Source: Phreatobacter sp. | Lineage (GTDB): Bacteria > Pseudomonadota > Alphaproteobacteria > Rhizobiales > Phreatobacteraceae | DNA length: 64,000 nucleotides | Direction of reading: 5' to 3' | NCBI RefSeq assembly: GCF_027532945.1 | Contig: NZ_JAPZTZ010000018.1 | Location: forward strand, 1 to 64,000 | Shown: in pieces, positions 1 to 64,000 of the stretch | Layout: every line of letters starts with the position of its first letter | How positions within the stretch are numbered: position 1 is the first letter of the stretch | Made by a program: the position numbers and the translations under genes | The notes under the pieces: model-generated | Seen by the model: the letters and a program-made list of their open reading frames with translations, nothing else | Databases searched by the model: none | What the model was told of the DNA's origin: nothing

Positions 1-290
1 ATGGACCTCTGCCCGATCACTTGCCAATCACGAACTTGAGAAATTGCAACGATGGATGAAAGTTTAAACTTGCATCATTGCACAATCGCACATCCGTGAT
101 CATTGGTCGCGAAACCGTGAGCCGACAAGCCTTGCGGAACCCGAGCCCGTGACGGGGTCCCGCACGGCGCCCGGCCAACATCCGGCCGCGCGAATGGGCG
201 CTCTGTGCAACCCGCACTGGCGCTTGTCCGCGATTGCCTGTTGTCTGGGTGCACTCAGCGGCGCCAAAGGCGCGATCCGAGGAAACAGCC
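1..290. other. Intergenic region at left edge
   Basis: No convincing coding region is visible in these 290 bases; the short open frames here lack family resemblance and good ribosome binding sites. The stretch around 40-110 is richer in A+T than the rest of the window and carries a 22-bp palindrome (annotated separately). It probably holds promoter and operator DNA for the gene at 291, or for a gene beyond the left edge. Confidence 0.6.
55..76. promoter_or_regulatory. 22-bp near-perfect palindrome, candidate operator
   Basis: The left half reads GATGAAAGTTT and the right half AAACTTGCATC. The right half's complement is GATGCAAGTTT, so 10 of 11 positions match, with TTTAAA at the centre. It sits in A+T-rich intergenic DNA about 215 nt upstream of the flavoprotein gene. 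The size and symmetry suit a dimeric repressor, but the regulator is not identifiable. Confidence 0.4.
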
Positions 291-914
291 ATGAGCGAGC
301 CTTCCCCCGTTGTCGCCGACACCGATCACCTCCGCGACCTCTACGGTGAGCCCGGTGAGACCGCAGCGCGCAAGATGCGCGACAGGCTGGACGCGCATTG
401 CCGTCGCTTCATCGCCCTGTCGCCCTTCCTGACCATCGCCAGCACCAGCGACACCGGCACCGATTGCTCGCCGCGCGGCGATGCGCCGGGCTTCGTCCAG
501 GTGGTCGATGACCGCACGCTGCTGCTCCCCGACCGGCGCGGCAACAACATCCTCGACACGCTGCAGAACGTGCTGGCGCGGCCCGAGGTCGGCCTGCTCT
601 TCTTCGTGCCGGGGCTGAACGAGACGCTGCGCGTCAACGGGCGCGCCAGGATTGTCACCGATCCCGCGGTGCTCCAGTCCATGGCCATCAAGAGCACGAT
701 CGTGCCGAGCTCCGCCATGGAGATCGCCGTCGACCAGGTCTATTTCCACTGCGGCCGGTCGATCCTCAGGGCCGACCTGTGGAACCCCGACAAGAAGGTA
801 GGGCGCGACGCCTTCCCGACGCTCGGCGTGGTGCTGGCGGACCAGATCGCCGGCGTCGATGCTGGCGCGACCGACAAGCGGCTCGAGGCCGCCTACACCA
901 CCAACCTCTACTGA
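291..914 (+). CDS. PPOX-type FMN-binding flavoprotein (MSMEG_1061-like)
   Basis: This 207-residue protein belongs to the pyridoxamine 5'-phosphate oxidase-like split-barrel flavoproteins. The block around residues 60-130 (SPRGDAPGFV, then LLLPDRRGNN, then VGLLFFVPG and LRVNGRARI) is the FMN-binding barrel typical of the MSMEG_1061/DR_2398 subgroup. The C-terminal CGRSILRADLW segment is also characteristic. Members are thought to use FMN or F420-like cofactors; the substrate is unknown. The start at 291 is preceded by GAGGAAACAGCC, a good ribosome binding site; an in-frame start at 234 would add residues with no family support. It stands alone, convergent with the TRAP gene. True PdxH activity is unlikely. 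Confidence 0.85.
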   Translation: MSEPSPVVADTDHLRDLYGEPGETAARKMRDRLDAHCRRFIALSPFLTIASTSDTGTDCSPRGDAPGFVQVVDDRTLLLPDRRGNNILDTLQNVLARPEVGLLFFVPGLNETLRVNGRARIVTDPAVLQSMAIKSTIVPSSAMEIAVDQVYFHCGRSILRADLWNPDKKVGRDAFPTLGVVLADQIAGVDAGATDKRLEAAYTTNLY

Positions 915-949
915 GCGGAGCGGCTGCCCGACAGATTTTCGCGGACATG

Positions 950-979
950 AAAAAAGGCCGCGTCCCGAAGGACGCGGCC
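950..979 (-). terminator. Rho-independent terminator of the TRAP solute-binding gene
   Basis: Read on the minus strand, GGCCGCGTCC, a TTCG tetraloop and GGACGCGGCC form a perfect 10-bp stem, followed at once by six T. It lies 25 nt past the stop of the minus-strand TRAP gene. Confidence 0.9.
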
Positions 980-1003
980 CCATTGGTCGCGGCGCGCCTG
1001 GGA

Positions 1004-2293
<1,290 letters not shown>

Positions 2294-2334
2294 CTATCAT
2301 CGCCGCAAAACAACGATAAATCCGGAGGAAACGC

Positions 2335-3129
2335 ATGGGGAATCCGTCGCTCTGCGCGGAACGGTTCATGCTGGTTGGTCCCGAGCGCGTCTTCTATGCG
2401 GGCCTGCTCGGCCGGCCGAAGCAGCGTACGCTCGGCGCCTTCATCGCCTTCGCCAGCATGGAGGGACGCCTGCGCATTCGGGCTGCGGGCGCGCCGGAGC
2501 GCAGTGTCGAGGCGGCCATCATGCCCGCCTATGCCCAGCACAGCATCGACCCCGAACATCCCAGCGTCATCGGCGTCCTGGTCGAGCCGGAGAGCGTCGA
2601 CCCTGACGCTCTTGCGCGCCTTTCCGCCGAGCTTTCCGCCCTCGACGAGGCCGTCCTCGCCCGCCGCCTGCGCGAGGCCTATCACCGGCTGCGCGCAGCG
2701 CCCGCCAAGCAGGCCATGGACGCGACTGCCTTCGACACCGCCGTGTTCGGAGCGCCGCTCGCCCCGCGCCGGATGGACCCGCGCATCCGCCGCGTCCTCG
2801 CCCTCCTCGGCGACAATCCCGGCGAGCCGCTGACGGCCGCCGATTGCGCGGCGCTGGCAAACCTCTCGGTCTCGCGCTTCCTGCACCTGTTCAAGCAGGA
2901 GACGGGCATCGCCTTCCGCGCCTGCCGGGCCTGGAAGCGGGCGCGCCATCTCCTGAACTTCGCCAATGAGACCATCAATATGGCGCATCTGGCGCTGGAT
3001 ATCGGCTACCCCGATTCCACCCATTTCTCCCATTCGATCCGCCGCTTCTACGGTTTGAAGCCCCGCGCCATCTTCTCCGGCTCGCGCGAGCTCGAGATCT
3101 TCCGGTCGGGTGCCGCGGCGCGGGCGTGA
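2335..3129 (+). CDS. AraC-family transcriptional regulator
   Basis: This 264-residue protein has a C-terminal AraC-type DNA-binding domain (about residues 160-250). Two helix-turn-helix units are visible: TAADCAALANLSVSRFLHLF and the second ending GYPDSTHFSHSIRRFYGLKP. The N-terminal 150 residues resemble a cupin-like effector domain but lack a recognisable ligand motif. The ATG at 2335 follows CCGGAGGAAACGC, a strong ribosome binding site. The gene is divergent from the TRAP gene and ends 68 nt before the acyl-CoA dehydrogenase at 3198. That makes it the best local candidate for controlling the catabolic block downstream, the TRAP gene, or both. Confidence 0.9.
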   Translation: MGNPSLCAERFMLVGPERVFYAGLLGRPKQRTLGAFIAFASMEGRLRIRAAGAPERSVEAAIMPAYAQHSIDPEHPSVIGVLVEPESVDPDALARLSAELSALDEAVLARRLREAYHRLRAAPAKQAMDATAFDTAVFGAPLAPRRMDPRIRRVLALLGDNPGEPLTAADCAALANLSVSRFLHLFKQETGIAFRACRAWKRARHLLNFANETINMAHLALDIGYPDSTHFSHSIRRFYGLKPRAIFSGSRELEIFRSGAAARA

Positions 3130-3197
3130 CCAGTCCACGCAAGCCGCGCCCGCCCGAGGCCCCCTAGCCTGCCGCCGACCATCCCGAGGAGCGAGCC

Positions 3198-4361
3198 ATG
3201 CTGTTCACGTCCGAGCACGAAGAGGTCCGGCGCAGCCTCCAGAAGGTCATTGCCGCCGAGATCAATCCGCATGTCGATGCCTGGGAGGCGGAGGGCCGCT
3301 TTCCCGCTCACGATGTCTTCAGAAAGCTCGGCGCCCTCGGCTTCCTCGGCCTCAACAAGCCCATCGAATATGGCGGCATGGGCCTCGACTATTCCTATGC
3401 GCTGCTGATGGCCGAGGAGGTTGGCGGCATCCAGTGCGGCGCCGTGCCCATGGCCATCGGCGTGCAGACCGACATGGCTACGCCAGCCCTCGCCCGCTTC
3501 GGCTCTGACCATGTGAAGCGCGAGTTCCTCGCTCCCGCCGTCTCGGGCGAGCAGGTCGCCTGCATCGGCGTCTCCGAGCCCGGCGCCGGCTCCGATGTCG
3601 CCTCGATCAAGACCACGGCGCGCTCCGATGGCGACGACTACGTTATCACCGGCGGCAAGATGTGGATCACCAACGGCGCCCAGGCCGACTGGATCTGCCT
3701 CCTCGCCAATACCGGCGACGGGCCGGCGCATCGCAACAAGTCGCTGATCTGCGTGCCGATGACGGAGAAGGGCGTCACCGTCGCCCGCACCCTCGACAAG
3801 CTCGGCATGCGCGCCTCCGACACCGCCCAGATCTTCTTCGACGAGGTGCGCGTGCCGAAGCGCAACCGCATCGGCGAGGAGGGCAAGGGCTTCACCTACC
3901 AGATGATGCAGTTCCAGGAGGAGCGGCTCTGGGGCGCCGCGGCCTGCCTGAAACCCGCCGAATGGATCATCGACCAGACCATCGAATACACGCGGGGCCG
4001 GCAGGCCTTCGGCAAGTCGATCCTCGACAACCAGGTGGTCCATTTCCGCCTCGCCGAGCTGAAGACCGAGGTGGAGCTGCTGCGCTCGCTCATCTACCGC
4101 GCCGCCGAGCAGATGATGGCCGGCGAGGACATGACGACGCTCGCCTCCATGGCCAAGCTCAAGGCCGGCCGCCTCGGCCGCGAGGTCTCGGACGCCTGCA
4201 TGCAGTACTGGGGCGGCATGGGCTATATGACCGAGACGCCGGTTACCCGCTACTATCGCGACTCCCGCCTGACCTCGATCGCCGGCGGCGCCGACGAGGT
4301 AATGCTCTCCATCATCGCCAAGGCCATGGGCACGCTGCCCGGCATGAGCAACCGCTCGTGA
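3198..4361 (+). CDS. Acyl-CoA dehydrogenase, citronellyl-CoA dehydrogenase (AtuD)-like
   Basis: This 387-residue flavoprotein should oxidise an acyl-CoA at C2-C3, passing electrons to ETF. The full family plan is present: an N-terminal helical domain, the FAD/substrate segment CIGVSEPGAGSDVASI, MWITNGAQADWICLLANT, and the C-terminal GGMGYMTETPVTRYYRD with probable catalytic Glu367 (GGADEVM). The opening MLFTSEHEEVRRSL, INPHVDAWEAEGRFP and the end GTLPG match my memory of the AtuD subgroup acting on citronellyl-CoA. A GAGGAGCGAGCC site precedes the ATG. It opens the one-strand block 3198-18551 that includes an acyl-CoA carboxylase. Dehydrogenase family is certain; the branched terpenoid substrate is inferred. 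Confidence 0.9.
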   Translation: MLFTSEHEEVRRSLQKVIAAEINPHVDAWEAEGRFPAHDVFRKLGALGFLGLNKPIEYGGMGLDYSYALLMAEEVGGIQCGAVPMAIGVQTDMATPALARFGSDHVKREFLAPAVSGEQVACIGVSEPGAGSDVASIKTTARSDGDDYVITGGKMWITNGAQADWICLLANTGDGPAHRNKSLICVPMTEKGVTVARTLDKLGMRASDTAQIFFDEVRVPKRNRIGEEGKGFTYQMMQFQEERLWGAAACLKPAEWIIDQTIEYTRGRQAFGKSILDNQVVHFRLAELKTEVELLRSLIYRAAEQMMAGEDMTTLASMAKLKAGRLGREVSDACMQYWGGMGYMTETPVTRYYRDSRLTSIAGGADEVMLSIIAKAMGTLPGMSNRS

Positions 4362-4375
4362 AGGGGTAACCGACC

Positions 4376-5026
4376 ATGATCACGCTCTTTCACTGCCTCT
4401 CCGCCCGCTCCTTCCGGCCGCTCTGGGCGCTGGAGGAAATGGGCCTGCCCTATGAGCTGAAGGTGCTGCCCTTCCCGCCGCGGGCCTTCGCCAAGCAATA
4501 CTTCGACGTCAACGTGCTGGGCACCGTGCCCTTCCTCATCGACGGCGACACGCGGATGACCGAATCCGCCGCGATCTGCGAATATCTTTCCGTGCGCCAT
4601 GGGCCCTCGCCCCTCGCCGTCCGGCCGGACGAGGCCGATTACGGCCTCTGGCTCAACTGGCTGCACCAGAGTGACGCAACGCTGACCTTCCCGCAGGCGC
4701 TGGTCCTGCGTTACGGGCGGTTCGAGCCGGCCGAGCGCCGCCAGCCGCAGGTGGTCGAGGACTATGCCAAGTGGTTCCACGGCCGCCTGCGCATGCTGGA
4801 TGCGCATCTCCTGAACCATGAATGGCTCGCCGCCGGCCGCTTCACCATGGCCGATATCGCGGTAGGCTATGCGCTGATGCTGTCGGAGTCGACGGGGCTC
4901 GCGAAGGACCTGCAGCCGCAGACAGCCGCCTATTGGGGCCGGCTCAAGCAGCGCGACGGTTTCCGCCGGGCGCTCGCCGCGCAGGACAAGGCCGCGGCCG
5001 AGCAGGGGGTGAAGGCGGCGATCTGA
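4376..5026 (+). CDS. Glutathione S-transferase family protein
   Basis: This 216-residue protein has an N-terminal thioredoxin-like GST domain (residues 1-80) and an all-helical C-terminal domain (90-205). The start LFHCLSARSFRPLWALEEMGLPYE, cis-Pro loop GTVPFLIDG and TESAAICEYL glutathione-binding segment are visible. The C-terminal FTMADIAVGYAL motif, with the N-capping Asp, is standard. It begins 14 nt after the acyl-CoA dehydrogenase stop with an AAGGGG site, so it is probably co-transcribed. Its role in a carboxylase operon is unclear; it may be an isomerase or detoxification enzyme for an unsaturated intermediate. That is a guess. Confidence 0.9.
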   Translation: MITLFHCLSARSFRPLWALEEMGLPYELKVLPFPPRAFAKQYFDVNVLGTVPFLIDGDTRMTESAAICEYLSVRHGPSPLAVRPDEADYGLWLNWLHQSDATLTFPQALVLRYGRFEPAERRQPQVVEDYAKWFHGRLRMLDAHLLNHEWLAAGRFTMADIAVGYALMLSESTGLAKDLQPQTAAYWGRLKQRDGFRRALAAQDKAAAEQGVKAAI

Positions 5027-5124
5027 GGGGCTCTCGATCTGACCTCCCCATCAGCCACTCCGCGCAAGACCTTGCCGGCCCCGACGCGGCCCAATGCCTC
5101 CACGACAGGAGGACCCGCCGCGCC

Positions 5125-6747
5125 ATGGCCGTGATCGAGAGCCGCATCGTCCCCACAGCTGAGGCCTTCGCCGCCAACCGCGCGGCCATGCTCGCGCTCA
5201 TCGACCGCCAGCAGGCGCTGGAGGAGCGGGCGCGCCGGGCCTCGGCCGCCGCCGGCCCGCGCTTCCACGAGCGTGGCCAGCTCCTGCCGCGCGAGCGCAT
5301 CGCGCTGCTGCTCGACCCCGGCGCCCCCTTCCTCGAACTCTCCACCCTCTCCGGCTATGGCATGGACCATCCGGACCTTGAGAAGAGTGTGCCGGGCTCG
5401 GGCGTCATCGCCGGCATCGGTTTCGTCTCCGGCGTGCGCTGCATGATCTCAGCCTCCGATTCCGGCATCGATGCCGGCGCGCTCCAGCCCATGGGGCTGG
5501 AGAAGCAGATCCGGGGGCAGGAGATGGCGCTGGAGAACCGCCTGCCCTTCATCCAGCTGGTCGAGAGCGCGGGCGCCAACCTGCTGCGCTATCGCGTCGA
5601 GCATTTCATCCATGGCGGCCAGATCTTCCGCAACCTTGCCCGCCTCTCCGCTGCGGGCCTGCCGGTCATCACCGTCACCCACGGCTCCTCGACCGCCGGC
5701 GGCGCCTACCAGACGGGGCTGTCCGATTACATCGTCATGGTTCGTGGGCGCACCCGCGCCTTCCTGGCCGGGCCGCCGCTCTTGAAGGCCGCCACGGGCG
5801 AGATCGCGACGGAGGAGGAGCTCGGCGGCGCGGAGATGCACACCGCCATTTCCGGCCTTGGCGACTACATGGCCGAGGACGACCGCGACGCCCTGCGCAT
5901 CGCCCGCGAGATCGTCGCCGCCCTCGGCTGGAACGAGCGGATGCCGGTTTCTGCGGACCGCCCCTTCGCCGCGCCGCTCCATGATGCCGAGGAGCTGCTG
6001 GGCATCATGCCCGCAGACCTCAAGCGCCCCGTCGACATGCGCGAGGTCATCGCCCGCATCGTCGACGGCTCGGTCTTCCTGCCCTTCGGCGAGGCCTATG
6101 GGCCGGCCACCGTCTGCGGCCACGCCACGATCGAGGGCCATGCCGTCGGCATCATCACCAACAATGGCCCGCTTGATCCGGCCGGCGCCAATAAGGCGAC
6201 GCACTTCATTCAAGCATGCTGCCAGTCGGCGACGCCGATCCTCTATCTCAACAACACCACCGGCTTCATGGTCGGCCGCGCCTATGAGGAAGCCGGCATG
6301 ATCAAGCACGGCTCGAAGATGATCCAGGCGGTGACCAATGCCACCGTGCCGCAGATCACCCTCTATTGCGGCGCTTCCTATGGCGCCGGCAATTACGGCA
6401 TGTGCGGCCGCGGCTTCCACCCGCGCTTCTGCTTCTCCTGGCCGAATGCCCGCACCGCCGTGATGGGCGCCGAGCAGGCCGCCGAGACCATGGCCATCGT
6501 CGCCCGTGCAGGCGCGGCCCGCCGCGGCAAGGAGGCAGACGAGGCGCAGATCGGCGCGATGAAGGCGCAGATCACCCAGCTCTTCGAGAGCCAGATGGAC
6601 GTCTTCACCACCTCGGCGCGGCTCCTCGACGACGGCGTGATCGACCCGCGCGACACCCGCGCCGTCCTGGCCGAGGCGCTGGCCACCTGCCGCGAGGCGG
6701 CGGCGAGGACGCCGGTGCCCATGCAGTTTTCGGTGGCAAGGCCCTGA
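5125..6747 (+). CDS. Acyl-CoA carboxylase beta subunit (carboxyltransferase; geranyl- or methylcrotonyl-CoA type)
   Basis: This 540-residue protein transfers the carboxyl group from biotin to an acyl-CoA. It has the tandem crotonase-like halves of the family: N-terminal RGQLLPRERI and SGVIAGIGFVSG, oxyanion segment GSSTAGGAY, then FLAGPPLLKAATGE and GGAEMH. The C-terminal half carries GIITNNGPLDPAGANKATHF and GAGNYGMCGRGFHPRF. The SDSGI segment, and STAGGAYQTGLSDY where methylcrotonyl enzymes usually have CTAGGAYVPAMSD, lean towards geranyl-CoA carboxylase (AtuC). I cannot prove this without an alignment. The ATG at 5125 follows ACAGGAGGA. The alpha subunit starts 2 nt after the stop, so the two are translationally coupled. 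Confidence 0.9.
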   Translation: MAVIESRIVPTAEAFAANRAAMLALIDRQQALEERARRASAAAGPRFHERGQLLPRERIALLLDPGAPFLELSTLSGYGMDHPDLEKSVPGSGVIAGIGFVSGVRCMISASDSGIDAGALQPMGLEKQIRGQEMALENRLPFIQLVESAGANLLRYRVEHFIHGGQIFRNLARLSAAGLPVITVTHGSSTAGGAYQTGLSDYIVMVRGRTRAFLAGPPLLKAATGEIATEEELGGAEMHTAISGLGDYMAEDDRDALRIAREIVAALGWNERMPVSADRPFAAPLHDAEELLGIMPADLKRPVDMREVIARIVDGSVFLPFGEAYGPATVCGHATIEGHAVGIITNNGPLDPAGANKATHFIQACCQSATPILYLNNTTGFMVGRAYEEAGMIKHGSKMIQAVTNATVPQITLYCGASYGAGNYGMCGRGFHPRFCFSWPNARTAVMGAEQAAETMAIVARAGAARRGKEADEAQIGAMKAQITQLFESQMDVFTTSARLLDDGVIDPRDTRAVLAEALATCREAAARTPVPMQFSVARP

Positions 6748-6749
6748 CC

Positions 6750-8771
6750 ATGACCGTCATCCCGCTCAAGCCCCCTGGTGTCGTCGCCACCCCGTTCCGC
6801 CGGCTGCTCGTCGCCAATCGCGGCGAGATCGCCCTGCGCATCTTCGCCACCGCCCGCGAGATGGGTCTCGAGACCGTCGCGGTCTATTCGAGCGCCGATG
6901 CGCGCAGCCGGCACGTCCATGCCGCCGACCGCTCTGTCGCCATCGGTGGGCCGCTGCCGGCCGAATCCTATCTCAACATCCCCGCCATCATCGCCGCGGC
7001 GAAGGCGGCCGGGGCGGAAGCGATCCATCCCGGCTACGGCTTCCTCGCCGAGAATGCCGGCTTCGCCCGCGCCTGCCGCGAGGCGGGAATCGTCTTCGTC
7101 GGGCCCTCGCCCGATTCCATCGAGGCGATGGGCGACAAGGCCCGCGCGAAAGCCCTGATGCAGGCGGCGGGCGTGCCCGTCGTGCCGGGCTACCAGGGCG
7201 ACGACCAGTCCGATGCGCGGCTTGCGGCGGAGGCTGCCGCCATCGGCTACCCCGTCATGATCAAGGCCGTGGCGGGCGGCGGTGGCCGCGGCATGCGCCT
7301 GGTGCGCGAGGCTTCCCAGTTCGCCGAGGCCCTGCGCAGCGCCCGCTCGGAGGCCGCCAATGCCTTCGGCGACGGAACGGTGCTGCTGGAAAAGGCCATC
7401 GAGTCGCCCCGCCACATCGAGATCCAGGTCTTCGGCGATCGCCACGGGAATGCCTGGCACATGGGCGAGCGCGACTGCTCCATCCAGCGCCGCCACCAGA
7501 AGCTGATCGAGGAGGCCCCCTCGCCGGCCGTGTCGCATGAGCTGCGCCAGCGGATGGGGGAGGTCGCCGTCAAGGCGGTGAAGTCGCTCGGCTACGAGGG
7601 CGCCGGGACCCTCGAATTTCTCCTCGACCGAGAGGGCAACTTCTACTTCATGGAGATGAACACCCGCCTGCAGGTGGAACATCGCGTCAGCGAGCTGAAT
7701 GTCGGGAGGGATTTCGTCGAGTGGCAGCTCAGGATTGCCGCGGGCGAAGCGATTGCGCCCCACGATGCGCACGCGCCGGCCTTCGGCCACACGATCGAGG
7801 TGCGCCTCTGCGCCGAGGACCCGGCGCAGGACTTCCTGCCGCAGTCCGGCCGCTTCCACACCTGGCCGGAATGTATCGAACCCTATGCTCAGATCGACAC
7901 CGCCATGGCGGTGGGGGCGGAGGTGCCGCCCTATTACGATTCCATGGTCGCCAAGGTCTTCGTCCACGAGAGCACCCGCGAGGAGGCGCGCGCCAAGCTC
8001 ATGGCCTGGCTGAACGGCTTCGCGAGCCTTGGCATCATGACCAACCAGGGCTTCCTGGCGCGGGCCCTCGCGCATCCCGTCTTCGCCGAAGGCCGGGCCA
8101 CCACCGCCTTCATCGCCGATCATGGCGCCGACCTCGCGCGCCCTGTGCCGCAAGGACTTCCCGATGCGGTCCTTGCGGCAGCCGTCCTGCATGATGACGA
8201 GACGCCCGACCGCTATCGCTATCGGCCCCGTCATCTCGGGCCACCCTTGCCCATCCCCATGGTCATCGAGATCGACGGCCGGCGCCACGACGTCGTCGTG
8301 CAGCAGGAGCGCGACGGCACCTGCCGGCTCTCCCATGGCGGGGTCGACTACGTCATCCGCTTCGACGAGGGGCGCCCGGATTTTCGCAAGGAAACGCCCC
8401 GGTGCCGGTTCATCCATGACGGCGTCGCCGACGAGATCCCCTGTTGGCGCGAGGGGGACCGCCTCTTTCTCCAGCGCGGCCCCGATCAGGTCATCGTGCG
8501 GGATCTCACCCGTGCGCCGGCCCAGCGCGCCGGCGCGGAGGGTTCCGACGGCCGCGTCCTTGCCGCCATGAACGGGCGCGTCGTCGCGGTTCATGTCGCG
8601 GCCGGCGATGAGGTTGCCGCCGGGCAGCCCGTCGTGACGCTGGAGGCGATGAAGATGGAGCATGTCCACATGGCGGGCGCCCCAGGCACCGTCGGCGAGA
8701 TCGGCGTCGTGGTCGGCGAGCAGGTCACCACCGGCCGCCTCCTCGCCGCCATCACGCCCACCGCACCCTGA
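6750..8771 (+). CDS. Acyl-CoA carboxylase alpha subunit (biotin carboxylase plus biotin carrier)
   Basis: This 673-residue protein carboxylates biotin with ATP and bicarbonate and carries it to the beta subunit. The biotin carboxylase part (residues 15-460) has FRRLLVANRGEIALRIF, the Gly-rich ATP loop KAVAGGGGRGMR, MGERDCSIQRRHQKLIEE and FYFMEMNTRLQVEH. A linker domain (about 500-590) is followed by the carrier domain with biotin site EAMKMEH, Lys635. Length and order match MccA and AtuF type subunits. It begins 2 nt after the beta-subunit stop and is followed after 13 nt by the hydratase. It is specific to this operon rather than the fatty-acid AccC. Confidence 0.95.
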   Translation: MTVIPLKPPGVVATPFRRLLVANRGEIALRIFATAREMGLETVAVYSSADARSRHVHAADRSVAIGGPLPAESYLNIPAIIAAAKAAGAEAIHPGYGFLAENAGFARACREAGIVFVGPSPDSIEAMGDKARAKALMQAAGVPVVPGYQGDDQSDARLAAEAAAIGYPVMIKAVAGGGGRGMRLVREASQFAEALRSARSEAANAFGDGTVLLEKAIESPRHIEIQVFGDRHGNAWHMGERDCSIQRRHQKLIEEAPSPAVSHELRQRMGEVAVKAVKSLGYEGAGTLEFLLDREGNFYFMEMNTRLQVEHRVSELNVGRDFVEWQLRIAAGEAIAPHDAHAPAFGHTIEVRLCAEDPAQDFLPQSGRFHTWPECIEPYAQIDTAMAVGAEVPPYYDSMVAKVFVHESTREEARAKLMAWLNGFASLGIMTNQGFLARALAHPVFAEGRATTAFIADHGADLARPVPQGLPDAVLAAAVLHDDETPDRYRYRPRHLGPPLPIPMVIEIDGRRHDVVVQQERDGTCRLSHGGVDYVIRFDEGRPDFRKETPRCRFIHDGVADEIPCWREGDRLFLQRGPDQVIVRDLTRAPAQRAGAEGSDGRVLAAMNGRVVAVHVAAGDEVAAGQPVVTLEAMKMEHVHMAGAPGTVGEIGVVVGEQVTTGRLLAAITPTAP

Positions 8772-8784
8772 GGAGCGCCACGCC

Positions 8785-9552
8785 ATGTCCGACGCGGTTT
8801 TGATCGAGGCGAGCGGCCCCGTCCTCACCATCACCATCAACCGGCCCGACAAGCGCAATGCCATGAACCGCGACGTGGTGGCCGGCATCGCCGCGGGATG
8901 GCGGCAGGCGCATGAGGACCCGAGCGTCCGCGCCATCGTCCTCACCGGCGTCGGCGACAAGGCCTTCTGCGCCGGGGCCGATCTCGGCGGCGGGCAGAGC
9001 TTCTTCCAGGACCTGTCCAAGCCGACCAGCGACTATGCCGACCTGCTGCGTCTCGTGCAGAACGGCACCAAGCCCTCCATCGCGCGCGTCAACGGCACCT
9101 GCATGGCCGGCGGCATGGGGCTCCTCTGCATGACCGACATGGCGGTGGCGGCCGACGATGTCGTCTTCGGCCTGCCGGAGGTGAAGGTCGGCGTCTTTCC
9201 CATGCAGGTGCTGAGCCTGCTCCAGCGCATCGTGCCGCGCCGGGTCGTGGCGGAATGGTGCCTCACGGGCGAGCCATTCACGCCCGAGGAGGCGCGCGCC
9301 GCGGGGCTCCTCAACCACGTCGTGCCGCGCGCCGAGCTTGATGCCAAGGTCGCCTGGCTTGTCGGCCGCCTCGTCGACAAGTCACCCATGGCGATCCGCC
9401 GCGGCAAATATGCAATGCGCGCCATCGAGGCGATGAGCTTCGACGAGGCCATCGCCTTCACCGAGGGTCAGATCGCCCTGACCGCCCAGACCGACGACGC
9501 CCGCGAGGGCATCGCCGCCTTCGCCGAGAAGCGCAAGCCGGTCTGGCGCTGA
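8785..9552 (+). CDS. Enoyl-CoA hydratase/isomerase family protein
   Basis: This 255-residue crotonase-fold protein would hydrate the carboxylated enoyl-CoA made by the upstream carboxylase. Seen features are TITINRPDKRNAMNRDVV, the oxyanion-hole segment KAFCAGADL, the second block RVNGTCMAGGMGLLCMTD, and GLPEVKVGVFP. In the latter two, the usual catalytic Glu positions appear as M/G-rich and Glu (LPEVKVG) residues. Size fits LiuC and AtuE (methylglutaconyl- or isohexenylglutaconyl-CoA hydratase). The start at 8785 lies after GAGGAGCGCCACGCC, 13 nt past the alpha-subunit stop. Family is sure; substrate is inferred from the operon. Confidence 0.9.
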   Translation: MSDAVLIEASGPVLTITINRPDKRNAMNRDVVAGIAAGWRQAHEDPSVRAIVLTGVGDKAFCAGADLGGGQSFFQDLSKPTSDYADLLRLVQNGTKPSIARVNGTCMAGGMGLLCMTDMAVAADDVVFGLPEVKVGVFPMQVLSLLQRIVPRRVVAEWCLTGEPFTPEEARAAGLLNHVVPRAELDAKVAWLVGRLVDKSPMAIRRGKYAMRAIEAMSFDEAIAFTEGQIALTAQTDDAREGIAAFAEKRKPVWR

Positions 9553-9630
9553 GCGGGGTCAGCGGCTCAACGCAAGATCGCACAGCGCAACACAGCGACC
9601 ATGGTGCCATCGATGGAAGGCTCCCGACCG

Positions 9631-10497
9631 ATGAGCGACAAGGCCATCATCACCTGCGCCCTCAACGGCGTGCTGACCGATCCGCGCCAGCACGCGGTGC
9701 CGGTGACGCCAGCGGAGATGGCGGCCGAGGCGAAGCGTGCCTATGAGGCCGGCGCCTCGGTCATGCACATCCACCTGCGCCAGCAGGGCGAGGGCAAGGG
9801 GCATCTGCCGTCGTGGGACACGGCGCTCTCCGCCGCGGTGCAGGCGGCGATCCGCGAGGCCTGCCCTGGCGTCGTCATCAACCACACCTCCGGCGTCGTC
9901 GGCCCGGACTATGCCGGCGCGCTCGCCTGCATTCGTGAGACGCGGCCGGAGATCGCCGCCTGCAATGCCGGCTCGCTCAACTATCTGAAGGTGAAGGCGG
10001 ATGGCACATGGGCCTGGCCGCCCATGCTCTTCGACAACCCGGTCGAGAAGGTGAAGGCCTATCTCGACGTCATGGCCGTCACCGGCACGCTGCCGGAATT
10101 CGAGTGTTTCGACACCGGCATCGTCCGCTGCGTCGCCATGTACCGCGACACCGGCCTGACGCAGGGCCCGCTCCAGTACAATTTCGTCATGGGGGTCGAA
10201 TCCGGCATGCCCGCCGACCCGGACCTCCTGCCCATCCTCCTGAAGCTCAAGGCGCCGGAGGCCAACTGGCAGGTCACCGCCATCGGCCGCGCCGGCATCT
10301 GGGGCCTGCATCGCCGCTGCGCCGAGCTCGGCGGCCACCTGCGCACAGGGCTCGAGGACACGTTTTATCGCGAGGACGGGGCCAAGGTGATGTCCAACGG
10401 TCCGCTCATCGAGGCCATGGCGACCATTGTCCGCGAGACCGGCCGCGAGGTCGCAAGCCCCGCGGAAGCCCGCGCGATCCTGAGGCTTGCGGCCTGA
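9631..10497 (+). CDS. BKACE family enzyme (DUF849, beta-keto acid cleavage)
   Basis: This 288-residue TIM-barrel protein belongs to the beta-keto acid cleavage enzymes. These condense a beta-keto acid with acetyl-CoA to give acetoacetate and a shorter acyl-CoA. The Zn-binding HxH pair is His46 and His48 in VMHIHLR, and the GLED motif carries Glu242. Other blocks are VVINHTSG, CNAGSLNY and QYNFVMGVESGMPADP. The ATG at 9631 follows a GGAAGG site; the in-frame ATG at 9601 adds ten residues without family support. It sits between the hydratase and the importer, where leucine and terpenoid operons usually carry an HMG-CoA lyase-type gene. The exact keto acid is unknown. Confidence 0.92.
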   Translation: MSDKAIITCALNGVLTDPRQHAVPVTPAEMAAEAKRAYEAGASVMHIHLRQQGEGKGHLPSWDTALSAAVQAAIREACPGVVINHTSGVVGPDYAGALACIRETRPEIAACNAGSLNYLKVKADGTWAWPPMLFDNPVEKVKAYLDVMAVTGTLPEFECFDTGIVRCVAMYRDTGLTQGPLQYNFVMGVESGMPADPDLLPILLKLKAPEANWQVTAIGRAGIWGLHRRCAELGGHLRTGLEDTFYREDGAKVMSNGPLIEAMATIVRETGREVASPAEARAILRLAA

Positions 10498-10591
10498 GCC
10501 GATTGCGGCGAGGCTGCGGGTTCGACGTGCATGCGAGCCGGAAAACCGGCCGGAAGAATCTCGAGGGAAACGCCTGACGGGGAGAGGCTCG

Positions 10592-11467
10592 TTGCAATTC
10601 GTCCAGCTGGTGATCAGCGGCCTGGCGCAGGGGTGCATCTACGGCCTCATCGCGCTCGGCTTCGTGCTGATCTACAAGGCCACCGAGACGGTGAACTTCG
10701 CCCAGGGCGAACTCCTGATGATCGGCGGCTTCGCCGGTCTCTTCGCCGCCACGACGCTCGGCTTCCCCTATTGGGCGGTGATCCTCGTCGCCATGGCGGT
10801 CACCGCCGTCATCGGCTTCCTCAACGAGCGCATCATCCTCAGGCCCATCCTCGGCCAGTCGGCGGTGGCCATCGTCATGGTCACCATCGGCTTCGGCTAC
10901 ATGGCCCGCGGCCTCGTCACCATGATCCCGGTGATCGGCACCGATACGCACAGCCTTCCCGTGCCGTTCCGCGGCGAGGTCTTCCGCTTCGCCGGCCTCG
11001 TCATCTCCGCCGAGCATATCGTCATCATCACTGTCACGATCCTGCTCTGCGGGGCGCTGGCGGCGCTGTTCCGCTACACCAAGATCGGCATCGCCATGCA
11101 GGCCATGAGCCAGAACCAGCTGGCGGCCTATTACATGGGCATCCCGGTGAAGCGGCTCTCCAGCCTCATCTGGGCCATCTCGGCGGCGGTCGCGGCCATT
11201 GCCGGCATCCTGCTCGCGCCGCTGACCTTCATCCACGCCAATATGGGCTTCATCGGCATCAAGGCCTTCCCGGCGGCAGTTATCGGCGGCTTCACCTCGC
11301 TGCCCGGCGCCATCGTCGGCGGGCTCATCATCGGCGTCGTGGAGTCGCTCGCCGGCTTCTACCTGATGGAGGGCTTCAAGGACGCCGCGCCCTTCATGGT
11401 CGTCCTCGCCATGCTCGTGCTCAAGCCGAACGGCCTGTTCGGCGAGCGCCTCGCCAAGAAGGTCTGA
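10592..11467 (+). CDS. livH: Branched-chain-type ABC importer permease LivH
   Basis: This membrane protein of about 291 residues has the LivH-family start LQFVQLVISGLAQGCIYGLIALGF and the motif ETVNFAQGELLMIGGF. Around eight hydrophobic segments are visible, with the cytoplasmic EAA-like loop MAMSQNQLAAYYMGIPVKRL. I place the start at the TTG at 10592 because GGGGAGAGG lies just upstream and this gives the usual family N-terminus. An in-frame upstream start at 10487 would overlap the BKACE gene and add an unrelated basic tail. It forms a heterodimer with LivM and heads the H-M-G-F cassette. In this operon the cargo is probably an organic acid rather than leucine. Confidence 0.92.
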   Translation: MQFVQLVISGLAQGCIYGLIALGFVLIYKATETVNFAQGELLMIGGFAGLFAATTLGFPYWAVILVAMAVTAVIGFLNERIILRPILGQSAVAIVMVTIGFGYMARGLVTMIPVIGTDTHSLPVPFRGEVFRFAGLVISAEHIVIITVTILLCGALAALFRYTKIGIAMQAMSQNQLAAYYMGIPVKRLSSLIWAISAAVAAIAGILLAPLTFIHANMGFIGIKAFPAAVIGGFTSLPGAIVGGLIIGVVESLAGFYLMEGFKDAAPFMVVLAMLVLKPNGLFGERLAKKV

Positions 11468-11471
11468 GGCC

Positions 11472-12548
11472 ATGCGGTTCATCTTCAAGACCCGCTACGA
11501 GCAGGACATCGAGCTGTTCCAGCATGGCGGCAAGGTCTTCTGGTACGGCTTGCTCATGGCGGTGCTGCTGGTCGCCCCGGTCTTCGTCTCGCCTTACGTG
11601 CTGACGCAGCTCTCGCAGGTCTGCATCTACGCCATCGTCGCCGTTGGCCTCATGCTGCTCGCCGGCTTCACCGGCCAGCTCTCCCTCGGCCATGCGGCCT
11701 TCATGGCAGTGGGCGCCTATACCCAGGGCGTGCTGGTGACGGCGGGCGTGCCCTTCTTCGTCGGCATCGTCGCAGCCGCCCTGTTCGCAGCCGCCGTCGG
11801 CGTCATCGTCGGCCTGCCGGCGCTCAGGGTGAAGGGGCTCTATCTCGGCATCGCCACCCTCGCCTTCGGCACGATCATCGAGGAGATCATCGCCCGCGCC
11901 GAGCATGTCACCGGCGGCAATGCCGGCCTGATGGTGCCGCCGGTCAACCTCTTCGGCTGGCGCTTCGCCGACGGGCCGAGCTTCTACTATCTCTGCCTGG
12001 CCTTCGCCGTGGCGGCGACGCTCATCGTCATCAACATCCTGCGCTCGCCCACCGGCCGCGCCTTCGTCGCCATCCGCGATTCCGAAATCTCGGCCCAGTC
12101 GATGGGCGTCAACCTCGCCTTCTACAAGACGCTGTCCTTCGCCATCTCGGCGGCCTTCGCCGGCGTCGCGGGCGGGCTCTATGCCCACAACATCCGCTTC
12201 CTCTCGCCCGACCAGTTCACGGTGGTGCAGTCCATCGAGCTGGTCATGATGGTGGTGATTGGCGGCCTCGGCTCGGTCCATGGCGCCATCTACGGCGCCG
12301 CCTTCCTCATCGCGCTGCCGCAGATGATCAATGCGGTGAAGCCCTTCCTGCCGCTCTTCCTGTCCGAGGCGACGGGCCTCCAGCCGACCGTCTTCGGCGC
12401 GGTGTTGATCCTCGTCGTGCTGTTCGAGCCGCTCGGGATCTACGGCGCCTGGCTCAAGACCCGCACCTATTTCGACCTCTTCCCCTTCTACCGGCAGGGC
12501 ATGTTCCGCCGCCAGAAGGCCTTCCAGAAATCGGACCGACTGAAATGA
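11472..12548 (+). CDS. livM: Branched-chain-type ABC importer permease LivM
   Basis: This 358-residue membrane protein is the second permease of the Liv-type importer. The family signature LMLLAGFTGQLSLGHAAFMAVGAY is at about residues 57-80. The cytoplasmic coupling loop AIRDSEISAQSMGVNLAFYKTL and the GGLGSVHGAIYGAAFL segment are also present. It starts 4 nt after livH and its stop overlaps the livG start (ATGA), so expression is coupled. The C-terminal soluble tail (RTYFDLFPFYRQGMFRRQ) resembles that of aromatic- or acid-transport LivM proteins, which I take as weak support for a non-amino-acid substrate. Confidence 0.93.
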   Translation: MRFIFKTRYEQDIELFQHGGKVFWYGLLMAVLLVAPVFVSPYVLTQLSQVCIYAIVAVGLMLLAGFTGQLSLGHAAFMAVGAYTQGVLVTAGVPFFVGIVAAALFAAAVGVIVGLPALRVKGLYLGIATLAFGTIIEEIIARAEHVTGGNAGLMVPPVNLFGWRFADGPSFYYLCLAFAVAATLIVINILRSPTGRAFVAIRDSEISAQSMGVNLAFYKTLSFAISAAFAGVAGGLYAHNIRFLSPDQFTVVQSIELVMMVVIGGLGSVHGAIYGAAFLIALPQMINAVKPFLPLFLSEATGLQPTVFGAVLILVVLFEPLGIYGAWLKTRTYFDLFPFYRQGMFRRQKAFQKSDRLK

Positions 12549-13345
12549 GCGCCCCCTTCTTTCAAGCCGAGGGCATCTCCGTTCAGTTCGGTGGCCTCAA
12601 GGCCGTCGACGGCGTGTCCTTCCACGTCGACAAGGGCGAGGTCTTCACCATCATCGGCCCGAACGGCGCGGGCAAGACGACGGTCTTCAACATCATCAGC
12701 CGCATCTACAACCCGACCGCCGGGCGGATCATGCTGGAGGGCCAGGAGGTCACGAAGCTCCCCGCCCACCGCATCGCCGGGCTCGGCATCGCCCGCACCT
12801 TCCAGAACATCGAGCTCTTCGAACACGCCACCGTCCTGCAGAACCTGCTCATCGGCGCCCATGTCCACCGCACCACGAACCCCCTGGCCGAGGCTCTGTT
12901 CCTGCCCTCGGTGAAGCGGGCGGAGGTGGCGCTGCGCGAGCGGGTGGAGGAGGTGATCGATTTGCTCGACCTCGCCGTCCACCGCGACGCGATGGTGGCG
13001 GGCCTGCCCTATGGCGCGCGCAAGGTGGTGGAGCTTGGCCGCGCGCTCTGCACCCGTCCGAAGCTGCTCCTCCTCGACGAACCCTCCTCCGGCCTCAATG
13101 TCGAGGAGACCGAGGACATGGCCTTCTGGATCGAGGACATCACCCGCGACCTCGGCATCACCGTCATCATGGTCGAGCACGACATGACGCTGGTCTCGCG
13201 CGTCTCCGACCGGGTCATGGCGATGAACCAGGGCCGCGTCCTCGCCATGGGCCAGCCGGCAGAGGTGCAGCGCCATCCGGCCGTGGTGGAGGCCTATATC
13301 GGCACGCCCGCCGCGGCGGCCGAACTCGAAAGGGCGGCGTCGTGA
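12545..13345 (+). CDS. livG: Branched-chain-type ABC importer ATPase LivG
   Basis: This 266-residue ATPase powers the importer with LivF. Walker A is GPNGAGKTT (about residues 38-46), the ABC signature region reads LPYGARKVVELGRAL, and Walker B is LLLLDEPSSGLN, followed by the H-loop VEHDM. A signature PYGARK in place of LSGGQ is normal for LivG proteins. The start overlaps the livM stop by 4 nt and its own stop overlaps the GTG of livF. Confidence 0.94.
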   Translation: MSAPFFQAEGISVQFGGLKAVDGVSFHVDKGEVFTIIGPNGAGKTTVFNIISRIYNPTAGRIMLEGQEVTKLPAHRIAGLGIARTFQNIELFEHATVLQNLLIGAHVHRTTNPLAEALFLPSVKRAEVALRERVEEVIDLLDLAVHRDAMVAGLPYGARKVVELGRALCTRPKLLLLDEPSSGLNVEETEDMAFWIEDITRDLGITVIMVEHDMTLVSRVSDRVMAMNQGRVLAMGQPAEVQRHPAVVEAYIGTPAAAAELERAAS

Positions 13346-14115
13346 CCGAGCCGATCCTCACCCTCGCCAATGTCGAAGCCGCCTATGGCGCTGTGAAGGC
13401 CATCCGCGGCGTGTCGCTGTCGGTGCCGAAGGGCGCGATCGTCACGGTGCTCGGCGCCAATGGCGCTGGCAAGTCGACCATCCTCAAGACCATCTCCGGC
13501 ATCCTTGATCCGCAGAAGGGCTCGATCACCTTCAAGGGTGAGAATATCGAGCGCCGCGACCCCGCCGACATCGTCCGCCGCGGCCTCAGCCACGCGCCCG
13601 AGGGCCGCGAGGTCTTCCCGCTGCTGTCGGTGCGCAACAACCTGCTCATGGGCGCCTATACCCGCTCCGACAAGGACGAGGTCGCGCGCGACATCGAGCG
13701 GATGGAGCGCTACTTCCCCATCCTGAAGGAACGCGCCGACCAGGATGCGGGCCTGCTCTCCGGCGGTCAGCAGCAGATGCTCTCCATCTCGCGGGCGCTG
13801 ATGTCCCGGCCCGACCTTCTCCTCCTCGACGAGCCCTCGCTCGGCCTCTCGCCGAAGCTCACCAAGGAGATCTTCGCCATCGTCCGGCGCATCAACCGAG
13901 AGGAGGGCGTCACCATCCTCCTCGTCGAGCAGAACGCCGCCCTGGCGCTCGCCACCGCGGACTATGGCTATATCCTCGAGCTCGGCCGCATCGTCATGGA
14001 GGACCGCGCCGCGGTGCTTGCCGAGAAGGACGACGTGAAGGAGTTCTACCTCGGCCAGAAGGAGGCCGGGGTCCGCGGCGAGCGCCGCTGGAAGAAGAAG
14101 AAGATGTGGCGGTGA
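13342..14115 (+). CDS. livF: Branched-chain-type ABC importer ATPase LivF
   Basis: This 257-residue ATPase pairs with LivG. Walker A is GANGAGKST (from residue 38), the signature is LLSGGQQQMLSISRALM, Walker B is LLLLDEPSLGLSP, and the H-loop region reads LLVEQN. The start is GTG in a GTGA overlap with livG. The C-terminus is a Lys/Arg-rich tail (RRWKKKKMWR), as often seen where LivF is next to an acyl-CoA ligase. The ligase gene follows after 69 nt. Confidence 0.94.
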   Translation: MTEPILTLANVEAAYGAVKAIRGVSLSVPKGAIVTVLGANGAGKSTILKTISGILDPQKGSITFKGENIERRDPADIVRRGLSHAPEGREVFPLLSVRNNLLMGAYTRSDKDEVARDIERMERYFPILKERADQDAGLLSGGQQQMLSISRALMSRPDLLLLDEPSLGLSPKLTKEIFAIVRRINREEGVTILLVEQNAALALATADYGYILELGRIVMEDRAAVLAEKDDVKEFYLGQKEAGVRGERRWKKKKMWR

Positions 14116-14184
14116 TGATGGCCCCAACGACCGTATCCGCCACTGTCGCCGCGATCGAGGCCGGTTCCACCCCGGGAGGCCGCC

Positions 14185-16044
14185 ATGTTTGACATCTGGC
14201 CGAACCAGGCCATCCGCCCCGCCGTGCTCCCCGAGGGCGATACTGTCTCCAAGGTCTTTGCCGACGCCGTGCGGCGGCGCGGGGCCAAGGTTGCCGTCCG
14301 CCAGAAGGAGTTCGGCCTGTGGAAGGAGACCACCTGGACCGGCATGGGCGATGCCGTCCGCGAGATCGGCATGGGTCTCGTCGCCCTCGGCCTCCAGCCC
14401 GGCGAGGTCGTCTCCATTCTCGCTAACACCCGGCAGGAATGGTCCTTTGCCGACTATGGAATCATCTGTGCCGGCGGCGTCTCCAATGGCATCTATCCGA
14501 CCGACGCCCCGCCCCAGTGCGAGTACCTGATGACCGACTCGGCCTCGGTCTTCGTCGTGGTCGAGGACGAGGAGCAGCTCGACAAGATCCTCGCCGTGCG
14601 CGACGCGGTGCCATCCCTGCGCAAGATCATCGTCATGGAGACCGAGGGCCTGCGCCACTTCTCCGATCCGCAGGTGATGACCCTCGACGACCTTCGCCGC
14701 CTCGGGGCCGAGGCCCATGCCGCCGACACCGGCGAATGGGAGCGCCGCCTCGCCAGTCGCGGCCCTGAGGATCTCGCCATCCTCGTCTATACCTCCGGCA
14801 CGACCGGCAAGCCCAAGGGCGCGATGATCACCCATCGCAACATCCTTGCGGCCATCTCGGTCATCTCCAACGAGTCGATCCGCCAGAACGAGGATGACCA
14901 GCGCATGGCCTTCCTGCCGCTCTGCCACGTGGCGGAGCGCGTCGGCGGCCAGTTCCTGGCGCTCTATTCGGGCGCCACGCTGAACTTCGTCGAGAACCCC
15001 GAGACGGTGCCGGATAATGTCCGCGAAATCGCCCCGACGATCTTCTTCGCCGTGCCGCGCATCTGGGAGAAGTTCTACTCGGCGGTGATGATCCGGCTGA
15101 AGGAGGCGACGCCGCTGCAGCGGGCGCTCTATGGCTGGGCCATCGAGCAGGGCAAGCAGGCCGCGGAATTGCTGATCGACGGCAAGGAGGTGCCGCTCGG
15201 GCTGCGCATGAAGGTCACGCTCGGCCGCTGGCTGGCGCTGAACAATGTCCGCAAGGCCATCGGCATCCACCGCTGCCGGTTCCTGGTGACGGGTGCAGCG
15301 CCCATCTCCCCCGATCTCATCCGCTGGTACTTTGCCCTCGGTGTCCCGATGCTTGAGGTCTGGGGCATGACCGAGACGTCAGGCGCCGGCTCGGTCGTGC
15401 CCGTCGAGCGCATCAAGCCCGGCACGATCGGCCGGCCCACCAGCGCCATCGAGATGCGCATCGGCGAGCATGGCGAGATCCTCGCTCGCGGCCCCACCAT
15501 CATCAGGGGCTATCTCAACCAGCCCGAAAAGACAGCCGAGACGATCCGCGACGGCTGGCTCCACACCGGCGATGTCGGCACCGTCGACAACGAAGGCTTC
15601 TTCCGCATCACCGACCGGATGAAGGACATCATCATCACCGCCGGCGGCAAGAACATCACGCCCTCGGAGATCGAGAACGAGCTGAAATTCTCGCCCTACA
15701 TCACCGACGCCGTCATCATCGGCGACCGGCTGCCCTATCTGACCGCCCTCGTCATGATCGACCAGGAGAATGTCGAGAAGTTCGCCCAGGACAACGACAT
15801 CCCCTTCTCGAACTATGCGAGCCTCTGCCGCGCCCCCGAGGTGGTGGCGCTCATCCAGTCGGAGGTCGATCGGGTCAACGCGAAATTCGCCCGCGTCGAG
15901 CAGGTGAAGACCTTCCGCCTCATCGAGCAACGCCTCACCGCCGAGGACGAGGAGCTGACGCCAACGATGAAGCTGAAGCGCAATCTCGTGCAGAAGAAAT
16001 ATGCCGATCTCATCGCCGGCATGTACCGCAGCGCCGCGGCGTGA
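14185..16044 (+). CDS. AMP-forming long-chain-type acyl-CoA synthetase
   Basis: This 619-residue enzyme activates a carboxylic acid to its CoA ester through an acyl-adenylate. The P-loop-like motif YTSGTTGKPKGAMITH is near residue 202. The A5 region reads WGMTETSGAGSV, followed by GWLHTGDVG, the hinge ITDRMKDIIITAGGKNITP, and a basic C-terminus. It belongs to the FadD15-like group (COG1022) of about 600 residues. The start at 14185 follows GGGAGG. Its position between livF and the binding-protein gene suggests that imported acid is activated at once, as in aromatic-acid Liv/ligase operons. The acid is inferred to be the substrate of the neighbouring dehydrogenases. Confidence 0.93.
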   Translation: MFDIWPNQAIRPAVLPEGDTVSKVFADAVRRRGAKVAVRQKEFGLWKETTWTGMGDAVREIGMGLVALGLQPGEVVSILANTRQEWSFADYGIICAGGVSNGIYPTDAPPQCEYLMTDSASVFVVVEDEEQLDKILAVRDAVPSLRKIIVMETEGLRHFSDPQVMTLDDLRRLGAEAHAADTGEWERRLASRGPEDLAILVYTSGTTGKPKGAMITHRNILAAISVISNESIRQNEDDQRMAFLPLCHVAERVGGQFLALYSGATLNFVENPETVPDNVREIAPTIFFAVPRIWEKFYSAVMIRLKEATPLQRALYGWAIEQGKQAAELLIDGKEVPLGLRMKVTLGRWLALNNVRKAIGIHRCRFLVTGAAPISPDLIRWYFALGVPMLEVWGMTETSGAGSVVPVERIKPGTIGRPTSAIEMRIGEHGEILARGPTIIRGYLNQPEKTAETIRDGWLHTGDVGTVDNEGFFRITDRMKDIIITAGGKNITPSEIENELKFSPYITDAVIIGDRLPYLTALVMIDQENVEKFAQDNDIPFSNYASLCRAPEVVALIQSEVDRVNAKFARVEQVKTFRLIEQRLTAEDEELTPTMKLKRNLVQKKYADLIAGMYRSAAA

Positions 16045-16151
16045 CCCGCTACCGGCGCTGAGGTCTTTCGACTAGCATTTCCGACAAGGCCGCCCGACGG
16101 CCCCACCCCACAGACCCGGATCAACCGGGCTCACCCGATGGAGGAACCCCG

Positions 16152-17330
16152 ATGAAGACGCTTTTCAAAGGCCTTGCCCTCGCGGCGACGCTGGTCTCCG
16201 GAACAGCGCTCGCCCAGACCCAGGGCGTCACCAACAACCAGATCACGATCGGCTCGATCCAGGACCTGTCCGGCCCGCTCGCCGCCTATGGCAAGCAGAC
16301 CCGGGCCGGGCTCCAGATGTATTTCGATGAGCTGAACGCCCGTGGCGGCATCAATGGCCGCCAGGTGCGCCTCCTCGTCGAGGACAGCGGCTACGACCCG
16401 CGCAAGGCCCTGCTGGCGGCGCAGAAACTGGTCAATTCCGACCGCATCTTCGCCATGGTCGGCCATATCGGCACGGCGCAGAACATGGCGGCGATGCCTA
16501 TCCAGTTCGAGCGCAACGTGCCGAACTTCTTCCCCGTCACTGCGGCGCGCGAAATGTACCAGCCGCCCACCCCGCTGAAGCTCGCCTTCGCCGCCTCCTA
16601 TTTCGACCAGGTGCGCACGACGCTTCCCGACATCATCAAGCAGAAGGATGCCAAGCGCGTCTGCGTGGTCTACCAGGACGACGAGTTCGGCCTCGAGGTC
16701 ATGCGCGGTGGTGAGGCGGCCCTCGGCCTCGTCAACCAGACCTTCGTGGAGCGCACCACCTACAAGCGCGGCGCCACCGAGTTCTCCTCGCAGGTCGCCC
16801 GCATGAAGGCGGCGAACTGCGACCTCGTGCTGATGGGCACCATCATCCGCGAGACGGTCGGCGTGCTGGCCGAGGCCCGCAAGATCGGCCTCGACGCCAC
16901 CTTCGTCGGCACCTCTGCCGCCTATACCCACCTCATCCCGCAGCTCGGCGGGCCGGTGGCCAATGGCTTCTACGCCATGATGACCACCGCCCATCCCTAT
17001 CCCGACGATCCGAGCCAGCAGATCCGCGACTGGGCCGCCCGCTACAAGGTGAAGTTCGGCGAGGATCCGACGGTGTTCTCGGCCTATGGCTGGCAGATCG
17101 CCGACGCCTTCTTCCAGGCGGCGAACAAGGCGGGCCAGGCCCTGACGGTGGAGAGCTTCCTGCGCGCGGTGGAGACCAACCCGCCCGCCCAGACGCCCTT
17201 CGAGCAGCGGCCCTGCAACATCACCCCGCAGAACCGCCTCTGCAACAACGACGCCCGCCTCTCCCAGGTGCAGAACGGCCGCTGGGTCGTCACCCGCAGC
17301 TGGCTGACCGGCGCCGCGCCGACCAACTGA
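16152..17330 (+). CDS. Liv-type ABC importer solute-binding protein
   Basis: This 392-residue periplasmic protein delivers the substrate to the LivHMGF complex. It has a Sec signal peptide (MKTLFKGLALAATLVSGTALAQ) and the Peripla_BP_6 fold start VTNNQITIGSIQDLSGPLAAYG. The segment VRLLVEDSGYDPRKALLAAQKLV and the central CVVYQDDEFGLEVMRGGEAAL are typical. The C-terminal CNITPQNRLCNND, a probable disulphide, is common in the subgroup linked to acyl-CoA ligases. A GGAGGAA site lies upstream. It is the last transporter gene and is followed by a strong hairpin. Confidence 0.93.
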   Translation: MKTLFKGLALAATLVSGTALAQTQGVTNNQITIGSIQDLSGPLAAYGKQTRAGLQMYFDELNARGGINGRQVRLLVEDSGYDPRKALLAAQKLVNSDRIFAMVGHIGTAQNMAAMPIQFERNVPNFFPVTAAREMYQPPTPLKLAFAASYFDQVRTTLPDIIKQKDAKRVCVVYQDDEFGLEVMRGGEAALGLVNQTFVERTTYKRGATEFSSQVARMKAANCDLVLMGTIIRETVGVLAEARKIGLDATFVGTSAAYTHLIPQLGGPVANGFYAMMTTAHPYPDDPSQQIRDWAARYKVKFGEDPTVFSAYGWQIADAFFQAANKAGQALTVESFLRAVETNPPAQTPFEQRPCNITPQNRLCNNDARLSQVQNGRWVVTRSWLTGAAPTN

Positions 17331-17346
17331 CGCCCCGCATCCCTGG

Positions 17347-17378
17347 CGCCGCCGGCCAACAGGCCGGCGGCGTCATCT
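17347..17378 (+). terminator. Hairpin after the binding-protein gene
   Basis: CGCCGCCGGCC and GGCCGGCGGCG form a perfect 11-bp stem with an AACA loop, followed by TCATCTTG. The stem is very stable but the T-tract is weak, so partial read-through into the downstream acyl-CoA dehydrogenase is likely. Confidence 0.6.
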
Positions 17379-17414
17379 TGCGCATGAGCCGGCCGCGGGC
17401 CGGCGGGAGCCGCC

Positions 17415-18551
17415 ATGGCCCACCCCTTCTACACCGCCGATCACGAAGCCTTCCGCGACCAGGTCCGCCGCTTCGTCGCCCGCGAGATCGAGCCCTTCGC
17501 CCATGCCTGGGACGAGGCCGAGGAATTTCCCCGCGAGCTCTACCGGAAGGCGGCCGCCATCGGTCTCCTCGGCCTCGGCTTTCCCGAGGCCTATGGCGGC
17601 ATTCCCGCCGACCGCTTCATGTGGATCATCGCCACGCAGGAACTCGCCCGCCATGGCGCCGGCGGCGTCAATGCCAGCCTGATGAGCCACGCCATCGGCG
17701 CACCGCCCATCGTCGCGGCAGGGTCCGAGGCGCTGAAGGCGCGGCTGCTGCCGGCCATCTTCGCCGGCGAGAGGATCGCTGCCCTCGCCATCACCGAGCC
17801 CGGCGGCGGCTCCGATGTGGCCAGCCTACGCACCTCAGCCCGTCGCGATGGCGACCACTACGTGGTCAACGGCGAGAAGACCTTCATCACGTCAGGCATG
17901 CGCGCCGACTGCTACACGGTCGCGGTGCGAACGGGGGGCGAGGGCCCGGGCGGCGTCAGCCTCCTCGTCATCGAGCGCGACGCCCCCGGCTTCACCCGCA
18001 CCCCGCTGAAGAAAATGGGCTGGTGGGCCTCCGACACCGCGACGCTGCATTTCGACGACGTGCGCGTGCCCATCGGCAATCTCCTCGGGCAGGAGGGCGC
18101 CGGCTTCAAGATCATCATGCGCAACTTCAACCACGAGCGCCTGACCATGGCCGCGGGCTGCATCGCGCTCGCCCGCGTCTGCCTCGACGAGGCCTGTGCC
18201 TATGCCGGCCAGCGCGTCACCTTCGGCAAGACGCTGACCCAGCACCAGGTCATCCGCCACAAGCTCGTGGACATGCACCAGAAGGTGGAGACCTCGCAGG
18301 CCTGGCTGGAACTGCTGACCTGGCGGCTGGAACAGGGTGACGATCCCGTCCCCGAGATCTGCCTCCTGAAGAACCAGGCGACGCAGACCCTGGCGCATTG
18401 CGCCTCCGAGGCCGTGCAGATCTTCGGCGGCGCCGGCTACATGCGCGGCGTCAAGGTCGAGCGCATCTATCGCGAGGTGAAGGTCAATGCCATCGGCGGC
18501 GGCACCGAGGAGATCATGAAGGACCTCGCCAGCCGCCAGATGGGGCTGTAG
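17415..18551 (+). CDS. Acyl-CoA dehydrogenase
   Basis: This 378-residue FAD-dependent enzyme carries out alpha,beta-dehydrogenation of an acyl-CoA. The signature ALAITEPGGGSDVASL, the VNGEKTFITSGMRADCYTV block and KKMGWWASDTATLHFDDVRVP are seen. The C-terminal AVQIFGGAGYMRGVKVERIYREVKV leads to the probable catalytic Glu366 in IGGGTEEIM. It is clearly a paralogue, not a duplicate, of the enzyme at 3198. The gene is separated from the binding-protein gene by 84 nt with a hairpin and has its own GGGAG site. It may act on a shorter acyl-CoA released lower in the same pathway, or supply the first oxidation step; the sequence does not decide. Confidence 0.9.
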   Translation: MAHPFYTADHEAFRDQVRRFVAREIEPFAHAWDEAEEFPRELYRKAAAIGLLGLGFPEAYGGIPADRFMWIIATQELARHGAGGVNASLMSHAIGAPPIVAAGSEALKARLLPAIFAGERIAALAITEPGGGSDVASLRTSARRDGDHYVVNGEKTFITSGMRADCYTVAVRTGGEGPGGVSLLVIERDAPGFTRTPLKKMGWWASDTATLHFDDVRVPIGNLLGQEGAGFKIIMRNFNHERLTMAAGCIALARVCLDEACAYAGQRVTFGKTLTQHQVIRHKLVDMHQKVETSQAWLELLTWRLEQGDDPVPEICLLKNQATQTLAHCASEAVQIFGGAGYMRGVKVERIYREVKVNAIGGGTEEIMKDLASRQMGL

Positions 18552-18570
18552 CGGGGCCCTGAGGCCCCGC
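18551..18570. terminator. Hairpin between convergent genes
   Basis: GCGGGGCC, a CTGA loop and GGCCCCGC form an 8-bp perfect stem in the 26-nt gap between the plus-strand dehydrogenase and the minus-strand copper chaperone gene. No T-tract follows on either strand, so it is a weak terminator candidate that could serve both directions. Confidence 0.45.
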
Positions 18571-18577
18571 CGCTGCG

Positions 18578-19531
18578 TCAGTGGTGGTGATGCTCGCCGG
18601 CCGGCGCCGAGCGGGCACCGAGGCCGCCAACCGCGAGGTCGATCTCGACCTTGCCGGCTGTCTCGAACTCCAGCGTCACCTTGACCGTCTGGCCCTCGGT
18701 GAGACCGTTGCGCAGGCCCATGAACATCACATGCAGCCCGCCGGGCTTCAGCTCGACCGTCTGGCCCGGAGCGATGGCGATGCCACCGGCGATCGGTCGC
18801 ATGGTCATCACGCCGTTCTGCGTCGCCATCTCGTGGATCTCGACGCGTTCGGCGAAGGCGGCGGCACCGCCCACCAGTCGGTCGGGCGTGGTGCCGGTAT
18901 TGGTGACGGTGAGATAGCCGCCGGCGACGCGGGCGCCGCCCGGCGTCGCGCGTGTCCAGGCCTGGGCGATGCGGAGCGCGCCCACCTGCACCGCGGCCGG
19001 GGCGGGAGCTGCCGCTGCAACGATCCGCAGGCTCGGGGCCGGCGAGGCGAGGCGGGCCTGGCTGCCGGCAACCGGGATTTCAGTCCAGCGATGCTCGCCG
19101 CCGGCGCAGGTCTGCACGACGGGGAAATGCACCGTGCCGGCGGCGGCCAGCGTGCCGTCGATCTGGCCGATGAAGACGAACTCGTCATAGTGCTCGTTGG
19201 GCAGCGAGCCGCCGGACCAGCGGATCTCCTGCACGCCCTGGCGCACCTCGCGGCCGTGATTGGTGTAGGTCCGCTGATAGGGGCGGACCGTCGTGGCCAG
19301 CGTCCAGCCCGGCTTCGGCTGCGGCTTCACCGAGTGAACGCCTTCGGGGATCGTCACGGTGATGCCGGTGGTGGCCTGCGTGCCGCAGCCGTGCGGCACC
19401 CGCAACACCGCCTTGTAGGAGCCGGGCGCGGCCGAGCCGGTCTCCAGCGTGATGTGGGCGCTCGCGGGGCTTACGGCGATGAGAGCCAGCAGGGCGGCAG
19501 GGATCAGGCGGGGGGCAATCATGCGGGACAT
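18578..19531 (-). CDS. Secreted YcnI (DUF1775) - PCuAC copper chaperone fusion
   Basis: This 317-residue exported protein has two copper-binding modules. A Sec signal ends ASA, leaving His26 as the mature N-terminus (HITLE), the position used for the copper mono-histidine brace in YcnI proteins. The YcnI domain spans about residues 26-165 (VPHGCGTQATTGITV, EIRWSGGSLP). The C-terminal PCuAC domain (about 185-305) carries the metal ligands His233, Met244, His267 and Met269 (HEMATQNGVMTM, then GGLHVMFMGL). The chain ends in GEHHHH, a further possible metal site. PCuAC proteins usually deliver Cu(I) to cytochrome oxidase. It is the last gene of the minus-strand TonB island. Confidence 0.9.
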   Translation of the reverse strand: MSRMIAPRLIPAALLALIAVSPASAHITLETGSAAPGSYKAVLRVPHGCGTQATTGITVTIPEGVHSVKPQPKPGWTLATTVRPYQRTYTNHGREVRQGVQEIRWSGGSLPNEHYDEFVFIGQIDGTLAAAGTVHFPVVQTCAGGEHRWTEIPVAGSQARLASPAPSLRIVAAAAPAPAAVQVGALRIAQAWTRATPGGARVAGGYLTVTNTGTTPDRLVGGAAAFAERVEIHEMATQNGVMTMRPIAGGIAIAPGQTVELKPGGLHVMFMGLRNGLTEGQTVKVTLEFETAGKVEIDLAVGGLGARSAPAGEHHHH

Positions 19532-19545
19532 GGCAAGACCTTGGA

Positions 19546-20625
19546 TCAGCGGAAGGCGACGGGAACGGTGAGGGGCATGGCCGCCGGGCCATATTCGGCG
19601 GGAAGCGGCGGGAAGGGTGCGGCGCGCCGGACCATGGCGACGGCGGCCTGGTCGACGATTGTATTGCCGGAGGAACTGGCGAGGCTGACACCGCCGGCCG
19701 CGCCGGATCGCAGGATGGAAAAGCGCACCACGGCGCGGCCGGTCTGGCCGGCGCTGGCGGGCTTGGCGCGGTGGAGCTGCGCCATGACGAGAGCGAGGTA
19801 GCTTGGCGGCGGCGACGATGTCCGTGGTGTCGCCCGTGCGGTCACCCCGCGCCCCTCCGAGGCCGCGGAAGGCGGGCTTGGCGGACGTGGCGGCGCGGGC
19901 CGGGCGACCCGCTCGCGCGCCGGCTCCTCGCGGCGCACGACCGGCCGTGGTGGCTCGCGGCGCGGCTGGACGATGGGCTGCACTGGGGCCGGCACGGCCA
20001 CTGGCGGTGGTCGGGGCGGGGTCAGTTCCGCCGAGAGCGCCGGAATCTCCGCCGGCGGCTCGATGACGATGGGGCGCTCCACCATCGGCTCAGGTTGCGG
20101 CGGCGGTGGGGCTTCCGCGACCTCCACCGGAGGCGCCGGCGCCTCGGCCACGGGTGGCGGCATGAGATCGGCGGGAAGCGGGATCTCCTCCATCGGCGGC
20201 AGGGCGATCTCCGCCGGTGCCATGTCCGGCGGTTGCTTCACCGGCATGGCCTCCGTCGCGGCCGCAGCGGCGGCTGGCGGCGGTTCGGCATCCGCCTCGA
20301 CCATCTCCACCTCCACCGCCGGAAGGTCGGCCCGCTGCGGCGTGGTGCTCATGGTCATGAAGGCGGCGATGACGACCCCGTGCAGTGCCACCGAGGCAAT
20401 GGCGGTGATGGCGAGGAGAAGCCGCCAGCGGGACGCGACCGCAATGGCCGTGCCCTCCGGCACCACCGGCAGCGGTGCCGTCTCGGCCGACGGCGCTGCA
20501 ACCAGCGCCGCCACGGCGGGCGCCACCGCGCCCTCCACCGCCACCGCCGCGACGCGCACGGCCGGCACCGCGACCCCTTGCGGGGCCGGCGCATCCAGCA
20601 CGGCGATTTCGGTGTCGAGGCGCAT
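19546..20625 (-). CDS. TonB-type energy transducer
   Basis: This 359-residue protein should couple the inner-membrane proton motive force to the TonB-dependent receptor encoded just upstream. One membrane segment lies at about residues 66-90 (WRLLLAITAIASVALHGVVIAAF). A Pro-rich, periplasm-spanning region follows (about 110-260), with many PP, EPP and RPP units. The C-terminal TonB domain has YLALVMAQLHRAKP and GTVVRFSI-like residues (RAVVRFSILRSGAAGGVSL). The roughly 65-residue cytoplasmic leader is long for TonB. I chose ATG 20625; an alternative at 20688 would add a Pro/Arg-rich leader and has no clear ribosome binding site. ExbB and ExbD are not in the window. Confidence 0.85.
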   Translation of the reverse strand: MRLDTEIAVLDAPAPQGVAVPAVRVAAVAVEGAVAPAVAALVAAPSAETAPLPVVPEGTAIAVASRWRLLLAITAIASVALHGVVIAAFMTMSTTPQRADLPAVEVEMVEADAEPPPAAAAAATEAMPVKQPPDMAPAEIALPPMEEIPLPADLMPPPVAEAPAPPVEVAEAPPPPQPEPMVERPIVIEPPAEIPALSAELTPPRPPPVAVPAPVQPIVQPRREPPRPVVRREEPARERVARPAPPRPPSPPSAASEGRGVTARATPRTSSPPPSYLALVMAQLHRAKPASAGQTGRAVVRFSILRSGAAGGVSLASSSGNTIVDQAAVAMVRRAAPFPPLPAEYGPAAMPLTVPVAFR

Positions 20626-20692
20626 GGGGGTCCTGGCGCGGGACGGGGGAGGGCCGGGGCGCGGGCGCCCTGGCCGATGATACAACATTACA

Positions 20693-22792
20693 TCAGAACT
20701 TCACCCGGACGCCGCCATAGATGCTGCGGCCGGTGCCCGGATAGAAGGTGGCGGTGCTCGCCGGATTGTACTGCACCACCGGGCCGAAATCGGAGATATA
20801 GCGCTTGTCCGCGATGTTGCGGATGTCGACGAAGGCCTCGCCGCCATTCGGCAGCTTCGCCGCCGCGCTCACACCGAACAGCGCATATCCCGGCACGCGG
20901 AACGTGTTGCGATAATCGACCAGGGCGCCCTGCGGCACGATGTCGATGGCCGGCGTGATCGAGAAGCCGGCGGGATGGGCATAGGTCAGCGACGTCCGCA
21001 GCACGTGCTCGGGCGCCAGCGGCAGGCGATTGTTGCCGTAGGTCGGGTCGTTCACGAAGCGGAAGTCGGACCAGGTCCAGACCTGCTTCAGCGTCAGGCG
21101 GTCATCGTGGCCGGTGAGGTTGCGCGAGAGATCAACGCTCGCGGCGAGTTCGACACCCTGCAACTGCGTGCGCGGCGCGTTGAACGTGGCGGCGGGGATG
21201 CCGACGCCGGTGTTGAACTGCAGCATCTGGTTGCGCAGGTCCGCCCGATAGGCCGTCGCCTCCCAGGTGAAGGCGCCGTAGCGGCCCCGGGTGCCCACCT
21301 CGAAGGTGGTGCCGGTCTGCGCCTTCAACGGCACGAAGGCGGTGGTGGTGGCCGTCGTCTGCGTCAGGTCGGAGAAGTCCGGCACATCGGACGAGCGGGT
21401 GATGTTGGCGAAGACCTGGACGTCGCGCACCGGTTCCCACAGCAGGCCAACCCGCGGATTGACGCCGGAATAGGTGATGCCCGTATCCACCGCCACCGGC
21501 AGGGTGTTCATGTTGAGCGTGCCGGAGAAGTCGCGCTTCGCCACATAGGCCTTCATTCCGGCGGTGAGCGCCAGCTGCGGCAGGATGAAGAAGCGGTTCT
21601 CGAACCAGGTCTCATAGTTGGAGGCGAGCTGGCGGGCGTTCACCGTCTGCACGCCGCGTACGGCATTGCCGGCATTGACGAACTGGAACGCCTGGTTGGT
21701 ACCGGCGAAGATGCGCGCGCCGACGATCAGGTCGTTGCGATAGCCGCCGAGGTTGAACGAACCGGTGAAGCGCGGCGAGATGCCGTAGGTCCAGCCGTCC
21801 TGGTCGAGCACCTGGAAGATCGGGTGGTTGAGGTGCTTGTGGATCGCCCAACTGGTGATGTCGAGCTGGCCGAAGTCCAGCTTGATCGAGGTGACGTTGG
21901 CGAAGCGCTGGACATAGGTGTTGCGGGCCTGGTCACCGGAGAGGGCCGTTGCAGAGGCCTGGCGCGGATTGGTCATCGCCGCCCCGTAGGTCAGTGTGCC
22001 CGGCAGCTTCACGTCCGTGTAGTAGGCGCCGACATAGAAGCGCGCCTCGACGCGATCGGAGATGCGCCGGCCGACATTGGCGTTGAAATGGCCAAGGGTC
22101 TGCTGTTCGTGGGCGCGCCAGCCGTCCGAATGGGTGACGGTACCGGAGGCGTGGAAGTCCCAGTCGCCCATCACCCGCGACACCGAGCCATGGCCGCGGA
22201 TCGTGCCAAAGGAGCCGGCCTCGATGCTGAACACGTTGGGCGCGGTCGCCGTGTACGCGGTCGGCGTCACGAAATTGATGGCGCCGCCGAGCGTCGAGGA
22301 GCCGAAGGGCAGGGCGTTGCCGCCGCGGAACACTTCGATGGCGCGCAGGGCCAGCGGGTCGATCTGGTAGAAGTCGCCGGAGCCGTCGGCGAGGTTGGTC
22401 GGCACGCCGTCCTGCAGGATCTCGATGCCGCGGGTGTGGAAGGCGCGGGCCAGGCCCGAGCCGCGGATGGAGAGGCGGATCTCCTGGCTGTAGCGGTTCT
22501 GCACGAGAACGCCCGGCGTGTCCTGAAGGACGTCGCGCAGGTTCGTCGCATAGGTGTTGCGGGTGGTCTCGGCATCGATATGCGAGACCGAGCCGGCGGT
22601 GCTCTGCACGGCGCGGCGCTGCGTCTCGATGGCCGGAGAGGTCAGGCTGCCGCCGGTCCCGGTCCCGGAGGGCTGGCCCTCGATGGTGATGGTCGGCAGT
22701 TCGGTGGTCTGGGCCTCAGCGGTCGCAATGGCGAGGGGCGAGGCCGCGGCAAGGGCAATGAGCCCCGCGCGCGTCGGAGAGATGCGGTTCAT
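20693..22792 (-). CDS. TonB-dependent outer-membrane receptor
   Basis: This protein of about 699 residues imports a scarce ligand across the outer membrane. After a signal peptide (ending TAEAQ) comes a TonB-box-like stretch (ELPTITIEG) and the plug domain, with LRDVLQDTPGVLVQNRYSQEI, LSIRGSG, ILQDGVPTN, VFRGGNALPFGSSTLGGAINFV. The remainder is a 22-stranded barrel with FANITRSSDVPDFSDL and a C-terminal Phe (YGGVRVKF). The start is not certain: ATG 22792 gives a normal signal peptide, while TTG 22810 adds six residues. Neighbours encode TonB, a copper chaperone, a DUF2946 protein and a COG0523 GTPase. A metal or metallophore ligand, probably copper, is therefore likely by context, but the receptor sequence itself does not show it. 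Confidence 0.92.
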   Translation of the reverse strand: MNRISPTRAGLIALAAASPLAIATAEAQTTELPTITIEGQPSGTGTGGSLTSPAIETQRRAVQSTAGSVSHIDAETTRNTYATNLRDVLQDTPGVLVQNRYSQEIRLSIRGSGLARAFHTRGIEILQDGVPTNLADGSGDFYQIDPLALRAIEVFRGGNALPFGSSTLGGAINFVTPTAYTATAPNVFSIEAGSFGTIRGHGSVSRVMGDWDFHASGTVTHSDGWRAHEQQTLGHFNANVGRRISDRVEARFYVGAYYTDVKLPGTLTYGAAMTNPRQASATALSGDQARNTYVQRFANVTSIKLDFGQLDITSWAIHKHLNHPIFQVLDQDGWTYGISPRFTGSFNLGGYRNDLIVGARIFAGTNQAFQFVNAGNAVRGVQTVNARQLASNYETWFENRFFILPQLALTAGMKAYVAKRDFSGTLNMNTLPVAVDTGITYSGVNPRVGLLWEPVRDVQVFANITRSSDVPDFSDLTQTTATTTAFVPLKAQTGTTFEVGTRGRYGAFTWEATAYRADLRNQMLQFNTGVGIPAATFNAPRTQLQGVELAASVDLSRNLTGHDDRLTLKQVWTWSDFRFVNDPTYGNNRLPLAPEHVLRTSLTYAHPAGFSITPAIDIVPQGALVDYRNTFRVPGYALFGVSAAAKLPNGGEAFVDIRNIADKRYISDFGPVVQYNPASTATFYPGTGRSIYGGVRVKF

Positions 22793-22863
22793 GATGGCGC
22801 GTTTCGACAAATGATGACGACGCGGGACGGCGCGAAGGCCGCTCCCGAAGGTTCAGGTCGTGA

Positions 22864-23259
22864 TCAGATGGCGAAAGGAGGCGCGCGGGGTGGCCGCGTG
22901 CCGATCCAGCCCTCGAAGGAGCGGATGGGTGCGAGCAGGGCGGGTCGGGCGAGCGGCAGCGGGGCGGCGACCGGCTCGGCGACCGGCACGCCCTCGGAGA
23001 CAGGCGGCGTGGCAATGGCGGTGCCGGCCTGGCAGAGGCCGCAATGCTGCGCCGTCTGCGCCTTGGTGACCGGGCCGGAGCCATCGGCAGCGATGCCGGT
23101 TCCCTCCATGGTGCAGATCACCACGAAGCCAGAGGATTCAAGCCCGCTGGCGGCCCGCGCGATGGAGCCGAGCATGCCGGTGGCGGCGACGACATAGATC
23201 AGCGTCGCAGCGAGGACGCTGCGCGCGGTCTTGAAACGGTCGCCACGGAAAAGCCACAT
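22864..23259 (-). CDS. DUF2946-like small exported/membrane protein
   Basis: This 131-residue protein has one N-terminal hydrophobic segment (SVLAATLIYVVAATGMLGSIARA). It then carries the block VVICTMEGTG, a Cys pair in HCGLCQAG, a Pro/Ala-rich stretch, and the end IGTRPPRAPPFAI. The CxxC pair with the terminal RAPP-type end is the hallmark of the DUF2946 family, which is often found beside copper or TonB genes. No function is established. The Cys residues and the neighbours suggest metal binding at the membrane or in the periplasm. It lies between the COG0523 gene and the receptor on the same strand. Confidence 0.75.
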   Translation of the reverse strand: MWLFRGDRFKTARSVLAATLIYVVAATGMLGSIARAASGLESSGFVVICTMEGTGIAADGSGPVTKAQTAQHCGLCQAGTAIATPPVSEGVPVAEPVAAPLPLARPALLAPIRSFEGWIGTRPPRAPPFAI

Positions 23260-23312
23260 GGCGGTCAGCTACCGCCCCACGCCCCGCGAAGTCAATCGCC
23301 GGTTGTGAAGGA

Positions 23313-24260
23313 TCAGGCCGGCGTGGCGGTCACGCAACGGTTGAGCGCCTCCTCGGCGCCGCTCGCGGTGAGCCGGCCCATCTCGGCGATGAGCACGAGG
23401 CGTGTCGCGCCCGGTTCCGCTCCCGGTGGCGCCGGACCGAGCGTCGCCCGATCGCCGACGAGCTGGAAGAGCATGACCCGGCCGGGATGCTCGGCGAAGG
23501 AGACGAAGCCCTTGGCGCGGATGAGGTGTGGGGCGAGCCGTGTCATCGCCTGCTGGAAGCCGGGCAGCGAGAGGGGCTCGCTGCTTTCGAAGGTCGTGCT
23601 CTCGAAACGCGGCGTGGCGAAGCGCGCCCGCTCCGCGGCGCGCGGGTCCGGCGCGACCGGCTGGTGGCCGGTTCCGGCAAAGGCGAGTTCGGGGGCGATG
23701 GCGCCCGCGCTGGCGTCGAAGATCACCCGCTCGGGCTTGAGCCGCGTCAGAGCGGCGCGGGCGCGGGCCAGCCCCGCCGCGTCGACGAGATCCGCCTTGT
23801 TGAGCGCCACGATGTCGGCGCTCGCCACCTGCGAGCGGCAGAGCGTGTCATCAAGCAGGGCCGGATCGGCAGCAAGCGCCGCGGCATCGGCCACCGCGAT
23901 CACCGTCTCCAGCGGCGCCTCACGCCAGACCACCGGATCGAGCAGCGTCCGCACCACCTCGGCCGGGTCCGACACGCCGCTCGTCTCGATGACGATGCCC
24001 TCAGGGCACGGGTCGCGCCGCAGCAGGCTCGACAGGGTCCTCAGGAGGTCGCCCTGCAGCGAGCAGCAGATACAGCCATTGGCGAGGCTCATGACGCCGT
24101 CGGCGTTCTCGGCGATGAGCGCCGCGTCGATGTTCACCGCGCCGAAATCATTGACCACCGCGGCCAGCCGGCGGCCGCCGGCATGGGTGAGCAGGTGGTT
24201 GATCAGCGTCGTCTTGCCGGCACCGAGGAAGCCGGTGACGAGAATGACCGGAACGGCCAT
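23313..24260 (-). CDS. COG0523 (CobW/ZNG-like) metallochaperone GTPase
   Basis: This 315-residue P-loop GTPase is of the family that inserts or allocates metals. The P-loop is TGFLGAGKTT (Lys16). The CxCC metal motif is Cys63, Cys65 and Cys66 (NGCICCSLQGD), and NKADLVDA is the guanine-specificity motif. The C-terminal CobW_C part (FESSEPLSLPGFQQAM, GFVSFAEHPGRVMLFQLVG) is present. No His-rich insert is seen. The gene starts 7 nt after the amidohydrolase stop and precedes the DUF2946, TonB receptor, TonB and copper-chaperone genes on the same strand. The metal (copper, zinc or cobalt) cannot be told from sequence. Confidence 0.9.
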   Translation of the reverse strand: MAVPVILVTGFLGAGKTTLINHLLTHAGGRRLAAVVNDFGAVNIDAALIAENADGVMSLANGCICCSLQGDLLRTLSSLLRRDPCPEGIVIETSGVSDPAEVVRTLLDPVVWREAPLETVIAVADAAALAADPALLDDTLCRSQVASADIVALNKADLVDAAGLARARAALTRLKPERVIFDASAGAIAPELAFAGTGHQPVAPDPRAAERARFATPRFESTTFESSEPLSLPGFQQAMTRLAPHLIRAKGFVSFAEHPGRVMLFQLVGDRATLGPAPPGAEPGATRLVLIAEMGRLTASGAEEALNRCVTATPA

Positions 24261-24267
24261 TGCCGCC

Positions 24268-25776
24268 TCAGCCGACCTTCACCGGCCGCCGGACGGGCTT
24301 GCCGGGTCGCGCCTCGCGCACCAGCGCGCCGTCGGTGATGACGGGCTCGCCATTGACGATGACGTGGCGCATGCCCTCCGCCGCGCGGTTCATCGCCTTG
24401 AACTCGGCGCGGTCGGTGAGGCTGTCCCAGTCGAACACGGCGATGTCGGCATCGGCGCCGACCGCGAGCCGGCCCTTGGCCCGCATCGCCGGCGTGCTGG
24501 GGCCGAGGATGTCGGCCGGGATCAGCGTGCACTTGGCGATGCCGTCGATCAGCGGCAGCATGGCGCGCTCGCGGACATACTGGCGCAGGAACCGCGTGAA
24601 GGTGCCGGATGAGCGCGGATGCGAGCTCGTGCCCTCGGGGAGCGGCCAGGCCTCGCCGTCGTAGACCGAGCCGTCCGGATTGGTCCAGGGCATGGCATCC
24701 GAGGCGATGGCGCCGCCGGGATGGAGGATCGACACGTCGAGCAGGTCGCGATGGCGCGGATTGGCCTCGACGTCGAGGAAATGCCACAGAACCAGCGAGC
24801 CGGGATCCTGCGCCTGGGCGGCGAGCAGTTCCTCGCGATTGTGGAACGTGCGGCCGGTATCGACCATCTCGATGGCCTCATAGGTCCCGCCGGTGCGCTC
24901 CTTGAACTGCGGATCGGCGAAGAAGGTCGCGCCCAGCACGGTCGAGCCGGTGCCATAGGGATAGGCTTCAACGGTGATGTTCAGGCCCTGCGCCTGGGCC
25001 TTGGCGATCAGCCGCGACGCCTGCTCCACGTCCTGCAGGCTGGTCGAGTTGAAGTGGCAGATATGCATGTGCGCGCCGGTCGCCCCCGCATAGCCGACGA
25101 GGCGGATATAGGCCTCCACCGAGCTGCGCGGATCGACATTCGAGGCATAGGCGACATGGGTATAGGTCGGCACGGCGCGTTCGGCGGCGAGCTGGCACAC
25201 CGACGTCATTTCCTTCACGCCCGCGCCCGGCGCATAGGCGTTGAGGATGCCGATGCCGATGGCCCCCTCGTCCAGGCCCTGGCGCAGGCGGGTGAGGATC
25301 TCCTTCACCTCGGTGTCGGAGGCGACATTCTCGATCCAGCGCTTGTCGTTGGAATTGCGGCCCATGAAGGCGAGGTCGGCCTCGGGCTCGGCGCCGATCA
25401 TCGCGGCGATGCGGGCGAAGACCCAGTTGGCGGCGGTGCCGTAGTTCAGCACGCGGCCCTTGCGCGCCTGGGTCTCGTACCAGAGCGCGATGGGCAACAC
25501 GCCGGCCTCAAGCTCCAGCGTGGTGGTGACGCCGTCGAAGGCCTGCATCCTGTCCGCCGCGACCGTCTGCCCATGGGCGTGGAGGTCGATGAAGCCGGGG
25601 GTGACGACGAGGCCGCGCGCGTCGATCTCGCGCCGGCCCTCTCCCGCCACGGTGCCGACCGCGGCGATCTTGCCGTCCTTCACCGCGACATCGCCCGTGC
25701 CGTCCCGCCCGCTTGCCGGGTCGACGATGCGGCCGCCGCGGATGACGAGGTCGAAGGGGCCGGAAGCGGAGGTCAT
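24268..25776 (-). CDS. Amidohydrolase, N-acyl-D-amino-acid deacylase-like
   Basis: This 502-residue metal-dependent hydrolase has the composite N- and C-terminal beta-sandwich (DLVIRGGRIVDPASGRDG; GRLAVGADADIAVFDWD) around a TIM barrel. The metal ligands His66 and His68 are in GFIDLHAHGQ, a Glu lies in TTLELEAG, and later HICHFN and DAMPW supply further metal or base residues. This layout fits the D-aminoacylase/dihydroorotase-like group, but the true substrate is unknown. ATG 25776 starts the conserved MTSASGPFDLVIRGG; the open frame upstream is not conserved-looking. The gene lies 7 nt before the COG0523 GTPase on the same strand, so it may be the first gene of the metal operon. Confidence 0.85.
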   Translation of the reverse strand: MTSASGPFDLVIRGGRIVDPASGRDGTGDVAVKDGKIAAVGTVAGEGRREIDARGLVVTPGFIDLHAHGQTVAADRMQAFDGVTTTLELEAGVLPIALWYETQARKGRVLNYGTAANWVFARIAAMIGAEPEADLAFMGRNSNDKRWIENVASDTEVKEILTRLRQGLDEGAIGIGILNAYAPGAGVKEMTSVCQLAAERAVPTYTHVAYASNVDPRSSVEAYIRLVGYAGATGAHMHICHFNSTSLQDVEQASRLIAKAQAQGLNITVEAYPYGTGSTVLGATFFADPQFKERTGGTYEAIEMVDTGRTFHNREELLAAQAQDPGSLVLWHFLDVEANPRHRDLLDVSILHPGGAIASDAMPWTNPDGSVYDGEAWPLPEGTSSHPRSSGTFTRFLRQYVRERAMLPLIDGIAKCTLIPADILGPSTPAMRAKGRLAVGADADIAVFDWDSLTDRAEFKAMNRAAEGMRHVIVNGEPVITDGALVREARPGKPVRRPVKVG

Positions 25777-25967
25777 GGGCAGGGTCCAGGGTTTGGGCGA
25801 GACAAGCGCGGCCGATCCTAGAAGCGGGCCATGCCAAGTCGAGACAGCCCAGCGGGCGGCTGCCGCGCGGCGCCGACATGGTGCATAAATCCACAATCCC
25901 GGACCGCAGGTATTTTCAGTGCTGGTTAAGACATGTTGGGCATCCTCTCGGCCCAAAGGTCCCCTGG

Positions 25968-26924
25968 ATGACGACGCAGCTCGACGATGCCCTGAAGCCG
26001 ATCAACGCGATGATCGGTGCCCTCGCGCCCAAGCTGCGCGGGGCGCTGGTCGAGGAGCTCGTTGACGAAATTTCCCGCGAGCGGCCGGATGTCGCCTCGC
26101 GCAAGGCGCTCGTGCTCGACAATATCGTGGCCGAGGCGCTGCGCGAGGCGCCGATGCCGACCCGCGTGCGCGCCTCGCCGAAGCTCGCGCGCTGCTCGTC
26201 CGCCCTGCCGGAGGCCGCGACCACCCTCGCCTGTGACGTCATTGCCGTGGCCGAGGCCATCCTGTCGGCGCCCGACCTCACCGACGACGTGATGATGAAG
26301 GTCTGCGCCGCTGATCGGCAGGAGCACATGCAGATCATCGCCAAGCGCCAGCGTGTCTCCGCCCTGATCGCCGAGACCATCGTCCAGCTCGGCGAGGCGG
26401 CGACCGTTCTCGTGCTCGTGCGCAATGTCGGTGCCCAGCTCACCGCCGAAGGCTTCGCCCGCATTGTCGACAGGCACGGCGGCGATGCCGCGGTCCGCTC
26501 CACCCTGGCGCAGCGGCCGGACTGCCCGCCCGACATCGCCAGCAAGTTCACCGCGCCCGCGGCGAGCCAGGTGCCGACGGGTGACGAGCTTCTTGCCCAG
26601 CTCCAGGCCCTCGCGGAGGATCGGCAGATCGTGCCCGCCATGGACCTGCTGATGCGGTGCATCGGCCGCGACCGCGACGCCGGCCGCAAGATCCTCGAGC
26701 GCGACGATGAGAAGGCGCTCGGCGCCATCTGCCACATTGCCGGGGTCGATGCGGAAACCCATGAGCAGCTCATCCACGCTTGGCGCGTGGCGACCGGCAA
26801 GCCGCTCACCGACGTCCACAAGTCGCCGGTCCGCTTCCGTCTCATGCGGCCCGCCGAGATCGACCGCGTGCTGGCCCGCCTGCCGCTCGCCCGCGTGCGC
26901 GCGGGCGAACCCGTCCCCGCCTGA
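25968..26924 (+). CDS. DUF2336 domain protein
   Basis: This 318-residue protein is alpha-helical and shows the DUF2336 pattern. It has repeated helical hairpins such as AKLRGALVEELVDEISR-like residues, then LPEAATTLACDVIAVAEAILSAPDLTDDVMM, RQEHMQIIAKRQRVSALIAETIVQLGEAATV and GFARIVDRHGGDAAVRSTLAQRPDCP. The family is almost confined to Alphaproteobacteria and has no settled role. The ATG at 25968 is chosen because it begins the helical domain; no strong ribosome binding site is visible (CCCCTGG). It is divergent from the amidohydrolase and ends 6 nt from the stop of hemA. Confidence 0.8.
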   Translation: MTTQLDDALKPINAMIGALAPKLRGALVEELVDEISRERPDVASRKALVLDNIVAEALREAPMPTRVRASPKLARCSSALPEAATTLACDVIAVAEAILSAPDLTDDVMMKVCAADRQEHMQIIAKRQRVSALIAETIVQLGEAATVLVLVRNVGAQLTAEGFARIVDRHGGDAAVRSTLAQRPDCPPDIASKFTAPAASQVPTGDELLAQLQALAEDRQIVPAMDLLMRCIGRDRDAGRKILERDDEKALGAICHIAGVDAETHEQLIHAWRVATGKPLTDVHKSPVRFRLMRPAEIDRVLARLPLARVRAGEPVPA

Positions 26925-26930
26925 TCGGCC

Positions 26931-28160
26931 CTATTCCGCCGCGGCCTGGTAGCGCTGCAGCGACAGGTCCAGTTCCATCCAGACATCGAGCAGCGCTGCC
27001 GCGAGGTCGTCGACCATCGCGTCGGTATGGGCCGGGCCCGGCGTGATGCGCAGCCGCTCGGTGCCCTTCGGCACGGTCGGATAATTGATCGGCTGGATGT
27101 AGATGCCGTGCCGGCGGAGCAGCAGGTCGCTCGCCGCCTTGCACTTCTCGGCATCGCCCACCAGCACCGGCACGATATGCGTGTCACTCGCCATCACCGG
27201 CAGGCCGGCAAGCGACAGGACACGCTTCGCCCGCGCCGCCTGGCGCTGCTGCATGTCGCGCTCGACCGACGAGGTCTTGAGGTGGCGAATGGCGGCCGCA
27301 GCCGCGGCGGCAACCGCCGGCGGCAGGGCGGTGGTGAAGATGAACCCGGGCGCATGGCAACGCACCGCGTCGATGACCGCGGCCGAACCGGCAATATAGC
27401 CGCCCATGACGCCGAAGGCCTTGCCGAGCGTGCCCTCGATGACATCGAGCCGGTGCATCTGGCCGTCGCGCTCGGCGACGCCGGCGCCGCGCGGGCCGTA
27501 CATGCCGACCGCATGGACCTCGTCGATATAGGTCATGGCGCGGTGGCGCTCCGCGAGGTCGCAGATCGCCGCGATCGGCGAGACGTCGCCGTCCATCGAA
27601 TAGACGCTCTCGAAGACGATGAGCTTGTTGCGCTCGGGACCGGCCGCGATCAGCAGCTCTTCGAGATGGGCGAGGTCGTTGTGGCGGAAGATGACCCGCT
27701 CGCAGCCGGACTGGCGCACGCCCTCGATCATCGAATTGTGGTTCAGCGCGTCCGACAGGATGAGGCAGTCGGGCAGCAGCTTGGCGATGGTGGAGATCCC
27801 GGCCTGGTTGGAGATGTAGCCGGAGGTGAAGACGAGGGCCGCTTCCTTGCCATGGAGGTCGGCGAGCTCGCGCTCCAGCTCGACGATCGGATGGGAGGTG
27901 CCGGAAATGTTGCGGGTTCCGCCGGCACCCGCGCCCATGGTCATCGCCGTCTCGGCCATGGCGGCCGTCACCGAGGGGTGGTGGCCCATGCCGAGATAGT
28001 CGTTCGAGCACCAGATGACGACGTCGCGGGGCCCGTCGGGAGAATGCCAGGTGGCTTGCGGGAACTGCCCGACCTTGCGTTCGAGGTCAGCGAAGACCCG
28101 GTAGCGGCGTTCGTCCTTCAATCGATCGATGGCCGATCGGAAAAAGTCGGTGTAGGTCAT
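26931..28160 (-). CDS. hemA: 5-aminolevulinate synthase
   Basis: This 409-residue PLP enzyme condenses glycine with succinyl-CoA to 5-aminolevulinate, the first step of the alphaproteobacterial (C4) heme pathway. The PLP lysine is Lys247 in [18 protein letters not shown]. The Asp of [12 protein letters not shown] and the HNSMIEG and [11 protein letters not shown] segments are diagnostic, and the length equals that of Rhodobacter HemA. ATG 28160 gives the canonical start [16 protein letters not shown]/FixK-type box lies 76-89 nt upstream (annotated), which predicts induction under low oxygen. The gene converges with DUF2336 and has its own promoter region after the class II aldolase gene. Confidence 0.97.
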
Positions 28161-28235
28161 GGCTCGTCCGGTCTGTGCGAGCCCCGGCAGACGTCGGGGG
28201 ATACCGGACTGTGCAGGCACTCGTCCGGCGTGGCC

Positions 28236-28249
28236 TTGACGTCGATCAA
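28236..28249 (-). promoter_or_regulatory. FNR/FixK-type operator upstream of hemA
   Basis: On the plus strand the site reads TTGACGTCGATCAA, and on the minus strand TTGATCGACGTCAA. This matches 9 of 10 defined positions of the Crp/FNR consensus TTGAT-N4-ATCAA. It lies in the 151-bp gap upstream of minus-strand hemA, centred 82 nt before the start codon. FnrL and FixK control of hemA is established in several alphaproteobacteria; control here is inferred. Confidence 0.75.
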
Positions 28250-28311
28250 GGCCGGGCGCCCGTTTAGCACCATTCCAATTTAGGGCGCCACTGCTGCGGC
28301 GCACAGGTCTG

Positions 28312-29034
28312 TCACAAACCGTTCAACCGCATCAGCGCCTCGAAATGCTTCGTGGCCTGATACTCGAGGACCTGCATCCATTCGCGGGCGGTCTGGCGGG
28401 CCTGCTCCTCGGGAATGATCTTCAGCGGCAGGCCGGTGGACTGGGCCAGCACCTGCTGCTTGCAGGCCCGCTCCAGGTAGTAGAGGTCATCGAAGGCGAT
28501 GCCGACCGTCGGCCCGCCGATGGTCACGCCGTGATGCTCGAGGAAGATGATGTCGGCATGCGGATTGTCCTTCTGCGCTTGGGCGATGCGCTCGCCCTCC
28601 TCGGCGTTCAGCGCGACGCCGCCGAAGCCCTGGTAGGCGGTCCGGCCGAGGAAGCGGCAGGCGGTCTGGTGCGCCATTTCCAGCTTGCCGCCCTCGACCA
28701 TGGTGAGCGCGGTCGCATAGGGCATGTGGACGTGCAGGATCGCCTGGTGGCGCGGATTGGCGCGGTGGCCGGCAATATGGATGTTGCGCGCTGTCGCCTC
28801 GACCTCGCCCCAGCCATCGTGGATATGGCCGTCGCCGTCGATCAGCAGGAGGTCGTCGGGGCGCATCTCGCCCCAGTGGATCCCATAGGGATTGATGAGG
28901 TAGCGCTCCTCGGGGCCCGGCACGACCACCGAGAAATGGTTGCAGATGCCCTCGTTGAGCTCCTGGGCCGCCGCCAGCCTGAGGGCGGCGGCAAGCTCGC
29001 GGCGCAGGGTCTTGATGTCCTTGTGGTTCGACAT
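28312..29034 (-). CDS. Class II aldolase/adducin family protein
   Basis: This 240-residue protein has the zinc aldolase fold. The zinc-binding HxH is in [12 protein letters not shown], and a further His pair is in [25 protein letters not shown] and [21 protein letters not shown] form the substrate and phosphate loop region. Members include fuculose/ribulose-phosphate aldolases and epimerases, but this subgroup is uncharacterised and may act on a non-phosphorylated acid. ATG 29034 follows no perfect ribosome binding site (GACCCGAGCGCACCC). It lies downstream of infC on the same strand, after a terminator, and upstream of hemA. Confidence 0.85.
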
Positions 29035-29054
29035 GGGTGCGCTCGGGTCCGCTG

Positions 29055-29090
29055 AAAAAGGAAAGCGCCCGCGACGGTGTCGCAGGCGCT
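29055..29090 (-). terminator. Rho-independent terminator after infC
   Basis: On the minus strand, AGCGCCTGCGAC, an ACC loop and GTCGCGGGCGCT form a 12-bp stem with one mismatch, followed by TTCCTTTTT. It lies 38 nt past the infC stop, just upstream of the class II aldolase start. Confidence 0.8.
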
Positions 29091-29127
29091 CGGGACAATG
29101 CCGTTGGCGGCCCTCAGGCCGCAACCC

Positions 29128-29667
<540 letters not shown>

Positions 29668-29673
29668 GGGGCG

Positions 29674-29680
29674 TCTCCTT
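29674..29680 (-). promoter_or_regulatory. Ribosome binding site that decides the infC start
   Basis: The minus strand reads AAGGAGA, then ACGCCCC-type spacing, then ATT. The spacing to ATT is optimal, while the first ATG is 12 nt further downstream, so the site favours the non-canonical ATT start codon. Confidence 0.7.
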
Positions 29681-29889
29681 GACGTCGTTGAAGGGGTCCG
29701 GGGGATCGGTCGCGGCCACTCCCGCCCGATGGCTGGAAGGCTGGCCTGCGGCGATGCTCCGAAGGACGGCGAAGATCGGGAGAAAACCCGCAGAAGTCAA
29801 TGGTTCGCTGCATTTTCAGCCAGGCCCTTGCTCCGATGTCACAGGCGGGGCTAGGCAGGGCGCGTCCCCCAACCGCCGGAGCCGCCGCC

Positions 29890-30651
29890 ATGACTGAGCT
29901 TCCCCCGCCGGACTTCCTGACCGTCGGCACCGGCGCCGAGGCCCGGCGGATCGCCTATCGGCAGGTCTCCGGCAAGGGACCGACCGTCGTCTGGCTGGGT
30001 GGTTTCAAGTCCGACATGAAGGGCACCAAGGCCGCGGCGCTCTCCGCCTGGGCAAGCCGCGAGGGCCGCGCCTTCCTGCGCTTCGACTATTCCGGCCATG
30101 GCGAATCGGAGGGCGATTTCGAGGCGGGGACCATCTCGCGCTGGGCCGAGGAGGCGGTGGCCATGATCGGCCTCGCCGGGCCCCGGCCGATCCTCGTCGG
30201 TTCCTCCATGGGCGGCTGGATCAGCCTCCTGGCGGTGCGGCGCCTGCCCGCGCCTCCTGCCGGCATGGTGCTGATTGCCCCCGCGCCCGACTTCACCGAG
30301 GCGCTGATGTGGCCGGCCTTCTCGCAGGAGGTTCGCGCCACCATCATGACCGAAGGCCGCTGGGTGCGGCCCTCCGCCTATGACGAGGGCGGCTATCCCA
30401 TCACCCGCGCCCTCATCGAGGACGGCCGCCGGAACCTCGTCCTCGGCGGCCTCGTCGAGACCGGCTGTCCCGTCCACATCCTCCAGGGCATGGAGGATCC
30501 GGACGTGCCCTGGCGCCACGCCATGCTGCTCGCCGAGAAGATGGCCCGCGACGATGTGGTGGTCACGCTGATCAAGGACGGCGACCACCGCCTGTCGCGC
30601 CCGGAGGATCTCGCGCGGTTGGAAGCGGCCGTCGCGGCAATCGGCACTTGA
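29890..30651 (+). CDS. Alpha/beta hydrolase, ABHD10-like
   Basis: This 253-residue serine hydrolase has the nucleophile elbow GSSMGG with Ser106, the acid in MEDPDVPW, and the catalytic His in DGDHRLSR. The N-terminal part (VVWLGGFKSDMKGTKAAAL, FLRFDYSGHGESEGDF) matches the ABHD10/palmitoyl-thioesterase-like esterases. These cleave acyl thioesters or acyl glucuronides. The start is the ATG at 29890. It is divergent from infC and followed by a regulator gene on the same strand. The cellular substrate is unknown. Confidence 0.88.
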   Translation: MTELPPPDFLTVGTGAEARRIAYRQVSGKGPTVVWLGGFKSDMKGTKAAALSAWASREGRAFLRFDYSGHGESEGDFEAGTISRWAEEAVAMIGLAGPRPILVGSSMGGWISLLAVRRLPAPPAGMVLIAPAPDFTEALMWPAFSQEVRATIMTEGRWVRPSAYDEGGYPITRALIEDGRRNLVLGGLVETGCPVHILQGMEDPDVPWRHAMLLAEKMARDDVVVTLIKDGDHRLSRPEDLARLEAAVAAIGT

Positions 30652-30653
30652 TT

Positions 30654-30673
30654 CTACTATGAGAGAAATGTAG
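30654..30673. promoter_or_regulatory. CTAC-N12-GTAG dyad before the XRE-cupin gene
   Basis: CTAC and GTAG flank a 12-nt A+T-rich core, 9 nt upstream of the regulator start. The position would suit an autoregulatory operator, but the arms are short and the evidence is weak. Confidence 0.2.
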
Positions 30674-30682
30674 TCTCCAATC

Positions 30683-31276
30683 ATGGAGACAGCTACTGCC
30701 CCAGACGATCTCGACCAGGTGGTCGCCCAACGCGTGCGCGAGCTCCGCGCTGCCAAGGGCCTGACCCTCGACCAGCTCGCGGCGCTCTCCGGCGTTTCCC
30801 GTGCCATGATCTCGCGGATCGAGCGGGCCGAGGCCAGCGCCACGGCCGTGCTCCTGGTCAAGCTCGGTGCGGCGCTTGGCGTCACCCTCGGCACCCTCTT
30901 CGAGAAGCCGCAGCCCAAGCCCGATCCGGTGCGCCGCGCCGCCACGACCGCGGTTCGCACCGATCCCGAGACCGGCTATACCCGCCGCAACGTCGCCCCG
31001 CCCAACGCGTCGGGCACCGACATCGTCGAGGTCATGCTGCCCGCCGGCAAGCGCGTCGCCTATGACAACATCGTCGTCATCCCCGTCGAGCAGTTCGTCT
31101 GGGTGCTGGAGGGCACGCTGACCCTCTCCTATGACGGCCTTGTCAGCGATCTTGGCCCCGGCGACTGCCGGGTGATGCGCCTCGACTATCCCCTCGTCTT
31201 CGAAAACCGCACCGACCAGCCGGCGCGCTACTGCGTCGTCCTCGTGCCCAACACCTCCGGAGGGCTCCGCCGATGA
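30683..31276 (+). CDS. XRE-family regulator with C-terminal cupin domain
   Basis: This 197-residue regulator has an N-terminal HTH_3 domain (about residues 12-70: RELRAAKGLTLDQLAALSGV, then RAMISRIERAEASATAVLLVKL). A C-terminal cupin sensor follows (about 110-195: VEQFVWVLEGTLTLSYDG, LGPGDCRVMRLDYPLVFENRT). Such proteins usually repress or activate a neighbouring gene in response to a small metabolite. Its stop overlaps the start of the GNAT gene by 4 nt (ATGA), so the acetyltransferase is very probably co-regulated. Confidence 0.93.
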   Translation: METATAPDDLDQVVAQRVRELRAAKGLTLDQLAALSGVSRAMISRIERAEASATAVLLVKLGAALGVTLGTLFEKPQPKPDPVRRAATTAVRTDPETGYTRRNVAPPNASGTDIVEVMLPAGKRVAYDNIVVIPVEQFVWVLEGTLTLSYDGLVSDLGPGDCRVMRLDYPLVFENRTDQPARYCVVLVPNTSGGLRR

Positions 31277-32304
31277 TCACCATCGAGACCCTCGGCCCCG
31301 AGGCCGCCGCCCGCCACGTGCCGGGCCTTGCGGCCGTCCTCACCGACTGCGTCACCAAGGGCGCCTCGGTCAGCTTCATGAACCCCTACACGTCGGCGGA
31401 TGGTGAGGCCTATTTCGGCAAGGTTGCCTCGAGCGTTGCTGCGGGAGACACGGTCCTGGTCGCCGCCTTCCTCGGTGACCGCGTCATCGGCACCGCCCAG
31501 CTCGGCCTCGACATGCCGCCGAACCAGCCGCATCGCGCCGAGGTCAAGAAGATGCTGGTGCACAGCGACGGCCGCCGCCAGGGCATTGCCGGCTCGCTGC
31601 TGCGCCGGGTGGAGGAGGAAGCGCTCGCTCGTGGCCGCACGCTCCTCATCCTCGACACCGGCAGCGAGGAGGCCCGGCGCGTCTATGAGCGGGGCGGCTG
31701 GTCGCGCTTCGGCTTCGTGCCGGATTTCGCCCTCTGGCCGGATGGCGGCTTCTGCGACACCACCTTCTACCTCAAGGACCTCACCCCGCCCCGCAACGCG
31801 CCACCCAGCGCCGCGATCGTCCGCGAGGCGACCGATGAGGACCTGCCGGTGATCCTCGAGATCATCAACGACGCCATCGTCGCCAGCACGGCGGTCTGGT
31901 CCGACGAGCCGGTGGACCTTGACGAGCGCCGCGCCTGGTTCTCCGAGCGCCGCGCCGGTGGCAATCCGGTGCTGGTGGCCGAGGATGGCGGCCGCGTCGT
32001 CGGCTTCGGCTCCTATCTCCAGTTCCGCGCCTGGTCGGGCTATCGCAACGCGGTCGAGCACTCGGTCTATGTCTCGGGAGAGGCCCGCGGCCGTGGCATC
32101 GGCCTCGCCCTTGTCGAGGCGCTTACTGCGCGCGCCAGGGAGGCCGGCAAGCATGTCATCGTCGGCGGCGTCGAGGGCAGCAACACGCCGTCGCTGAAGC
32201 TGCATCGCCGCGCCGGCTTCATTGAGGTCGGGCGCATGCCGGGCATCGGCGAGAAGTTCGGCCGCCGCCTCGACCTCGTCTTCCTGCAGAAGCAGCTCGC
32301 CTGA
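31273..32304 (+). CDS. Tandem GNAT acetyltransferase (two fused domains)
   Basis: This 343-residue protein consists of two GNAT domains. Domain 1 (about residues 1-165) has the acetyl-CoA loop SDGRRQGIAGSLLRRVEEEA. Domain 2 (about 178-343) begins AIVREATDEDLPVILEIIND and has GEARGRGIGLALVEALTARA plus VEGSNTPSLKLHRRAGF, which is like phosphinothricin/methionine-sulfone N-acetyltransferases (PAT). Domain 2 probably acetylates a small amine or amino-acid analogue; domain 1 is of unknown specificity. Translation is coupled to the XRE-cupin gene. It is about twice the usual GNAT length with no frameshift. Confidence 0.9.
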   Translation: MITIETLGPEAAARHVPGLAAVLTDCVTKGASVSFMNPYTSADGEAYFGKVASSVAAGDTVLVAAFLGDRVIGTAQLGLDMPPNQPHRAEVKKMLVHSDGRRQGIAGSLLRRVEEEALARGRTLLILDTGSEEARRVYERGGWSRFGFVPDFALWPDGGFCDTTFYLKDLTPPRNAPPSAAIVREATDEDLPVILEIINDAIVASTAVWSDEPVDLDERRAWFSERRAGGNPVLVAEDGGRVVGFGSYLQFRAWSGYRNAVEHSVYVSGEARGRGIGLALVEALTARAREAGKHVIVGGVEGSNTPSLKLHRRAGFIEVGRMPGIGEKFGRRLDLVFLQKQLA

Positions 32305-32308
32305 GGCG

Positions 32309-33043
32309 TCAGCCCTCGTAGCGGTGCAGGTTGGCGCCATGCGCCCGCAGCCAGGCCTTGGCCGGCTCCATGCCCGGGCAGAGATCCTTGACGATGCGCC
32401 AGAAGCGCGGCGAGTGGTTCATCTCCTTGAGATGCGCCACCTCGTGGGCCGCGAGATAATCGAGCACGAAGGGCGGCGCGAGGATGAGCCGCCAGGAATA
32501 GTTGATCGCCCCGGTCGAGGAGGCCGAGCCCCAGCGGCTCGCCTGGTCGCGGATGCCGATGCGGGTGACCTTGACGCCGAGGCGATCGGCATAGCGGCGC
32601 GTCGCCGCCTCGAGGTCCTTGCGCGCCTCGCGCTTGAGGAAGTCCCTGACACGCCGTGAGACGAACTCCGCCTCCCCCGCCACCAGGATCGACCCGTTCT
32701 CCACCCAGACCGTGCCGCGCCGGTCAGGCCGGTGGGAGATGGTGTGCGGCACGCCGCGCAGCGGCACCGAGGCACCGGGAAGGAAGGCAAGGCGGTCGGG
32801 GATGCGGTTGAGGCGGGTGGCGATCCAGGCGCCGTGGCGCTCGGCAAAACCGATGGCATCGGCGATGCGGGCCCGCGCCGGCATGGACAGCACAGCGTCA
32901 CGGGAGGTCGAGCGCACGCGCAGCGTGAACCGCCGCGCCTGGGCCAGGCGGCGGATGGCGACCGTGTAGGCGACCCCCTCGTGGGAGACCGTGATGGCCT
33001 CCGGGTCGGGTTCGCGCTGGAAGAGCCGACGAATGATGGACAT
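32309..33043 (-). CDS. YgjP/DUF45-type M48 metallopeptidase-like protein
   Basis: This 244-residue protein has the zinc motif HEVAH (His200, Glu201, His204) with a further His in MNHSPRFW (about 210). It is preceded by SRWGSASSTGAINYSWRLILAPPFVLDYLAAHEVAHL, the signature of the YgjP family. The N-terminal half is a mixed domain of basic character with RRFTLRVRSTSRDAVLSMP. The family is widespread, poorly characterised, and often described as SprT-like or DUF45. ATG 33043 is used. It converges with the GNAT gene, 4 nt apart. Confidence 0.88.
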   Translation of the reverse strand: MSIIRRLFQREPDPEAITVSHEGVAYTVAIRRLAQARRFTLRVRSTSRDAVLSMPARARIADAIGFAERHGAWIATRLNRIPDRLAFLPGASVPLRGVPHTISHRPDRRGTVWVENGSILVAGEAEFVSRRVRDFLKREARKDLEAATRRYADRLGVKVTRIGIRDQASRWGSASSTGAINYSWRLILAPPFVLDYLAAHEVAHLKEMNHSPRFWRIVKDLCPGMEPAKAWLRAHGANLHRYEG

Positions 33044-33147
33044 GGGGCGAGGATAGCGAGTCGGCGGCCCGGAGGCCACTGCGGCAGCGGGGCGAAGGGC
33101 CGCCCTGCTGCCGGCTGCTGCCATGGACAGAGGTATCCGGGTGGGCG

Positions 33148-34470
33148 TCAGCGGCCGCCGCGGATCATCTTCAGCACGGCCGACTTGGCAGAGGGCTTCT
33201 CGGCTGCCGGCTTCGCCGCGGTCTTGGACCCCTGCGCCTTGCGATAGGCGTGGGTGCGCATGAAATCCATGACGCGCGGGGCAATGTCGGCGCGGAAGCG
33301 CGAGCCGTTGAACACGCCGTAATGGCCGACCGCCGGCTGCAGATGGTGGTGGCGCATGTCCTCGGGGATGGAGGTGGCGAGGCCATGGGCCGCCAGCGTC
33401 TGGCCGCCGCCGGTGATGTCGTCCTTCTCGCCCTCGACGGTGAGAAGAGCCACGCGCCGGATGGCCTTCGGGTCCACCGGCCGGTCGCGGTGCATCATGA
33501 TGCCGCGCGGCAGGTGGTGCTCGACGAAGACCCGCTCGATGGTCTGCAGGTAGAACTCGGCGGTCAGGTCCATCACCGCCAGATACTCGTCGTAGAACTC
33601 GCGGTGCTTCTGGGCGCCGTCGCCGTCGCCCTTCACCAGGTTGCGGAACAGCTCGCGATGGGCGTCGACATGGCGGTCGAGGTTCATCGACATGAAGCCG
33701 TTAATCTGCAGGAAGCCCGGATAGACCGGCCGCATCATGCCGGGATGCGGGAACGGCACCGTGGTGATGACGTTGCGGCGGAACCAGTCGGTGCCGCGCT
33801 CTTCCGCCAGCTTGTTGACGGCGGTCGGGTTCGACCGTGTGTCGATCGGCCCGCCCATGAGGGTCAGCGTCGTCGGCACATAGGGGTCGTCCTCGGCCTC
33901 CATGCGGGCGACCGCCGCAAAGACCGGCACGGCCGGCTGGCAGACGGCCATGACATGGGTGTCGGGGCCGAGGAAATGCAGCATGGAGACGACGTAGTCG
34001 ACATAGTCGTCGAGGTCGAAGCGGCCCTCAGCCATCGGCACCATCCGGGCATCGGCCCAGTCGGTGATGAAGACCTCGTGGTTCGGCAGGAAGGTGTCGA
34101 CCGTGCCGCGCAGCAGCGTGGCGTAGTGGCCGGACATCGGCGCGACGATCAGCACCTTCGGGTCGGCCTTGCGGCCGCGCGGCAGGGCGCGCTGGAAATG
34201 GATGAGGTCGCAGAAGGGGCGCTTCCACACGACCTGCTCGGTCACCGCCACCCGCTCGCCGCCGACGAGGGCGGTGGGCAGGTTGAAGCCGGGCTTGCCG
34301 TAGCGCCGCGTCGCCCGCTCGAAGAGCTCGGCGGCGGCGGCCATCTGCTTGGCCATGGGCAGGTGGGAGAAGGGATTGACCGGGTTGTTCAGCGCCAGCT
34401 TGGTCGCATCTGCCATCGCCCGGTAGGGCGAAAGCATGGCATGGGTCGCTTCATAGAAGTGGTAGAGCAC
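33148..34470 (-). CDS. phaZ: Intracellular polyhydroxyalkanoate depolymerase
   Basis: This 440-residue enzyme mobilises stored polyhydroxybutyrate. The modified lipase box with a Cys nucleophile is seen as AVCQPAVP (Cys177). WADARMVPMAEGRFDLDDYVDYV, GGPIDTR and LQPAVGHYGVFNGSRF, with the catalytic His, also fit the intracellular PhaZ group of Ralstonia and rhizobia. The start codon is GTG at 34470, preceded by CGGAGGCATTGC on the minus strand. The C-terminus is a Lys/Ala-rich tail (KTAAKPAAEKPSAK), possibly a granule or DNA contact. A perfect TTAA-N7-TTAA site lies about 173 nt upstream. The polymerase phaC is not in the window. Confidence 0.95.
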   Translation of the reverse strand: MLYHFYEATHAMLSPYRAMADATKLALNNPVNPFSHLPMAKQMAAAAELFERATRRYGKPGFNLPTALVGGERVAVTEQVVWKRPFCDLIHFQRALPRGRKADPKVLIVAPMSGHYATLLRGTVDTFLPNHEVFITDWADARMVPMAEGRFDLDDYVDYVVSMLHFLGPDTHVMAVCQPAVPVFAAVARMEAEDDPYVPTTLTLMGGPIDTRSNPTAVNKLAEERGTDWFRRNVITTVPFPHPGMMRPVYPGFLQINGFMSMNLDRHVDAHRELFRNLVKGDGDGAQKHREFYDEYLAVMDLTAEFYLQTIERVFVEHHLPRGIMMHRDRPVDPKAIRRVALLTVEGEKDDITGGGQTLAAHGLATSIPEDMRHHHLQPAVGHYGVFNGSRFRADIAPRVMDFMRTHAYRKAQGSKTAAKPAAEKPSAKSAVLKMIRGGR

Positions 34471-34642
34471 GCAATGCCTCCGAAGGGTGGGCCCGCGATG
34501 ACGTCGACCGGGTCCGGCGGGATCCCGGGCCTTCAGGGCGGAGACGCGTCACCGGCACGCGAGGTTCCCGGTTTGCTGCACTGCCGAAATTTGTAACCTG
34601 CTGATGACAGCTTGGGCAATCCCCAGCCTGTGGGACACCGGG

Positions 34643-34657
34643 TTAACCGGTGCTTAA
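34643..34657. promoter_or_regulatory. Perfect CtrA-type box (TTAA-N7-TTAA) upstream of phaZ
   Basis: The site reads TTAACCGGTGCTTAA, followed by C on the plus strand; the minus strand also reads TTAA-N7-TTAAC. It matches the full CtrA consensus of alphaproteobacteria. TTAA is rare in this G+C-rich window. It sits in the 233-bp gap between phaZ (minus, downstream) and the stop of the ABC permease. CtrA control is inferred. Confidence 0.6.
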
Positions 34658-34703
34658 CGTGCCTTCAGGGGCACATCAGCCGAAAGTAGCAGCCGGCAAA
34701 GCC

Positions 34704-35501
34704 TCACTCGCCGCTGGAGAGCAGCGAGCCGGCATCGCGCGCCTTTTCCAGCAGCGCTGCGAAGGCGAAGGCTGCAATGGCGATCCAGATGATGTTGAGG
34801 ACCGTCGCATAGGCGAGGAGGTCGAGCCGCAGCACGCCTTGCGACAGCACCGCCCGCATCCCCTCGAAGACATGCGTCGGCGGCAGGGCAAGCGCCAGCG
34901 GCTTCATCCAGCCGGGCAGGACGCTCAAGGGGTAGTAGACGCAGCAGAGCGGCCAGAAGACGAACATGATGGTCCAGGCGAGGCTCTCGGCCCCGAGCCC
35001 GTGCCGCAGGATGAGGCCGCAGACGACAAGGCCGACCGCCCATCCCGTGATCACCAGCAGGGCGAAGAAGGCGGCAAAGCCGATGCCGAGACGGGCGAGG
35101 TCGAAGCCGAAGAAGGCCACCGCCAGGATCACCGTCGGGATCATCCCGACGGCCAGGCGCAGGAGGCTCATGGTCATCAGTGCCGCGACGAACTCGATGG
35201 GCCTCAAGGGGCTCATCAGGATGTTGCCGAGATTGCGCGACCAGACCTCCTCCAGGAACGACACGGAGAAGCCGATCTGCCCGCGGAACAGCACCTCCCA
35301 GAGCAGCAGCCCCGAGACCAGCGCGCCGCCGACGAACAGCGTCTGGTTGGTCGAGCCCATGGCATAAGTCTGCAGGAAGCCCCAGGTCAGCAGGTTGAGG
35401 ATCGGCCAGTAGATGAGCTCGAGCAGCCGCGGCCAGGACGAAACCAGCAGATAGAGGTAGCGCAGGCACAGGGCCGCGACGCGGGTCACCGAGAAGGTCA
35501 T
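34704..35501 (-). CDS. ABC-2 type transporter permease
   Basis: This 265-residue membrane protein has six hydrophobic segments and no nucleotide-binding motif. LYLLVSSWPRLLELIYWPILNLLTWGF, the SFLEEVWSRNLGNILMSPLRP cytoplasmic segment and the late WPLCCVYYPLSVLPGWMKPLALALPPTHVFEGMR are typical of the NodJ/DrrB exporter permeases. With the ATPase at 36163 it should form an exporter, with cargo unknown. Its start overlaps the stop of the TrpF-like gene by 4 nt, so the three genes form a tight operon. Confidence 0.92.
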   Translation of the reverse strand: MTFSVTRVAALCLRYLYLLVSSWPRLLELIYWPILNLLTWGFLQTYAMGSTNQTLFVGGALVSGLLLWEVLFRGQIGFSVSFLEEVWSRNLGNILMSPLRPIEFVAALMTMSLLRLAVGMIPTVILAVAFFGFDLARLGIGFAAFFALLVITGWAVGLVVCGLILRHGLGAESLAWTIMFVFWPLCCVYYPLSVLPGWMKPLALALPPTHVFEGMRAVLSQGVLRLDLLAYATVLNIIWIAIAAFAFAALLEKARDAGSLLSSGE

Positions 35502-36166
35502 GCCGCCGACACCGCGTCCATGAAGGCGGAGAGCTTGGCCGGATCGAGATGGCCGCCGGTCCGCACCCCCGAGCAGAGGTCGACGCCGAAGGGCCTGACC
35601 GTGCGGATGGCCTCGCCGACATTGGCGGGGGTGAGCCCGCCGGCGAGGAAGACCGGCCGCGACGAGCGCGCGACGAAGGCGCGGCTCACATCCCAGTCAT
35701 GGGTGCGGCCGGTGCCGCCGAGCTCGGTCATCGTGCCGCCCGACTTGCCGGAATCGAGCAGGAAGGCATGCACATAGGCCTCGTAGCGCGGGATGAGGTC
35801 CAGCACCTGCGGCCCTTCCACGTGGATCACCTGGACACGGCGGACGAGGGGGGCTGCCACCGCCACCACGGCAAGTTCGGAAGGGTCGACATGGTCGACG
35901 ACCTGGACCGTGTTGATGCCGCAATGGCGGGCGTGCTCGGCCATCGCCGCGCCGGTGAGATGAGCGGAGAGCAGGAAGGTCGCCAAAGGCGGCGGCACCT
36001 CGCCGGCAATGGCACGGATCGCCGCGTCGTCGACGAAGCCCGGCCCGGACTGCCGCGCCGCGACGAAGCCGAGCGCATCGGCGCCGGCATCGATCGCCAT
36101 GCGCGCCTCCGCAGCGGAGGAGATGCAGCAGATCTTCACGCGGGTGCGGCGGCCGGACCAGCTCAT
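35498..36166 (-). CDS. TrpF (phosphoribosylanthranilate isomerase)-like protein
   Basis: This 222-residue TIM-barrel protein resembles TrpF. The general-base Cys13 is in VKICCIS (canonical KICGLT), the general-acid Asp138 is in AFLLDSGKSGGTMTELGGTG, and the C-terminal phosphate-binding half is well kept (FLAGGLTPANVGEAIRTV, GVDLCSGVRTG). However, the SPR segment that contacts the anthranilate moiety is replaced by SGPG, and the QLHG motif by VQVVDHVDP. It therefore looks like a paralogue with a changed pocket rather than the tryptophan enzyme. It is locked by 4-nt overlaps between an ABC ATPase gene and an ABC permease gene. No other trp gene is nearby. Confidence 0.85.
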   Translation of the reverse strand: MSWSGRRTRVKICCISSAAEARMAIDAGADALGFVAARQSGPGFVDDAAIRAIAGEVPPPLATFLLSAHLTGAAMAEHARHCGINTVQVVDHVDPSELAVVAVAAPLVRRVQVIHVEGPQVLDLIPRYEAYVHAFLLDSGKSGGTMTELGGTGRTHDWDVSRAFVARSSRPVFLAGGLTPANVGEAIRTVRPFGVDLCSGVRTGGHLDPAKLSAFMDAVSAA

Positions 36167-36909
36167 GCCGCGGCCTCCCTGCGGCCGCGCGCGACGTCGA
36201 GGAAGACCTCCTCGAGATTGCTGCGGCCATAGCGGCGCACCAGTTCGCCGGGCGCGGCGTCGTCCTCGATCCTCCCCTGCTTCAGCATGATGACGCGGTC
36301 GCAGAGCCGCTCGACCTCGCCCATATTGTGCGAGGCGAGCAGGATCGTCGCCCCCCGCGCCGCCCGGTAGCGCTCGAGATGCGAGCGGATCCAGTCAGCC
36401 GTGTCGGGATCGAGCGAGGCGGTCGGCTCGTCGAGCAGCATCACCTCGGGCTCGTTGACGAGGGCTTTTGCCAGAGCAACGCGCGTCTTCTGTCCCGCCG
36501 AGAGCTTGCCCGAGGGCCGGTCGAGCAGGTCGACGAGGTCCAGCGCCTCCGCCAGGGTGGCGATCCTCCCGCGGATATCGGCGACGCCGTAGAGCATCCC
36601 GAAGACCGTGAGGTTCTGCCGAACCGTCAGCCGGTGTGGCATGTCCACGTAAGGGCTCTCGAAGTTCATCCGGTGCAGCACATCGTGGCGGCGGCGCGCC
36701 ATGTCGGTCCCGAGCACGGTGACGGTGCCGGAGGTCGGCTTCACCAGCCCCATGATCATGCCGATGGTGGTGGATTTGCCGGCGCCGTTGCCGCCGAGCA
36801 GCGCCGCGGTCGAGCCGGATGCGACAGCGAAGGAGATGCCGTCCACGGCGCGGACGGGTCCGTAATCCTTCACGAGCGCATCGACGGCGATGGTGGCGGG
36901 GGATGTCAT
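36163..36909 (-). CDS. ABC-2 type exporter ATPase
   Basis: This 248-residue ATPase has Walker A LLGGNGAGKSTT, signature KLSAGQKTRVALAKALV, Walker B VMLLDEPTASLDP and the H-loop SHNMGEV. The C-terminal NLEEVFLDVARG is typical of DrrA/NodI-type exporter ATPases. The ATG at 36909 begins MTSPATIAVDALVKDYG. It is the first gene of a three-gene operon (ATPase, TrpF-like, permease) and is divergent from the ribokinase-family gene. The cargo is unknown. Confidence 0.94.
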   Translation of the reverse strand: MTSPATIAVDALVKDYGPVRAVDGISFAVASGSTAALLGGNGAGKSTTIGMIMGLVKPTSGTVTVLGTDMARRRHDVLHRMNFESPYVDMPHRLTVRQNLTVFGMLYGVADIRGRIATLAEALDLVDLLDRPSGKLSAGQKTRVALAKALVNEPEVMLLDEPTASLDPDTADWIRSHLERYRAARGATILLASHNMGEVERLCDRVIMLKQGRIEDDAAPGELVRRYGRSNLEEVFLDVARGRREAAA

Positions 36910-37056
36910 GCCGTTCAGATGGAGCGCTGTGACGTGAAGGGCAAATGAAAAGCGCGCAAGGGTCGCATCCCCGATGCAGGGCCGCCCCGCCGCTCCGTGC
37001 CTTGACCCGCGGGGGATGGCCGCGCAAGCGTGAGGCTCCCGCCCGCGCCCCTGTCC

Positions 37057-37995
37057 ATGATCATCGTCTTCGGCTCCATCAACATCGATCTGGTCGCGCG
37101 CGTGGATCGCCTGCCGCGCGCCGGCGAGACCGTCCTGGGCCCCGGATATGACGTCATCCCCGGTGGCAAGGGGGCCAACCAGGCGCTGGCGGCCCGCCGC
37201 GCGGGTGCCGATGTGGTCCTGGTCGGGGCGGTCGGGCGCGACGCCTTCGCCGACACGGCCCTGAGCGAGCTTGCCGCCGCCGGTGTCGACCTCACCCATG
37301 TCGCCCGCCTCGACGCTCCCACCGGCGCCGCCTTCATCGCCGTGGATGCGTCCGGCGAGAACCAGATCATCGTCGCCTCGGGCGCCAATGCCGCGGTGAG
37401 GGCCTCGGCGCTCGATCCTCTTGTCGCCGCGCCCCGCGACATCCTGATGATGCAGTGGGAGGTGCCGGAGGCGGAGCTTCTCGCCGCCGCGCGCTGGGGT
37501 CGCGCGCGCGACCTCCGCATCATCCTCAACCGCGCGCCCGCCGGTCCCATCTCCGCCGAGCTCGCCGATCTCCTCGACATGGTCGTGGTCAACGAGCACG
37601 AGGTCATGGCCCTCGGCGCGGGCCTCGGCGTGACGGGGGAGCCCGATGCGGTGGCCGCGGTCCTCTCCGAGCGCCATGGCCTTGCCGTCGCGGTGACGCT
37701 GGGCGCGGCCGGCGCCCTGTGCTGGGCCGACGGCATCCGCCACGAATCCCCGGCCTATCCCGTCGACGTCGTCGACACGACGGCCGCCGGCGACACGTTC
37801 TGCGGCGCATTCGCCGCCGCTATCGATCGCCGCCGCGGCTACGAGACCGCGGTGGAATTTGCCGCCGCCGCCGGCTCGCTCGCCTGCACCGCCTTCGGCG
37901 CCCAGCCCAGCATCCCCCACCGGCCCGCCATCGAGGCGGCAGCCCAGGTCCTCGCCGACCAGCGCAATCCACACCACCGGAGACTGACAGAATGA
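37057..37995 (+). CDS. Ribokinase-family (PfkB) sugar kinase
   Basis: This 312-residue kinase has the PfkB signatures. MIIVFGSINIDLVARVDRLPRAGETV and the GGKGANQALAARRAGADV sugar-binding Gly loop are at the N-terminus, with NEHE and the anion-hole motif DTTAAGDTFCGAF (base Asp) at the C-terminus. It probably phosphorylates ribose or a related sugar or nucleoside. I chose ATG 37057, which begins the beta-strand usual for the family. Its stop overlaps the start of the HpcH/HpaI aldolase by 4 nt, so the two act together, perhaps in degrading a sugar-derived keto acid. Confidence 0.88.
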   Translation: MIIVFGSINIDLVARVDRLPRAGETVLGPGYDVIPGGKGANQALAARRAGADVVLVGAVGRDAFADTALSELAAAGVDLTHVARLDAPTGAAFIAVDASGENQIIVASGANAAVRASALDPLVAAPRDILMMQWEVPEAELLAAARWGRARDLRIILNRAPAGPISAELADLLDMVVVNEHEVMALGAGLGVTGEPDAVAAVLSERHGLAVAVTLGAAGALCWADGIRHESPAYPVDVVDTTAAGDTFCGAFAAAIDRRRGYETAVEFAAAAGSLACTAFGAQPSIPHRPAIEAAAQVLADQRNPHHRRLTE

Positions 37996-38771
37996 TCCGC
38001 AACCGCATCAAGCGCCGCGCCCGTGCCGGCGAAAAGCTCCTCGGCGCCTGGGTCTTCACCGGCTCGCCCGCGGCTTGCGAGATCTATGCCCTGGCCGGCT
38101 ACGACATCGTCCTCATCGATAGCGAGCACACGCCCATCGACGTCAAGGACGTGCTGGAATGCGTGCGGGCGGTGGAGGCTGGCGGCGGCGACGCCATGGT
38201 GCGCGTGCCCGGCCACGATTCCAGCCATTTCAAGCGGCTGCTCGACGCCGGCATCCATTCCTTCATGGTGCCGATGGTCGACACGGTCGACCAGGCCCAT
38301 GCGATCGTGCGGTCCTGCCTCTATCCGCCGCGCGGGCGCCGCGGCTTCGCCGCCACCGCCGCCCGCTCCGGCCTTTACGGCTTCCACGAGGACTATGCCG
38401 CGGTCGCCCACGAAGAGACCTTCCTCGCCCTGCAGGTGGAGAGCGTCGAGGCGGCGCGCGATGCCCATGCCATCGCTTCCATCGACGGCGTCGACTGCCT
38501 CTTCATCGGCCCGAACGATCTCGCCGGCTCGATGAACAAGCTCGGCCAGCTCACCGACCCGGCGCTGCTGTCGGTCATCGACGACACGGTGGCGGCGGTG
38601 ACCAAGGCGGGCAAGGTCTCGGGCATCATCCCGCTGCCGACGCGCGATGCTTCCGACTGCGCTGCCCGCGGCTTCGGCATCGTCATCGGCGAATGCGACG
38701 TGCCGACCCTCAAGGCCGGCGCCATGGCGGACCTCGCCCGCCACCGCAAGGCCTTCCCCGGGCGGCGCTGA
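37992..38771 (+). CDS. HpcH/HpaI family aldolase
   Basis: This 259-residue protein is a metal-dependent class II pyruvate aldolase. VLIDSEHTPIDVKDVLECVRA, VRVPGHDSSHFKRLLDAGIHSFMVPMVDTVDQA, YPPRGRRGF and GVDCLFIGPNDLAGSM contain the metal-binding Glu/Asp and the catalytic Arg and His residues. Relatives cleave 4-hydroxy-2-oxo acids to pyruvate plus an aldehyde. The start overlaps the kinase stop (ATGA). It converges with the gluconokinase gene, 2 nt away. Confidence 0.9.
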   Translation: MIRNRIKRRARAGEKLLGAWVFTGSPAACEIYALAGYDIVLIDSEHTPIDVKDVLECVRAVEAGGGDAMVRVPGHDSSHFKRLLDAGIHSFMVPMVDTVDQAHAIVRSCLYPPRGRRGFAATAARSGLYGFHEDYAAVAHEETFLALQVESVEAARDAHAIASIDGVDCLFIGPNDLAGSMNKLGQLTDPALLSVIDDTVAAVTKAGKVSGIIPLPTRDASDCAARGFGIVIGECDVPTLKAGAMADLARHRKAFPGRR

Positions 38772-38773
38772 GC

Positions 38774-39313
38774 TCAGGCCCCGAGGGCGGCGAGGGCGGT
38801 GGCGACAATGGCCTCGGGAGGGGCGTCGATCGACACGGTGATCGCCGCCTCGTCGGCCTGCGGTGCCTGCAATGTCGCGAACTGGCTCGCCAGCAGACTT
38901 GGCGGCATGAAGTGGTTCACACGCGCCTTCATCCGCGCGTCGATCAGCTCATAGGTGCCGGCGAGATGGACGAAGCGGATGCGCGCACCGCTCGCGCGCA
39001 GCCGGTCGCGATAGGCCCGCTTCAGCGCCGAGCAGGCAATGACCACATGGCCACCGGTTGCCTCCAGGGCCGTTGCATGGGCGGCGATGGCGTCGAGCCA
39101 GGGCCAGCGGTCCTCGTCCGTCAGCGGCGCGCCGGAGCGCATCTTCGCGACATTGGCGGTGGGGTGGAAGGCGTCGCCGTCGCGGAAGTCCCAGCCGAGA
39201 TGGCCTGCCAGCGCGTGGCCGACCGTGGACTTGCCACAGCCCGAGACGCCCATGACGATGACGGCGGTCGGTAGCGGGGCCGCCGTCGTGGATGCGGGCG
39301 CGGCGCTGCTCAT
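38774..39313 (-). CDS. gntK: Gluconokinase
   Basis: This 179-residue kinase makes 6-phosphogluconate from gluconate. The P-loop is GVSGCGKST (residues 22-30), followed by the GntK signature [60 protein letters not shown] and [18 protein letters not shown] are also seen. The first 15 residues are an Ala/Pro-rich tail. The start overlaps the stop of the 6-phosphogluconate dehydrogenase gene by 4 nt, giving a two-step module from gluconate to ribulose 5-phosphate. Confidence 0.95.
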
Positions 39314-40284
39314 TTCGATTCCTGGTGGCCGCCGAAGCCCTTGCGCATGGCGGAGAGCACCTTCTCGGCGAAGGTGTGGTCCTGCCGCGAGCGGAAGCGG
39401 GTGTAGAGTGCCGAGGTCAGCACCTCCGCCGGCGTCGCCTGTTCGATGGCGGCCTCCACCGTCCAGCGTCCCTCGCCGGAATCGGACACATGGCCGGAGA
39501 ATTCGGCGAGCGCCGGGTCCTTCGCCAGCGCCTCGGCGGTGAGGTCGAGGAGCCATGAGGTGACCACCGATCCGCGCCGCCAGACCTCGGCGACCTCGGC
39601 GACGTCGAGGGTCAGCCGCTCCGCCTCCGGCAGGCGCGGCGAGGCGGCGTTGCGCAGGATGTCGAAGCCTTCCGCGAAGGCCTGCATCATCCCGTATTCG
39701 ATGCCGTTGTGGATCATCTTGACGTAGTGGCCGGCCCCGCTCGGCCCACAATGGAGATAGCCTTCTTCGGCCGTCGAGGCCCGGCCATCGCGATGGCGCG
39801 TCTCGGGAATGTCACCGCGGCCGGGGGCGAGCGCCCGGAAGATCGGGTCGAGCCGGGTGACGGTGGCCGTGTCGCCGCCGATCATCAGGCAATAGCCGCG
39901 CTCCAGGCCCCACACGCCGCCCGAGGTGCCGATATCGAGATAGGTGAGGCCGCGCTCCGCCAGCGCCTTCGACCGGCGGATATCGTCCTTCCAGAAGGTA
40001 TTGCCGCCGTCGATGATCGTGTCACCGGGCGCGAGATGGTTGGCGATCTCGGTAATGGCCGTCTCGGTGACGGCCCCGGCAGGGAGCATGACCCAGACGG
40101 TGCGGGGTGCTGCGAGCTTGCCGCAGAGATCGGCGAGCGAGGCGGTGCCCTCCGCGCCTTCCGCCGCAAGCTTCGCGGTGGTGGCGGCATCGGCGTCGAA
40201 GACCACGCAGGAATGACCTGCCTTCGTCAGGCGGCGGACGATGTTCGCCCCCATCCGCCCGAGCCCCACCACGCCGATCTGCAT
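39310..40284 (-). CDS. gnd: 6-phosphogluconate dehydrogenase, decarboxylating (short form)
   Basis: This 324-residue enzyme oxidises and decarboxylates 6-phosphogluconate to ribulose 5-phosphate. The Rossmann motif is [16 protein letters not shown]. The substrate loop is [21 protein letters not shown], and the catalytic Lys is in [19 protein letters not shown]. It is the short dimeric form of about 300 residues, often NAD-preferring (GndA/YqeC type), rather than the 470-residue enzyme. ATG 40284 follows a GGGGGACGT site on the minus strand. It is divergent from the adenosine-kinase-like gene and translationally coupled to gluconokinase. Confidence 0.95.
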
Positions 40285-40432
40285 TGGACGTCCCCCCTTG
40301 CGGTCTTGTCTTTGGCGTCTTCTCGTTCCGTCCGAACCAACCGAAACGCGCCGATAAGTCAATGGCGCGGCGTTGCCGAAGGCGGTGCCAGCGTGTAGAG
40401 GGCGGCACCTCTTCGCCACCAGTGAGCCCTCC

Positions 40433-41434
40433 ATGTCCCAGCCCCGCTACGATGTCGCCGGCATCGGCAACGCCATTGTCGACGTCCTCGCTCGCACCGA
40501 GGACGACGTGCTCGCGAAGCTCGGCGTGCCGAAGGGGGGCATGATGCTGATCGACGAGGCGCGCGCCGAGGCGATCTATGCCGCCATGGCCCAGACGGTG
40601 GAGATGTCGGGCGGTTCGGCCGCCAACACCATCGCCGGCATCGGCATGCTCGGCCTGAAGCCCGCCTTCATCGGCAAGGTGCGCAACGACCAGCCCGGCG
40701 CCTCCTTCACCCATGGCATGAAGGCGGCCGGCATTCATTTCCCGACTGCCGCGGCGACCGACGGCCCGACCACGGCGCGCTCCTTCATCCTGGTGACGCC
40801 GGATGGCGAGCGCACCATGAACACCTATCTCGGCGCAGCGCAGAACCTTGCCCCTGCCGATGTCGACGCCGACACCATCGCGTCTGCCGGCATCACCTAT
40901 CTCGAGGGCTATCTCTGGGATCCACCGGAGGCCAAGAAGGCCTTCCTCAAGGCCTCCGAGATCGCCCATGGCGCCGGCCGCAAGGTGGCGCTGACCCTGT
41001 CCGACGCCTTCTGCGTCGACCGTTACCGCGACGAGTTCATCGGCCTCATCCGCGCCAAGACCGTCGACATCGTCTTCGCCAACGAGGGCGAGCTGAAGTC
41101 GCTCTACCAGACCGCCGATTTCGCCACCGCGCTCGACGCGCTGCGCGCCGACGCCGCGCTCGCCGTCGTCACCCGCTCCGAGAACGGCGCCATCGCGGTG
41201 GAGGGTGCAACCATGGTCTCCGCCCCGGCCTTCCCGGTCGACAAGGTGGTGGACACGACCGGCGCGGGCGACCTCTTCGCCGCCGGCTTCCTGTCGGGCT
41301 TTGCCCGCGGTATGCCGCACGAGACCTCGCTGCGCCTCGGCGCGCTCTGCGCCGCCGAGATCATCAGCCATATGGGCGCCCGCCCCGAGGCGAACCTCAA
41401 GGCGCTGGCCGCGGAGAACGGCTTCGTGCTCTGA
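40433..41434 (+). CDS. Adenosine kinase-like PfkB kinase
   Basis: This 333-residue kinase has the N-terminal [37 protein letters not shown], and the anion-hole [27 protein letters not shown] lies before the ATP site. It belongs to the rhizobial adenosine kinase group of the ribokinase superfamily, which salvages adenosine to AMP. A few relatives prefer other nucleosides or sugars. ATG 40433 follows GAGCCCTCC, a weak site. It is divergent from gnd and converges with DUF1810. Confidence 0.88.
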
Positions 41435-41438
41435 CGCC

Positions 41439-41858
41439 TCAGGCGCCGAGCAGCCTGATCGTCGCGGGATCGGGGGCGCCGTCGTAGAAGGCGTCAATCA
41501 CCGCGACGAAGGGCTCCGGATCGGCTGAGGCCAGCGCGAACAGCGTCATGGACGAACGCAGCTTTGCCGCGTCGATGGCGCCGAGGATCGTCTCGGCGCT
41601 TTTCGGCCGCGCCGCCATCACCAGCGCCATGGCCATGAGCAGGCGCGGACCAAGGACAGGATGGGCGAGATAGGCCTCGGCCTCGTCGAGCCCCGAGAGC
41701 GCATAGAGCTGCGACCTGGCGCTCGTCCCGAGGCCTGCGAGTTGCGGGAAGACGAACCACATCCAGTGCGAAGTCTTGGCGCCATTGGCGAGCTCGGCGA
41801 TCACATCCTCGAAGATCGGGTCCTGCGCCGCGACGAAGCGCTCGAGGTCGAAGGTCAT
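41439..41858 (-). CDS. DUF1810 family protein
   Basis: This 139-residue protein matches DUF1810: a start [25 protein letters not shown], the diagnostic [15 protein letters not shown], and [13 protein letters not shown]. The family is small, alpha-helical and of unknown biochemical role; the rice and E. coli relatives have only suggested roles. It is 2 nt after the LysE-family gene on the same strand and is the last gene of the his-strand run. Confidence 0.9.
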
Positions 41859-41860
41859 CC

Positions 41861-42484
41861 CTAGCGCTCCCAGGCCATCTTGCCGCCATAGGCCATCATG
41901 ACGACGCCCGTGCCGATGGCGAGGAGGCGTCCCGCCGCACCGGGCCGGCGGGCGAAGGGCAGGATGCGGAGCGCAATGCCCAGCGTCACATAGTAGAGCG
42001 CCGACATGGCGACCATGATCCCCACCCCGGCGAAGCCGATGACGATCGGCTGCTCCGCGAGCCGCGTCACGGCGAAGAGCGAGGAGACGAAGACGAGGCT
42101 CTTCGGGTTGCCGAGGGCGGTTGCGAGCCCGGTGAGAAAGGCCCGCCGCGGGGTGAGCATTGCCGCCGGCTCGCGCACCGTCTCCGGCGGCGGGGCGACG
42201 TTGCGACGGATCAGGCTGAGCCCCATCCAGGCGAGATAGAGGCCGCCGGCGACCTTCACCGCCGCGGCGGCTGCCGGGAACAGTTCGAAGAGCCAGAACA
42301 GACCGAACAGGCCGGCAAGGCCCCAGCACAGCGTGCCGAGGAGGATCGCCGCGGCTGTCGCCACCACGGAGGATGCCGGCGAGGACAGGCCCACCGCCAT
42401 GAACAGGATCATGTTCGGCCCGGGCGTGATGACGGCGATGAGCCAGAGGCCGGCAAGGGCGAGGAGCGTGTCGGCGGGGCTCAT
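41861..42484 (-). CDS. LysE/RhtB family exporter
   Basis: This 207-residue inner-membrane protein has about six hydrophobic segments. The family signature is [20 protein letters not shown] near residues 14-33. [12 protein letters not shown] and [24 protein letters not shown] are also typical. It exports an amino acid or related small molecule, with identity unknown. It lies 14 nt downstream of hisF, where hisE is often found in related genomes. Export of histidine pathway compounds is possible but unproved. Confidence 0.93.
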
Positions 42485-42498
42485 GGGGCGGGCCGCAT

Positions 42499-43287
42499 TC
42501 AGCCCGCGATCCCGTCCATGCGCACCGGCAGGCCGGCCGCCTGCATGTGCCGCTTCACCTCACCGATGGTGAAGGTGCCGAAATGGAAGACCGAGGCCGC
42601 CAGCACGCCGGTCGCGCCGCCATCGCGCACGCCCTCGACGAAATGGTCGAGCGTGCCGACCCCGCCCGAGGCGATCACCGGCACCGGCACGGCATCGGCA
42701 ATCGCGCGGGTGAGCTTCAGGTCGAAGCCGGATTTGGTGCCGTCACGGTCCATGGAGGTGAGCAGGATCTCGCCCGCCCCCAGCGCCACGACCTCGCGGG
42801 CATAGGCCACTGCGTCAATACCCGTCGGCTTGCGGCCGCCATGGGTGAAAATCTCCCAGCGCTCCGTCTCGCCATCGGCCGAGACCTTCCTGGCGTCGAT
42901 GGCGACGACGATGCACTGGTTGCCGAACTTGTCGGCGGCACGGCCGACAAAGGCGCGGTCAGTCACCGCCGCCGTGTTGATCGATACCTTGTCGGCGCCG
43001 GACTGCAGCAGGGCTCGGATGTCCTCGACGGTGCGAACCCCGCCGCCGACGGTGAGCGGCATGAAGCAGGCTTCCGCCGTGCGCGTCACCACGTCGAACA
43101 TGGTGCGGCGATCATCGGAACTCGCGGTGATGTCCAGGAAGGTGAGCTCGTCGGCGCCCGCCGCGTCATAGGCCTTGGCGGCCTCGACGGGATCGCCCGC
43201 GTCGATCAGGTCGACGAACTGCACGCCCTTGACGACCCGGCCGTCCTTCACGTCGAGGCAGGGGATGATGCGGATCTTGAAGGTCAT
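42499..43287 (-). CDS. hisF: Imidazole glycerol phosphate synthase, cyclase subunit
   Basis: HisF (262 residues) closes the imidazole ring using ammonia from HisH, giving imidazole glycerol phosphate and [26 protein letters not shown] carries the catalytic Asp near residue 11. [13 protein letters not shown] supplies the second Asp, and the phosphate loops [27 protein letters not shown] and [15 protein letters not shown] are intact. The start overlaps the hisA stop by 4 nt. Confidence 0.98.
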
Positions 43288-44021
43288 GCCGCCTTCGCTC
43301 CCCGCACCAGCGCGATGGCCTCGGCCGGATCGAGGCGGCCGTCATAGAGCGCCTTGCCGGTGATGGCGCCTTCGAGCTTGGCGGCGCGCGGCGAGAGCAA
43401 CTGGCGCACGTCGTCGAGCGAGGCGAGGCCGCCTGAGGCGATGACGGGAATGGACACGGCGTCCGCGAGGGCGATGGTGCCGTCCCAGTCGATGCCGGTC
43501 AGCATGCCGTCGCGGGCGATATTGGTGTAGACGATGGCCGCGACGCCGGCATCTTCGAAGCGGCGGGCGAGGTCATGGGCGGCAAGGCTCGAGGTCTCGG
43601 CCCAGCCCTCCACCGCCACCCAGCCGTCGCGGGCATCGATGCCGACCGCCACCTGGCCGGGGAAGGCCCTGGCCGCGGCCTTCACGAAATCCGGGTCGCG
43701 CACCGCCGCCGTGCCGATGATGACGCGCGCGACGCCCTTTCCGAGCCAGCCCTCGACGGTCCTGAAGTCGCGGATGCCGCCGCCGAGCTGGACGGGGAAG
43801 GAGGTCGCGGCGCGGATAGCCTCCACCGCCGCGGCATTCACCGGCTTGCCGGCGAAGGCGCCGTCGAGATCGACGACATGCAGATAGTCGAAGCCCTGCT
43901 GCTCGAAGGCGCGCGCCTGGGCGGCCGGATCGTCGGCATAGACGGTCGCCTGGGCCATGTCGCCCTGGCGCAGGCGGACGCAGCGGCCCTCCTTGAGGTC
44001 GATGGCGGGGAAGAGCCTCAC
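43284..44021 (-). CDS. hisA: Phosphoribosyl-formimino-AICAR ribotide isomerase
   Basis: HisA (245 residues) isomerises ProFAR to PRFAR. The start [20 protein letters not shown] has the catalytic Asp8-type residue, and [15 protein letters not shown] and [14 protein letters not shown] carry the second Asp region. The start codon is GTG at 44021, in a GTGA overlap with the hisH stop. The stop overlaps hisF. All three genes are translationally coupled. Confidence 0.98.
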
Positions 44022-44668
44022 GGGCGCCACTCCAGGAAATTGCCGATCAGCGACAGGCCAAGCGTCTGGCTCTTCTCGGGATGGAACTGCGTGCCGACCA
44101 TGGTGTCGCGGGCGATCATGGCAGTGACGCGGGTGCCATAATCCGCCTCGGCCAGCACCACATCCGCCGCGGTCGCGGTCAGGTGATAGGAATGGACGAA
44201 ATAGGCGTGGAGGCCCTTCGGCCCGGTCGGGATGCCGGCGAGCACGGGATGGTCGCGCGTCACCTCCAGCGTGTTCCAACCCATATGCGGGATCTTCAGC
44301 GTCGGATCGGCCGGTCGGATCAGGTCGATATCGCCGGGCACCCAGCCAAGGCCGGCGGAAATCTCCTTCTCGAGCCCGCGCCCCGCCATGAGCTGCATGC
44401 CGACGCAGATGCCGAGGAAGGGCCGGCCACGGCCGCGCACCGCCTCGGTCATGGCCTCGACCATGCCGGGCACGCCGACGAGGCCGCGCTTGCAGTCGGC
44501 GAAGGCGCCGACGCCGGGCAGGACGATGCGGTCGGCCTTGCGCACGAGATCGGGATCGGCGGTCACCACGACGGGCGTGTTGAGGCCCCGCTCGCGCGCC
44601 ATCCGCTCGAAGGCCTTCTGCGCGGAATGCAGGTTGCCCGAGCCGTAATCGACGATGGCGACGCTCAC
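44018..44668 (-). CDS. hisH: Imidazole glycerol phosphate synthase, glutaminase subunit
   Basis: HisH (216 residues) is the glutamine amidotransferase partner of HisF. The nucleophile Cys is in [12 protein letters not shown], and the His-Glu pair is in [29 protein letters not shown] is the canonical start. The start codon is GTG at 44668, overlapping the stop of the DUF2628 gene, and the end overlaps hisA. Confidence 0.98.
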
Positions 44669-45156
44669 CGCGCGCCCCTCGCTGAGGGGTCAGCATCGGG
44701 GAAGAGGCCGATGATCGGCAGCGGCGCGGCCGGAACTGCGGTGGCCGGGCGCGTTGCGGTCAATGCCACGGGCGCCGCCGGCAGCGTATCGCGCTCGGCG
44801 AAATAGCGCCGCTCGGCCTCCTCGCGGGAGGCGGCGACGATCACGGCGACCTCCCGCCAGCCGCGGCGGCGGAGCGTCCAGCGCTTCAGGTTGGTCGCCT
44901 CAAGGCCGATGAGCAGGCTCAAGCCCGAGGTGATGAGCGTCTGCATCAGCGAGGGCAGGCCGCTGAAGGCGAGGCCCACCACGACGAGGGCCATGGCCAC
45001 GAGATAGGCGATGGTCACCAGCCACATCCGGTGAAACGGGAACCAGGCCCAGGGGGCGACGAAGGCGATGGGCGCGAAGCTGTCGGGGACGAACTGCGCG
45101 CCCTCCTCGCTTCCCGTCGGCGGCAGGTGAACGGTGTAGCTGGTCTGGCGTGCCAT
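44665..45156 (-). CDS. DUF2628 membrane protein within the his cluster
   Basis: This 163-residue protein has two to three hydrophobic segments: [38 protein letters not shown], and [15 protein letters not shown] basic stretch follows ([12 protein letters not shown]), then a cytoplasmic tail with [11 protein letters not shown]2628 genes are regularly found between hisB and hisH in Hyphomicrobiales; the function is unknown. It starts 1 nt after hisB and overlaps hisH by 4 nt. Confidence 0.88.
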
Positions 45157-45157
45157 G

Positions 45158-45745
45158 TCAGAGCACCCCCTTGGTCGAGGGAATCTCGTCGGCGCGGCGC
45201 GGATCGATGGCAAAGGCCGCCCTCAGCGCGCGGGCCAGGCCCTTGAAGCAGCTCTCGGCGACATGGTGGGCATTGTCGCCGTAGAGCGTCTCGACATGCA
45301 GGGTGATGCCGGCATTCATGGCGAAAGCCTGGAAGAACTCACGCACCAGCTCGGTGTCGAAGGTGCCGATCTTGTGCCGGTCGAACGTGGTGCGGAAGAC
45401 GAGGAAGGGCCGGCCCGACACGTCGATGCAGACGCGCGTCAGCGTGCCGTCCATCGGAAGGTGCACGTCGGCATAGCGGGTGATGCCCTTCATGTCGCCG
45501 AGCGCCTGGCGCACGGCCTGGCCGAGAGCGATGCCGACATCCTCCACCGTGTGGTGGTCGTCGATATGCAGGTCGCCCTTGGCCTTCACCGTCAGGTCGA
45601 TCATGCCATGACGGGCGATCTGGTCGAGCATATGGTCGAAGAAGCCGACCCCGGTCGCGACATCGGCGCGGCCCTTGCCGTCGAGGTCGACGGCGACCGT
45701 GATATCGGTTTCCCTGGTGGTGCGGGTGATCTGGCCCTTGCGCAT
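45158..45745 (-). CDS. hisB: Imidazoleglycerol-phosphate dehydratase
   Basis: HisB (195 residues, the monofunctional form) dehydrates imidazole glycerol phosphate to imidazole acetol phosphate. The manganese-binding motifs [28 protein letters not shown]-like residues ([14 protein letters not shown]) and [11 protein letters not shown]-type His/Glu positions ([12 protein letters not shown]) are complete. It is the first gene of the minus-strand his run and is divergent from hslV, 132 nt apart. Confidence 0.98.
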
Positions 45746-45877
45746 GGCACTCTCCGGCGAAGGGCGGTCTTCTATCAGTCGGCCACGGGTTTTGGAAAGG
45801 CGAAGCGCGCGGCGTGGTTGGCGGCATGCTTGCGTCCTGCACGCCGGCGCTTACATGTCGGGCTTTCCGGAGGTTCC

Positions 45878-46432
45878 ATGTCCCCTCAGAACGACGCCTT
45901 TCCCGGCTGGCATGCCACGACCATTTGCTCCGTCCGCAAGAATGGCAAGGTGGTGATCGGCGGCGACGGGCAGGTCAGCCTCGGCCAGACCGTCATCAAG
46001 GCCAATGCCCGCAAGGTCCGCCGCCTCGGCCGCGGTGACGTCATCGCCGGTTTCGCCGGCGCCACCGCCGACGCCTTCACGCTGTTCGAGCGGCTCGAGG
46101 CGAAGCTCGAGCAGTTTCCCGGCCAGCTCACCCGTGCCGCGGTGGAGCTTGCCAAGGACTGGCGCACCGACCGCTACCTGCGCCGGCTCGAGGCCATGAT
46201 GATCGTCGCCGACAAGGACGTCTCGCTGATCCTCACCGGCACCGGCGACGTGCTGGAGCCGGAGAAGGGCATCGCCGCCATCGGTTCGGGCGGCAACTAC
46301 GCGCTCGCCGCGGCCAAGGCGCTGGCAGACACCGACCAGGACGCCGAGGCCATCGTGCGCAAGGCCATGGGAATTGCCGCGGAGATCTGCGTCTACACCA
46401 ACGGCAATCTGGTCATCGAGAGCATCGGCTGA
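45878..46432 (+). CDS. hslV: ATP-dependent protease HslVU, peptidase subunit
   Basis: HslV (184 residues) is the threonine protease that pairs with HslU to degrade misfolded and regulatory proteins. The probable active-site Thr14 becomes N-terminal after removal of a short propeptide (HA before [21 protein letters not shown]). [12 protein letters not shown]-like residues ([20 protein letters not shown]) and [14 protein letters not shown] are typical. A GGAGGTTCC site precedes the ATG. DUF2585 and hslU follow on the same strand. Confidence 0.98.
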
Positions 46433-46518
46433 CGGTGAGCGGTCGCGGTGCGCGACGCGCCCCAATTCGGCCGCTTCCTCTTCATGACTTGCGACGCACC
46501 GGCGGCTAAAGTCGCGCC

Positions 46519-47175
46519 ATGACCATGACATCCAGCCCCTTCCAGCCGATCTCCCCCGTCACCGGTGCCGTCTATCGCGGCGGCGGCGGTGGCGATGGCG
46601 GCAGCCGCTGGGGCCTCGCCCTCTGGCAGGCCCTGCCCATCCTCCTCCTGCTGCTCGCCATCCAGGCCGGCGCGCTCTACGCCATGGGCCGGGTGCCGAT
46701 CTGCGCCTGCGGCACGGTGAAGCTGTGGCATGGCATCGTGAACAGCGCGGAGAACTCGCAGCACCTCACCGACTGGTACACGCTGAGCCACGTCCTCCAC
46801 GGCTTCATCTTCTATTTCGTCGCCTGGATCGTGATGCCGCGCTCCTCGATCTGGACACGGCTGGTCTTCGCCGTGGTGCTGGAGGGCGCCTGGGAGATTG
46901 CCGAGAACACGCCGATGATCATCGAGCGCTATCGCTCCACGACGATGTCGCTCGGCTACACCGGCGATTCCATCGTCAATTCCATCGGCGACACGCTGGC
47001 CATGGTGGTCGGCTTCCTCCTGGCGGCGGTCCTGCCGGCCTGGGCGACGCTCGGTATCGCCATCGCCGTCGAGGTCGGCCTTGCCGCGCTCATCCGCGAC
47101 AACCTCACCCTCAACATCATCATGCTGGTCCACCCGATCGACGCGATCAGGGTCTGGCAGCAGGCCGGCGGCTGA
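46519..47175 (+). CDS. DUF2585 membrane protein between hslV and hslU
   Basis: This 218-residue protein has several hydrophobic segments and a Gly-rich N-terminus ([10 protein letters not shown]). It carries the family core [30 protein letters not shown] and [24 protein letters not shown]2585 proteins occur in Alphaproteobacteria, regularly next to hslV and hslU. The biochemical role is unknown; the conserved His, Trp and Glu residues near the membrane suggest a catalytic or metal role. Confidence 0.9.
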
Positions 47176-47255
47176 CGCGTCGTCGCGGGGGTCCTTGAAC
47201 GGCAAACCGCAATCGCCATCTACCGGCACTTCGTCCCTTGCCTCTCAGGGTCCCG

Positions 47256-48557
47256 ATGACCGACTTCTCTCCCCGCGAAATCGTCTCCGAACTCGATCGC
47301 CACATCATCGGCCAGAAGGACGCCAAGCGCGCCGTGGCCATCGCCCTGCGCAACCGCTGGCGCCGCCTCCAGCTCGACGAGAGCCTGCGCGAGGAGGTGC
47401 TGCCGAAGAACATCCTGATGATCGGCCCGACCGGCGTCGGCAAGACGGAGATCTCCCGCCGCCTTGCCAAGCTCGCCAACGCGCCCTTCCTGAAGGTCGA
47501 GGCGACCAAGTTCACCGAGGTCGGCTATGTCGGCCGCGACGTCGAGCAGATCATCCGCGACCTCGTCGAGGTCGGCATCGGCCTCGTGCGCGAGACCAAG
47601 CGCAAGGAGGTCCAGGCCAAGGCACATCTCGCCGCGGAGGAGCGCGTACTCGACGCCCTCGTCGGCAAGACCGCCTCGCCCGCCACCCGCGAGAGCTTCC
47701 GCAAGAAGCTGCGCGACGGCGACATGGACAACAAGGAGATCGACATCGAGGTAACGGCCAGCGCGCCCCAGGCCATGCCGATGATGGACATTCCCGGCGG
47801 CCAGATCGGCATCGCCAACCTCAACGACATGCTCGGCAAGATGATGGGCGGGCGCACCAAGCAGCGCCGCACCACCGTCAAGGAGGCCTATGAGCCGCTG
47901 GTGCAGGAGGAGGCCGACAAGCTCGTCGACCAGGACAATCTCGTCCAGGAAGCCATCCGCCTCGTCGAGAACAATGGCATCGTCTTCCTCGACGAGATCG
48001 ACAAGATCTGCGCCCGCGAGGGCGCGCGCGGCGGCGAGGTCTCCCGCGAGGGCGTGCAGCGCGACCTGCTGCCGCTGATCGAGGGAACGACGGTGGCCAC
48101 CAAGCACGGCCCGGTGAAGTCCGACCACGTGCTTTTCATCGCCTCCGGCGCCTTCCACGTGGCCAAGCCCTCTGACCTCCTGCCCGAGCTGCAGGGCCGC
48201 CTGCCCATCCGCGTCGAGCTCAAACCCCTCACCCGCGAGGACTTCCGCTCCATCCTCACCGAGACCGAGGCGAGCCTGACCCGCCAGTCCATCGCCATGA
48301 TGAAGACCGAAGGGGTCGACCTTGTCCTCACCGGGGACGCCATCGACGCTATTGCCGACCTCGCGGTGGAGGTGAACGCCTCCGTCGAGAACATTGGCGC
48401 GCGGCGGCTGCAGACCATCATCGAGCGCGTGCTGGACGATATCTCCTTCACCGCGCCCGACCGGGGCGGCGAGACGGTGACCATCGACGGCGCCTATGTG
48501 CGCAACACCGTCGGCGACCTCGCCCGCAACGCCGACCTCAGCCGGTTCATTCTCTGA
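47256..48557 (+). CDS. hslU: ATP-dependent protease HslVU, ATPase subunit
   Basis: HslU (433 residues) is the AAA+ unfoldase of Hsl[39 protein letters not shown] begins the conserved chain. Walker A is GPTGVGKTE, followed by [18 protein letters not shown] and the I-domain. Walker B is FLDEIDKIC, and the C-terminal block is [22 protein letters not shown]. The ATG at 47256 gives the standard N-terminus; a start at 47238 adds six residues without support. Length is as expected for the family. Confidence 0.98.
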
Positions 48558-48570
48558 CGGCCTGAAACGC

Positions 48571-48603
48571 GAAACGCCGCCGCCCCATGGGGCGACGGCG
48601 CTT
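48571..48603. terminator. Hairpin between hslU and the LuxR-type gene (bidirectional candidate)
   Basis: CGCCGCCGCCCC and GGGCGACGGCG pair through about 11 positions with one mismatch on the plus strand and one G-U pair on the minus strand, around an ATG loop. Read on the minus strand it is followed by TTTCGCGTTTC. It lies between the convergent hslU and LuxR-type genes. Confidence 0.6.
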
Positions 48604-48626
48604 CACCGAGTGATGGAACGCTGGCG

Positions 48627-49280
48627 TCAGCGTGCGGCGTGGGTCGCCTGCGACAGGTGGCCGGCGCCGTTCGAGGCCCGGACCGGCATGCGTGCGCCGG
48701 CCTCGTGGGCGGTGATGAAGGTGGCGATCGCCTGGGTGCGACGCTCGACGCCGAGCTTCCTCAGGATCGACGAGACATGCGATTTCACCGTGCCCTCGGA
48801 GATGCCGAGGTCATAGGCGATCTGCTTGTTGAGGCGGCCGCGGCTCATCAGGTCCAGCACCTTGAACTGCTGGCCGGACAGGGCGTCGAGCTTGCGCGAG
48901 GAGGACAGGTCCCCCTCCGGATCGGCGGTGGTGATGACCGGCCACCAGGAGCGGCCGGCGGCGACCGCCGCGAGCGCGGCGCGCAGGTGATCCGCCGGCA
49001 GGTCCAGCGGCAGGGCGCCGACGGCGCCGCGGCTGCGGGCCTCCTGCACCGGTCGGCGGTCGGCATGGTCGATCAGCACCGCGACGCGGGCGTCCGGAGA
49101 CAGGTCGAGGCCGTCAAGGTCGGAGAGCGCGGCGATGACGAGCCCGGCCTTGCCGGGATCGGTGGCGAGAGCGCCCGGGAGGGCGGCGCGCACCAGCGCT
49201 TCGATCGTCTCGGCGACGATCGGGAACGGGTGGCGGACGGAGAAGGTGAGCGTGTCGCGGACGGCGGTCTGGTCAGTCAT
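48627..49280 (-). CDS. LuxR-family regulator with degenerate receiver domain
   Basis: This 217-residue protein has a clear C-terminal LuxR/GerE helix-turn-helix (about residues 134-190: LDALSGQQFKVLDLMSRGRLNKQIAYDLGISEGTVKSHVSSILRKLGV). The N-terminal 120 residues have the length and alternation of a response-regulator receiver. The acidic pocket near the start is replaced by FSVRHPFPIV, and the phospho-acceptor Asp block reads ALSDLDGLDL rather than a clear DLxLP. It may not be phosphorylated. ATG 49280 follows GGAGGAAAC. No sensor kinase is beside it. It is divergent from the ScfR-type regulator. Confidence 0.85.
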   Translation of the reverse strand: MTDQTAVRDTLTFSVRHPFPIVAETIEALVRAALPGALATDPGKAGLVIAALSDLDGLDLSPDARVAVLIDHADRRPVQEARSRGAVGALPLDLPADHLRAALAAVAAGRSWWPVITTADPEGDLSSSRKLDALSGQQFKVLDLMSRGRLNKQIAYDLGISEGTVKSHVSSILRKLGVERRTQAIATFITAHEAGARMPVRASNGAGHLSQATHAAR

Positions 49281-49367
49281 GGCCGTTTCCTCCAAAGAGC
49301 CAGTGAGCGCGTCGATTGATCGATCTTGCTTGGTGCAGACGCTAGCACCGCGCGACCATCCGTCAAA

Positions 49368-49406
49368 TTGCGAAATGTCATGCTGCGAAATTGCAAAATT
49401 TTTGCA
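49368..49406. promoter_or_regulatory. TTGCRAAA repeat cluster, candidate ScfR operator
   Basis: Three copies of a TGCGAAA/TGCAAAA unit (TTGCGAAA from 49368, CTGCGAAA from 49383, TTGCAAAA from 49391) lead into the dyad TGCAAAA-T-TTTTGCA (49392-49406). They lie 70-108 nt upstream of the ScfR-type gene, in the 195-bp divergent region. RamB/PccR-type regulators are reported to bind TTTGCAAA-like motifs, so autoregulation is plausible. Confidence 0.5.
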
Positions 49407-49475
49407 CTTCCTCCTTATGACCGAGGCGGTTTAGGCTAGGACGAAAGTCGAGCCTCCGCCGGTCGGGAGAACCCC

Positions 49476-50903
49476 ATGTCACGCAAGGTTTTCGTCGGGC
49501 CCTCGCTGCGCCGCCTGCGCGAGGAGACGCGCCTGACCCAGACGGCTTTCGCCCAGCGCCTCGGCCTCTCCGTCTCCTATCTCAACCAGATCGAGAACAA
49601 CCAGCGGCCGGTCACCGCCGGCGTGCTCGTCGCGCTTGGCCAGACCTTCGGCGTCGATCTGGCCACCTTCGCCACCGACGATACCGACCGCCTCGTCACC
49701 GATTTGCGTGAAGCCTCGGCCGATCCGCTCCTCACCGATACGGCCCCGAGCCTTCAGGAATTGAAGCGTGTCGCCTCCGACAGCCCGGCCTTTGCCCGCG
49801 CTTTCCTGCGCCTGCACCAGACCGCGCGCCGCTTCGGCGAGCGCCTGCAGGCGGCCGGCGACACGCCGATCCTGCCGCCCTCGGGCGAGGAGACCGCCGG
49901 CGCCCTGCTGCCCTACGAGGAGGTGCGCGACTATTTCCACTACGTCGACAACTATGTCGACGACCTCGACCGCGCCGCCGAGGACCTCGCCGAGCGCCTC
50001 GGCCTTGCCGCCGCCAGCGACCGGTTGCAGGTGCTCGCCGGCTATCTCGCCGCCCGCCACGGCCTCAATGTCGACGCCAATGCCAATCTCGGCGACGACG
50101 TGCTGGAGCGCTACGAGGCCGGCCCGAACGTCATTGCCCTCGACGGCGCGCTCGATTCCTCCACCCGCGCCTTCCTGCTCGCCAACCGCATCGCCCGGCT
50201 GGAACAGCCCGACACGCTCGCCACCATCGTCTCCGGCGCCGGCTTCCGCTCGCGGGCCGCGGGCGACATCGCCCGCGTGGCGCTGGCCAATTATTTCGCC
50301 GGCGCGCTGCTCCTGCCCTATCGCCGCTTCCTCGCCGCCGCCAAGGACACCCGCCACGACCTCGACCGGCTCGGCCGCATCTTCGGGGCGAGCCTCGAGC
50401 AGGTCTGCCACCGCCTGTCGACGCTTCAGCGGCCCGGCCAGCGCGGCATCCCCTTCTACTTCGTCAAGGTCGATCGCGCCGGCAATGTCATCAAGCGCCA
50501 TTCGGCGACGCGCTTCCAGTTCGCCCGCTTCGGCGGCGCCTGCCCGCTCTGGAACGTTCACGAGGCCTTTGAACAGGCCGGCCGCACCTTCGTGCAGGTC
50601 GCCGAGATGCCCGACGGCATCCGCTATCTCTCGCTCGCCCGCGCCGTCACCAAGGGCTCTGCCCACTGGCGCGCGCCGGTCCGCCGCTACGCCTTCGGGC
50701 TGGGGTGCGAGATCTCCTATGCCGGCGAGATCGTCTATTCCGAGGGTATCGACCTCAAGGCCGACGCCCATGTGGCGAAGATCGGCGTGTCCTGCCGCAT
50801 CTGCGAGCGGGCCAATTGCCACCAGCGCGCCGTGCCGCCCATCGACCGCGAGATCCGGGTGCCGGGCGATCGGCGCAAGGTGGTGCCCTTCGATCTGAGC
50901 TGA
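49476..50903 (+). CDS. ScfR-type (short-chain fatty acyl) XRE regulator
   Basis: This 475-residue regulator has an N-terminal HTH (about residues 8-65: LRRLREETRLTQTAFAQRLGLSVSYLNQIENNQRPV). The middle resembles an IrrE/DUF955-like part, including LAGYLAARHGLNV and ALANYFAGALLLPYRRF. The C-terminal DUF2083/short-chain acyl-CoA sensing part ends with a Cys cluster CRICERANCHQRAVPP. The family includes RamB and PccR, which respond to short acyl-CoA and control propionate or acetate metabolism. The catabolic acyl-CoA block is 31 kb away, so a link is only possible. ATG 49476 follows CGGGAGAACCCC. Confidence 0.9.
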   Translation: MSRKVFVGPSLRRLREETRLTQTAFAQRLGLSVSYLNQIENNQRPVTAGVLVALGQTFGVDLATFATDDTDRLVTDLREASADPLLTDTAPSLQELKRVASDSPAFARAFLRLHQTARRFGERLQAAGDTPILPPSGEETAGALLPYEEVRDYFHYVDNYVDDLDRAAEDLAERLGLAAASDRLQVLAGYLAARHGLNVDANANLGDDVLERYEAGPNVIALDGALDSSTRAFLLANRIARLEQPDTLATIVSGAGFRSRAAGDIARVALANYFAGALLLPYRRFLAAAKDTRHDLDRLGRIFGASLEQVCHRLSTLQRPGQRGIPFYFVKVDRAGNVIKRHSATRFQFARFGGACPLWNVHEAFEQAGRTFVQVAEMPDGIRYLSLARAVTKGSAHWRAPVRRYAFGLGCEISYAGEIVYSEGIDLKADAHVAKIGVSCRICERANCHQRAVPPIDREIRVPGDRRKVVPFDLS

Positions 50904-50916
50904 GGGAAGGCGGTCC

Positions 50917-52428
50917 TCACCGCCGCGTCAGGGTCCGTTCCACCGCGTCCTTCCAGCGTGCCAGCTTCACCCGCCGTGTCTCGCCATCCATGGCCGGCGT
51001 GAACCGCCGCTCCAGCGCCCAGCTCTTGGCAAAAACCTCCGGCTCCGGGCAGACGCCCTGCGACAGGCCCGCAAGATAGGCCGCGCCCAGCGCCGTTGTC
51101 TCCAGCACCTTCGGCCGGTCGACCGGCGCATCGAGGATGTCGGCGAGGCGCTGCATGGTCCAGTCGGAGGCAACCATGCCGCCATCGACGCGCAGCACCG
51201 TGCCGGCGCCTCCCGCTCCCGGCCAGTCGGCCATCATCGCGCCGAGCAGGTCAGCGGTCTGGAAGCAGACGCTTTCCAGCGCGGCGCGCGCCATCTCCTT
51301 CGGCCCCGTGCCGCGGGTGAGCCCGAAGATGGCGCCGCGGCAATCGGCGTCCCAATAGGGCGCACCGAGACCGACGAAGGCCGGCACGAGAATGACCTCC
51401 TGGTTCGGATCCGAGGCGGCGGCGAGCGCGCCGGTCTCACCTGCCAGCTTGACGATGCCGAGCCCGTCGCGGAGCCACTGCACTGCCGCGCCCGCCACGA
51501 AGATCGAGCCCTCGAGCGCATAGGTCCGTTTGCCTCCGAGCTGGTAGGCGATGGTGGTGAGCAGCTTGTTGCGCGAGGCAACGGCCTCGCTGCCGGTATT
51601 GAGCAGGGCGAAGCACCCCGTTCCATAGGTCGATTTCATCATGCCCGGCTGGAAGCAGGCCTGGCCCACGGTTGCCGCCTGCTGGTCGCCGGCCATGCCG
51701 CCGATGGCAATGGCCCCGCCGAAGATCTCCGGGGCGGTCGTGCCAAAGGCGCAGGCGCTGTCGCGCACCTCCGGCAGGATCGCCATGGGCACGCGGAGCA
51801 GCCGGCAAAGCTCCGCGTCCCACACGCCGCGATGGATGTCGAACAGCATGGTGCGCGAGGCATTGGTGGCATCCGTCGCATGGACCTTGCCGCCCGTCAG
51901 CCGCCACAGCAGGAAGGCGTCGATCGTGCCGAAGGCGAGTTCCCCCCCTTCGGCGCGAGCGCGGGCGCCGGGCACCTCATCGAGGATCCAGGCGAGCTTG
52001 GTCCCGGAGAAATAGGGATCGATGACCAGGCCCGTGCGGGCCTGGACCAGGGCCTCGTGGCCCTCCTCGCGCAGGCGGGCGCAGGTGGCCGAGGTCCGCC
52101 GGTCTTGCCAGACGATCGCCCGGTGGATCGGCTTTCCGGTGGCGCGCTCCCAGACGACGACCGTCTCGCGCTGGTTGGTGATGCCAATGCCCGCGACCTC
52201 TGCGGCCCCACGGCCCGCCTTGGCCAGCGCCTCGCGCACGGTCGCGACCACGCCGGACCAGATGTCCTCGGGGTCGTGCTCCACCCAGCCAGAGGCGGGA
52301 AAGTGCTGCGGGAACTCCTGCTGCGCCACCGCCAGCACGGTCATGTCCGGCGAGAAGACGATGGCGCGGGACGAGGTCGTGCCCTGGTCGATCGCCACGA
52401 TCACCGTCTTGTGTCCAGTCCCGGCCAT
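50917..52428 (-). CDS. glpK: Glycerol kinase
   Basis: GlpK (503 residues) phosphorylates glycerol to glycerol 3-phosphate. The FGGY-type ATP loop [65 protein letters not shown]-like residues ([18 protein letters not shown]) and [17 protein letters not shown] are conserved. I chose ATG 52428; longer frames add no family residues. It is divergent from glpD, 129 nt apart, an arrangement that can share one regulatory region. Confidence 0.97.
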
Positions 52429-52557
52429 GCGCGTTATCCCCATGCAATGCGCGGCGGCGGCGCCGCTCTTTGCCCCCATCATGGCATCGCCCGCCCTTGC
52501 GGCGGAAGGCAAAAGGCGTCAGACGGGGGCCTTGACGCGGAGCGCGCGGGGAAGGGC

Positions 52558-54057
52558 ATGACGGAGCGGGAATTCGACCTCTTTGTGGTCGGCGGCGGCA
52601 TCAATGGCGCGGGTATCGCGCGCGATGCGGCGGGGCGCGGCGCCTCTGTCATGCTCGTCGAGCAGGACGACCTCGCCAGCGCCACGTCGTCCTGGTCGAC
52701 CAAGCTCATCCATGGCGGCCTGCGCTATCTCGAGCATTACGAGTTCCGCCTCGTGCGCGAGGCGCTGATCGAGCGTGAGGTGCTCTGGGGCATTGCGCCC
52801 CACATCATCCGCCCGCTGCGTTTCGTCCTGCCGCACCATGAGGGCCTGCGTCCCGCCTGGATGCTCCGCCTCGGCCTCTTCCTCTATGACCATCTCGGCG
52901 GCCGCAAGCGCCTCTGGCCGACCAAGACCCTCGACCTCACCACCGACGTGACGGGCCAGCCTCTGAAAGCCGGCTACGGAAAAGCCTTCGAATATTCGGA
53001 CTGCCGCGTCGACGATGCCCGCCTCGTGGTGCTGAACGCCCGTGATGCTGCCGCGCGCGGCGCCTTGATCCGCACCCGCACCCGCGCCGTCGCCGCCGAG
53101 CGGGACGGGGCTCGCTGGCGCGTCACCGTGGAGGACGTGCGCACCGGCGCGCGCGAAACCGTCCTGGCAAAGGCGCTGGTCAATGCCGCCGGTCCCTGGG
53201 TCGAGAGCTTCCTCACCGGTGCCGCGAAGACCAAACCGCCGGCCCGCGTGCGCCTCGTCCAGGGTTCGCACATCGTGGTCCGCAAGCTCTACGACCACGA
53301 CCGCGCCTATATCTTCCAGAACGCCGACAACCGCATCATTTTCGCCATTCCCTATGAGCGCGAGTTCACGCTGATCGGCACGACCGACCAGGACTACCAG
53401 GGCGATCCCGGCGCGGTGCGGATCACGCCGGCGGAGATCGACTATCTCTGCTCCGCCGCGAGCGAATATTTCCGCGCCCCCATCGCGCCGGCCGACGTCG
53501 TCTGGACCTATTCGGGCGTGCGCCCGCTCTATGACGACGGCGCCTCCGCCGCACAGGAGGCAACGCGCGACTACGTGCTGCACAAGGATGGCGGCGGGGC
53601 AGAGCCGCCGCTGCTCTCGGTCTTCGGCGGCAAGATCACCACCTATCGCCGGCTCGCCATCAGCGCGCTGGCCGAGCTCACCCCGGACCTTCCGGTGCTC
53701 GCGGGCAAGACAAGCTGGACCGCTACGGCACCACTTCCCGGAGGCGATTTCTCGCCGGAGGGACCGGTCTCGCTCGCCGAGAGCCTGTGGCGCAGCCACC
53801 CCTTCCTGACGCCGGACCTGGCGTCGCGGCTCGCCGCCTCCTATGGCACCCATGCCCGCCGCATCCTCGATGGCGCGACGACGATGGGCGATCTCGGCCG
53901 CGATTTCGGCGGTGGGCTGACCGAAGCTGAACTCTCCTGGCTGCGCCGCGAGGAATGGGCCGAGACGGCGGAGGACGTGCTCTGGCGCCGCTCCAAGCTC
54001 GGCCTGCACCTGACGGAGGCGGAGCGCGCCGCCGTCGCCGCCTATCTCGGCGCATGA
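52558..54057 (+). CDS. glpD: Aerobic glycerol-3-phosphate dehydrogenase
   Basis: GlpD (499 residues) oxidises glycerol 3-phosphate to dihydroxyacetone phosphate and reduces the quinone pool at the membrane. The FAD motif is DLFVVGGGINGAGIARDAAG. ATSSWSTKLIHGGLRYLEHYEFRLVREAL, LVNAAGPWV, RLVQGSHIVV and VFGGKITTYRRLA are family signatures. The AAGGGC before ATG is a weak ribosome binding site. The stop overlaps the start of the next flavoprotein gene by 4 nt. Confidence 0.97.
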   Translation: MTEREFDLFVVGGGINGAGIARDAAGRGASVMLVEQDDLASATSSWSTKLIHGGLRYLEHYEFRLVREALIEREVLWGIAPHIIRPLRFVLPHHEGLRPAWMLRLGLFLYDHLGGRKRLWPTKTLDLTTDVTGQPLKAGYGKAFEYSDCRVDDARLVVLNARDAAARGALIRTRTRAVAAERDGARWRVTVEDVRTGARETVLAKALVNAAGPWVESFLTGAAKTKPPARVRLVQGSHIVVRKLYDHDRAYIFQNADNRIIFAIPYEREFTLIGTTDQDYQGDPGAVRITPAEIDYLCSAASEYFRAPIAPADVVWTYSGVRPLYDDGASAAQEATRDYVLHKDGGGAEPPLLSVFGGKITTYRRLAISALAELTPDLPVLAGKTSWTATAPLPGGDFSPEGPVSLAESLWRSHPFLTPDLASRLAASYGTHARRILDGATTMGDLGRDFGGGLTEAELSWLRREEWAETAEDVLWRRSKLGLHLTEAERAAVAAYLGA

Positions 54058-55295
54058 CGGAGCGGCCGCGCGTCGTCATCGCCGGCGCCGGCCCCGCCGG
54101 CCTCTTCGCTGCCGGCCGTCTCGCAGAGGCGGGTGCCGAGGTCACGATCTATGACCGCATGGCCTCGCCCGCCCGCAAGTTCCTGCTTGCGGGTCGCGGC
54201 GGCCTCAATCTCACCCACAGCGAGCCGCGCGAGGCCTTCCTCTCCCGCTATCCCGACCTGCCGGCGCAGGTGCGCGCGGCCATCGACGCCTTCCCGCCAT
54301 CGGCGCTCCGGGCCTTTGCGGCCGATCTGGGCCAGCCGACCTTCGTCGGCTCATCGGGCCGGGTCTTCCCCGAGGCCTTCAAGGCCTCGCCGCTGCTGCG
54401 CGCCTGGCTCACGCGCCTTGCCAGCCTCGGCGTGACGCTGCGCAGCCAGCATCGCTTCGTCGGCTTCGCCGATGACGGGCGCCTGATCTTCGAAGGGCCG
54501 GACGGCCCGGTCGCGCCGGCCCACGACGTCGCCCTGCTGGCGCTCGGCGGGGCAAGCTGGCCGCGCATGGGCTCGGACGGCGCCTGGACCGGCATCCTGG
54601 CGGCACGGGGCATCCCCGTCCGGCCGCTCGTTGCCTCCAACACCGGCATCGACATCGCCTGGTCGGCCGGCTTCGCGGACCGTTTTGCCGGCACGCCGCT
54701 GAAGGCGATCACACTGTCGATCGGCGATACGCGTGTGCGCGGCGAGGCCATGGTCACCGCCACAGGGCTGGAGGGCGGCGCCATCTATGCGCTGTCCGCG
54801 GCCCTTCGCGCGGCCGTCGCCGCGGGGAAGGCCAGCCTCACCGTCGATCTCAAGCCAGACCTCGCCGCGCCCGAACTCGCATCGCGGCTGGCCCGGGGCC
54901 GGTCCGGCGATTCCCTGTCCAACGTCCTGAAGAAGCAGGGCGGGCTAGCCCCCGTCGCCGCCGCCATCCTGCGCGAGGGCCGGGGCGGGCCGCTGTCGCG
55001 TGATCCCGCGACGCTTGCCGCCGCCATCAAGGGTCTTGCCCTGCCGGTGGCGGCCATGCGGCCGCTGGAACGGGCGATCTCCTCCGCCGGCGGCATGGAT
55101 CGCGCCGTCATCGGCGAGACCTTCGAGATCGCCGGTCATCCCGGCCTTTTCGCCGCCGGGGAGATGCTGGACTGGGATGCGCCGACCGGCGGCTACCTGC
55201 TTCAGGCGACCTTCGCCACGGCCGCAGCCGCGGCGCGCGGCATGGCGGCCCGGCTTGGCCTGGCAATGGCGGAGGCGCCGCCGCCGGCCTGGTAG
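54054..55295 (+). CDS. BaiN-like NAD(P)/FAD-dependent oxidoreductase (TIGR03862 type)
   Basis: This 413-residue flavoprotein has the dinucleotide motif VVIAGAGPAGLFAAGRLAEAG and the HI0933/BaiN signature FLLAGRGGLNLTHSEP. LALGGASWPRMGSDG and the C-terminal GLFAAGEMLDWDAPTGGYLLQATFATAAAA are also diagnostic. Members reduce unsaturated substrates or have unknown roles; the TIGR03862 subgroup is uncharacterised. It overlaps the glpD stop by 4 nt (ATGA), so co-expression is very likely, but a link to glycerol is not established. Confidence 0.9.
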   Translation: MTERPRVVIAGAGPAGLFAAGRLAEAGAEVTIYDRMASPARKFLLAGRGGLNLTHSEPREAFLSRYPDLPAQVRAAIDAFPPSALRAFAADLGQPTFVGSSGRVFPEAFKASPLLRAWLTRLASLGVTLRSQHRFVGFADDGRLIFEGPDGPVAPAHDVALLALGGASWPRMGSDGAWTGILAARGIPVRPLVASNTGIDIAWSAGFADRFAGTPLKAITLSIGDTRVRGEAMVTATGLEGGAIYALSAALRAAVAAGKASLTVDLKPDLAAPELASRLARGRSGDSLSNVLKKQGGLAPVAAAILREGRGGPLSRDPATLAAAIKGLALPVAAMRPLERAISSAGGMDRAVIGETFEIAGHPGLFAAGEMLDWDAPTGGYLLQATFATAAAAARGMAARLGLAMAEAPPPAW

Positions 55296-55296
55296 G

Positions 55297-55896
55297 TCAG
55301 ATGCAGGTGGTGCCCTGCTTGGGGGTGCGTGTCACCGTCTCGCCGATGCGCGGGCGGGTGTAGAGCCGGTCGGAGAGCAGCAGAGACCCGGAGATCAGGT
55401 AGGCGACTGTCGGTGTGTAGCTGTACTTGACCTCGGCGAGGACGAGGAAACCCGTCGTGCCGAGCGTCGGCTTCAGCTCGTTCGGAATGGTCATGACCTG
55501 GCCGCAGCTGTAGCGCGTGGCGTTGCGCGCATCGCTCCACACCGCGCGGGATACGCCAAGGATGTCGGTCTGGATTCCCGTCACCACCATCTGGGCGTTC
55601 GACACGTTGAACGGTGCGATCACATCCGCCGTGGCGTCAAGGATGTTGCTCATGTCGGCATCGGCGATGGTCGTCGCCTGCGAGGCGAGATCGGACAGGG
55701 CGCGGGCGGCGAGCGACACCTTGCGGTCGGCCTGAAGGCCCTGCGTCGTCTCGACGGTTGCGAGGAACAGCGTCACCATCAGCGGCAGGACAAGGGCGAA
55801 CTCGACGGCTGAGACGCCGCGTTTGTCGCGGACAAGGCCCCGAGCTGCGCGAACCGGGCGAAGCGCCAGGACGATCAGGCGTCGTGCGAAGGCCAT
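55297..55896 (-). CDS. TadG/TadE-like pseudopilin
   Basis: This 199-residue protein has the TadE-like N-terminus: a basic stretch, then RGVSAVEFALVLPLMVTLFLATVETTQGLQADRKV, including the Glu of the prepilin-type motif within a single hydrophobic helix. The rest is a periplasmic or secreted domain with a few Cys (SCGQVM, terminal TTCI). Such pseudopilins are needed to assemble Flp/Tad pili. GGGGGGA precedes the ATG at 55896. It lies 11 nt after the related gene at 55908, in the same operon on the minus strand. Confidence 0.88.
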   Translation of the reverse strand: MAFARRLIVLALRPVRAARGLVRDKRGVSAVEFALVLPLMVTLFLATVETTQGLQADRKVSLAARALSDLASQATTIADADMSNILDATADVIAPFNVSNAQMVVTGIQTDILGVSRAVWSDARNATRYSCGQVMTIPNELKPTLGTTGFLVLAEVKYSYTPTVAYLISGSLLLSDRLYTRPRIGETVTRTPKQGTTCI

Positions 55897-55907
55897 GCGA
55901 TCCCCCC

Positions 55908-56501
55908 TCAGAACGGCTCGTTGCGGAAGGCGGCCGTCGCCATCAGCAGGCGCTTGCCGTTGGACAGGTCGCCGATGGTGAGGCCGAAGGTCGGCATGAG
56001 CACCGGCCATTCGTAGACGGCACGCACCACCACGATGTCGCCACCCGTGCCCTGGCTGTAGGTCATGCCGGAATAGTTCACCGCGCCGGAGGTGACCGGC
56101 TTCGAGGACGTCGCGGAGCCGAAGCTCGTATAGGTGCGCACGTCCACGGCGATGCCGGCGCAGTTCATCAGCGCGCTGGCCTTGGTGCAGATCTCGTTCT
56201 TGAAGGCCGCCTGGTCGAAGTTCCGCGTCTGGGCCTGGCCGGTCATGATGAGGCGCGAGGCGCTGGCGGTGGCCGTCTCCAGCACCTGGCTGGCGAAGAA
56301 GACCATGGCAAATTCAATGATGGCGAAGAGCAGGAAGAGGAAGGGCCCGGCGACAAGCGCGAATTCGACCGCCGCGACGCCCTCTTCGTTCTTGCGGAAG
56401 CGCGGCAGAATGGTGAGGCGGCGAACACGCGGGCGGGGCTTGGCCTCCTGCCGCGGCATCCCAGCTTCACCCGTTCCCGAACCCTCGACACAGCCGGACA
56501 T
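55908..56501 (-). CDS. TadE-like pseudopilin
   Basis: This protein of about 197 residues has a basic, unusually long leader (RQEAKPRPRVRRLTILPRFRKNEEG). The TadE motif follows: VAAVEFALVAGPFLFLLFAIIEFAMVFFASQVLETATASASR. The C-terminal domain has CTKASALMNCAGIAVDV. ATG 56501 follows CGGAG on the minus strand; the later Met (about residue 15, MPRQEAK) would give a more ordinary leader. It is placed next to the second TadE/TadG-like gene and near the cpa cluster, consistent with pilus assembly. Confidence 0.88.
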   Translation of the reverse strand: MSGCVEGSGTGEAGMPRQEAKPRPRVRRLTILPRFRKNEEGVAAVEFALVAGPFLFLLFAIIEFAMVFFASQVLETATASASRLIMTGQAQTRNFDQAAFKNEICTKASALMNCAGIAVDVRTYTSFGSATSSKPVTSGAVNYSGMTYSQGTGGDIVVVRAVYEWPVLMPTFGLTIGDLSNGKRLLMATAAFRNEPF

Positions 56502-56614
56502 GGCCAACTCCGTTCGCGCCGGGCGCAGACGCGCGGCCCCGCAATCACCTTTCTATGGGGAAACCCGTTGACGAACCCTTGCGGGAGCGGCGGCGATTTG
56601 CCCGATAAACGCGT

Positions 56615-57154
56615 CTAACGCGGTGCGGCCGTGCCCGCCGAGGCAGCGCCGTCGCGCGAGCGGGAATTGCCAAGTGCCGTCTCGAAGAAGGCCTTGGCGT
56701 CGCCCACCGCGATGGTGCGCTCGCAGGTCGGCGAGCAGGAATAGGTCTCGCGGTCGACGCCGCGATAGACCTGCACGACGGAATCATTCTGCGCGCGCAC
56801 GCGTACCTGAAGCGTCATCAGCTGCTCGCCGCGCGCATCGAGGGCAATGAGATTGGTCGAGCCGACGCTCTTTCCCGTGAGCACCATGATGCCGCCGCGC
56901 TGGACCGTGGCATCGGCGATGAGCGGATTGCCGATGACGAGGGTCGATACGAGCGGGGGCAGGCGCATGACGCGCGCCTGGTCCATGGTGACGGTCATGC
57001 CCTGGGCCATGGCGGCGGCGAGGTCGGCCGGCGCGCCGGCGAGCTGCGTCTCGGCGGTGGCGGCCATCGGCGCGGCGATCAGGGTCATGGCGGCGAACGC
57101 TGCGGCGAGCCGCGGCGCGCGTGTCCAGCCCTGAAACCTGTGAGGCGTTGTCAT
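56615..57154 (-). CDS. Stand-alone secretin N-terminal domain protein (pilus assembly, CpaC-N like)
   Basis: This 179-residue exported protein has a signal peptide (ending MAATAE). One domain follows, shared with the N-terminus of CpaC: MTVTMDQARVMRLPPLVSTLVIGNPLIADATVQRGGIMVLTGKSVGSTNLIALDA. This matches the pil_N domain (T2SS/T3SS) that precedes the secretin core. It lacks the secretin barrel and ends with a Cys pair (SCSPTCERTIAVGD) and a Ser/Ala tail. It may cap or stabilise the CpaC ring; this is inferred. It is on the minus strand upstream of the TadE genes and divergent from the first pilin. Confidence 0.85.
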   Translation of the reverse strand: MTTPHRFQGWTRAPRLAAAFAAMTLIAAPMAATAETQLAGAPADLAAAMAQGMTVTMDQARVMRLPPLVSTLVIGNPLIADATVQRGGIMVLTGKSVGSTNLIALDARGEQLMTLQVRVRAQNDSVVQVYRGVDRETYSCSPTCERTIAVGDAKAFFETALGNSRSRDGAASAGTAAPR

Positions 57155-57457
57155 CGAAGCTCTCGCACGGGGAGACGAACCTGTCTGCGTCGCACTCCAC
57201 CAGAAAATGGTGAACGAATTGCCAATTCTCGCTTCGCTTCGCACGGCGCCTCCCGAACCGGCAATGAAGAAGGAGTCTCCGAGAATTCCGGAAAAGTTGT
57301 CGGACATCTCTCAACGAAATCAGAGAAGAATTGAATGACGCTGCGTAATTAGTCCGCAAGATGTCGTCGTTACGACAGGTGCGTCAACGGCGCGATGGAG
57401 TCCGCCGGTGATGCGGCGCGGGGCGCCGCTTCTTGCCAAATGACCAGGAGCTGTTGG
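57155..57457. other. Intergenic region before the first pilin
   Basis: These 303 bases hold no convincing gene. They must contain the promoters of the divergent secretin-N-like gene and the first Flp pilin. The composition is lower in G+C from about 57200 to 57360. A 6-bp inverted repeat at 57362-57377 is noted separately. No consensus CtrA site was seen here. Confidence 0.6.
57362..57377. promoter_or_regulatory. Inverted repeat upstream of the first pilin
   Basis: TGTCGT and ACGACA form a perfect 6-bp inverted repeat around CGTT, 80 nt before the pilin start. It may be an operator; the regulator is unknown. Confidence 0.3.
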
Positions 57458-57622
57458 ATGAAGAGCCTCATTGCCCGCTTCGCCCAAGATCGATCGGGCG
57501 CCACTGCCATCGAATACGGTCTGATCGCCGCCGGCATCGCCGCCGTGGTTATCGGCGCCGTCTACAGCCTCGGCAGCAACATCACCGCGAAGTTCACGGC
57601 GATCGATGTCGCCATGAAGTGA
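57458..57622 (+). CDS. Flp/Tad pilin (first copy)
   Basis: This 54-residue prepilin has a short basic leader ending SG (Gly14) and then ATAIEYGLIAAGIAAVVIGAV. That gives the Flp cleavage motif with Glu19 and Tyr20 inside the hydrophobic helix. The prepilin peptidase CpaA (58587) should cut after Gly14, leaving a very small pilin. A CAGGAGCTGTTGG site precedes the ATG. It is followed by a strong terminator. The second copy at 58118 is the same length and nearly identical in the helix. Confidence 0.95.
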   Translation: MKSLIARFAQDRSGATAIEYGLIAAGIAAVVIGAVYSLGSNITAKFTAIDVAMK

Positions 57623-58117
57623 TCGGGGTCTATCTTCTGCTGTCTTCAGGGACCGGCCGGCGCGGGCGCGCGGCCGGTCCTGTCGTTTTTGGGACAAGCG
57701 ATGACACTGTTGTCGGTCCGTCACGGAAGCCAGCCGCCTCCGGCAGAGGATAGTCGTGGCCACGGCCATCCCCCTCTTCCTCCGATCAGGTCGAGGTCGC
57801 GATGATCCCACCAGCTCTGCTTGGGGAAATTCCCGAATAACCCAACGGAAGGTCGGCAAAGAAGCCGCTTATCAATGAAAGAAAGAGATGCTTAATGCCG
57901 ATGATCACGATATTAGCGCCAAAGAAACTACGTTTTACATGCCGAAAGGTGTATTTAACCACGTTCTAGACATGTGGGAAATCAGGCATTTCTCGACGTC
58001 GATTTAACGAACGGACAAGAGGTGCTTGCTAGGGTCCATCCAGTTCGAACGTGTCAAAACAAATTGGCCGGCGGACAGCGCCCGCAAGGCGCAACGTGGA
58101 CACCAGGAGTCAATCCC
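57623..58117 (+). other. Long inter-pilin region
   Basis: The first 70 bases carry the terminator of the first pilin. The stretch from about 57830 to 58020 is clearly richer in A+T than its surroundings and holds several TTAA words (near 57892, 57955 and 58003), but none forms a full TTAA-N7-TTAA site. It is probably the promoter region of the second pilin. No convincing gene was found. Confidence 0.6.
57650..57690 (+). terminator. Terminator after the first pilin
   Basis: GGACCGGCCG and CGGCCGGTCC form a perfect 10-bp stem around an 11-nt G+C loop, followed by TGTCGTTTTT. This is a typical factor-independent terminator for an abundant small transcript. Confidence 0.9.
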
Positions 58118-58282
58118 ATGAAGACCCTCTTCGCTCGCTTCGCCCGTGACAACTCGGGCGCCACCGCCATCGAGTACGGCCTGATCGCCGCCGGCATCGC
58201 CGCCGTCGTTATCACCGCCGTCTACAACCTCGGTTCGAAGGTCAACACCACCTTCACCAACATCAACACCGCCATGAAGTGA
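58118..58282 (+). CDS. Flp/Tad pilin (second copy)
   Basis: This 54-residue prepilin begins MKTLFARFARDNSG and continues ATAIEYGLIAAGIAAVVITAV, with the same Gly14 cleavage point and Glu19-Tyr20 pair as the first copy. It differs mainly in the C-terminal third (NLGSKVNTTFTNINTAMK). A CCAGGAGTCAATCCC site precedes the ATG. It lies directly before the cpa genes and is followed by two tandem hairpins, as expected for a highly expressed pilin ahead of lower-expressed assembly genes. Confidence 0.95.
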   Translation: MKTLFARFARDNSGATAIEYGLIAAGIAAVVITAVYNLGSKVNTTFTNINTAMK

Positions 58283-58334
58283 TCGCGGACACCATCCGCG
58301 ATCTCGGTGGCCCGCTCACAGCGGGCCACCAGCG
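58281..58334 (+). terminator. Tandem hairpins after the second pilin (attenuator)
   Basis: GATCGCGGA pairs with TCCGCGATC (9 bp, 58281-58303). Then GGTGGCCCGC pairs with GCGGGCCACC (10 bp, 58306-58330), followed by AGCGTTTT. The pair should stabilise the pilin message and partly stop transcription before cpaA. Confidence 0.75.
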
Positions 58335-58351
58335 TTTTCAGGGGAGCGGTC

Positions 58352-58543
58352 ATGGCCATCGGCTCTGGACAGGAACCGACGGGCAGGCGCGCCGGGCGCA
58401 CCAGCGCCGCGGGCCTCGCAACGGGCCTCGCATTGACCACCACCCTCCTGACCGAGGCGCGGCGTGACGCCCACCTCGTCGCCGTCGTCCTCCTGACGGC
58501 CATCGGCACAGCCCTCGTGGTGCTGGCGCATTCACTGTCCTGA
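58352..58543 (+). CDS. Small hypothetical membrane protein between pilin and cpaA
   Basis: This 63-residue frame has a good ribosome binding site (GGGGAGCGGTC) and one hydrophobic segment (HLVAVVLLTAIGTALVVLAHSL). I do not recognise its family. It sits between the pilin and cpaA on the same strand, with the next gene 43 nt downstream. It may be a small pilus-associated membrane protein or a chance open frame. Confidence 0.45.
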   Translation: MAIGSGQEPTGRRAGRTSAAGLATGLALTTTLLTEARRDAHLVAVVLLTAIGTALVVLAHSLS

Positions 58544-58586
58544 AACCGGTCCCGGGCGATCATCTCCATCACTTCCGGAGGACGTC

Positions 58587-59093
58587 ATGTTCGAGTTCGC
58601 CATCCTGCTCGTTTTCCCCGCGATGATGGCCTTCGCCGCGGCGAGCGACCTCTTCACCATGACCATCTCGAACCGGGTCTCGCTGATCCTGGTTGCCGGC
58701 TTCATGGTCCTCGCCATCGTCACCGGCATGAGCTGGCCGACCATCGGCATGCACGTGGCCGCCGGCTTCCTTGTTCTCTCCATCGGTTTCATCTGCTTCG
58801 CATTCGGCTGGATGGGTGGTGGCGACGCCAAGCTCGCCGCATCGACGGCGCTGTGGCTCGGCTGGTCGCAACTGCTCGACTACGCCATCTGGGCCTCGCT
58901 CTTCGGCGGCGTGCTGACCCTCGGACTGCTGGCGCTGCGCGGCGCGCCGCTGCATCCGCCCTTCCTCATGCGCGAGGGCTGGTACGCCCGGATCACCGAC
59001 GAGAAGACCGGCATCCCCTACGGAATCGCGCTCGCCGCGGCCGGGCTCATCCTCTATCCTTCGAGCTTCTGGATGACCGGCGCGCTCCATTGA
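58587..59093 (+). CDS. cpaA: Flp prepilin peptidase
   Basis: CpaA (168 residues) is the aspartic A24 peptidase that removes the leader from Flp prepilins and TadE/F-like pseudopilins. The catalytic Asp pair is Asp21 (AASDLFTMTISN) and Asp80 (GWMGGGDAKLAAS). It has several membrane helices and lacks the N-terminal methylase part, as is usual for this branch. The start follows TTCCGGAGGACGTC, a strong site. It processes the two pilins encoded just upstream. Confidence 0.95.
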   Translation: MFEFAILLVFPAMMAFAAASDLFTMTISNRVSLILVAGFMVLAIVTGMSWPTIGMHVAAGFLVLSIGFICFAFGWMGGGDAKLAASTALWLGWSQLLDYAIWASLFGGVLTLGLLALRGAPLHPPFLMREGWYARITDEKTGIPYGIALAAAGLILYPSSFWMTGALH

Positions 59094-59110
59094 GGAGGCG
59101 ATTTGCGATA

Positions 59111-59125
59111 TTGACCTCTCGTTAA
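59111..59125. promoter_or_regulatory. Near-consensus CtrA-type box 1 upstream of cpaB
   Basis: TTGA-N7-TTAA, one base off the TTAA-N7-TTAA consensus, 104 nt upstream of the cpaB start. It pairs with a second site at 59146-59160. CtrA is known to control pilus genes in Caulobacter; here it is inferred. Confidence 0.5.
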
Positions 59126-59145
59126 GTCAATTCGCTCATTCCCGA

Positions 59146-59160
59146 TTAACCATAAGTTGA
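59146..59160. promoter_or_regulatory. Near-consensus CtrA-type box 2 upstream of cpaB
   Basis: TTAA-N7-TTGA, one base off consensus and the mirror of box 1, 69 nt upstream of the cpaB start. It lies in A+T-rich DNA between cpaA and cpaB. Confidence 0.5.
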
Positions 59161-59228
59161 CCTTTCCCTGATCGAATCCGGCAGGTGACGAGGCGAGTTG
59201 CGCCCCGTCCGCGTCGAGGGTCCGTGGG

Positions 59229-60080
59229 ATGCGTCTGAAGCCTGCACAGATAGTCGTCATCGCCGTCGCGCTGGTCTCCGGCGGCGTCGCCATGCTGTTG
59301 ATGCCCGACCGCCGCGGTCCCGAGCCCGTCGCCCAGCCCCAGGTGGCCGCTCCCGCGCCGCAGATCGCCACCGTCGAGGTTCTCGTCGCCGCCGCCGACC
59401 TGCCGCTCGGCAAGATCATCCTGCCCTCCGACGTCTCCTGGCGGCGCTGGCCCGAGGAGGCCGGCACCGGCAGCTTCGTCGTGCGTCGCACCGGCGAAAC
59501 GGGCGAGAAGTCGCTCGACGAGGTGATCGGCTCCATCGTCCGCACCACCTTCGCCACCGGCGAGCCCATCCGCCCCGCCCGCATCGTCAAGGGCAACCGC
59601 GGCTTCATGTCGGCGATCCTGACCCCGGGCATGCGCGCCATTGCTGCCCCCATCGACGATCCCTCCCGCGGCGCCGGCGCCTTCATCCTGCCGAACGACC
59701 GCGTCGACGTGATCCTCGCCCGCCGCATCAACAACCAGGCGGCCCAGGCCGAGGGCATCACCCATTCGACCTCGACCGTGCTGCGCAACGTCCGCGTGCT
59801 CGCCGTCGACCAGACCGTCGAGGAGCGCGGTGGCGAGAAGACCATCGTCGGCCGCACCGCCACCCTCGAACTGACCCCGGCCCAGGCCGAGACCCTGGCC
59901 CTCGCCCGTGAACTCGGCACGCTGTCGCTGTCCCTGCGCAGCCTCGCCGATGCCTCCGCCTCCAACCTTGCCGGCGAAGGCGCCGGCAATGGCGAGGCGC
60001 TGTTCGGCAACGGCGAAGGCCACATCACCATCGTCCGCCACGGCGTGCGTTCCGCCGGCGGCGGGCAGGGACCGGAGTGA
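59229..60080 (+). CDS. cpaB: Flp pilus assembly protein CpaB
   Basis: CpaB (283 residues; RcpC/CpaB family) is a periplasmic assembly component with an N-terminal signal-anchor (IVVIAVALVSGGVAMLLM). A SAF-type domain follows (VEVLVAAADLPLGKIILPSDVSWRRWPEE), then FMSAILTPGMRAIAAPIDDPSRGAGAFILPNDRVDVIL, the family signature. The ATG at 59229 lies after GAGGGTCCGTGGG. It begins a possible second transcription unit of the locus, since two CtrA-like boxes lie just upstream. Confidence 0.95.
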   Translation: MRLKPAQIVVIAVALVSGGVAMLLMPDRRGPEPVAQPQVAAPAPQIATVEVLVAAADLPLGKIILPSDVSWRRWPEEAGTGSFVVRRTGETGEKSLDEVIGSIVRTTFATGEPIRPARIVKGNRGFMSAILTPGMRAIAAPIDDPSRGAGAFILPNDRVDVILARRINNQAAQAEGITHSTSTVLRNVRVLAVDQTVEERGGEKTIVGRTATLELTPAQAETLALARELGTLSLSLRSLADASASNLAGEGAGNGEALFGNGEGHITIVRHGVRSAGGGQGPE

Positions 60081-60085
60081 GGACC

Positions 60086-61552
60086 ATGACGTTCCCGAAA
60101 ACCAGGCTCCCGATGTCCAGCATGTGGCCCAAGGCGGGCATGATCCTCGTCGCCGCGCTCGTCGCCGTGGCGGCGCTGGCACCGCCTGTCGCCGCCCAGC
60201 AGAGCACGGCGGTGCGCCAGCAGCGGCCGCTGACCGCCGGCGCCAGCCCCATCACGCTGGGCGTCGGCAAGTCGCTCCCCGTGGAGCTGCCGCGTGACGC
60301 CCGCGACGTCATCGTCGCCAATCCGGCCATCGCCAATGCCGTCGTCCGCTCGGCGCGCCGCGCCTTCCTTATCGGCGTCGCCGTCGGCCAGACCAACGTC
60401 TTCTTCCTCGATGCCGAGGGCCGGCAGATCGCCGCCTACGACATCGAGGTCGGCCGCGACCTCGTCGGCCTGCGCCAGACGCTGCGCTCCGCCCTGCCGC
60501 ATGGCGATATCGAGGTCCGCTCGGTCAATGACAGCGTCGTGGTCTCCGGCTCGGTCGCCACCCCGCTTGAGGCGCAGCAGGCCATCGACATCGCCACCAA
60601 GCTCGTCGGCGACGAGAAGAAGGTGGTCAACGCCATCGCCATCCGCGGCCGCGACCAGGTCCACCTGAAGGTCACCGTCTCCGAGGTGCAGCGCACCGCC
60701 ATCAAGCAGCTCGGCGTCAACCTCGCGGCCTTCGACCCGACCTCGACCCTCACCGGCGCCTCGGGCAACCTCGGCAATGCCGGCGGCTTCGTCTATGGCC
60801 TCCTCACCTCCGGCAGCTACAACGCCACCGGCACCGCGCCCGCCAATTCGGGCGTCGTCGGCACCCGCGTCGGCAACAACGTCTTCACCTCGACCATCCG
60901 CGCCTTCGAGGAGCACGGTCTCGTGCGCACGCTCGCCGAGCCGACGCTGACGGCGATCTCCGGCGAACAGGCGAAGTTCCTCGCCGGTGGCGAGTTCCCG
61001 GTGCCGACCGGCCGCGACCTCACCGGCAATGTCACCATCGAGTTCAAGCCCTTCGGTATCGGCCTGGCCTTCACCCCGATTGTCCTGTCTGAGGGCCGAA
61101 TCAGCCTGCGTGTCGGCGTCGAGGTGAGTGAGATCGACAACCAGCTCACCGTCCAGCTCTCCAACGTCACGGTCCGCGGCCTGCGTACCCGCCGCGCCGA
61201 CACGACGATCGAGCTGCCCTCGGGCGGCACGATGGTCATGGCCGGCCTCCTCCAGGAGCAGACCCGCCAGAACATCTCCGGCACCCCCGGCCTCCTCAAC
61301 GTGCCGGTGCTCGGCGCGCTGTTCCGCTCGCGCGACTACCAGCGCGGCCAGACCGAGCTCGTGGTCATGGTGACGCCCTACATCGTCCGCCCGGCCTCGG
61401 CCAACCAGCTCGCCCGTCCCGATGACAACCTGCGGGACGCCTCCGATCCTGCCGGCATCCTCATCGGCCGCCTCAACCGCATCTACGGCTCGGGCCAGCC
61501 GCCGGCCCATCGTGGTCGCTTCAACGGCCCCGTGGGGTTCAACCGTGACTGA
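60086..61552 (+). CDS. cpaC: Flp pilus outer-membrane secretin CpaC
   Basis: CpaC (488 residues) forms the outer-membrane channel for the pilus. It has a signal peptide (ending APPVAAQ), the pil_N domain (SLPVELPRDARDVIVANPAIANAVV, LDAEGRQIAAYDIEVGRD), a BON-like part, and the secretin core. The core has FTSTIRAFEEHGLVRTLAEPTLTAISGEQAKFLAGGEFPVP and LPSGGTMVMAGLLQEQTRQN. I chose ATG 60086, since GGAGTGAGG lies upstream; a GTG at 60077 is possible. cpaD follows after 28 nt. Confidence 0.96.
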   Translation: MTFPKTRLPMSSMWPKAGMILVAALVAVAALAPPVAAQQSTAVRQQRPLTAGASPITLGVGKSLPVELPRDARDVIVANPAIANAVVRSARRAFLIGVAVGQTNVFFLDAEGRQIAAYDIEVGRDLVGLRQTLRSALPHGDIEVRSVNDSVVVSGSVATPLEAQQAIDIATKLVGDEKKVVNAIAIRGRDQVHLKVTVSEVQRTAIKQLGVNLAAFDPTSTLTGASGNLGNAGGFVYGLLTSGSYNATGTAPANSGVVGTRVGNNVFTSTIRAFEEHGLVRTLAEPTLTAISGEQAKFLAGGEFPVPTGRDLTGNVTIEFKPFGIGLAFTPIVLSEGRISLRVGVEVSEIDNQLTVQLSNVTVRGLRTRRADTTIELPSGGTMVMAGLLQEQTRQNISGTPGLLNVPVLGALFRSRDYQRGQTELVVMVTPYIVRPASANQLARPDDNLRDASDPAGILIGRLNRIYGSGQPPAHRGRFNGPVGFNRD

Positions 61553-61580
61553 CCGGCCATCCATCCAGAAGGGTTCGCCC

Positions 61581-62021
61581 ATGTCCCTCGCCACCGCCGC
61601 CCGGCTGACCCTGGTGGGCCTCGCCGTCGCCCTGGGAGGCTGCCAGTCCATGACGGCGCGCCAGGAGCCGCCGCCCTCGGACTATCGCGTCCGCCATCCG
61701 ATCATCGTCTCGCCGCAGGGTGCCTATGTCGCCTCGCAGTGCGGTCAGTGGCCGGAGGATCTCGGTCCCGCCCCGGGCAATCCGAACATCGAGAACCGCC
61801 CGAACTGGAACCACGGCTGCGCAACCCAGCACAATCTGGCCGCCATCGTCGCCAATCCGAACGATCTGCTGCATCCGCGCGCCGAGACCCAGTCGGATGC
61901 GGCGCGCCGCCAGACGGCGATCGATCGCTACCGCCGCGCCGTGGCGCCCGGTCCGCACACCGTTCATACCCCGATGCAGCCGCTCACCGATATCAAGAGC
62001 GCGGTCAGGGGCGGAGGCTGA
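61581..62021 (+). CDS. cpaD: Pilus assembly lipoprotein CpaD, compact form
   Basis: This 146-residue protein has a lipoprotein signal (AVALGGCQS, lipobox Cys) and the CpaD start DYRVRHPI. The C-terminal CpaD signature QCGQWPEDLG, then CATQHNLAAIVANPNDLLHPRAETQSDAARR, is complete. Typical CpaD chains are about 200 residues or more, with a central domain between these two ends; here the two blocks are joined almost directly (RHPIIVSPQGAYVASQCGQW). It looks like a natural shortening, since the frame is intact and the order of genes is normal. It probably supports secretin assembly. Confidence 0.85.
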   Translation: MSLATAARLTLVGLAVALGGCQSMTARQEPPPSDYRVRHPIIVSPQGAYVASQCGQWPEDLGPAPGNPNIENRPNWNHGCATQHNLAAIVANPNDLLHPRAETQSDAARRQTAIDRYRRAVAPGPHTVHTPMQPLTDIKSAVRGGG

Positions 62022-62025
62022 GCCC

Positions 62026-63294
62026 GTGCAAGACGACGTGACCCCGCATGCAGAGGCCGGCGACGAGCAGATCGCACCGGTGCCGCGCATCTCCCTCCAG
62101 GCCTTCTGCGAGACGGCCGAGCTCGCCTCGGTCATCGCCGATGCCGCCGAGGACCGGCGCATGGACAAGGCGCATGTGCGCGTGCAAATGGGCGGCGCCC
62201 CAGGCGCGGTGGAGGCTTATCGCTCGGCGCCGACGCCCAACGTCGTCATCCTCGAGACCACCGGCCGCAAGGGCGAGATTCTCGGCCATCTCGACGAGCT
62301 CGCCGAGGTCTGCGACGCGACCACCAAGGTGATCGTCGTCGGCCAGGTCAATGACATCCTGCTCTACCGCGAGCTGATGGCGCGCGGCGTCAGCGAATAT
62401 CTCATCGGCCCGGTCGGCGTCATCGCCATCATCCGCGCGGTCTCCAGCCTCTACGCCGCCGAGGGCGCGAAGCCCGTCGGCCGCAGCATCGCGATCATCG
62501 GCGCCAAGGGCGGCGTCGGCGCCTCCACCATTGCCCACAACCTCGCCTGGGCCATATCGCGCGACATCGGCACCGACACCTGCATCGCCGACATGGACCT
62601 CGCCTTCGGCACCGGTGGCCTGGACTTCAACCAAGACCCGCCGCAGGGCATCGCCGACGCGATCTTCTCGCCTGACCGCGTCGATACCGCCTTCATCGAC
62701 CGCCTGCTGTCGCGCTGCGCCGACAACCTGTCGCTGCTCGCTGCTCCCGCGACGCTCGACCGGGTCAGCGACCTCGGCCCCGAGGCCTTCGACCCGCTCC
62801 TCGACATCCTCAAGGCGACGATGCCCTCCATCGTGCTCGACCTGCCGCACACCTGGACCGGCTGGACCAAGCGCGCCCTTGTCACCGCCGACGAGATCCT
62901 GATTGTCGCAACCCCTGACCTTGCCAACCTGCGCAACGCCAAGAACCTGATGGACCTGCTGCGGGCGTCCCGTCCCAACGACACGCCGCCGCGCTACGTC
63001 CTCAACCAGATCGGCGTCGCCAAGCGGCCGGAGATCAAGCCGGCCGACTTCGCCAAGGCCCTTGAGGCCGAACCCATCGCGGTGATCCCCTTCGAGCCCC
63101 AGCTTTTCGGCACGGCCGCCAATAACGGCCAGATGATCGCCGAGATGGAGCCGGGCCATCGCATCGCCATGCAATTCACCGACCTGGCCCTCGCCGTGAC
63201 CGGCCGTCACGACACCCGCAAGGCCAAGGCCGGCCTCTTGGGCCCGCTCTCGCCACTCCTGGAGAAGCTCGGCCAGCTTCGCAAGAAGGCCTGA
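62026..63294 (+). CDS. cpaE: Pilus assembly ATPase/receiver-like protein CpaE (TadZ)
   Basis: CpaE (422 residues) localises the pilus machine to the cell pole. The N-terminal receiver-like domain (about residues 15-140) lacks a clear phospho-Asp but keeps the fold (VVILETTGRKGEILGHL). The C-terminal MinD/ParA-type ATPase has the deviant Walker A IIGAKGGVGAST, DMDLAFGTGGLDFNQDP, and PSIVLDLPHTW. The start is GTG at 62026, with GCGGAGGCTGAG 10 nt upstream. cpaF follows after 27 nt. Confidence 0.95.
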   Translation: MQDDVTPHAEAGDEQIAPVPRISLQAFCETAELASVIADAAEDRRMDKAHVRVQMGGAPGAVEAYRSAPTPNVVILETTGRKGEILGHLDELAEVCDATTKVIVVGQVNDILLYRELMARGVSEYLIGPVGVIAIIRAVSSLYAAEGAKPVGRSIAIIGAKGGVGASTIAHNLAWAISRDIGTDTCIADMDLAFGTGGLDFNQDPPQGIADAIFSPDRVDTAFIDRLLSRCADNLSLLAAPATLDRVSDLGPEAFDPLLDILKATMPSIVLDLPHTWTGWTKRALVTADEILIVATPDLANLRNAKNLMDLLRASRPNDTPPRYVLNQIGVAKRPEIKPADFAKALEAEPIAVIPFEPQLFGTAANNGQMIAEMEPGHRIAMQFTDLALAVTGRHDTRKAKAGLLGPLSPLLEKLGQLRKKA

Positions 63295-63321
63295 CGGTAA
63301 ACCGAGGACGATCGAGGCAGC

Positions 63322-64000
63322 ATGTTCGGCAAACGCGGCAATTCAGGTTCCGGCATCGGGCGCTCCCCCTCTCCTGGGGCGCCGACGCTTGACCGCGCGC
63401 CGCCGCCGGCCGCGGCGCCCGTCGCCCGTTCGCCTGAGCCGGCGCGCGTTCCCTCGGTGTCCTCGCCGCCCCTCGCGCCGTCGGCGCCGTCGGAGGACCG
63501 CCAGCGCTCGTCCAGCTTCTACGAGACCAAGAGCCAGGTCTTCGGCGCCCTCATCGAGGCCATCGACCTCTCCCAGCTCGCCAAGCTCGACGCCCAATCG
63601 GCGCGCGAGGAAATCCGCGACATCGTCAACGAAATCATCACGATCAAGAACATCGTGATGTCCATCGCCGAGCAGGAGGACCTGCTCGAGGACATCTGCA
63701 ACGACGTTCTCGGCTATGGTCCGCTCGAGCCGCTGCTCGCCCGCGACGACATCGCCGACATCATGGTGAACGGCCCCAGCACGGTCTACATCGAGGTCAA
63801 CGGCAAGATCTCCAAGACCGGCGTGCGCTTCCGCGACGGTGCGCAGCTGATGAACATCTGCCAGCGCATCGTCAGCCAGGTCGGCCGCCGCGTCGATGAA
63901 TCCTCGCCCATCTGCGACGCGCGCCTGCCCGACGGCTCCCGCGTCAACGTCATCGCCCCGCCGCTGGCCATCGACGGCGCCGCGCTCACCATCCGTAAGT
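63322..64000 (+). CDS. cpaF: Pilus assembly ATPase CpaF (partial, cut by right edge)
   Basis: The first 226 codons of CpaF (TadA), the hexameric ATPase that drives Flp pilus extrusion. It has a Pro/Ser-rich leader (residues 1-60) and then DLSQLAKLDAQSAREEIRDIV. The conserved N-domain follows, with VLGYGPLEPLLARDDIADIMVNGPSTVYIE and ARLPDGSRVNVIAPPLAIDGAALTIRK. The sequence ends before the Walker A site. The start at 63322 follows GATCGAGGCAGC, a moderate site. Downstream genes (tadB, tadC) are expected outside the window. Confidence 0.95.
   Translation, partial: MFGKRGNSGSGIGRSPSPGAPTLDRAPPPAAAPVARSPEPARVPSVSSPPLAPSAPSEDRQRSSSFYETKSQVFGALIEAIDLSQLAKLDAQSAREEIRDIVNEIITIKNIVMSIAEQEDLLEDICNDVLGYGPLEPLLARDDIADIMVNGPSTVYIEVNGKISKTGVRFRDGAQLMNICQRIVSQVGRRVDESSPICDARLPDGSRVNVIAPPLAIDGAALTIRK

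Follow-up and report, generated by a model that had tools for sequence, protein, structure and literature searches.

A CtrA-type box upstream of the polyhydroxybutyrate depolymerase gene phaZ throughout one genus of Alphaproteobacteria

CtrA is the cell-cycle master regulator of alphaproteobacteria. Here we describe a site of a known kind before an unusual target: as judged from sequence, a CtrA-type box lies upstream of phaZ, the gene for an intracellular polyhydroxybutyrate (PHB) depolymerase, throughout the genus Phreatobacter. We consider it probable (roughly 0.6) that this is a working CtrA box, at which a dimer placed about 66 bp upstream of a PhaR-repressed sigma-70 start would modulate phaZ, with PHB breakdown tracking CtrA activity besides the level of PHB.

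The box upstream of phaZ and the CtrA system of the genome

In the window (the whole stretch of 64,000 nt that was analysed), the box TTAACCGGTGCTTAA occupies positions 34643–34657 on the minus strand, exactly where the initial annotation had placed a perfect CtrA-type site, and reads TTAAGCACCGGTTAAC on the strand of phaZ. It comprises a promoter-proximal half-site, GTTAAC (34642–34647, minus strand), referred to below as the anchor, and a distal half-site, TTAA (34654–34657, minus strand). The box is intergenic, in a gap of 233 nt flanked by an ABC-2 permease gene (34704–35501, PF01061), which ends at 34704, and by the GTG start codon of phaZ (33148–34470, 440 amino acids) at 34470; both genes are on the minus strand. 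The identification of the downstream gene as a PHA depolymerase is upheld by a match to PF06850 (PHB_depo_C, E 1.6e-96), and its start codon, backed by a GGAGG Shine-Dalgarno sequence conserved in 12 of 12 congeners, lies 172 nt downstream of the box, a distance earlier put at about 173 nt. On the far side of the permease gene, a PRA-isomerase (TrpF-like) gene (35498–36166) separates the permease gene of the ABC-2 transporter from its ATPase gene.

A pattern search of all 64,000 nt returned TTAACCGGTGCTTAA as the single perfect TTAA-N7-TTAA, so that the claim of uniqueness made for the non-coding DNA extends to the entire window. Dinucleotide shuffles of the window contained a mean of 0.01 perfect copies, with a match in one shuffle of 100, in keeping with the rough reckoning of far fewer than one copy in 64 kb. 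The G+C content, guessed at two-thirds, is 68.6%. TTAA itself, described as rare, is indeed infrequent (10 copies), but no more so than composition predicts (12.5 expected); its scarcity follows from the high G+C, with no further cause. The CtrA full-site consensus is often followed by a C, and the box reads TTAAC on both strands.

Pattern searches across the 4.13-Mb genome identified 21 TTAA-N7-TTAA sites, versus 16 for ten other spacings between 3 and 13 taken together (0–6 each) and five for a reversed control pattern; 11 congener genomes contain 17–22 sites each. Genes adjoining the other 20 boxes include a flbD-like sigma-54 activator, flhA, fliX and flgI, a weak FlbT match and a weak FliO match, an ABC ATPase beside a zinc-ribbon protein (ftsE-like), an AMIN/Amidase_3 protein, a divergent polysaccharide deacetylase, and outer-membrane beta-barrel proteins. 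These neighbours, mostly flagellar, envelope and division genes, are a typical CtrA target set. The genome also encodes CtrA, 82% identical to the Caulobacter protein, with residues 148–201 of the DNA-binding domain identical. Because the other boxes precede such genes and the DNA-binding domain of CtrA is intact, we regard the CtrA-box system of this genome as genuine.

With a weight matrix built from 19 of the other genomic boxes, the phaZ box scores 24.0, compared with 19.9–25.8 for the other genomic boxes; unrelated sequences in the window reach at most 10.0. Taken together, the genome-wide spacing signature, the target set, the matrix score, the conserved CtrA and the 7-nt spacing kept across the genus give the term 'CtrA-type site' good in silico support.

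The second-best matrix score in the window, 17.5, belongs to TTAACCATAAGTTGA at 59146, upstream of cpaB. The tad pilus cluster to which cpaB belongs is a classic CtrA target in Caulobacter. Here it encodes an Flp pilin (58118–58282), a prepilin peptidase (58587–59093), CpaB (59229–60080) and a secretin (60077–61552), with two one-mismatch CtrA-type boxes upstream of cpaB (TTGACCTCTCGTTAA, 59111–59125, and TTAACCATAAGTTGA, 59146–59160); three copies of TTAA before the Flp pilin gene (57892–58007) are possibly CtrA half-sites. Elsewhere in the genome, two perfect boxes 38 bp apart (G000:C9:15085–15137) lie between ETF-QO-like and BTLCP peptidase genes, and this pair is kept in all three congeners checked.

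The predicted phaZ promoter and its PhaR operator

When the phaZ upstream regions of 12 congeners are aligned, five conserved islands stand out: the Shine-Dalgarno sequence, a PhaR operator, the blocks TTACAAA and ATTGC, and the anchor GTTAAC, which ranks 12th of 228 six-base windows in the intergenic region.

As read from these upstream sequences, the main conserved, order-wide control of phaZ is the PhaR operator, an element absent from the initial annotation. The PhaR (AniA) operator of this species, GGCAGTGCAGCA (34574–34585, minus strand), agrees at 11 of 12 positions with the consensus TGCRNYGCASMA (PMC6201568) and overlaps the predicted start of transcription. An operator is found upstream of phaZ in 12 of 12 congeners, and among orthologue upstream regions of the order it is perfect in 38 of 95 (0.9 expected) and within one mismatch in 80 of 95 (10 expected). 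The genome encodes PhaR (PF07879, 106.5 bits); in Bradyrhizobium and Sinorhizobium, PhaR is a repressor of phaZ or binds to the phaZ promoter. The same genome carries a second, shorter phaZ paralogue (G000:C34:15087–16283, 46% identical), with a PhaR-like site, CGCAGCGCAGCA, upstream and no TTAA in its upstream region.

The TTACAAA block contains a putative −10 element, TTACAA (34591–34596, minus strand), and the ATTGC block a putative −35 element, TTGCCC (34614–34619, minus strand), a weak sigma-70 match 17 nt from the −10; a simple promoter scan of the phaZ upstream region called no promoter. From these elements transcription is predicted to start near 34584, which would put the centre of the box at about −66; in those species where the second half-site lies on the proximal side of the anchor, the centre would fall at about −55. 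In Caulobacter, CtrA activates from full sites at −35 and represses from half-sites at −10 (PMC4287350); a box at about −66 would argue against repression by promoter blocking and favour activation from farther upstream. A CtrA promoter using the box as its own −35 element was also considered and rejected, since the 12-congener alignment contains no conserved −10 at a suitable distance.

Conservation of the box and alternative explanations

The anchor has an intact TTAA in 11 of 12 congeners, the exception being G009, in which it is TTCA. The distal TTAA is perfect in two of the 12, namely this species and its sister, and is TTCA in five more; in the remaining five, including G009, the partner lies on the proximal side of the anchor, as TTCA or TTAG, both of the form TTMR. 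Allowing one mismatch, a TTAA partner is therefore found exactly 7 nt from the anchor in 12 of 12 congeners, seven distal and five proximal, versus three genome-hits in total at gaps of 2–6 and 8–15; in this intergenic DNA, TTAA-like 4-mers have a background frequency of 0.013 per position. The test for a 7-nt partner was framed after the pattern had been seen and, the 12 congeners being related, the pattern represents two or three independent events. A change of side shifts the centre of the box by 11 bp, approximately one helical turn, which would leave it on the same face of the DNA.

Matrix scores of the phaZ box are strong in two species, moderate (13.9–17.7) in eight, and at background (about 7) in two. 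The sister species, G006, has two phaZ copies (on C11 and C21, 99% and 98% identical to that of the window), both with a perfect box in which spacer bases differ. Perfect counterparts of the other 20 boxes occur at the orthologous region for 18 in G006, 15 in G008 and 14 in G007, as assigned via flanking similarity rather than base-by-base alignment. Most of these boxes are perfect even in the more distant congeners, which places the phaZ box among the less constrained of the set. The conservation of anchor and spacing across the genus nonetheless supports a function for it.

Beyond the genus, no perfect box was found upstream of phaZ orthologues, in either a first set (0 of 95) or a further, independent one (0 of 64). 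One-mismatch boxes occur in 10 of 95 (2–7 at other spacings) and four of 64 (1–5), which is not clearly above other spacings. In one set of 85 loci, four have an N7 box 45–85 nt upstream of the PhaR operator, compared with 0.4 per other spacing; order-wide conservation is not claimed, because an independent set gave two of 46 versus 0–2 at other spacings. Conservation of the site before phaZ orthologues, which had been proposed as a check, is borne out inside the genus, in the form of a degenerate box, but not outside it, with no perfect copy in about 160 sequences.

How much the box contributes to phaZ expression is the point on which the most serious rival explanation turns. CtrA could bind the box with little or no effect on phaZ, leaving PhaR and the PHB level alone in control, as the order-wide operator counts given above and the position of the box, upstream of the usual −35 location and decayed in some congeners, would allow. 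We judge this unlikely, though the best placed of the alternatives, since a bound site with no function should not retain an anchor and an exact 7-nt partner across a genus.

Chance is less probable still. On this explanation TTAA-N7-TTAA is accidental and the conserved GTTAAC is something else, for example an upstream promoter element; it draws on the restriction of the perfect box to two sister species, the lack of a box in orthologues beyond the genus, and the non-independence of the 12 congeners. It has to contend with the 0.01 perfect boxes expected per window and with an N7 partner in every congener where nearly all other gaps have none, a pattern for which a post hoc calculation, with two or three independent lineages, gives a probability of approximately 6e-4 to 2e-5.

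Two further explanations appear very improbable. The box might belong to an RNA hairpin (CACCGG-GTTAA-CCGGTG) acting as a terminator for the permease transcript or as an attenuator of phaZ, both genes being on one strand; a 41-nt RNA folds at −14.6 kcal/mol (z −2.4) in this species, but there is no T run and no terminator-like site at the box, and in four folded congener sequences z ranges from 0.05 to −1.8 with differing pairings while the TTAA-N7 pattern persists, and the hairpin was rejected as a fold of this species not kept in congeners. Equally improbable is use of the box by a different regulator with a TTAA-N7-TTAA-like site: a consensus match names no protein, and MucR and SciP have been reported at CtrA promoters (PMC4287350), but the other boxes of this genome lie at typical CtrA genes and the genome encodes CtrA with its known recognition domain.

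Proposed control of phaZ and comparison with known systems

Under the preferred reading, that of a working CtrA box, a CtrA dimer would occupy the site, at about −66 relative to the predicted phaZ transcription start, PhaR would hold phaZ off while PHB is scarce, and CtrA would tune the promoter with the cell cycle. The sign of this effect is most likely upstream activation, which we take to be somewhat likelier than repression; its timing would follow CtrA activity. CtrA modulation of a PhaR-controlled phaZ promoter is most likely a genus-level addition to the CtrA regulon. The initial annotation had raised the possibility that use of stored PHB is tied to the cell cycle; with a box present before phaZ and kept throughout the genus, such a tie is plausible. 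Against it weigh the position of the box, away from the −35 element of the conserved promoter, its restriction to this genus, and the dominance of PhaR among the conserved operators of phaZ. More tentatively, the genus may have wired PHB mobilisation directly to CtrA beside PhaR, around a fixed anchor whose partner half-site changed from one side to the other, a shift of the dimer by one helical turn with its phase kept.

If CtrA does act at phaZ, the burning of stored carbon would depend on the cell cycle in addition to the PHB level. Storage metabolism and division would then be directly linked in an alphaproteobacterium, a connection for which we found no earlier description. The phaZ box would also offer a clear natural case in which a half-site of a CtrA box has turned over, and with it a means to study how metabolic targets enter and leave the CtrA regulon. 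A literature survey, covering the main texts of CtrA papers, revealed no report of CtrA control of PHB or phaZ and no mention of phaZ in those texts, and the combination of a PhaR operator with a CtrA-type box at phaZ was not found in the papers surveyed.

The phaZ box can be compared with two known systems. With the CtrA full sites of Caulobacter crescentus, Hyphomonas neptunium and Methylosinus sporium it shares consensus, spacing and flanking C; as expected of such a site, it is intergenic, in a genome that encodes CtrA and whose other copies precede flagellar, envelope and division genes. It differs from them in being centred at about −66 from the predicted start rather than at −35, in having a carbon-storage gene as its target, and in being perfect in two sister species only, five congeners having the second half-site on the opposite side of the anchor. 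With the PhaR/AniA control described in Bradyrhizobium diazoefficiens, Sinorhizobium meliloti and Rhodobacter sphaeroides, the phaZ promoter shares the TGCRNYGCASMA operator, here in a repressor layout over the predicted start and in a genome that encodes PhaR; in contrast to those systems, phaZ in this genus has a further element, a CtrA-type box, on the upstream side of the operator.
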